Origin: a virus
Direction: 5' to 3' (one strand)
DNA: 25,840 bases
IMG/VR virus record: IMGVR_UViG_3300007165_000011
Coordinates: 1 to 25,840 of that record
Below the pieces are notes generated by a model. It was not told the origin of the DNA and did no database searches. It worked only from the letters and a program-made list of their open reading frames with translations. A program made the translations under genes and the position numbers. Shown piece after piece: positions 1-25,840 of this stretch. Each line of letters starts with the position of its first letter. Within the stretch, counting starts at the first letter, position 1.

Positions 1-1019
1 AAATAAACGATAGTAGATACATAGAAGAACCTATTGAAAAGATTCTTCAATTAATCCGTCAAGAAACATCAGATAATGGTGATATGTTTTTGAGAGATAT
101 CACTAAACGTGGTAATCACTTTGTTGTCACATGTCCATTTCATGCTGACCATAAAGAAAAGAAACCAGCATGTACTGTCTTTGCTGCTAAGCATAATGAA
201 TTTGAAGAAGGAGATTACCACTGTTTCGTTTGTAACGCACACGGTAATTTCCCTCAATTTGTTTCTGGTTGCTTTGAAAAGAATGAGTCTTTTGGAAGAG
301 AGTGGTTATTAGAACGTTTTGGCAATACATTTGTTGAAAGGGAACTAACTTTACCACTTATTGACTTAACAAGGCATAAAGACAAAGAACCAGATTACTT
401 AGATGAATCTATACTAAATACCTTTGAATCCTACCACCCATATATGACAACCCGTAAGTTATCTAAAGAGGTATGTGAAAGATTTAAGGTTAAGTATGAC
501 CCTAAGACTAGCAGTATTGTATTTCCTGTTTGGGATGAATTTGGAAAGCTTTATATGCTTACTAGACGTTCCGTAAAGGATAAAACCTTTATTATAGATG
601 CAGCTAAGGAAAAACCCATATATTTAATGAATCACATTAAAGAAAACGACATATCCTATGTTGTAGTGGTAGAAAGTCAAATCAATGCCTTAACATGTCT
701 TTCTTATGGTATACCGGCAGTTGCAACCTTCGGAGTTGGGATTACCACAAAACAGTTTGAAACATTCAATAGAAGCAATGTTAGACACTATATTCTAGCA
801 TTTGACGGTGATGAAGCAGGAAGACGTGGGACAGCAAAATTCATCAAAAACATAAGAAAAGATGTATTTATAGATGTTCTCGATATTCCTGAGGATAAAG
901 ATATTAACGATTTGGATAAACAAACCTTTATATCTTTATTAGAAAATAAACAATTAAACTATGAATCCCTTAAAAAAGTGTATGATTCAAAACTATTGGG
1001 GAGAAAAGTTACTATATGA
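1..1019 (+). CDS. DNA primase, DnaG type (5' end outside window)
   Basis: Synthesises RNA primers for DNA replication. The frame is open from base 3 with no stop, so the gene starts left of the window; the ATG at 84 is internal, because about 27 in-frame residues precede it. A CHC2-type zinc-binding site is visible just after (CPFH, then CFVC about 35 residues on), as in DnaG N-termini. A Toprim domain follows: VVVVESQINAL carries the first acidic residue and AFDGDEAGRR the DxD pair. The visible length is shorter than cellular DnaG and lacks an obvious helicase-binding tail, which is normal for phage primases. It stops at TGA (1017-1019), and a promoter box follows directly. A primase-helicase fusion cannot be excluded because the N-terminus is missing. 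Confidence 0.9.
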   Translation, partial: INDSRYIEEPIEKILQLIRQETSDNGDMFLRDITKRGNHFVVTCPFHADHKEKKPACTVFAAKHNEFEEGDYHCFVCNAHGNFPQFVSGCFEKNESFGREWLLERFGNTFVERELTLPLIDLTRHKDKEPDYLDESILNTFESYHPYMTTRKLSKEVCERFKVKYDPKTSSIVFPVWDEFGKLYMLTRRSVKDKTFIIDAAKEKPIYLMNHIKENDISYVVVVESQINALTCLSYGIPAVATFGVGITTKQFETFNRSNVRHYILAFDGDEAGRRGTAKFIKNIRKDVFIDVLDIPEDKDINDLDKQTFISLLENKQLNYESLKKVYDSKLLGRKVTI

Positions 1020-1037
1020 CTTAAAAGTTTAAAAAAA

Positions 1038-1047
1038 GTTGTATAAT
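1038..1047 (+). promoter_or_regulatory. Phage promoter box GTTGTATAAT
   Basis: Intergenic GTTG immediately followed by a perfect TATAAT (1042-1047), 30 nt before the ATG at 1077. The same ten bases recur before other genes in the window. No good -35 hexamer is seen at 16-18 nt. It probably starts transcription of the 52-residue gene and the SSB gene. Confidence 0.6.
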
Positions 1048-1076
1048 AATATAGAAGCACAGAAAGGAGATTAACA

Positions 1077-1235
1077 ATGATTCACTTAGAATTAAAAGTT
1101 GAAGAAGCACAGTTGGTGTTAAATGCGTTATCGCAATTACCCTTCGCTCAAGTGGCTGGCTTAATTGCTAACATTAGAGCTCAAGCAGAAAAACAACTTC
1201 AACAACCAGCAGCCAAAACAGAAGCCGCAGAATAA
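1077..1235 (+). CDS. Small conserved phage protein, 52 residues
   Basis: This short frame begins at ATG 1077 after a good Shine-Dalgarno (AGAAAGGAG) and ends with TAA at 1233-1235. The product starts MIHLELKVEEAQLVLNALSQ, continues with a PFAQVAGLIANIRAQA helix, and ends in a Gln/Ala-rich tail. The pattern of a short beta strand plus two helices (LxVEEaxxVLxALxxxPFxxVxxLI) resembles small proteins I know from many tailed phages, which have no established function. It lies between the primase and SSB genes and shares the promoter at 1038, so a role in replication is plausible but is inference only. Confidence 0.75.
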   Translation: MIHLELKVEEAQLVLNALSQLPFAQVAGLIANIRAQAEKQLQQPAAKTEAAE

Positions 1236-1266
1236 ATAAATAAAAAAAAACATAAAGAGGTAAATT

Positions 1267-2067
1267 ATGGCAAACATTAGTTTCGCAGATTACGAAAACA
1301 AGAAAAGTACTAACACATCCAACAAGGAATATAAAGTTGGTTACTTTTCGCTCAAAGACGATGGTGATGACGCAGTTGTGCGTTTCGCCTATAGTTCAGT
1401 ACAAGAATTTAATATTGTTACTGTTCACGTTGTGAAAACAACAGGTAAAGATGGAAAAGAACTTTACAAACGTGTTTTCTGCTTACGTGAAGCAAACGAA
1501 CCAATGGCTAAATGCCCACTTTGCTTAAGTGGTAATAAAGTTGTTGATAAGTTCTACGTTAAGCTTATTGAATACGTTAAAGATGACAACGGAAACATTG
1601 TGCCTAAAGCACGTGTTTGGGAACGTCCTGCCAAGTTCGCACGTGAATTAAAATCATTCATGGATGAATATGGTGATTTAACCAACTTCGTTTTCAAGGT
1701 TAAACGTCGTGGTACACGTGGAAGCACTGACACCACCTATGACATTATCCCTGTTCGTCAAGAAATCTACAAACCTGAAATCTATGTCAAAGATTTTGCT
1801 GACTTTGAAGGTTTCAAAATGGCTGGAAGCTTTTACTTAGTTAAGACTGCTGATGAAATTAACACCTTCTTAAAAACTGGTGATTTCCCACGCACTGAAG
1901 CTATTGCTGAAAAGACTGGTAGTTATTCTAGACCAGCAGTTTCTGCTGCTCCTGCAACTCCTAAACCAGCTCCTCAACCTACGACCCCTGCTCCCGAACA
2001 ACCAAAGCCTACCACAACAGGTCAATCTAGCCCAATCGAAGGCAGACCTCAACGTTATAAGTTTTAA
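1267..2067 (+). CDS. Single-stranded DNA-binding protein (phage gp32-like)
   Basis: Expected to coat single-stranded DNA at the fork and to contact replication and recombination partners. The product has 266 residues. The core begins KVGYFSLKDDGDDAVVRF, a signature of phage SSBs of this group. A CPLC pair (about residues 82-85) suggests a partial zinc-binding site near a conserved FYVKLIEYV and KVWERPA-type segment. From about residue 220 the protein becomes a Pro/Ala/Thr/Gln-rich flexible linker and ends in GRPQRYKF, a basic-aromatic tip like the C-terminal interaction tails of related phage SSBs. The start is set by AAAGAGG 8 nt before ATG 1267. It sits directly upstream of the polymerase, a usual arrangement. 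The assignment rests on recalled family patterns, not on a search. Confidence 0.8.
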   Translation: MANISFADYENKKSTNTSNKEYKVGYFSLKDDGDDAVVRFAYSSVQEFNIVTVHVVKTTGKDGKELYKRVFCLREANEPMAKCPLCLSGNKVVDKFYVKLIEYVKDDNGNIVPKARVWERPAKFARELKSFMDEYGDLTNFVFKVKRRGTRGSTDTTYDIIPVRQEIYKPEIYVKDFADFEGFKMAGSFYLVKTADEINTFLKTGDFPRTEAIAEKTGSYSRPAVSAAPATPKPAPQPTTPAPEQPKPTTTGQSSPIEGRPQRYKF

Positions 2068-2081
2068 TAGGTATTAACAAA

Positions 2082-3662
2082 ATGAATGCCGATATCTTTA
2101 ATTTTGAATTGGGTGTTTCTAACTCAGCGGAAAAGACCCAAAAAATAATCAACAAGGTCAAAAAGCCCAAAGAGGCTAAAGTCACTGTTGAAAAGAAAAT
2201 CAAGTCTAAGAAAATATCGGTAGAAGAAAAGATTTCTTTAATCACTGAGAAAGTTAATAAAACCTTAGAAAAACAAAAAGATGATGTTTTAGTTATTAGA
2301 ACGAAACAAGAGTTCTCTAATTATATAACTCAAGCTATTCATAACGACATCATCGCTATAGACACTGAAACAAATAACTCCCTAGACCCACTAACTGCAA
2401 AGTTAATGGGTCTCTGTGTCTATACTCCTAATAATAAAAAAGTATACATTCCTGTAAACCATGTTGATTATAAAACCGGAGAAAAGCTCCCAAATCAACT
2501 TACAGAACAAGATATAAAAGAAGAACTGTCTCGTGTTGTAGATGCTCAAATTTTGACCATCATGCACAACTCAAAGTTTGATTTCCAAGTTATCAAAACA
2601 ACTTGTGGTATCGAACTTCCCTGCTATTGGGATACAATGATTGCTGCCAAGCTTATTGATGAAAATGAATTGGCAGGATTAAAACAACAGTATATTTTAC
2701 ATATTGATTCAGAACAAGAAAAATACTCTATTGAAGACTTATTTGAAAAAGAAGAATATGCTATCTTTCCACCTGAAGTTTTTGCATTATATGCTGCTAC
2801 AGACCCTTACATGACTTATAAACTATATGAATATCAAAAACCAATCATGGAAAGTGAAGAGTATAAAAAAGTTAATAACCTTTTCCGTGAAGTAGAAATG
2901 CCTGTTATTCGTGTAGTTGCAGAAATGGAACTCGCTGGTATTGAACTTGACAAAGAATACGCAAAGAGACTTAGTGTCAAATATCATGCTAAGTTAGATG
3001 AATTAGATAAAAGAATTGCCGTTGAATTAGACAAGTATAAATCTAGAATAGATGCCTGGAGAACAACTCCTGATGCTAACACTAAACCTAAAAAGAAGTC
3101 AGGTGAAGATGGTGGTAAATCCAAATCAGAACAATTACCTGATGTTATTAACTTAGGAAGTCCGACTCAACTTGCTATCCTGTTATATGATGTAATTGGT
3201 GTTGAGCAAGTAAGTAAAGAAAGTCCACGTGGTACTGGGGAAGATATTCTTGAGGCTATCAATATACCTCTATCTAAACTTATCTTAGAAAGACGTGGTT
3301 TAGTTAAACTATTAGATGCTTTTATCGATTCCTTACCTCAAAAGGTTAATCCTATTGATGGAAGAGTTCACGGTCATTTTAATCAATATGGTGCAGCCAC
3401 TGGACGATTCAGTTCTAGTGACCCTAACCTACAACAGCTTCCAGCATCAAATAAAGAAATACGTATGATGTTTAAAGCCAAGACAGACTACAAGGACGTA
3501 GAAATATCAAAGGATGAGTTTTATGAAGTAAGTAATATCTCAGAGGTTCAAACAAGTAATGGGTGGAAACGTGTCAAAGATGTTGTTCCAGGTGATATTA
3601 TTGAAGGAGATGTAGTAAAAAGAGTGAAAACTGAAGAAAAGTACACATATTTATATATTTAA
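2082..3662 (+). CDS. polA: DNA polymerase I (family A), N-terminal part: 3'-5' exonuclease and start of polymerase domain
   Basis: The first part of a split replicative polymerase, 526 residues. After a Lys-rich N-terminus come the proofreading motifs: Exo I D94-x-E96 (IAIDTETN), Exo II N163-x3-F166-D167 (HNSKFDF), and Exo III Y237-x3-D241 (YAATDPY). The polymerase domain begins near MELAGIELD and includes TGRFSSSDPNLQQLP (about 440-454) and EIRMMFKAK, which normally lead into motif A. Instead, residues about 468-526 form a segment with a Hint-like look (SEVQTSNGWKRVKDVVPGD), and the frame ends in YTYLYI-TAA. All catalytic polymerase motifs (A, B, C) are missing here and lie in the downstream piece at 4509-5602, beyond a homing endonuclease gene. 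The ribosome binding site is weak (ATAGGT). It must associate with the second piece, or be spliced to it, to polymerise DNA. Confidence 0.88.
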   Translation: MNADIFNFELGVSNSAEKTQKIINKVKKPKEAKVTVEKKIKSKKISVEEKISLITEKVNKTLEKQKDDVLVIRTKQEFSNYITQAIHNDIIAIDTETNNSLDPLTAKLMGLCVYTPNNKKVYIPVNHVDYKTGEKLPNQLTEQDIKEELSRVVDAQILTIMHNSKFDFQVIKTTCGIELPCYWDTMIAAKLIDENELAGLKQQYILHIDSEQEKYSIEDLFEKEEYAIFPPEVFALYAATDPYMTYKLYEYQKPIMESEEYKKVNNLFREVEMPVIRVVAEMELAGIELDKEYAKRLSVKYHAKLDELDKRIAVELDKYKSRIDAWRTTPDANTKPKKKSGEDGGKSKSEQLPDVINLGSPTQLAILLYDVIGVEQVSKESPRGTGEDILEAINIPLSKLILERRGLVKLLDAFIDSLPQKVNPIDGRVHGHFNQYGAATGRFSSSDPNLQQLPASNKEIRMMFKAKTDYKDVEISKDEFYEVSNISEVQTSNGWKRVKDVVPGDIIEGDVVKRVKTEEKYTYLYI

Positions 3663-3676
3663 CACCCACCTATATC

Positions 3677-3699
3677 TTACTGTGAAAAGTCACAGCTAA
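3677..3699 (+). other. Perfect hairpin at the polymerase/endonuclease junction
   Basis: CTGTGA (3680-3685), loop AAAG, TCACAG (3690-3695) form a 6-bp perfect stem, extendable by TTA/TAA with one bulged C. No T-run follows, so a Rho-independent terminator is unlikely. It lies between the stop of the polymerase N-part and the Shine-Dalgarno of the endonuclease gene. It could stabilise the upstream mRNA end, modulate endonuclease translation, or be a relic of an intron core. Confidence 0.5.
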
Positions 3700-3722
3700 A
3701 TTAGGTAAAGGAGAAATAATAT

Positions 3723-4445
3723 ATGATTGTGTATAAGATTACTAACAGGATGACGAATAAGTGCTATATTGGCATCACAGAGAAGAGTTTAGAGGATAGG
3801 TGGTATGGACACCTTACCAGACTAAAAAACGGTGACCAGAGGCATCTATATAGCTCAATGAGGAAGTATGGTATAGAAGCCTTCACCATTGAAATAATAG
3901 ACGAAACAGACAATTATGAAGAACTTCTTAAAAAAGAGAAATATTATGTATCTTTATATGATTCCTTCAATAATGGGTATAATATGACAAATGGCGGTGA
4001 TGATAACCCTATGAACGTGGGATTGGTAAAGGATAACCATGATGCTAAAATGAGAAGTAAAGATGTAAGAAGCAAGATTTCATTATCAATGAAGGCATAT
4101 AGAGAGAAGAAACCCTTCTCTAAAGAGCACAGAGATAAAATTTCTGAGGCTATGAAGGGGAACAAGAACTTCGGCTCCGGTGATACTCGTTCAGTAGGTT
4201 GCTATTGTGTACTCAATACTGGAGAAAGGTTTGAGTTCCATTCCATAAAAGATGCAACAAAGTGGTGGTTTGAAGCCTTTCATCCGTTTGGTGATAACTA
4301 TGCTGAGTGTACGTTCCAAAGGAAAATTAAAAAATCTATTAAAGGAGAGCCTATTACATATGTATCCTCCCATAATAGCAATAAGAAACACCCCGATGGT
4401 AAAAAGGTTATTGTGGTAGATAATATTAAATGGTTCAAGCTATAA
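3723..4445 (+). CDS. GIY-YIG homing endonuclease with NUMOD-type DNA-binding modules
   Basis: A 240-residue mobile endonuclease that separates the two polymerase pieces. The GIY-YIG domain spans roughly residues 1-95: VYKITN, then CYIGITEKSLEDRWYGHL (YIG plus the catalytic Arg in DRW), then LLKKEKYYVSLYDSFNNGYN with the conserved Glu and NGYNMTNGG end. NUMOD3-like units follow (RSKISLSMKAYR; SKEHRDKISEAMKGNKN). A NUMOD1-like segment comes next (GCYCVLNTGERFEFHSIKDAT), a usual DNA-contacting tail for these enzymes. It has its own strong ribosome binding site (AAAGGAG, 9 nt before ATG). The family moves by cleaving alleles that lack the element. I infer that its target is in the polymerase gene. 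Whether it is free-standing or inside an intron is discussed in the findings. Confidence 0.9.
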   Translation: MIVYKITNRMTNKCYIGITEKSLEDRWYGHLTRLKNGDQRHLYSSMRKYGIEAFTIEIIDETDNYEELLKKEKYYVSLYDSFNNGYNMTNGGDDNPMNVGLVKDNHDAKMRSKDVRSKISLSMKAYREKKPFSKEHRDKISEAMKGNKNFGSGDTRSVGCYCVLNTGERFEFHSIKDATKWWFEAFHPFGDNYAECTFQRKIKKSIKGEPITYVSSHNSNKKHPDGKKVIVVDNIKWFKL

Positions 4446-4450
4446 AGAAA

Positions 4451-4460
4451 GTTGTATAAT
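4451..4460 (+). promoter_or_regulatory. Phage promoter box GTTGTATAAT, upstream of polymerase C-part
   Basis: An exact copy of the recurrent box, 6 nt after the endonuclease stop codon and 49 nt before ATG 4509. With the AAGGAGG ribosome binding site at 4494-4500 it implies that the polymerase C-terminal part is transcribed and translated on its own, which argues against a simple intron. Confidence 0.6.
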
Positions 4461-4508
4461 ATAGTATGAAGAATGTTTTATTAAAAACAGGAAAAGGAGG
4501 TGGTGTCA

Positions 4509-5602
4509 ATGAAAAAGTCAATTAAAACTAGAGTTCCTTATACTTTAGTTGGAAGTGACTTTTCGTGAGTTCGCAACAAGAACCACGAATGCTTTCAAAC
4601 TACTCCGGTGACGAAGATATGATTCAAGCTTATAAAGATGGCAAAGACTTATACGCTACCATCGCTAGTAGTGTTTATAAGAATGATTACTGGGATAACA
4701 TGGAGTTCCGTCAAGATGGAACACCTAATCCAGAAGGTAAAAAGAGACGTAATGCCTGTAAAACACTTTTGTTAGGTATTATGTATGGTCAAGGTGTTAC
4801 AGCTGTTGCTGAAAGCATTGGAAGCTCTATTCAAGAAGCCCAGTCTATTATTGATGGTTTCTATAACTCTTTCCCTAAAGTAAAGGGTTGGATGGATGAA
4901 ACCACAGCCTTTGCCAAGAAAAATGGCTATGTAGAAGACTTGTGGGGCAGAAGACGTAGATTGCCGGATATATCCTTACCTAGATTTGAAATATCCTATA
5001 ATAATGCTTCAAAAGACCAATCCCCCTTTAATCCACTTCTTGGCACTGCTGATAGAAAACAAGATGATAAAGTCATTGCTCTCTTCTATAAAAAATTAGA
5101 AAATGCCAAATTTAAAAAAGAAGTTGATGCTGTAACTCAAGATGCAGCAAAATACGGTATTAAGATAAAGAATAATGGTGGTTTTATTGCTCAGGCAGAA
5201 CGTCAGTGTGTTAATGCTAGAATCCAAGGTGGTTCGGCTACCATGACTAAGATTGCCATGAATAAACTCTTTAGAGATGAAGAGTTAAATAAGTTAGGGT
5301 TTAAATTACTTCTAACGGTGCATGATGAGTTAATTGGTGAATGCCCTAAAGAAAATGCAGATAAAGTAGCTAAAAGACTTACTTCTGTTATGAAGACCTG
5401 TATTGATGATGTTTCTTCTGTACCATTCAAATGTGATGCTGATGTTAGTGAGCACTGGTACTATAACGATTATGTTAGCACATTAAAACAGGAGTATAAA
5501 AAGATACTTCCAAGCTTAAGCAAAGAGGATGCAATTCAACACATTATTTTAGAGCATACCGAAATGTCTCCAGAAGAAATTAGAAGAATACTCACTGAAT
5601 AA
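4509..5602 (+). CDS. polA: DNA polymerase I (family A), C-terminal part, reading frame interrupted by 8 nt inside motif A
   Basis: This part carries the polymerase active site. A good Shine-Dalgarno (AAGGAGG, 4494-4500) precedes ATG 4509, which reads into YTLVGSDFS, the first half of motif A with its catalytic Asp (codon 4557-4559). The next codon is TGA (4566-4568). The rest of the gene is open from 4565 to 5602 in another frame, starting ...SQQEPRML. Removing 8 nt (4566-4573) gives GSDFSQQEPRML, the expected motif A. Downstream are motif B (RRNACKTLLLGIMYG, with R-x3-K-x7-YG) and motif C (LLTVHDEL). A GTG at 4565 could start the long frame, but it lacks a ribosome binding site and would lose the catalytic Asp. 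Either recoding joins the frames, or the gene is broken, or the 8 nt is an assembly error. Confidence 0.85.
4562..4589 (+). promoter_or_regulatory. Hairpin spanning the motif A gap (candidate recoding or quasipalindrome element)
   Basis: TTCGTG (4562-4567) pairs with CACGAA (4584-4589), and GTTC (4569-4572) pairs with GAAC (4580-4583). This gives a 10-bp stem with a single bulged A4568 and a 7-nt loop (GCAACAA). The stem contains the TCG codon 4563-4565 and the TGA stop; the second TCG (4571-4573) runs from the stem top into the loop. It coincides with the frame break in the polymerase gene. Confidence 0.6.
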
Positions 5603-5612
5603 GTTGTATAAT
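5603..5612 (+). promoter_or_regulatory. Phage promoter box GTTGTATAAT, upstream of sliding clamp
   Basis: It directly follows the polymerase stop codon (the TAA lies at 5600-5602). TATAAT (5607-5612) is 17 nt before ATG 5630, so the expected leader is extremely short and barely covers the AAGGA ribosome binding site. Confidence 0.55.
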
Positions 5613-5629
5613 AAAGAAAGGACATAAAT

Positions 5630-6745
5630 ATGATTATTCAAACAAAGTCGTTCCAAGAAAGCTGCAAAAAGATTTTAGAAGCTGTAGACACTAACATTTC
5701 ATCTGTCGTTAATGAAACCTTAGAATTAGAAGCCAACGGTAAGGTATTAAACTTAAACGTTACTAATAAGGAATACTATGTGTCTGTAAAGATGCCATTA
5801 GACATTGAAGTTAAGCTTCATGCTGTAGTTAATGCCCAGCTCTTCCTTAATCTTATCAGTAAAATAACCACAGGAACCTTGGAACTAGATGTTGTGGATA
5901 ATACATTAGTTTTAAAAGCAAATGGTAACTATAAGATACCAATGATTTTTGATGACACTGAGATTGTTGAATTGCCTAAAATTAACATTGAAAATGTAAC
6001 AAATACTTTCAGTATTAAAAACTCTATCTTACAATCTATCCTTAAGTATAACACCAAGGAATTACTCAAGAATGGTGGTGCTTCCCCTGTTCAAAAACTC
6101 TTCTATATTGATGAAAAAGGTGCCATTACGTTTGCAAACGGTGCATGTGTTAATAACTTTACACTAGACCAAAAGGTAGTTCTTACTTTAACTGAAAAGA
6201 TTGTCAGACTGTTTAAACTATTTAAATCAGAATCTGTTAACTTTAACATGGGATTCGATGCACTTGAAAGCGGTGTTGTAGCCCAAAAGGTTTCTTTCTC
6301 TGATGACCAAGTAACTTTAACATCTATTATTACAACTAAAGAAGAGCTTGTCAATAAGTTCCCGGTTCAAGGAATTAGAAAATGGACTGAAGAAACCTAT
6401 GACTACACTATTACGATTGACAGATTAACCTTATTAGAATCTATCAACAGATTGTCTTTATTCTCTAAAAACGGTTCAGACCTTGGTTCTACACACATGA
6501 GTTTTGGAGTTGATGGTGTAACAGTGTTGGACTCTAAAAAAGAAAACAATGAAGAAGTTAAGTATGTTAATAAAGTTGATAAATTAAAGAAACCATATGA
6601 AGCAAGTTTTGATACAAATGATTTAAAGTTAACTTTAGAAACATCTGAAGGACAGTATATTGTTGTATCTTTTGGGAATAACCGGGCAGCTGTCATTAAA
6701 CGAAATGATATTAGTAACATTATTCCAGAGGTTCAAGCTAATTAA
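5630..6745 (+). CDS. dnaN: DNA polymerase sliding clamp, bacterial beta type
   Basis: A ring-shaped processivity factor that tethers the polymerase to DNA. At 371 residues the product matches the usual length of bacterial DnaN (about 365-380) and is much longer than T4 gp45 clamps, so a three-domain, head-to-tail dimer is expected. The N-terminus (MIIQTKSFQESCKKILEAV...VVNETLELEANGKVLNLNVTN) has the DnaN domain pattern of a helix followed by alternating strands. The C-terminus (IVVSFGNNRAAVIKRND) resembles the last strands of domain 3 but lacks the classical MPMR tail. It has its own promoter box and an AAGGA ribosome binding site. Clamp-loader genes of matching bacterial type lie at 13561-16306, which supports the call. 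Confidence 0.82.
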   Translation: MIIQTKSFQESCKKILEAVDTNISSVVNETLELEANGKVLNLNVTNKEYYVSVKMPLDIEVKLHAVVNAQLFLNLISKITTGTLELDVVDNTLVLKANGNYKIPMIFDDTEIVELPKINIENVTNTFSIKNSILQSILKYNTKELLKNGGASPVQKLFYIDEKGAITFANGACVNNFTLDQKVVLTLTEKIVRLFKLFKSESVNFNMGFDALESGVVAQKVSFSDDQVTLTSIITTKEELVNKFPVQGIRKWTEETYDYTITIDRLTLLESINRLSLFSKNGSDLGSTHMSFGVDGVTVLDSKKENNEEVKYVNKVDKLKKPYEASFDTNDLKLTLETSEGQYIVVSFGNNRAAVIKRNDISNIIPEVQAN

Positions 6746-6747
6746 TT

Positions 6748-7215
6748 ATGTCCAAAGGAAAGCAATTTGAATTAGTTTTAAAGGAAGACTGGAAGGCAAG
6801 TATGCCAAATTCCAGCATTGATAGGTTATATGACTCTGTCAGTGGTTATAAGACTATATCAAACATTAGTGACTTCATTGGTTACAAGATGCCTTACATA
6901 TTTTATTTAGAGGCCAAGACTATTAAAGGAAACACCTTCCCTTTCCAGAATCTTAGCCAGTATGAAAAGCTTTCGTCTAAAGTTGGAATAGAAGGTGTAA
7001 GAGCAGGAGTTGTAATATGGTTCTATGAACACGACCGTGTAATATACGTTCCCGTGTCAACCATTACTAAAATGATGACAGATGGTAAAAAATCAGTAAA
7101 CATTACTACAATAGATACAGAAGGTTATAGATTTATAAATATACCTTCAGTTAAAAAAAGAGTGTTTATGACATCTGATTATAGTGTCCTTATGGCCACT
7201 AAGGAAGGAGAATAA
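6748..7215 (+). CDS. recU: RecU-like Holliday junction resolvase
   Basis: Predicted structure-specific nuclease that cuts four-way junctions formed during recombination. In 155 residues it shows the RecU/PD-(D/E)XK layout. MSKGKQFE is the N-terminal GKxFE motif, RLYDSVSGY follows, and DFIGYKMPYIFYLEAKT holds the catalytic D and E-x-K. NTFPFQNLSQYEKL has the conserved Gln-containing helix, and GVRAGVVIWFYEHDRVIYVP gives the closing strands. It begins 2 nt after the clamp stop codon with no clear Shine-Dalgarno, so translational coupling is likely. It sits two genes upstream of RecA, which fits a recombination role. Confidence 0.8.
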   Translation: MSKGKQFELVLKEDWKASMPNSSIDRLYDSVSGYKTISNISDFIGYKMPYIFYLEAKTIKGNTFPFQNLSQYEKLSSKVGIEGVRAGVVIWFYEHDRVIYVPVSTITKMMTDGKKSVNITTIDTEGYRFINIPSVKKRVFMTSDYSVLMATKEGE

Positions 7216-7216
7216 A

Positions 7217-7798
7217 GTGTCTGATACAATATTAACAGGATTAGATACGACTAAAGTAGAAAAAATATTAGCAGAAACAACTGTTAACGTTACCTACTTT
7301 AACAACGCTTGTGCTGAGGTAATCAAGAAATACAGTGAGCCTCTAGATAACTTAATGAGTGATTTATATGTTGAATGCATTAAAGACGGAAACGCAAATG
7401 TCAATACATTAAATAAATATTACTTAGAATTGTCTAACATGGTTTACTTTATGATTGATAAGTTAGAGCAACTTGGTGTTTATGCAGATATGGCAAGAAG
7501 TGCTTCAAAGGAAGTCTATTCAAAGAGCTACCTATCAAATCAAGTCAAAGAAGCAGGCACAGGAAAGAATAAGACTACTGTTGCAGAGTTACAGGCTCAA
7601 GCTGAATTGTCTTCTCAATATGAATCTGTTGTGGCATCTATCTATGACCATGCATATAAAGTGGTTAAAGGTAAATTACAAAGTGCCCAAGACATGATGA
7701 ATACCTTGAGAAAGATTCTTACAGTAAAAGGAACTGAAATGCAATTGTCTTCATTCGGCCCACAACAAAATAGAAGTGGGTTTGACGGGAATGAATAA
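7217..7798 (+). CDS. Unknown helical protein, possibly a UvsY-like recombination mediator
   Basis: 193 residues starting at GTG 7217, chosen because AAGGAAGGAG stands 6 nt upstream. The in-frame ATG at 7184 lies inside the previous gene and lacks such a site. The sequence is predicted to be almost all helical. A central segment reads LELSNMVYFMIDKLEQLGVYADMA, and the C-terminal helix KVVKGKLQSAQDMMNTLRKIL is followed by TVKGTEMQLSSFGPQ. The last part recalls the C-terminus of phage UvsY proteins, in which a helix is followed by a short stretch ending the fold. Its place between the resolvase and RecA fits a RecA-loading role. I cannot show homology by eye, so treat the function as a weak inference. 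The stop overlaps the next ATG (TAATG). Confidence 0.7.
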   Translation: MSDTILTGLDTTKVEKILAETTVNVTYFNNACAEVIKKYSEPLDNLMSDLYVECIKDGNANVNTLNKYYLELSNMVYFMIDKLEQLGVYADMARSASKEVYSKSYLSNQVKEAGTGKNKTTVAELQAQAELSSQYESVVASIYDHAYKVVKGKLQSAQDMMNTLRKILTVKGTEMQLSSFGPQQNRSGFDGNE

Positions 7799-8178
7799 TG
7801 TACCACACGATTAATATACCGTTGTCAATTAGTTCAGACTTGGTCCCTAATGTGGACATGGAATACGCATTTAACGTTTTAGAGAACCTGAATGATATTA
7901 CACAGTACTTATTTGAAGAAGAGTATGGGATTAAGTATCAATACTCTACATGGTATCTTCAGGATGGTGCAAGAGAATTTGTTAAAAACCTTGAAACACT
8001 ATGGAACACAAAATCATTAGATGCATTTACTTTATACACAAAAGACCTCAAGTTTATAGAGTGGTTAAAAGAAAAGTATTACGAAGATGCTAAAGAGCAA
8101 TATCTTATAGAAAACATTGTTTATTACGATTACGACTCAGATGAAGAAGATGAAAATATACTAAATCTGTATGAATAA
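7798..8178 (+). CDS. Hypothetical acidic protein
   Basis: I do not recognise this 126-residue product. It overlaps the previous stop by one base (TAATG), so it is probably coupled to it. The middle is rich in aromatic residues (YGIKYQYSTWYLQDGAREFV; FIEWLKEKYYEDAKEQYL), and the C-terminus is strongly acidic (DYDSDEEDENILNLYE). No membrane segments, Cys pairs or nucleotide-binding motifs are seen. Its place between the putative mediator and RecA, and its acidic tail, would fit a DNA-mimicking or protein-binding accessory of recombination, but that is speculation. Confidence 0.75.
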   Translation: MYHTINIPLSISSDLVPNVDMEYAFNVLENLNDITQYLFEEEYGIKYQYSTWYLQDGAREFVKNLETLWNTKSLDAFTLYTKDLKFIEWLKEKYYEDAKEQYLIENIVYYDYDSDEEDENILNLYE

Positions 8179-8190
8179 CTTTATTAAAAA

Positions 8191-8200
8191 GTTGTATAAT
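8191..8200 (+). promoter_or_regulatory. Phage promoter box GTTGTATAAT, upstream of recA
   Basis: An exact copy of the box in the 43-nt gap before recA. TATAAT (8195-8200) is 21 nt before ATG 8222, and AAAAGGAG follows at 8207-8214. No clear -35 element is seen. Confidence 0.6.
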
Positions 8201-8221
8201 AAATAGAAAAGGAGATTTATT

Positions 8222-9370
8222 ATGGGTGACTTATCGTCGGTATTAAAAGAAATAGGAAAGAAGTATGGAGAAAACGTTGTCAAGGTTGGAGTCGATGACT
8301 TAGCTATTGATGGTGTATTATCCCTAGGTTCCCCCACATTTGACTATTGTGTCTATGGTGGAATCCCTGAAGGCCGTATCATTGAATTAAGCGGTGCTGA
8401 AGGAAGCGGTAAAACCACTACAGCCTTTATGATTGCTGGTTCTTATCAGAAGGAAGAAATCAAACGTAACCCTAAGAAACCACGTTCTATTATCTTATTA
8501 GATAATGAAGGAACAGCTGACCCCATCTGGGCCAAGAAGTTGGGTTATAACATGGATGAAGATGCTAAAGTTCCTACCATCATCATTAGACCTGAAGGTC
8601 AAAACGCAGAACAAATCTTTGATATGGCATTAGACATGTTAAAGACAGGTGAAGTTGGGTTAATGATATTTGACTCTATTGCTACCCTTGTTCCGATGCA
8701 AATTTCTGATGAGTCTATGGAAAAGAAGCAAATGGGTGGTATCTCAGTTGCCTTAACTAGATTCGCAAACACTGCCATCGGTCTATTACGTAAATACAAA
8801 GCAACTTTAATAGCAATTAACCAAGTTCGTGAAAACTTAAGTGGTTATGGTGACTTCTTATTGACTCCTGGCGGACGTGCTTGGAAACATGCTTGTTCAT
8901 TACGATTGATGTTCAAACGTGGTGAGTTCTTTGATGAAGAAGGAAATAAACTCACTAAAGCAGCTGAGTCTCCAGCAGGTCATATCATTGAAGTAGCCGT
9001 GCTTAAAACTAAAGTCTGTAAGTGGGATAGAAAAGTAGGTTATATGCATCTTAACTATGTTAATGGTGTAGACTACCTAGAAGATACCATTGACGTTGCT
9101 ACACACTTCGGTTATATTGATAATAGTATTCAAGGTTCTTATGGAATCACTGACCCTGACACAGGAGAAGTCTTAACAAAGATTCGTGGTAGAAAGAACC
9201 TTAAACCTTACTTCCTTGAAAATAAGAAGGTTTGGAATAAGTTACATAAAAATGTTTATGATAAGTTATCAGCAAAAGATGAAACAAGCGTAACAGCCTT
9301 TAATAAAATGTTAGATGAAGATATTGAAAAGAAATTTGGTGTAGATTTAAAGAAAGAAGAGGCCGAATAA
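8222..9370 (+). CDS. recA: RecA/UvsX recombinase
   Basis: ATP-dependent strand-exchange protein for recombination, repair and recombination-primed replication. The product has 382 residues. Walker A is at about 58-66 (GAEGSGKTT). Walker B ends at D151 (VGLMIFDSIATLVP). The conserved AINQVRE stretch and LTPGGRAWKHACSLRLMF (L2 and following core strand) come next. Length and the GGRAWKH motif are RecA-like; the lysine-rich, acidic tail (EKKFGVDLKKEEAE) resembles RecA C-terminal regulatory tails. A strong ribosome binding site and a dedicated promoter box precede it. The two genes behind it follow within 2 nt or with stop/start contact, forming one operon. Confidence 0.95.
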   Translation: MGDLSSVLKEIGKKYGENVVKVGVDDLAIDGVLSLGSPTFDYCVYGGIPEGRIIELSGAEGSGKTTTAFMIAGSYQKEEIKRNPKKPRSIILLDNEGTADPIWAKKLGYNMDEDAKVPTIIIRPEGQNAEQIFDMALDMLKTGEVGLMIFDSIATLVPMQISDESMEKKQMGGISVALTRFANTAIGLLRKYKATLIAINQVRENLSGYGDFLLTPGGRAWKHACSLRLMFKRGEFFDEEGNKLTKAAESPAGHIIEVAVLKTKVCKWDRKVGYMHLNYVNGVDYLEDTIDVATHFGYIDNSIQGSYGITDPDTGEVLTKIRGRKNLKPYFLENKKVWNKLHKNVYDKLSAKDETSVTAFNKMLDEDIEKKFGVDLKKEEAE

Positions 9371-9371
9371 A

Positions 9372-9752
9372 ATGTCAGATTCATCTGTTAATAGAATTGT
9401 TTTCTTAAAAAGAAATTATCGTAGAGTTGAAGATTTATACCTTCGTGTCTCCCAACAAATTCAACTGTTGATGGAAACTGGTTATGTATGTGTTGTATTT
9501 GAAATTAATGCCGGTGACGGTGCTATTATTCTAGAATTTAATCCAAATGCTAAAAATGAAGACTTACAACAACCACATTGGTTATATCCAGATGAGGCAG
9601 AATATTTACGTAAGTATCAACGTGATGTAGATATTGAAAGACACAAAGATGAACTTAATGAGCTAGAATCTGAAAAGTATGATGAAGAAGACGAAGAAGA
9701 AATTGTTGCACCAATTAAAAAACCTAAAAAGAATAATAAGGGAGATGCTTAA
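9372..9752 (+). CDS. Hypothetical protein downstream of recA
   Basis: 126 residues, not recognised as a named family. An N-terminal globular part (RIVFLKRNYRRVEDLYLRVSQQIQLLMETGYVCVVFEI) looks like helix plus strand. It is followed by a PHWLYPDEAEYLRKYQ segment, then a very acidic stretch (ESEKYDEEDEEEIV) and a basic tail (KKPKKNNKGDA). I recall similar small proteins next to recombination genes in other phages, without a function. It starts 1 nt after the recA stop codon, with AAGAAGAGG as ribosome binding site, so it is co-expressed with RecA. Confidence 0.75.
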   Translation: MSDSSVNRIVFLKRNYRRVEDLYLRVSQQIQLLMETGYVCVVFEINAGDGAIILEFNPNAKNEDLQQPHWLYPDEAEYLRKYQRDVDIERHKDELNELESEKYDEEDEEEIVAPIKKPKKNNKGDA

Positions 9753-10102
9753 TGGCTAAAGAAGGAACAACAAGATACTTTAGTGACTTACAAGAAAAGT
9801 CTGTATGCAAGCTACTTGGGTCTCAACAAGTATCTGGTTCCGGTTCTGGACACTTTCGTAAAGGAGATTGCGTTCATCGTAACGCATCTCTTTTAATTGA
9901 ATGTAAAACAGTTGTCACTGATAAGGAATCAGTCTCTATTAAAAAAGAATGGTTGACAAAGAATAAAGAAGAAGCATTTACGCAAAGACTTAGTAATGGT
10001 GTTATTGCATTTAACTTCGGACCAAATCAACCAAACTACTTTGTTATCGATGAAAAGATGATGAAGTTTCTAACTGAGAAATTAGAAGAAGAAAATAAGT
10101 AA
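9752..10102 (+). CDS. PD-(D/E)XK nuclease, Holliday junction resolvase-like
   Basis: A 116-residue product with the compact nuclease core of archaeal/phage Hjc-type resolvases. The conserved elements are GSQQVSGSGSGHFRKGDCVH (Gly/Ser-rich loop with the metal-binding Asp), SLLIECKTVV (E-x-K) and SVSIKKEWLTKNKEEAF. The last is typical of the group, where a Trp-Leu helix follows the active site. The strand GVIAFNFG completes the fold. It overlaps the previous gene by one base (TAATG). The window thus carries two PD-(D/E)XK enzymes flanking RecA, this one and the RecU-like protein. Which of them resolves junctions and which processes other DNA ends cannot be told from sequence. Confidence 0.72.
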   Translation: MAKEGTTRYFSDLQEKSVCKLLGSQQVSGSGSGHFRKGDCVHRNASLLIECKTVVTDKESVSIKKEWLTKNKEEAFTQRLSNGVIAFNFGPNQPNYFVIDEKMMKFLTEKLEEENK

Positions 10103-10111
10103 GGGGAAGCT

Positions 10112-10768
10112 ATGTCACATTTAATTGTTAATTTACCATCTATCAATGTTTGGGTAAGAAAAGAATATCTTACTGATTTTAAACATGGTAAGGGCGAATT
10201 TGTAAGAGGAGTATGGATATCTGCTAAAAGCATTCCAGGTAGGGCATTCTATTTTGAAACGTACTTACCTGAATACGGTGCCATGTATGATAAGTTACCT
10301 ATCTCTGCATTTGTATCAAGTCCTGTCACACCCACACCTGATTTAAAGTTACCTGACTTACAATTCTGGAACTGTATGGATTATGGCATTACCGTGTTGA
10401 GAAAATCTTTTATTAGCTCAATGGACTTTGAGTTGTATACACGTTCAGGAGCTAAAATGAAAGGTTCTTATCTATTTACTCTTGACAATTATCACGGGGA
10501 TGTTAATATGATAGATACTAACACTTCAGAAAAGCCTGATGAACACAAATCTCACAACGTAATACAATTAGCAAATGGTCAGTTCGCAATCTATCCAAAC
10601 AATAGAATGAGAATTTATGACTTAAGTTTAACACCAGAGAAACCATTAAAACCTGATTTTAAAGTTTCTACACAAATGTATCAAGTAGAGAATGGATTAG
10701 ATTGGAAGAGATTAGGCGATACAGACGAATATTTCTGGAAGAACTCTGACGAAGATTTTGAAAAGTAA
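10112..10768 (+). CDS. Hypothetical protein
   Basis: I do not recognise this 218-residue product. It seems soluble and rich in beta strands, with many aromatic residues (GVWISAKSIPGRAFYFETYLPEYGAMYDKLPISAF; LQFWNCMDYGITVLRKSF; NGQFAIYPNNRMRIYDL). No nucleotide-binding loop or Cys pairs were found. AAGGGGAAGC precedes ATG 10112, 9 nt after the nuclease gene. The gene closes the RecA operon; a new consensus promoter begins 9 nt after its stop codon. Confidence 0.8.
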   Translation: MSHLIVNLPSINVWVRKEYLTDFKHGKGEFVRGVWISAKSIPGRAFYFETYLPEYGAMYDKLPISAFVSSPVTPTPDLKLPDLQFWNCMDYGITVLRKSFISSMDFELYTRSGAKMKGSYLFTLDNYHGDVNMIDTNTSEKPDEHKSHNVIQLANGQFAIYPNNRMRIYDLSLTPEKPLKPDFKVSTQMYQVENGLDWKRLGDTDEYFWKNSDEDFEK

Positions 10769-10777
10769 ACAAAAGTG

Positions 10778-10806
10778 TTGACAAGCTAAAGACAGTATGA
10801 TATACT
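10778..10806 (+). promoter_or_regulatory. Consensus sigma-A promoter TTGACA-N17-TATACT
   Basis: TTGACA at 10778-10783, 17-nt spacer, TATACT at 10801-10806. It lies between genes and would start transcripts near 10813, giving a short leader with CGGAGG before ATG 10830. It probably drives the 120-residue gene, the tmRNA and the tRNA-Glu as one transcript. It differs from the GTTGTATAAT class in having a perfect -35. Confidence 0.75.
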
Positions 10807-10829
10807 TTAGTTACAACGGAGGAAAAATC

Positions 10830-11192
10830 ATGTTGGAAAACTTAGTAGACAAATGCCGTCAGCTCCAAATGCAACAAGAGAAACTTGAAGAAGAAGTTAA
10901 AGCACTTAAGTCTCAAATCTCTGAGCAAATGGTAAAAGAAGGTTTAGAAAAGTATATCTCACCGTCTGGGGTGTTGGCACAACTTTCTGAAAAAGAAACC
11001 TTCAAATACTTAGACGAAGCAGCTATGGTTGCTTGGTGCGAAAGTAATAACCACCCAGAATACGTCCAAAAGAAGATTGTAACTACAGAGCTAAATAAAG
11101 AGTTGAAGAAGGGAATGTCCTTGACCGAGGCCTTAAAACCCAACTTCACACGCACTGTAGCACAAGTCCTTACTGTTAAAGATAGTAAGTAA
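10830..11192 (+). CDS. Hypothetical coiled-coil phage protein
   Basis: 120 residues from ATG 10830, selected because CGGAGG lies just upstream and because the earlier in-frame ATG (10797) falls inside the promoter. The N-terminal half is a heptad-like helix (MLENLVDKCRQLQMQQEKLE...LKSQISEQM), followed by a small domain (GLEKYISPSGVLAQLSEKETFKYLDEAA; VTTELNKELKKG). The combination resembles small proteins of unknown function found in many Bacillota phages, with a coiled coil followed by a short domain containing ETFKY and LNKELK motifs. It ends 10 nt before the tmRNA 5' end. Confidence 0.8.
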   Translation: MLENLVDKCRQLQMQQEKLEEEVKALKSQISEQMVKEGLEKYISPSGVLAQLSEKETFKYLDEAAMVAWCESNNHPEYVQKKIVTTELNKELKKGMSLTEALKPNFTRTVAQVLTVKDSK

Positions 11193-11202
11193 GGACAACC
11201 AT

Positions 11203-11585
11203 GGGCCTGTCATGGTTTCGCTTAGCACATCAGAGCCTCAACTGCATCGGTTGGTCACCTAAAACCAAAAAAACAATAACTGCTAAATCTTTATTTAGCC
11301 GAGTCTCAGCCTTCTTCAGCAACTTGTTTGCTCCTGTAATGGCCCTTAGCTACTAACAAACCTGTAGCGACTCCGAAGACCTGTGATGTCTAGTAACAGC
11401 AATCTTCGTAATATCTAGACTGGCAGAAGTTGACTTAGTAGTTTCTCATCCTTCTGCGAGAAACAGAAACTAAGAAGACACAGTTATCGTCCATTATGAT
11501 TGTGTCTCCACCTAAAGTGGAACAAGATGTAGATGTTGTGGTAAAGAGTGTTAATACAGGGGTTCGACTCCCCTCAGGTCCACCA
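11203..11585 (+). ncRNA. ssrA: tmRNA (transfer-messenger RNA) encoded by the phage
   Basis: A 383-nt RNA with a complete tRNA-like domain. GGGCCTG (11203-11209) pairs with CAGGTCC (11575-11581), giving a third pair G-U. This G3-U70 pair is the alanyl-tRNA synthetase identity element, with A73 (11582) and encoded CCA (11583-11585). TGGTTTCG matches the conserved tmRNA 5' region, and the T arm is AGGGG-TTCGACT-CCCCT. CTGCATC near 11250 pairs with GATGTAG near 11526 (helix P2). A PK1-like pseudoknot follows (GGT/ACC and TGG/CCA, about 11259-11276). AATAACT then leads to the resume codon GCT, the same context as I recall in B. subtilis ssrA. Further pairings (GTCTAG/CTAGAC; GCAGAAG/CTTCTGC with GTTTCTC/GAGAAAC) fit the downstream pseudoknots. 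It rescues stalled ribosomes together with SmpB, presumably the host's, since none is seen here. Confidence 0.93.
11282..11356 (+). other. tmRNA tag reading frame, 24 codons plus stop
   Basis: Resume codon GCT (11282-11284) follows AATAACT. The frame encodes AKSLFSRVSAFF, then SNLFAPVMALSY, and ends with TAA (11354-11356). With the unencoded Ala from the charged tmRNA, the tag would be 25 residues. It is longer than usual bacterial tags (8-20), hydrophobic and Phe-rich, and ends in ALSY rather than the ALAA-type tail read by ClpXP. The frame choice rests on the upstream context and on the position after the pseudoknot. Confidence 0.75.
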
Positions 11586-11586
11586 T

Positions 11587-11663
11587 CGCCAGTTGGAGAA
11601 GTGGCTTAACTCACTACCCTTTCACGGTAGCATTCATGGGTTCGAATCCCATACTGGTGACCA
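11587..11663 (+). tRNA. tRNA-Glu (anticodon UUC)
   Basis: A 77-nt cloverleaf with encoded CCA. The acceptor CGCCAGT (11587-11593) pairs with ACTGGTG with one G-U. The D stem is GAG/CTC. The anticodon stem CTACC/GGTAG encloses loop CTTTCAC, with anticodon TTC at 11621-11623. The T arm is ATGGG-TTCGAAT-CCCAT, the discriminator is A, and CCA is at 11661-11663. It starts one base after the tmRNA, so both are likely cut from one precursor. It reads GAA, a very frequent codon in these genes. Confidence 0.93.
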
Positions 11664-11676
11664 AAATTATTAAATA

Positions 11677-11686
11677 GTTGTATAAT
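11677..11686 (+). promoter_or_regulatory. Phage promoter box GTTGTATAAT, upstream of HD-domain gene
   Basis: An exact copy of the box between the tRNA and ATG 11708. TATAAT lies at 11681-11686 and TGGAGG follows at 11695-11700. An in-frame ATG at 11678 is not proposed as a start because it overlaps the promoter itself. Confidence 0.6.
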
Positions 11687-11707
11687 ATATTGCATGGAGG
11701 TAAAAAT

Positions 11708-12403
11708 ATGCTAACAGAAGAACAAATCAAACAAAACAAAGAAAAGTTCATTGAATTGGTTAAATCCATCTCAATTGAAGGGGCCAACATTGATGGTCTT
11801 ATTTCCTTTTTAGAGGGGAGTGATTTCTTTAATGCACCAGCATCTACTCAGTACCATTCATCCTTTAAAGGTGGTTTATGCCAACACTCTTTAAATGTTT
11901 ATTCTAATCTTACGAAGATTGTTAATACTTTTGCCACTGAACACACGGTTATTACATCTACAACTGAAGATGGTATTGAAACAGAGGAAAATATTGTTAA
12001 GCCCAAATACTCATCAGACACTCTAAAGATTGTCGGATTGCTTCATGACCTATCAAAAGTAAATTTCTATGAGAAGTATGTTCAAAATAAAAAGGTTTAC
12101 TCACCAAACGGTAGTAAGCATGATGAGTTGGGTAACTATGACTGGGTGTCTGTAGAGTCCTATAAGGTCATTGATGCCAAAGATAGAATGATTGCAGGAA
12201 GCAAGGGTATGAACTCTTTCTTACTTGTAAGCAGATTTATCCCTTTAGAACATGAAGAAGTTATTGCTCTTGTTAATCAGTATGCTGGAAGTGACAAATC
12301 CGAAAACACAGAAGATTTACCTTCCATATTAAACAAATATAACTTAGCTGTTTATCTTCATATGGCAGATACTATTTCTACTTATTGCACGGAAAAAGTA
12401 TAA
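11708..12403 (+). CDS. HD-domain phosphohydrolase
   Basis: A putative metal-dependent phosphohydrolase of 231 residues from ATG 11708. The HD signature is spread as usual: CQHSLNVYSN (first His), GLLHDLSK (His-Asp pair), and LHMADTIS (late Asp). An insert between the first two motifs contains an acidic stretch (TTEDGIETEENIV). HD proteins cleave nucleotides, dNTPs or RNA 3' ends; the N-terminal region and layout recall phage proteins related to YhaM-type or small HD hydrolases, but the substrate cannot be read from the sequence. Its last base overlaps the next ATG (TAATG). Confidence 0.82.
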   Translation: MLTEEQIKQNKEKFIELVKSISIEGANIDGLISFLEGSDFFNAPASTQYHSSFKGGLCQHSLNVYSNLTKIVNTFATEHTVITSTTEDGIETEENIVKPKYSSDTLKIVGLLHDLSKVNFYEKYVQNKKVYSPNGSKHDELGNYDWVSVESYKVIDAKDRMIAGSKGMNSFLLVSRFIPLEHEEVIALVNQYAGSDKSENTEDLPSILNKYNLAVYLHMADTISTYCTEKV

Positions 12404-12768
12404 TGAACAAGTTAATTAAAAATGAACTAAACAAAGTCTCAGTTGCTGACCTTTCAAACTATGACAAAAGTAAAGGTGAGTTTTTAATTCCACGCATACG
12501 TAAGATTAGATTAGAAGAAAACTCTTATTACATTATTAAACTAGACCCGATGTTATTAAATCCTGGTGAAATGTCTGTGCTATCTTCCAATTGGAACCAC
12601 GGAACATTTCCACCCCACAAGTACTTAAAGATTGACGTATCAAAGATTCTAGGTAAGATGGTCAAAGTAAACAGTATTGCCTATGACTATGATAACAAGC
12701 AAGATTTAAGCAGTGCATGGTCAGGTTGGTTGCCTATTGAACAAGTTGAAGTGTTAGAAAAGATTTAA
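12403..12768 (+). CDS. Hypothetical protein
   Basis: 121 residues from ATG 12403, which overlaps the stop of the HD gene (TAATG). A longer in-frame start at 12385 would overlap more and lacks a better ribosome binding site. Sequence features are a basic N-terminal region (LIPRIRKIRLEENSYYIIKLDP), a Trp/Asn/Pro patch (SSNWNHGTFPPHKYLKIDV) and a final SGWLPIEQVEVLEKI strand. This is beta-rich and has no known motif. It is coupled to the HD gene. I cannot assign a function. Confidence 0.78.
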   Translation: MNKLIKNELNKVSVADLSNYDKSKGEFLIPRIRKIRLEENSYYIIKLDPMLLNPGEMSVLSSNWNHGTFPPHKYLKIDVSKILGKMVKVNSIAYDYDNKQDLSSAWSGWLPIEQVEVLEKI

Positions 12769-12771
12769 CTT

Positions 12772-13560
12772 ATGGAAAAAGAAGAAAGAAAATATCTAAC
12801 TGAAGAAGAAAAAAACACAGTGGGAAGAGAATGTTGTAGTTGTGGTTCAACAGTTAATATTCATTATCATCACATAGTTCCAACTTCTTTAGGGGGTTCT
12901 AATAGAATATCTAATTTTGCATGTGTATGTATTGAATGTCACGGGTTAATACACCACCAAAAAAAGCATTTTTTTAAAAATCAAGTAAAAGGAATAGAAG
13001 AAGCCAAAAAAGGGGGTAAATATACAGGAAGAAAACCAAAACAAATTGATGAAGTTAAATTTTTAGCTATGTGCGAAGAATGGCAAAACAAAAAAAGAAC
13101 GGCAACAAGCATTATGAAAGAGTTTAACATTAAAGGTAATACTTTTTATAGGTGGATTAATCAATATAATGAAAAAAATCCCGAAAAAAAGATGGTGGTT
13201 AAAAAGCAAAGCCCAAAACTAAAAAGTGCTAACAAAAGACCTCATATTGAGATTGACGTTAATAAGTTTAAATTGATGGCCAATGAGTGGAGAAATCACA
13301 ATTTATCCCCTAAACTTATAATGAAAGAGTTTGGAATAACCAAATATATTTTTTTTAGGCTTTTAAAAAAATATGGCATCAAAAAAATTACATACCGTGA
13401 TGTTGATATTGAAAAACTTAAAGCTATGTGCTTGGAGTGGGCAAATAAAAAAAGAACATATATAAGCATAGTTAAAGAACTTAATATAACTTGGGCAATC
13501 CTTGAAAAATTAAAAAGAATACACGGTATCAGAAAAATACCTATAAAGGAGATAATTTAA
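12772..13560 (+). CDS. HNH endonuclease with three helix-turn-helix repeats (mobile)
   Basis: A 262-residue homing-type endonuclease inserted between an unknown gene and the clamp-loader genes. The HNH domain (about 20-62) has CCSC (21-24) and CVCIEC (51-56) zinc ligands. HYHHIVPTSLGG holds the catalytic His, N48 follows, and CHGLIHH closes the motif. Then comes GKYTGRKPK (82-90), a linker typical of serine recombinases and their HNH relatives. Three similar units follow, starting about 92, 162 and 212. Each has an [AL]Mxx[EL]W helix and a recognition-like helix (SIMKEFNIKGNTFYRW; LIMKEFGITKYIFFRL; SIVKELNITWAILEKL). The gene is richer in A-runs than its neighbours, a sign of separate origin. 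Its 3' end supplies the AAAGGAG ribosome binding site of the next gene. Confidence 0.85.
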   Translation: MEKEERKYLTEEEKNTVGRECCSCGSTVNIHYHHIVPTSLGGSNRISNFACVCIECHGLIHHQKKHFFKNQVKGIEEAKKGGKYTGRKPKQIDEVKFLAMCEEWQNKKRTATSIMKEFNIKGNTFYRWINQYNEKNPEKKMVVKKQSPKLKSANKRPHIEIDVNKFKLMANEWRNHNLSPKLIMKEFGITKYIFFRLLKKYGIKKITYRDVDIEKLKAMCLEWANKKRTYISIVKELNITWAILEKLKRIHGIRKIPIKEII

Positions 13561-14574
13561 ATGAAATCACTAGCAGTCAAGTACAGACCACAAACATTTA
13601 GTGATGTTTCAAGTCAAACATCTACTGTAAAAATTTTAACTAAACAGTTAGAACTTAAAAAGTATTTTAATGTTTATGGATTCTCTGGGCCCACAGGTGT
13701 TGGTAAGACAACCCTTGCTAGAATCTTTGCTAATGCCATTAATAATGGTAAAGGTAATCCTATTGAAATAGATGGTGCATCTAATAACGGTGTGGATAAT
13801 ATTCGTAATATCATCCATGATTCTAAAGAAAGAAGCATCGACTCCGAATATAAGATTTATATCATTGACGAATGCCATATGATTACTACAGCTGGTTGGA
13901 ATGCTTTCCTTAAGACTATTGAAGAACCACCTGCTTATACTATCTTTATGTTCTGCACCACTGACTTACAAAAGGTTCCTTCAACTATTAGGAATCGCTG
14001 GATGAACTTTAATCTTACGAAGGTACCTTCAGACCACATCAAGGCAAGATTAGAACACATCTCTAAACAAGAAGGTTTTACTAATTACACTGAAGCCTGT
14101 GATTATATCTCTAAACTTGCAGATGGTGGCATGAGAGATGCTATTTCAATGCTTGAAAAGAGTTCTAACTATTCCACAGACCTTAGTATCGCCAATGTTC
14201 TTAAGAGCCTTGGTAACTTTTCACACGAGTCTTTCTTTAAATTAACCAATGCCATCATTGATGGCAACGAGAAAGAGGTTGTTAATATTGTGGAAAACAC
14301 CCATGCCGAAGGCATAGACCTTAAGCTGTTTATAGATTCATATCTTGACTTTACATTGGATTTAAACAAGTTCTGTTTATTTAATGATATGAAAGTAATC
14401 AAGATTCCTGTGTCTATGGAAAAAGAGATTAAGTATTCTACAAGCATTACAAATAATGTTGCTTATTACAGTAAGCTTACTTCAAACATTCTTGACCTTA
14501 AAAACCTTATTAAGACAGACACCTCTATCAAAACAACAATAACCGTTTCACTATTAAAGATTTGCAGGGGTTAA
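13561..14574 (+). CDS. dnaX: Clamp-loader ATPase subunit, DnaX (gamma/tau)-like
   Basis: The motor of the loader that opens and places the sliding clamp on primed DNA. The product has 337 residues. MKSLAVKYRPQTFSDVSSQ is the classical DnaX start. Walker A is GPTGVGKTT (43-51), and Walker B ends in D103-E104-C-H (YIIDECHM). Sensor 1 is MFCTTD, followed by KVPSTIRNRWMNF where the SRC motif should be; NRW stands in place of SRC. GGMRDAISMLEK is sensor 2. The Cys-rich zinc module found between Walker A and B of bacterial DnaX is absent. It is shorter than bacterial tau and close to the gamma core. The start codon follows the HNH stop codon with no gap, and AAAGGAG precedes it. Confidence 0.9.
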   Translation: MKSLAVKYRPQTFSDVSSQTSTVKILTKQLELKKYFNVYGFSGPTGVGKTTLARIFANAINNGKGNPIEIDGASNNGVDNIRNIIHDSKERSIDSEYKIYIIDECHMITTAGWNAFLKTIEEPPAYTIFMFCTTDLQKVPSTIRNRWMNFNLTKVPSDHIKARLEHISKQEGFTNYTEACDYISKLADGGMRDAISMLEKSSNYSTDLSIANVLKSLGNFSHESFFKLTNAIIDGNEKEVVNIVENTHAEGIDLKLFIDSYLDFTLDLNKFCLFNDMKVIKIPVSMEKEIKYSTSITNNVAYYSKLTSNILDLKNLIKTDTSIKTTITVSLLKICRG

Positions 14575-14577
14575 ACT

Positions 14578-15378
14578 ATGATTGGTCAACAAAGACTTAT
14601 TAATGACATTAAATCATATAACATAAAAACCTTTCCTCAAACACTGTTACTATTGGGTAACCGTGGTTGTGGCAAACATCTTTTAGTTAATCATGTAATA
14701 GCACCACATTTAAAATTAGATGTTATTGATATTACTAAAAACATTTCTTTTGAGTATATCTTAGAAGTTCAATTAAGGGCTATACCGGCTATCTATCTAA
14801 TCAATACCACTTTAATAACTGAAAAAGAACAAAATGTTATACTGAAGTTCATAGAGGAACCCGTTAGTAACTCTTTTATTATTTTATTGACAGAAGATAA
14901 GAATCAACTTCTTGACACAGTCTTAAACAGATGTGTTGTTTATTCGTTTGAGCCATACACGATTCAAGAACTTTCCTCGTTCATTAAGTATGAAAAAGAA
15001 ACTAATAAACAATTAGCATTAAAGATTTCAACGACTCCTGGTCAGTTAATTGAAACCGATGAGGTTAAGTTAGAAAGTCTTTATGAATTGGTTATCAAGA
15101 TAGTTAATAAAATTAAAGATGCAACGTTACCAAATACTCTTAGCATTTCGGATAAGATGAACTATAAAGACAATATAGATAAGTTTGATATCAATATGTT
15201 CTTTAATGCTTTAATCTTAGCTTTAAACGAAGAATATATAAAGAATAACAATGAGTTCTACTTTAAATTGTATAATAAAGTGTCAGAATATAAGTACATG
15301 TTAAATGCTCCTAAGATAAACAAAGAAGTGTTAATGGATAACTTCTTGGTTACAATATGGAAACTGGCACAAAATTAA
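14578..15378 (+). CDS. holB: Clamp-loader delta-prime (HolB)-like subunit
   Basis: The stator-type subunit of the clamp loader, 266 residues. It opens MIGQQRLINDIKSYNIKTFPQ-LLLLGNRGCGKH. The P-loop (27-34) keeps G-x4-GK, but the Thr/Ser is replaced by His, so ATP binding is doubtful, as in bacterial delta-prime. A partner-like segment EKEQNVILKFIEEP matches the delta-prime/DnaX core, and TVLNRCVVYSFEPYT retains the NRC form of the SRC motif that contacts the neighbouring ATP site. It starts 3 nt after the DnaX stop codon and is followed at once by a delta-like gene, which supports the assignment. Confidence 0.82.
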   Translation: MIGQQRLINDIKSYNIKTFPQTLLLLGNRGCGKHLLVNHVIAPHLKLDVIDITKNISFEYILEVQLRAIPAIYLINTTLITEKEQNVILKFIEEPVSNSFIILLTEDKNQLLDTVLNRCVVYSFEPYTIQELSSFIKYEKETNKQLALKISTTPGQLIETDEVKLESLYELVIKIVNKIKDATLPNTLSISDKMNYKDNIDKFDINMFFNALILALNEEYIKNNNEFYFKLYNKVSEYKYMLNAPKINKEVLMDNFLVTIWKLAQN

Positions 15379-15379
15379 T

Positions 15380-16306
15380 ATGGAAATCAAAATAAAAGAT
15401 TTAAAGTCAAGAGTAGAAAAAGGAATGATTACTGATTCATTCTTTGTTTTGGTATACTCAGATAATACTTTTCTCGCTAATCAATACGTTAATGAAATAG
15501 CAAGAATTAAGAATAAACAAAAAGTGTATATAGATTCTTTAAACGAAGTTTCCAAAGATACTGGTGTGTTTGATAGAAAAGATAACAACTTGTATATTTT
15601 AAATACTGAAAAATTTGTGACAGACATAGAAAACTTCTCCGGGTATAAGAATGTTATAGTGGTATGTAATGAGATAGATATTAAAACAAAAAGGGATGTT
15701 GTTGCAACAGGTACTTACACTAACCTTCCCAAAATACAAGAATGGCAAATATTAGATTACTTGAAACAACAAGCTCCGGGACTTGAAGAACACCACATTA
15801 AGTGGTTGTACGAAATAACTAAGGGGGATATTTATAGGGTTTATAATGAAGTATTAAAACTAAGTATATTTCCCAAAGAAAAACAATTAGAGTTATTCAA
15901 ACAAATTAATAATGAAGATGGCTATAGTGATTTAAGTTCAATGACAATATTTGATTTAATAAACTCGATATTAAAAAAAGATACAAGAACTCTTACTACA
16001 GCCCTAACAGAAATAAATGCCATAGGAATTGAACCGATGGGATTAGTTACATTACTACATAGAAACATTCTAAATATAATTAAAGTTAAACTCAACATCA
16101 AATCAACACCGGAATCACTTGGTATGAGTGAAAAGCAATTTAAGGCAATATCATACAGCTACGGAAACCTGTCAGAAGAACGTCTTGCAAACACGTTAGA
16201 GTTCATTACATCTATAGATTTTAAACTCAAATCAGGTTTATTACAATTATCAAATGAAAGGTTAATTGATTATATCATAACAAACATGTTAAGATATAAT
16301 ATTTAA
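15380..16306 (+). CDS. holA: Clamp-loader delta (HolA)-like subunit
   Basis: The predicted clamp-opening wrench of the loader, 308 residues. No P-loop is present, as expected of delta. Recognition rests on the family layout: an N-terminal RecA-like half with strands FFVLVYSDN and NVIVVCNEID, and then EWQILDYLKQQAPGLEEHHIKWLYEITKGDIYRVYNEVLKLSIF, the delta helix-lid arrangement. A C-terminal collar follows with MTIFDLINSILKKD, IGIEPMGLVTLLHRNILNIIKVK and a final helix that reads LLQLSNERLIDYII. These match the DnaX-family delta pattern of NxFxLIxAI and EPLxLLxLLxRQ. It begins 1 nt after the delta-prime stop codon with a poor ribosome binding site, so coupling is likely. Confidence 0.78.
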   Translation: MEIKIKDLKSRVEKGMITDSFFVLVYSDNTFLANQYVNEIARIKNKQKVYIDSLNEVSKDTGVFDRKDNNLYILNTEKFVTDIENFSGYKNVIVVCNEIDIKTKRDVVATGTYTNLPKIQEWQILDYLKQQAPGLEEHHIKWLYEITKGDIYRVYNEVLKLSIFPKEKQLELFKQINNEDGYSDLSSMTIFDLINSILKKDTRTLTTALTEINAIGIEPMGLVTLLHRNILNIIKVKLNIKSTPESLGMSEKQFKAISYSYGNLSEERLANTLEFITSIDFKLKSGLLQLSNERLIDYIITNMLRYNI

Positions 16307-16318
16307 AGGAGAATAATT

Positions 16319-16627
16319 ATGAGTAAGTTAATCTGCGGAAAATGCCAAGGAACATTGTTTGTTCCAACGAGTGTAGGAATTGTTTATTCTGTTTATGTTC
16401 CAAATGGCACACCGCCTTCAGAGATGGAGTATAAATGTTCCAGCTGTGGTAACACTCAACACGTCTATGTTCCAGCTCAATACGATGTTGTTAAACCTCA
16501 AGAGATAAAACTTCCAGAACAAACCTGGGTTAATGATATGCCTGTTGTGTTTAATAACTCAAATGACATCGATAGTAAAACTAATACCACAGATATTCTT
16601 TTTAGTATTGACAAACCAAAACAATAG
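16319..16627 (+). CDS. Small zinc-ribbon protein
   Basis: 102 residues with two CxxC pairs, CGKC (6-9) and CSSC (39-42), separated by about 30 residues. This is typical of a rubredoxin-like zinc ribbon. The rest is Pro-rich (VPTSVGIVYSVYVPNGTPPSEMEYK; KLPEQTWVNDMPVVF). Such ribbons bind nucleic acid or protein; the partner is unknown. It has a good ribosome binding site (AAAGGAG, 16307-16313) and lies at the end of the clamp-loader cluster. The -35 of the next promoter is inside its 3' end. Confidence 0.78.
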   Translation: MSKLICGKCQGTLFVPTSVGIVYSVYVPNGTPPSEMEYKCSSCGNTQHVYVPAQYDVVKPQEIKLPEQTWVNDMPVVFNNSNDIDSKTNTTDILFSIDKPKQ

Positions 16628-16636
16628 GTGTATAAT
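16608..16636 (+). promoter_or_regulatory. Perfect sigma-A promoter TTGACA-N17-TATAAT
   Basis: TTGACA (16608-16613), 17 nt, TATAAT (16631-16636). The -35 is in the 3' end of the zinc-ribbon gene. The bases before TATAAT are GGTG, a one-base variant of the GTTG box seen elsewhere, so it belongs to both patterns. ATG 16655 follows with CGAGG. Confidence 0.75.
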
Positions 16637-16654
16637 AATACCGAGGTAAAAACA

Positions 16655-17140
16655 ATGAACATATTTGTATTAGACGAAAATCCAGCAGTGGCAGCAGTAT
16701 ACCACGGGGATAAGCATGTTGTCAAGATGATTGTGGAAACAGCACAACTTCTTTCAACTGCCCACCATTACTATAATAGTCCTATTGCTCCGTTAGTCTA
16801 TAAAAAGACTCACGTCAATCACCCATCTGCTATCTGGGTTAGAACCAACAGCACTAACTATACCTGGGCATTTGCTTTGTTAAAGTTCTTGCTTCAAGAA
16901 TACACTCACCGTTATGGAAAGATTCATTCTACCAGCAATCTTGTAGAAAACCTTTCCCATATCCCACAAGGTATGCCTATAACCACAACATTAACCCCAT
17001 TTGCCCTTGCCATGCCTGACCAATATAAGATTCCAGGTAATGCTGTTGAATCATATAGACAATACTATATCCATGAGAAGAAGACTATCTGGTCATGGAA
17101 AAAACGTGAAAAACCATACTGGATGGCTGGAATTGTTTAA
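16655..17140 (+). CDS. Conserved phage protein of unknown function
   Basis: 161 residues from ATG 16655; the in-frame ATG at 16628 falls inside the promoter. The product begins MNIFVLDENPAVAAVYHGDKHVVKMIVETAQLL. Pairs of conserved His residues occur (HGDKHVVK, STAHHYY, THVNHPSAIWV), and it ends with LTPFALAMPDQYK and WKKREKPYWM. I recall this family in many tailed phages; some databases label relatives as pyrimidine-dimer glycosylase-like, but I see no evidence for that activity. The conserved His/Asp/Trp pattern suggests an enzyme. It is transcribed from a strong promoter and is followed by another promoter box. Confidence 0.8.
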   Translation: MNIFVLDENPAVAAVYHGDKHVVKMIVETAQLLSTAHHYYNSPIAPLVYKKTHVNHPSAIWVRTNSTNYTWAFALLKFLLQEYTHRYGKIHSTSNLVENLSHIPQGMPITTTLTPFALAMPDQYKIPGNAVESYRQYYIHEKKTIWSWKKREKPYWMAGIV

Positions 17141-17145
17141 AAAAA

Positions 17146-17155
17146 GTTGTATAAT
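17146..17155 (+). promoter_or_regulatory. Phage promoter box GTTGTATAAT, upstream of sbcD-like gene
   Basis: An exact copy of the box after an A-run, with TATAAT at 17150-17155 and ATG 17171 16 nt on. AAGAGG acts as the ribosome binding site. An in-frame ATG at 17147 overlaps the box and is not a plausible start. Confidence 0.6.
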
Positions 17156-17170
17156 AATAAGAGGACATTA

Positions 17171-18238
17171 ATGAGTAAGATTTTGTTTTATACAGACCCA
17201 CACTGGTCTCAATACAGCTCGATTGTAAGGAAAAGGGGTATAAAGTACTCCCAACGATTAGAAAACCTTATAGCGAGCTTAAATTGGGCTGAAAACCTAT
17301 CAAAGCAATTAGGCTGTGATATGGTTATTTGTTTGGGAGACTTCTTTGACTCAGCTGTGCTGAATAGCGAAGAGATTACTGCATTACAGGATATAACCTG
17401 GAATATGGCTGTCCCTCACTACTTCTTGGTTGGAAACCATGAATCTAGCGTTTCTTCCTTAGAGTACAGCTCAACAAAAGCTCTTGAAAGGAAGGGCTTT
17501 TCGGTCATTGATAAACCACAAAGACTTGTGTTAGATGAGAAGTCAAGTCTTTACTTTTTGCCATATACACTAGAAGAAAACAGAAAGACAGTAAAAGAAT
17601 ATGTTACAGAGATGTCTATTGGCATACCTACTGTCCATAACATTGTCTTGAGTCATAACGATATCATAGGTATTCGATATGGTATGTTTGAATCCAAAGA
17701 AGGTTTTAACTTAAAGGACATTGAGGAAAACAGTACTCTTTACTTAAACGGCCATTTACATAATAGCACCTTCCTTAACAGTAAAGACACTATTTTAAAT
17801 TTAGGTAACCTTACAGGTCAGAACTTTAGTGAGGATGCCTATCGTTATAGACACTATGCTGCTACCTTAGATACAGACACATTGGCATTAGACTTTCACG
17901 AAAACCCACATGCCTTTAACTTTTACCATGTTGATATTAAAGAAAATGCTGATTTCAAGAAACTAAGCCTTTTAAAGACTAATGCTGTTGTTACCTTTAG
18001 ATGCAAAGAAGAACTTATGGACCAACTTCGTTCTGTGATTAAGATTGTCCCTAACATTGTAGAGCATAAGATTGTTGCATATCGAGAAGAAGTAGTTGCA
18101 AATAAAGCATACATGGACGAGATATCTTTAAGCAACATGGACTATTTACAGAAGTTTTCTGAGTTTATTATTCAAACTATAGGTGATTCTGAAGTCATTA
18201 AAGAAGAACTTACCCATATTAGTGGGGGTAACAAGTAA
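17171..18238 (+). CDS. sbcD: SbcD/gp47-like exonuclease subunit (Mre11 family)
   Basis: Nuclease of the DNA end-processing complex, 355 residues from ATG 17171. Metallophosphoesterase motifs are complete: D9-P-H11 (YTDPHW), G-D57-FFD, G-N89-H90-E, H162 in LSHND, and G194-H195-L-H197. These are the two-metal ligands of Mre11 proteins. A C-terminal part (about 250-355) would carry the DNA-binding cap and the contact to SbcC. Its last base overlaps the start of the sbcC-like gene (TAATG), so the two subunits are made in coupled fashion. In T4 the matching gp47/gp46 pair acts in recombination-dependent replication and host DNA breakdown. Confidence 0.9.
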   Translation: MSKILFYTDPHWSQYSSIVRKRGIKYSQRLENLIASLNWAENLSKQLGCDMVICLGDFFDSAVLNSEEITALQDITWNMAVPHYFLVGNHESSVSSLEYSSTKALERKGFSVIDKPQRLVLDEKSSLYFLPYTLEENRKTVKEYVTEMSIGIPTVHNIVLSHNDIIGIRYGMFESKEGFNLKDIEENSTLYLNGHLHNSTFLNSKDTILNLGNLTGQNFSEDAYRYRHYAATLDTDTLALDFHENPHAFNFYHVDIKENADFKKLSLLKTNAVVTFRCKEELMDQLRSVIKIVPNIVEHKIVAYREEVVANKAYMDEISLSNMDYLQKFSEFIIQTIGDSEVIKEELTHISGGNK

Positions 18239-20121
18239 TGAAGATTAAGTTTGAAAAGGTTGTTTTACATAACTTCCTTTCTTTTGGGGATGCAGAACTT
18301 ACCTTGTCTGACCGTGGTTACTCTGTGGTCAAGGGTGTTAATAACAACCCTAAAGACTCTGCCATCTCTAATGGGTCAGGTAAATCTAGTATTTGGTCTG
18401 CGATTTCCTATGCTTTAACAGGAGAAACCATTCAAGGGCTAAAGTCTAACATTGTAAACATAAATGGCCAGGATGGATGTTTTGTTAAGCTTTTCTTCAA
18501 TGTTGATGGGAATAACTATGAAATTACACGATTTAAGGAATATTCAGATGTAGGCACAGACCTTAAGATTGTCATCAATGGTAAGGACATGAGTGGTAAA
18601 GGGATTAAGGAATCTCAACAACTCCTCCTACAATACCTTCCAGACCTCAATACAGAGCTTATAGGAAGCGTAATCATCCTCGGACAGGGTTTACCTCATA
18701 AATTTTCAAATCACAGCCCTAGTGGACGAAAAGAGGTATTAGAGAAGCTGTCTAAGTCAGACTTCATGATTCAGGACATCAAAGACAGGATAGAACGTAG
18801 GACTAACCACCTTTCTACTACCAAGAGAACTCTTGAGGATACTTTACTAGGATTAACCTCTCAACTATCTGTTTATACTCAACAGTATGTTAAACTAACC
18901 GAAGAACTATCTAAAACTAAGGTTGTTATTGATTATGACTCAATAATTACTAAAAAACAACTGGAATTAGACCAAATATCGATTAGACATCAAAACTATC
19001 AAGGAAGACTTGATTCCTTCAACCAACGCTTGAGTTATCTAACTGAAAGCATATCCCAAGAAACACTTAAGAAGTCAGAGTACCTTGCAAACAAGTCAAA
19101 AGAGGCTCAGAAGCATCTTGAGCCCTTAAAAGAAGAATTAACTACCCTTAACGTCTTAATTAAGACTTTAGAGGGGGAAATCACTAAATTAAAGGCAATT
19201 AAGGATACTTGTCCAACCTGTGGTCAAAAGATACCTGGTGCACTTAAACCAGATACCTCAGAGAAGGATAAACTGTATTTAGACTATCATGCTAAGAGAG
19301 ATGGCCTTATTGCTCAAATTAGTGCTTATAACTCTACAGTGGAAAAAGAGACAGCAGAATATAACAAGCAGTATGAATTAGATACCGCAAGAACCAGAGA
19401 AGAGTTGACAAAGGTTAAATCTGAGATTACTAACTTACAGTATGGGCCAGTTGACAGCATTAACATCCTTGCAGATAAAAAGATAAAACTAAGTAATGAA
19501 ATCACATCCTTACAGAATGAAAAGAAGAACTTCTTTGATAACAAACAAAAGTTAGAAGATAAGATTAAAGAGGCTCAAACAACAATGGAGTCCCTTAAGA
19601 ATAAGATTGATTCTGACACCAAGAACAAAGAAGAGTTGCAAAAGCACATAGATGTAATTACTAAGATGTCTACCTTAGTTAAAAGGGACTTTAGAGGATT
19701 CTTATTATCAAGTGTTATATCCTTTATTGACAGGAAAGCAAAAGAGTACTCTCAAGAAGTGTTTGGAACATCTGAGCTAGACTTCAAACTTGATGGCAAT
19801 AACATTGATATAAGTTATTGTGGCAAGTCGTTTGAGAACTTATCGGGAGGAGAAAAGCAAAGAGTAGACCTTATTATTCAGTTTGCCGTGAGAGACATGA
19901 TGAGTCAATACCTATCCTTCACTAGCAACATTATCGTTCTAGATGAAATCTTTGATAACTTAGACATAAAGGGGACAACCAATGTATTGAATCTAATATC
20001 TAAGAAGTTAAACGATGTAGAAAGCATATTTATAATCTCACATAATGAATCGCTCAAGATTCCTTATGATGATATAATTACCGTCATAAAAGACGAAAGG
20101 GGATTTAGTAAAATAAAATGA
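18238..20121 (+). CDS. sbcC: SbcC/gp46-like ATPase subunit (Rad50 family)
   Basis: The ATPase partner of the nuclease, 627 residues, shorter than bacterial SbcC (about 1000) and similar to phage gp46. N-terminal Walker A is SNGSGKSS (44-51). Long coiled coils run to about 500, split by a zinc hook C325-P-T-C328 that joins two molecules. The ABC signature LSGGEKQR is near 535, and Walker B with catalytic Glu (NIIVLDEIFDN) is near 563-574. A His after FIISHNE closes the site (H-loop). The gene overlaps its neighbours on both sides (TAATG at the start, ATGA at the end). Confidence 0.93.
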   Translation: MKIKFEKVVLHNFLSFGDAELTLSDRGYSVVKGVNNNPKDSAISNGSGKSSIWSAISYALTGETIQGLKSNIVNINGQDGCFVKLFFNVDGNNYEITRFKEYSDVGTDLKIVINGKDMSGKGIKESQQLLLQYLPDLNTELIGSVIILGQGLPHKFSNHSPSGRKEVLEKLSKSDFMIQDIKDRIERRTNHLSTTKRTLEDTLLGLTSQLSVYTQQYVKLTEELSKTKVVIDYDSIITKKQLELDQISIRHQNYQGRLDSFNQRLSYLTESISQETLKKSEYLANKSKEAQKHLEPLKEELTTLNVLIKTLEGEITKLKAIKDTCPTCGQKIPGALKPDTSEKDKLYLDYHAKRDGLIAQISAYNSTVEKETAEYNKQYELDTARTREELTKVKSEITNLQYGPVDSINILADKKIKLSNEITSLQNEKKNFFDNKQKLEDKIKEAQTTMESLKNKIDSDTKNKEELQKHIDVITKMSTLVKRDFRGFLLSSVISFIDRKAKEYSQEVFGTSELDFKLDGNNIDISYCGKSFENLSGGEKQRVDLIIQFAVRDMMSQYLSFTSNIIVLDEIFDNLDIKGTTNVLNLISKKLNDVESIFIISHNESLKIPYDDIITVIKDERGFSKIK

Positions 20122-20963
20122 GCACATACAGTAAACCTAAAAACGTATCCTATACAGAAATGGCCATCTTTTTTGATAAGCACATAAAGAAACCAAACAG
20201 AGATGATAACATTCTTTATGAATATGTATATCATCTTGTTTATATGTTAGCCAACAAGGCAAAGTATTTTCATGATTATGCAGACTATGATGAATTTGCT
20301 TTATACGCTGCAAGTAAAATTTACATGAGAGCAATCAATCAAGATAAACTAGAAAAACCAATCAAATCGATTCTTAACTACATCAAAGCTGTTATCTACC
20401 CACTTAAAGTTGATTATCAAAAAGAAAACTATGATGAAGTTATTAATCCAGAAGTAGATGATAGAATTAACGGTGAGAGATTAAAAAACAACTTACATGC
20501 ACCTATTCTTGCAGATTACAGGGAAGGTTTAATGGATGAAATTTATAAGCAATTAGATTATTTACCCAAGTATATTAATGAAGTAGTCAAAGAGTCCCCC
20601 TATAAAAATGATGTCCTAATCGCAAGAAGATTGTACATGTCTGTGTTACTATCTTTCTTAAACGGTGTGACATTAACTAATCAAGGTATTCAAAAGCTAC
20701 AACGTCGTGAAGTTAAGATGCTTGACACCGACAATACAGCAATTAAGATGTTAGAAAAAGAAAAAGAGATTAGTACAATTCTGTGGCGATTAGATGAATC
20801 TTTATTAAGTTATGTAGAAATACTTACAAATAAAGTTAGAAGAAAGTTCGGTAGAGACTTAATTGAAATCAAAAAGTCATACGAATTGCCGGAAGAAGAC
20901 TTAAAAGCTATCATGATGTCTGCATATAATACAGACCAAACTGATAATGATGAGGAAATGTAA
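20118..20963 (+). CDS. Unknown protein, possibly a divergent phage sigma factor
   Basis: 281 residues. The N-terminal half has a helical layout that resembles sigma-70 region 2. YEYVYHLVYMLANKAKYF is followed by YDEFALYAASKIYMRAIN (like the region 2.2 helix) and then KSILNYIKAVIYPLKVDYQKE (like region 2.3-2.4, which often ends in DYxRK). A clear region 4 helix-turn-helix is not evident, although the second half is helical. In T4 the sigma gene 55 lies close to genes 46 and 47; here the gene follows that pair directly. Those two hints are all; a structural comparison would be needed to settle it. The tail is acidic (DQTDNDEEM). The 5' end overlaps sbcC by 4 nt. Confidence 0.75.
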   Translation: MSTYSKPKNVSYTEMAIFFDKHIKKPNRDDNILYEYVYHLVYMLANKAKYFHDYADYDEFALYAASKIYMRAINQDKLEKPIKSILNYIKAVIYPLKVDYQKENYDEVINPEVDDRINGERLKNNLHAPILADYREGLMDEIYKQLDYLPKYINEVVKESPYKNDVLIARRLYMSVLLSFLNGVTLTNQGIQKLQRREVKMLDTDNTAIKMLEKEKEISTILWRLDESLLSYVEILTNKVRRKFGRDLIEIKKSYELPEEDLKAIMMSAYNTDQTDNDEEM

Positions 20964-21338
20964 ATGAGAAAAGAAACAAAAGAAAAATTAGAATCACTTC
21001 AACTAACAGATGTTTATTCATTGATTCTGTTTGCCATCTTTAAAATGAAAGATATTCCAGAATACTCAACATTGAGTGAACTGGCCTATATCCTTGATAA
21101 AGAAAGTTTATTTAACTTCCTTGAATATTATGGCGGCACAACTATTAAAGTTCCTACCCTAGATGAGTTCAATCAAATTATTAGAGCTTTAGTTTTATAT
21201 CAAGCAGTTAACTTAGAAGGTCTTGATTTTAACAAAGCCTTTAAAAACATTGAACCAGAATTCCAAAACAATGACACAAGGGAAGCATATTTTAAGATAG
21301 TTAAGATTCTTGACAAGTACGACTTTAGGAGAAAATAA
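20964..21338 (+). CDS. Hypothetical protein
   Basis: 124 residues, starting right after the previous stop codon with GAGGAA upstream. Mostly helical: LTDVYSLILFAIFKMKDIPEYSTLSELAYIL, then a conserved-looking LFNFLEYYGGTTIKVPTLDEFNQIIRALVLYQAV. The YYGGxxIxVPTxxEF motif is one I associate with small phage proteins that accompany sigma-like or structural genes and resembles a Mor-type LxxYxGGxxIYIP motif; that resemblance is weak. It is coupled to the preceding gene and may act together with it. Confidence 0.75.
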   Translation: MRKETKEKLESLQLTDVYSLILFAIFKMKDIPEYSTLSELAYILDKESLFNFLEYYGGTTIKVPTLDEFNQIIRALVLYQAVNLEGLDFNKAFKNIEPEFQNNDTREAYFKIVKILDKYDFRRK

Positions 21339-21340
21339 TA

Positions 21341-21586
21341 ATGTTTAAAGAAAAGTTGTATAATATATTAAAGGAATTTAAACATTTAACTAAAAATCAC
21401 AACAAAGCAATGCTTATCAAAAAGCGTGTATCTAAAAAACTTCAACACTCTCTAGAGCAATATCAACAGAACCTTGAAGAAACTACAAGATACCTTGCTT
21501 CTAGAAACTCAATAACAATGTTGAAAGGAATAATTAAAAAATATGGGAAGGACTCCGAAGATGGACAAAAAGATGGAAGAAATTAA
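21341..21586 (+). CDS. Hypothetical small basic protein
   Basis: 81 residues, Lys-rich and helical (NKAMLIKKRVSKKLQHSLEQYQQNLEETTRYLASRNSITML). ATG 21341 has AGGAGA 8 nt upstream. A phage promoter box (21355-21364) lies inside codons 5-8. A coiled coil or DNA-binding role is possible, but nothing is recognised. Its 3' end overlaps the next gene by 26 nt in another frame. Confidence 0.6.
   Translation: MFKEKLYNILKEFKHLTKNHNKAMLIKKRVSKKLQHSLEQYQQNLEETTRYLASRNSITMLKGIIKKYGKDSEDGQKDGRN
21355..21364 (+). promoter_or_regulatory. Promoter box GTTGTATAAT inside a coding region
   Basis: An exact copy of the ten-base box, located within the first codons of the 81-residue gene rather than between genes. 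If active, it would transcribe the genes from 21561 on. Because the box encodes the common peptide L-Y-N, coincidence is possible. Confidence 0.4.
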
Positions 21587-21905
21587 TATAGTTAAAGATA
21601 CTGCGGTATTGACAACCATTCCAGAAAAGGCACTTAAAAAAATCATCGATAAGATGGTTTATGCTATTGCTGAAGCTGTGGTTGAAGCAAGACTTACTAA
21701 TGAAAGTGTCATTGAACTTAACATAGGGTTAGGGACATTATTCATTAAGCTTGAAGACGACTCAATCCAGTATAAGTTCGTCCCAGGAGAAAAATTAGAG
21801 GAAAGTGTAAAAAACTCGTTTATTAACCAGCAAAATTTATTAGAGGACGTTTTAGACGCTTCCTTGGTAAACAAGCTAACAAATATCTATAAGGACCTAT
21901 TTTAA
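21561..21905 (+). CDS. Hypothetical protein
   Basis: 114 residues from ATG 21561, preferred over ATG 21543 because AAGGA is 8 nt upstream of it. The body (KKIIDKMVYAIAEAVVEARLTNESVIELNIGLGTLFIKLEDDSIQYKFVPGEKLEESVKNSF) has a helix followed by strands with a GLGTL turn, vaguely like histone-like/IHF family proteins (helix, then beta arm), but the arm is short and I would not claim it. The stop codon overlaps the next start (TAATG). Confidence 0.75.
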   Translation: MDKKMEEINIVKDTAVLTTIPEKALKKIIDKMVYAIAEAVVEARLTNESVIELNIGLGTLFIKLEDDSIQYKFVPGEKLEESVKNSFINQQNLLEDVLDASLVNKLTNIYKDLF

Positions 21906-22477
21906 TGAACGAAGAAAACAAGAAACCAGATGGCACTACTGAACAGGTGGTAGCGGACAAACCAACACCTCCCAAGGATGATTTATTGCCTGTAGAGATA
22001 GATACCCTTGCTTTAGAAGAATCATCTATCAATCTTGTTCAAGACATTGTAGATGCAGAAAATGTAGATGAACTAAAGACTCTTACAAAGTTGTTTGAAA
22101 TCAATCAGGCTAAGAAGAATGCTCTAAGGGTAATCAAACTAAACAATCTTCTAGACAAGGTTAATGACCAAGCAATAGAAAGATTTGAAAAGAGACCATA
22201 TGAGATTAGCAATAAAGAACTCCTAGACTATATGAAGGTTGTAGGGGATGAAATTCAAAGGTCTCAAGAGTCTATAGCCAAAATTGATAACTCACCTGCT
22301 ATACAGATAAACCAACAAAACAATTCAATCAATGTGAATGTTGGTGGGGAAAAGATAGACAGGGATTCTAAAGAAAGAGTTATAGATGCCGTAACACAGT
22401 TATTAAAAGCGGTTAGGTCACCGGTAAAAGAAGAACCAGTCGTTATTGATATAACGGATAAAGGAGAAGGTAAGTAA
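21905..22477 (+). CDS. Hypothetical protein, helical with Gln/Asn-rich segment
   Basis: 190 residues. A Pro/Thr-rich acidic N-terminus precedes a helical core (LFEINQAKKNALRVIKLNNLLDKVNDQAIERFEKRPYEISNKELLDYMKVVGDEI). A strand with polar repeats follows (AIQINQQNNSINVNVGGEK), then a last helix. I recall similar arrangements in proteins annotated as small terminase-like or of unknown function in Bacillota phages: two-helix core plus IQINQQ-type strand. Only the similarity of layout supports this. The stop codon comes 3 nt before the metallophosphoesterase start. Confidence 0.72.
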   Translation: MNEENKKPDGTTEQVVADKPTPPKDDLLPVEIDTLALEESSINLVQDIVDAENVDELKTLTKLFEINQAKKNALRVIKLNNLLDKVNDQAIERFEKRPYEISNKELLDYMKVVGDEIQRSQESIAKIDNSPAIQINQQNNSINVNVGGEKIDRDSKERVIDAVTQLLKAVRSPVKEEPVVIDITDKGEGK

Positions 22478-22480
22478 AAC

Positions 22481-23713
22481 ATGACTAAGCAAGAGTTTAT
22501 TGAGTACGTAGCCTCGTTTAACAAGAAGCCTGGGACATATACCCCAGATGAGCTTTATCAAATAGGTGTTGCTCACAAAAAGCTTATTGGTAGAGATAAA
22601 AACTGGGATGAGCTTGCAGCCGTTGTAGGGACAGAATATACCGGAGAACAATATAGAAAGTTTGTTGTCCGAAGACAGGATAGGGATGGAACTCTAATGA
22701 AAAATGTTAACGTGTTAAGTGATAAGACTATTACTGATATTACTGAAGAAGATGTTGTCAATAAGGCAGAAGAATTATTTAAATTACATCAACGTGTTCG
22801 TGATGAAAGAACTGCTTTAAATAGAAAGCTAAGAGATGAATCTCGTATTGATGCACTTAAAGATGCTATCAAAGAAACAGTGAGTAAGTTAAAAGAACTT
22901 CCACAGGTTACTTATGAAGCACAAAAATCAAATACAAAGAAAGAAGCTATTCTATTGTTCAGCGACTTACACATCGGTGTTGAGGTTAATGATTGGTATA
23001 ACGTATTTAACTCCAGTATTGCTGAAGTACGTGTTATGAAACTTGTAGAGGATACTATTCAATACTGCAAGGATAACAATGTTAAAAAACTAAACTTTAT
23101 TAACTTGGGTGACTTAGTTCATGGCTTAATCCATGTTTCGGCACGTGTGGAAGAACAATTTGGTGTTATTGACCAAGTGATGGTTGCCAGTGAGATTATC
23201 AGTAAGGCTTTAAACAAACTGCAAGAAGCTGCACCAGAAGTCCTTTATCGTAGTTGCACAGACAATCACTCAAGAACTATTGCTAACAAATCTGAAGCGA
23301 TTGAAAAAGATAACTTCAACAGATTAGTTGATTGGTTCATTCAAGAAAGACTTAAAAATACTAAAATTAAGTTTATTAATGACAATCTTAACGAAGATTT
23401 AGGTAGATTTACCTTAGAAAACGGTAAAGTAGTTATGTTTTCTCATGGTCACCTTGATACTGTTAACCAAGTTTATCAAAGCTGGGTTGGTGGAACAAGC
23501 GAACACGTAGACTTAATCTTATTAGGTCACTACCACAATGAAAAACTCAAGTCTTTCCAAAAAACACGGGTTTATATTAACGGTTCTATTGTGGGACCAG
23601 ACCAATATGCCAACTCTAAACGGCTATATAGCATCCCTTCTCAGACTTTGTTAGTGTTTGATAATGATAATATCGTTAACTATAGCATTAACTTGGATAT
23701 CAGAAAGGCCTAA
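22481..23713 (+). CDS. Calcineurin-like metallophosphoesterase
   Basis: The second phosphoesterase of the window, 410 residues. Metal-binding motifs from about residue 160 on: LFSDLHIG (DxH), NLGDLVHG (GDxxxG), CTDNHSR (NH in place of the usual GNH), SHGH and LGHYHN (GHxH). The first 140 residues form an extra domain with a small helix set (KNWDELAAVVGTEYTGEQYRKFVVRR), possibly DNA-binding. Unlike the Mre11-like protein at 17171 it has no SbcC partner next to it. Related phage proteins are of unknown substrate (DNA ends or nucleotides). The terminator behind it ends the transcription unit. Confidence 0.85.
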   Translation: MTKQEFIEYVASFNKKPGTYTPDELYQIGVAHKKLIGRDKNWDELAAVVGTEYTGEQYRKFVVRRQDRDGTLMKNVNVLSDKTITDITEEDVVNKAEELFKLHQRVRDERTALNRKLRDESRIDALKDAIKETVSKLKELPQVTYEAQKSNTKKEAILLFSDLHIGVEVNDWYNVFNSSIAEVRVMKLVEDTIQYCKDNNVKKLNFINLGDLVHGLIHVSARVEEQFGVIDQVMVASEIISKALNKLQEAAPEVLYRSCTDNHSRTIANKSEAIEKDNFNRLVDWFIQERLKNTKIKFINDNLNEDLGRFTLENGKVVMFSHGHLDTVNQVYQSWVGGTSEHVDLILLGHYHNEKLKSFQKTRVYINGSIVGPDQYANSKRLYSIPSQTLLVFDNDNIVNYSINLDIRKA

Positions 23714-23720
23714 CAAGAAC

Positions 23721-23748
23721 AAAGTCAACCAAACGGTTGACTTTTGTC
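23721..23748 (+). terminator. Rho-independent terminator
   Basis: AAAGTCAACC (23721-23730), loop AAAC, GGTTGACTTT (23735-23744) is a perfect 10-bp stem followed by TGTCT. The U-tract is short, but the stem is strong. It is the only clear hairpin terminator I find in the window, 7 nt after the phosphoesterase stop. Confidence 0.75.
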
Positions 23749-23766
23749 TCATAAACGTTGTATAAT
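23737..23766 (+). promoter_or_regulatory. Promoter TTGACT-N18-TATAAT overlapping the terminator
   Basis: The -35-like TTGACT (23737-23742) is in the 3' arm of the terminator stem. The spacer is 18 nt and TATAAT is at 23761-23766, within an exact GTTGTATAAT box (23757-23766). It would start the transcription unit that begins with ATG 23787. Terminator and promoter are fused back to back. Confidence 0.65.
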
Positions 23767-23786
23767 ATACTAGTGAGAGGATATAT

Positions 23787-24143
23787 ATGTCTTTAAAACA
23801 TGTTAAACAATACTACTTACAGATTCAAGAGCAGTATTTTCAGTTATTGGCTGATTCAAAGGACTATGATGAAGCATTAAAGGGTGGATTTATTGACCAA
23901 GCACAGTATGACCAGGCCCAATCTATTTTAAGCAGAGTCAAAGAGAACTATGAACGTATTTCCTACATTATTTATCTGTTTTATCAACCTAATAGGGATA
24001 AAAAGGTGGCTAAATTTAATAAGCAAAACAAAGGGATACATACTGCCATGAGTGAATCAAACTACTCAAAAGAAGCTATCCTCAAGGAAAATGAAGATTT
24101 GCTTAAAGAGTTTAAGAAACTCATAAAGGAAATGAAGAAATAA
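23787..24143 (+). CDS. Hypothetical helical protein
   Basis: 118 residues, first gene of the last transcription unit, with GAGAGGA before ATG. All-helical by appearance, with coiled-coil-like heptads near both ends (VKQYYLQIQEQYFQLLADSKDYDEAL; LKENEDLLKEFKKLIKEMKK). I have seen comparable small helical proteins at the start of late or virion gene groups in phages, but nothing here identifies a role. Confidence 0.75.
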   Translation: MSLKHVKQYYLQIQEQYFQLLADSKDYDEALKGGFIDQAQYDQAQSILSRVKENYERISYIIYLFYQPNRDKKVAKFNKQNKGIHTAMSESNYSKEAILKENEDLLKEFKKLIKEMKK

Positions 24144-24144
24144 T

Positions 24145-24417
24145 ATGGAAATGAAAGAATTTGTTACTAAGTTAGGAATTAACCTGGAAGGGAAACTTGA
24201 TGGGGAAAAGTATATTGTTGAACTATCCGATAGTGATGAGTACTCAAGAATGTATACCTTGTTAGATAGTTCAGACTTGGTTGAAATTGAAGAAGATGCA
24301 ACACTATTAACTGATAAGGTTGGTGAATTGTTATTTATAGGTGATATGTTTGAAATCAAGCTTGTAGGTAACTTTGCCTCCGATATCTATAGATTAGTTG
24401 TAACAGAAAGGGAATAA
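24145..24417 (+). CDS. Hypothetical acidic protein
   Basis: 90 residues, starting 1 nt after the previous gene. Acidic, probably a small alpha/beta fold (KYIVELSDSDEYSRMYTLLDSSDLVEIEEDATLL; LLFIGDMFEIKLVGNF). No recognised motif. It is placed between a helical protein and the deformylase-like gene, all read from one promoter. Confidence 0.72.
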   Translation: MEMKEFVTKLGINLEGKLDGEKYIVELSDSDEYSRMYTLLDSSDLVEIEEDATLLTDKVGELLFIGDMFEIKLVGNFASDIYRLVVTERE

Positions 24418-24418
24418 T

Positions 24419-25117
24419 ATGGCAAATTATGTTTTAGCAATTACGAGAGACTTAGACAAATTGATGCAAAGAAGTGATGAGGTTGCTGTTGTTGGAATTG
24501 ACTTACAGATACGTCCTGATGTAGCAAAAATCATTAAAGACTTAAAAGATACTATCTTGGCCAATAAAAACCTTGTTGCCCTTGCTGCACCTCAAATCGG
24601 AAAGTTTGACAGAATCTTCTGTATTCGTTTTGCCAATGGCGATATTCGTGCCTTTATTAATCCGATGATTTCAAAAACAGATGGAATTCACTTGGTAAGA
24701 GAAATCAGCCCAAGTATTCCTGATAGAGCTTTTATTGTTCCAAGACACAATCGTATTATTGCCATGTATCAAACCCCATCAGGTAAGCCAGAAGAAAGCG
24801 TATTTGAAGGTGTTGTAGCAGAAATCTTCCAACACATGGTTCAAATCCTTGATGGTGTGTTAATCAGTGATATTGGTTTAGAAGTGTTTGAAGACTTTGA
24901 CAACGCTTCAGAAGAAGAAAAAGCACAAGTCTTAGATGCTTACCTAAAAGAATTAAAATCAAGAGAAGATTCGATGAATAAGGAAATTGAACAAAACGAA
25001 GACCTTAAGAAAACACGTGATGCTATTCGATTCCTTGAAGGTGTTGCAACTGGCAAGATTACTATGGAAAAGCAAGATGAACTTGTGAAGAAGGAAGAAC
25101 CAGAAACAAATGCATAA
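24419..25117 (+). CDS. Peptide deformylase-like protein lacking catalytic residues
   Basis: 232 residues with the peptide deformylase fold, which normally removes the formyl group from nascent proteins. All three motifs can be aligned, but they are altered. Motif 1 GxGLAAxQ is VALAAPQIG (Q59 kept). Motif 2 EGCLSVP is E95-ISPSIP, so the metal-binding Cys is Ser97. Motif 3 QHExDHLxG is QHMVQILDG, so only H139 remains; the catalytic Glu is Met140 and the second His is Ile143. Metal binding and deformylation are therefore unlikely. After about residue 150 there is an acidic, helical, charged tail not found in typical deformylases. The protein may have been reused for binding or in a structural role. 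Confidence 0.82.
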   Translation: MANYVLAITRDLDKLMQRSDEVAVVGIDLQIRPDVAKIIKDLKDTILANKNLVALAAPQIGKFDRIFCIRFANGDIRAFINPMISKTDGIHLVREISPSIPDRAFIVPRHNRIIAMYQTPSGKPEESVFEGVVAEIFQHMVQILDGVLISDIGLEVFEDFDNASEEEKAQVLDAYLKELKSREDSMNKEIEQNEDLKKTRDAIRFLEGVATGKITMEKQDELVKKEEPETNA

Positions 25118-25499
25118 GTTTGGCTACAACCAGGAAACCATATTCTCAAAAGAACTTGACATTGATGAATTAGGTCAAGTAGCATTAGAGGCTAAAGACA
25201 GTGAATCTATGTTCTATTATCTTATTATTAGAACATCACTAGGACAGTCATCTATTGTTGAATATGGGCCCATCGTTCCTGATATAGCTATTCTCCCTGA
25301 CTTTACTGAAATTAAGTTTCAAAGAATAGACTTCAATGAACTAAAGATAAAACAAATTATTAAGAAGTTCTTGATGCCTAGAAACAAGGGTAAGAACAAA
25401 ATAGAAGATGTTATTCAAATCAATATAAATGATGCTGTCGGTAGAGGGATTAATATATTAGAGTATATTAAGAACTTCGATAAAACATCAAATTACTAG
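25110..25499 (+). CDS. Hypothetical protein
   Basis: 129 residues, overlapping the deformylase-like gene by 8 nt. AAGGAAG precedes ATG 25110 at a distance. It seems to be beta-rich at first (ESMFYYLIIRTSLGQSSIVEYGPIVPDIAILPDFTEIKFQRIDF), then basic and helical (LKIKQIIKKFLMPRNKGKNKIEDVIQI). No recognised motif. It ends with TAG, unlike its neighbours' TAA. Confidence 0.75.
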   Translation: MHKFGYNQETIFSKELDIDELGQVALEAKDSESMFYYLIIRTSLGQSSIVEYGPIVPDIAILPDFTEIKFQRIDFNELKIKQIIKKFLMPRNKGKNKIEDVIQININDAVGRGINILEYIKNFDKTSNY

Positions 25500-25509
25500 G
25501 GAGGTAACC

Positions 25510-25731
25510 ATGGCAAAACAAACAATAAAAGACTTTTACGGAAAGATTATTGGTTATGTAGAAACCGATGATAAGACCGGTAATAAGACTGCTTTAGATT
25601 TTTATGGTAGAATCCTTGGTTATTATAAAAAAGCTACTAACGTGACTACAGACTTTTATGGTAAGGTTGTTGGTAGGGGTGACATTGCCGTTGGTTTAAT
25701 CTATGAAAAGGAAGAACAAGGTAAAAAATAA
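25510..25731 (+). CDS. Small DFYG-repeat protein
   Basis: 73 residues built of three copies of a nine-residue unit: DFYGKIIGY (8-16), DFYGRILGY (30-38) and DFYGKVVGR (48-56), spaced 22 and 18 apart, with charged turns between them. The end is GDIAVGLIYEKEE. A repeated beta-hairpin is likely. I recall the same architecture in small proteins from phages and gut bacteria, with no known function. A strong ribosome binding site (GGGAGG) precedes ATG 25510. The last base of its stop codon is the first base of the next ATG. Confidence 0.85.
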   Translation: MAKQTIKDFYGKIIGYVETDDKTGNKTALDFYGRILGYYKKATNVTTDFYGKVVGRGDIAVGLIYEKEEQGKK

Positions 25732-25840
25732 TGTTTAATAAAAAACCAAAAACAATAGACATGTTCGTAGTTACAAATAATATTCCTTTTGATGGTGAAA
25801 ATATAGATATTAATTCTCTTAGATTCTTTACGATTACGGA
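25731..25840 (+). CDS. Partial gene, start only
   Basis: ATG 25731 overlaps the previous stop (TAATG) and opens a frame that runs off the right edge: MFNKKPKTIDMFVVTNNIPF and onward, 36 codons visible. No family can be assigned. Confidence 0.6.
   Translation, partial: MFNKKPKTIDMFVVTNNIPFDGENIDINSLRFFTIT

Follow-up and report, generated by a model that had tools for sequence, protein, structure and literature searches.

Viral peptide deformylases (PDFs; types 1B and 4) strictly keep three catalytic motifs and have shorter C-termini, according to the Vp16 PDF study, which also cites the suggestion that all of them are active (PMC5591237). Type 3 PDFs of archaea, protists and some bacteria are described as weakly active or inactive in that study and in a 2025 survey of accessory bacterial PDFs (PMC12690207, PMC5591237); the survey mentions inactive type 3 PDFs and reports that only 61.9% of the PDFs analysed keep all motifs exactly (PMC12690207). 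Both describe deformylases as acting at the ribosome exit tunnel, where the C-terminal helix of the Escherichia coli PDF docks (PMC12690207, PMC5591237). Inactive PDFs are already known, and we found no report of a tailed phage PDF clade with repeated loss of the site in the open-licence PMC literature searched on phage and inactive deformylases.

The 25,840 bases of DNA analysed here (the window) make up an entire virus record and encode a protein that has neither the strict motifs nor the short C-terminus given for types 1B and 4 in the Vp16 study (PMC5591237). A preliminary description, made from the sequence alone, had called this protein a phage pseudo-deformylase with an extra tail.

A deformylase fold with an altered catalytic site

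The gene is intact, as first described, and its open plus-strand frame encodes 232 amino acids (Table 1). Pfam Pep_deformylase (PF01327) matches residues 15–151 (E = 1.8e-22; 80.1 bits against a gathering cut-off of 22.8), PHROG 2890 'peptide deformylase' matches with E = 4.5e-17, and phmmer aligns the protein with the Thermotoga maritima PDF 1lme (E = 5.7e-11). The AlphaFold model (22 sequences; mean pLDDT 85.6, pTM 0.77; residues 221–232 unreliable) has a PDF core, which VIA aligns on PDF structures with Z scores of 21–23 among the 50 entries listed. These include the Bacillus cereus PDF 1ws0 (Z 22.9, rmsd 1.6, 149 residues) and the viral S-SSM7 PDF 3uwa (Z 21.8, rmsd 1.6, 142 residues), the latter resembling the window protein in motif I as well as in core fold. 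The profile score and the fold place the protein in the PDF superfamily; the fold motifs are recognisable, as had been claimed, and the proposed comparison with a phage deformylase gave a good match. All six NCBIfam PDF enzyme models that matched scored under their curated cut-offs (for example, TIGR00079, 51.3 against 103.95; NF001159, 56.9 against 125). The closest predicted viral structure, A0A8S5MKA8 (Siphoviridae sp. ctrpg19; TM 0.82 on the query, 42% identity, 214 columns), gives an alignment that probably includes the tail; its name, 'Polypeptide deformylase', is an annotation, and it is probably a member of the tailed family already databased under the name of the enzyme.

In the alignment with 1lme, EISPS stands opposite EGCLS and QHMVQI opposite QHEFDH. 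The window protein retains the catalytic Gln59 of motif I (LAAPQIG) and His139, together with Glu95 and Arg109. Motif II, EGCxS in the enzyme with Cys as a metal ligand, has Ser97 instead, and motif III, HExDH with two His ligands and the catalytic Glu, reads HMVQI. The three substitutions first noted (Cys to Ser97, Glu to Met140 and His to Ile143) are therefore confirmed: two of the three metal ligands are gone, as is the catalytic Glu, and deformylation by the window protein is unlikely judging from these residues. Relative to canonical bacterial PDFs (E. coli Def, 1ws0), the protein lacks two ligands (the Cys and the second His) as well as the catalytic Glu, and its tail is unmatched. Type 3 PDFs share with it catalytic-motif substitutions inside a PDF fold (PMC12690207, PMC5591237). 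Their changes are assigned to motifs I and II (PMC12690207) or to one or more residues crucial to the motifs (PMC5591237); the window protein differs from that description in being hit in motifs II and III, in coming from a phage and in having a conserved tail.

Table 1. The pseudo-deformylase gene and its surroundings in the window
Feature	Position	Strand	Basis or remark
SbcD- and SbcC-like genes, start of conserved block	17147..20121	+	family match
Exonuclease-like gene, upstream	22481..23713	+	phrog_284, E 2.7e-55
Promoter-like site TTGACT-18-TATAAT, gap before c1	23737..23766	+	consensus match alone, 11/12
Conserved neighbour c1, 118 aa	23787..24143	+	22/23 loci
Conserved neighbour c3, 90 aa	24145..24417	+	21/23 loci
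PDF-fold pseudo-deformylase, 232 aa	24419..25117	+	core about residues 1–152, helical tail about 153–220
Motif I, LVALAAPQIG, Gln59 kept	24572..24601	+	alignment
Motif II, EISPS replaces EGCLS, Ser97 for Cys ligand	24701..24715	+	alignment
Motif III, QHMVQI replaces QHExDH; His139 kept, Met140, Ile143	24830..24847	+	alignment
C-terminal tail, residues 153–232, two helices; family-conserved Gly153, Tyr175, Phe205, Gly212	24875..25114	+	model, family alignment
Conserved neighbour c5, 129 aa, weak WGR-like arrangement	25110..25499	+	20/23 loci
Neighbour c13, 73 aa, internal DFYGK-type repeats	25510..25731	+	13/23 loci

Catalytic residues, constraint and tail in the tailed clade

As a lone query against viral_contigs, the window protein returned no relatives; these were reached through records that match the RecA and exonuclease genes of the window, and then by alignment scans. 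Eleven of the 18 records searched (17 found by RecA, 1 by exonuclease) contain a tailed relative. The seven others include fragments and the 149,604-base record G001, which encodes an exonuclease relative and gave no PDF match. A scan of viral contigs yielded 36 tailed loci (L050–L085), two further scans added L237, L238, L240, L241, L259, L266 and L267, and 30 distinct tailed proteins, the window's counted, remained after removal of duplicates and of the truncated L069. Matches in genome_contigs have E = 1e-15 or weaker, and the best 80 listed include no clear tailed member; most stop at or before residue 176, and two extend to 188 and 202. The phages collection gave 71 matching records (60 listed), and the eight regions inspected all encode short-tailed or tail-less PDFs with Cys and HExxH, seven of them complete at all five catalytic residues. 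Loss of the motif I Gln also occurs outside the tailed clade: the tail-less phage PDF L006 (MT839320.1) has Met in its place (MAANMIG) and keeps Cys and HExxH, possibly another step toward inactivity.

We scored five sites (Gln59, Cys97, His139, Glu140 and His143; QCHEH when intact). All five catalytic residues are present in only 2 of the 30 tailed proteins (L053 and L056), compared with 31 of 31 ordinary viral PDFs, a sample (26 non-duplicates from 28 of the 43 loci L086–L128, the second PDF of G029, L247 and L284–L286) that leaves out L248–L250 and the eight phages-collection PDFs and whose scan patterns could favour some motifs. Of the 28 tailed proteins without at least one of these residues, 20 miss a metal ligand and 8 keep all three ligands and have lost Gln or Glu (ACHEH in three, GCHEH in one, QCHHH in three, QCHCH in one). 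The clade of the window protein (QSHMI) also holds QSQML, QSQQM, QCQML, QTNML and QQQML; a 12-member clade is mostly of Gln-Gln type (for example, QCQQI and QFQQV), with Asn or Ser at 140 in two members; and L067 (QDQEH) and L267 (QDRLV) have also lost ligands. As to whether relatives conserve the altered residues, a question raised at the outset, loss is widespread and the replacements differ between close relatives. With 28 of 30 members broken and a long tail, the clade reverses the description of the viral PDFs of Vp16 and S-SSM7 as strict in motif and short at the C-terminus, as given in that study (PMC5591237).

Trees were built with the five catalytic columns excluded, the larger one with 15 of the 31 ordinary PDFs. 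The tailed proteins form one clade, with support of 100/99 in the larger tree and 99/99 in the first, smaller tree; the window protein falls in this monophyletic group and carries the other defining features, a tail with Phe205 and Gly212, and Lys43. The intact L053 and L056 are nested in an 11-member clade (93/81) in the larger tree, together with Gln-to-Ala, Gln-to-Gly, Glu-to-His and Glu-to-Cys changes and one heavily broken member; L053 is basal in the first tree, which had fewer rows and columns. Because the replacements vary and intact members are interspersed with broken ones, loss of the site has recurred, the variety of the replacement residues favouring several distinct events. A hand count on the larger tree gives eight losses if regain is barred, several of the branches concerned being weakly supported; plain parsimony with regain allowed gives three intact/broken changes on the larger tree, many of whose deep branches are weak, and two on the first.

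The core nevertheless seems to be under purifying selection, at a rough estimate: dN/dS is 0.02–0.18 in the 11 of 16 pairs for which it could be computed, with dS at least 1.07 and mostly near saturation. For the tail, with the same near-saturated dS, it is 0.07–0.36 in 8 of 16 computable pairs. We also compared identity in a 24-residue active-site shell with that in the remaining core, using 2,000 random core sets, in clades that differ in depth. Ordinary PDFs have 0.76 in the shell and 0.27 elsewhere (random sets as high, 0/2,000), and the 11-member, mostly His-keeping clade has 0.62 and 0.46 (17/2,000). The corresponding values are 0.51 and 0.46 (458/2,000) in the window's six-member clade and 0.73 and 0.70 (600/2,000) in the Gln-Gln clade. 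The fairest comparison is that between the 6- and 11-member clades, whose core identity is equal (0.46). The two most degraded clades, the window's and the Gln-Gln clade, no longer show extra conservation at the pocket; in our reading, constraint left the pocket and remained on the fold.

These results bear on two alternatives. The protein could still be an enzyme with an altered-metal or metal-free site, performing deformylation or another hydrolysis; the window protein keeps the fold, Gln59, Glu95, His139 and Arg109, and members with HHxDH retain three ligands. However, QSHMI, QSQML and QSQQM occur inside one three-member clade and no replacement set is family-wide; as site residues vary among close relatives and the degraded clades show no special conservation of the pocket, we reject this reading as improbable. 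Simple decay, with drift after disuse, could account for the many different site substitutions, but we find it scarcely credible given that the frames of the family members read are open (with no in-frame stops but TAG codons in the apparently TAG-recoded G016 and one ahead of the likely start of L071), that the rough core dN/dS is low and that the tail is conserved.

The tail had been described as new, acidic and helical. Its helices (residues 165–192 and 194–211 in the AlphaFold model) and, in the window protein, its acidity (23 D/E against 13 K/R in residues 153–232) stand; its novelty does not, as the tail is common to the whole tailed family, both catalytically intact members included. 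An origin of the tail together with site loss, as an addition that accompanied inactivation, is accordingly not supported by the sequences. Across the 30 tailed proteins, intact and broken, Phe205 is present in all and Gly153, Tyr175 and Gly212 in 29 each, and Lys43 is found in every tailed-family row that has a residue there. Lys43, Cys68, Phe71, Glu125, Gly153, Phe205 and Gly212 are among the residues conserved in the tailed family and rare in ordinary PDFs.

The main alternative to a phage-encoded partner is the host ribosome or its nascent chains. A protein of this kind would keep PDF docking near the ribosome exit tunnel without catalysis, hide or compete for new N-termini and aid the takeover of host translation. 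Deformylases act at the tunnel and the C-terminal helix of the E. coli enzyme docks there, as two studies describe (PMC12690207, PMC5591237), and the tail of the window protein likewise comes after the core. There are translation genes in the window (tmRNA and tRNA-Glu), and tails of the Gln-Gln clade are about neutral (for example, 18 D/E and 19 K/R in L070). On the other hand, the window's clade has an acidic tail, which is not matched to the E. coli helix, PDB alignments of the model stopping at or before residue 163 among the VIA entries listed; the extra pocket conservation is gone in the degraded clades; and the gene lies within a block of DNA-metabolism genes. Binding of ribosomes or nascent chains, one of the roles first suggested, is thus retained as a rival that we regard as unlikely.

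Conserved neighbours and a possible docking role

In 23 compared loci, some of them interrupted by contig ends, the PDF-like gene belongs to a conserved block with genes for SbcD (19 loci), SbcC (20) and an exonuclease-like protein (13), the neighbours c1, c3 and c5, a c2 gene (21) and unknown genes. In the window, c5 overlaps the last 8 bp of the PDF-like gene. The order depends on the clade: c1, c3, PDF-like and then c5, where c5 was found, in the window's clade; c3, c5, c1 and PDF-like in the Gln-Gln loci examined (c3 was not found in L084); and c5 at 1.7–4.6 kb downstream in other tailed members. c1 and c3 stay near the PDF-like gene despite these changes. A special tie to c1, c3 and c5 is presumptive, as the whole block is conserved, SbcC and other genes of it being about as constant, and the link is not specific.

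For c1, c3 and c5 we found no informative family or structure match. Against the PDB, with E up to 1 allowed, profiles of c1, c3, c5, c7, c2 and c8 gave nothing trustworthy; the lowest E values were for c5 with leucine-rich glioma-inactivated protein 1 (0.0038) and for c7 with an L protein (0.012). The c5 model had no Foldseek match at 0.001 and a best VIA Z of 6.5. It has a sheet-plus-helix arrangement, and among its nearest structures are the WGR domains with which PARPs bind DNA (Z about 5, below the trusted level and not significant). PADLOC returned a single negligible match (E = 0.008).

The gene had also been called well expressed by its signals, a claim that remains weakly supported. 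A promoter-like site with 11 of 12 consensus positions lies in the 73-bp gap before c1, but sites of this kind number 23 in the scan and 18.1 ± 4.3 in shuffled sequence. An inverted repeat at 23721–23744 overlaps the −35 box of this site, upstream of c1, c3, PDF and c5, and the two together could form a regulated promoter.

A virion or assembly function was also proposed initially. Nothing found here points that way, and the family matches among the upstream neighbours are to SbcC, SbcD and exonuclease, which speaks weakly against a role that we judge very unlikely. Conversion to a non-catalytic role is likely, as the preliminary description had it: ligands and Glu are lost, the fold still looks constrained and loss is recurrent in the clade.

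We therefore consider it probable that the window gene is a pseudo-deformylase that serves as a non-catalytic docking module for a phage partner within a nucleic-acid block (SbcCD and exonuclease). As its residues suggest, the protein would have no deformylase activity and would work by binding. The ancestor of the tailed clade would have combined a working site, probable because intact members remain, with the two-helix tail. The site would then have been lost more than once by different substitutions, with fold and tail staying under constraint. Because the fold is constrained and the tail is common to intact and broken members, binding may be the older or more important task, and catalysis may have become dispensable. 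Core and tail would together dock a protein partner, most likely phage-made and perhaps from c1, c3 or c5, and act in the SbcCD/exonuclease block. We rank a phage-encoded partner first and a host-ribosome-related partner second.

One record (G029; 167,800 bases) of the 21 searched with PF01327, which may be fragments, encodes two PDFs: a tailed pseudo-PDF and, about 76 kb apart, a canonical one (L209 3981–4397) of 138 amino acids, tail-less and with all five catalytic residues. The 18 records obtained through RecA and exonuclease, two of them shared with the 21 and likewise possibly fragments, contain no second PDF. The canonical G029 protein ends in HLNGILI, reminiscent of the C-terminal Ile of the Vp16 PDF. 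We tentatively suggest, as a possibility somewhat short of even, that a translation enzyme was repeatedly converted to a subunit without catalysis in a phage complex for nucleic-acid work or host takeover, that the tail was the original docking element that made the site dispensable and that, in at least one phage, the chemistry then falls to a second, minimal PDF. The clade offers a natural series from intact to fully broken, in which what a phage gains from the deformylase fold besides deformylation could be tested.

Other features of the window and related records

A tmRNA match (RF00023; 11203–11585, plus strand; 91.1 bits against a cut-off of 47) is adjoined by a tRNA-Glu (11587–11663), and ARAGORN called the tRNA only. 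RF00023 scored above cut-off in 4 of the 36 related records searched (G002, G003, G004 and G009). From the putative resume codon onward, the tmRNA gives a 24-residue reading that ends in ALSY, where tmRNA tags usually end in an ALAA-like sequence; the reading is identical in L213 and L214 and has two changes in L212, and L211 was left out as it was not matched by the search expression.

Five TAG codons lie in frame in the relative in G016 (L033, G016:C1 69663–73250), an indication that this phage decodes TAG as an amino acid; in the part of the G016 record searched, ARAGORN called no tRNA.

Positions 2082–5602 (plus strand) hold what we take to be a DNA polymerase-like gene split into two ORFs (2082–3662 and 4565–5602), with the break seemingly near polymerase motif A. 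No group I intron was found in the window at Rfam gathering scores. Between the halves lies a 240-amino-acid ORF (3723–4445), presumably resembling a GIY-YIG homing endonuclease, which clusters with ORFs in L054 and L056.
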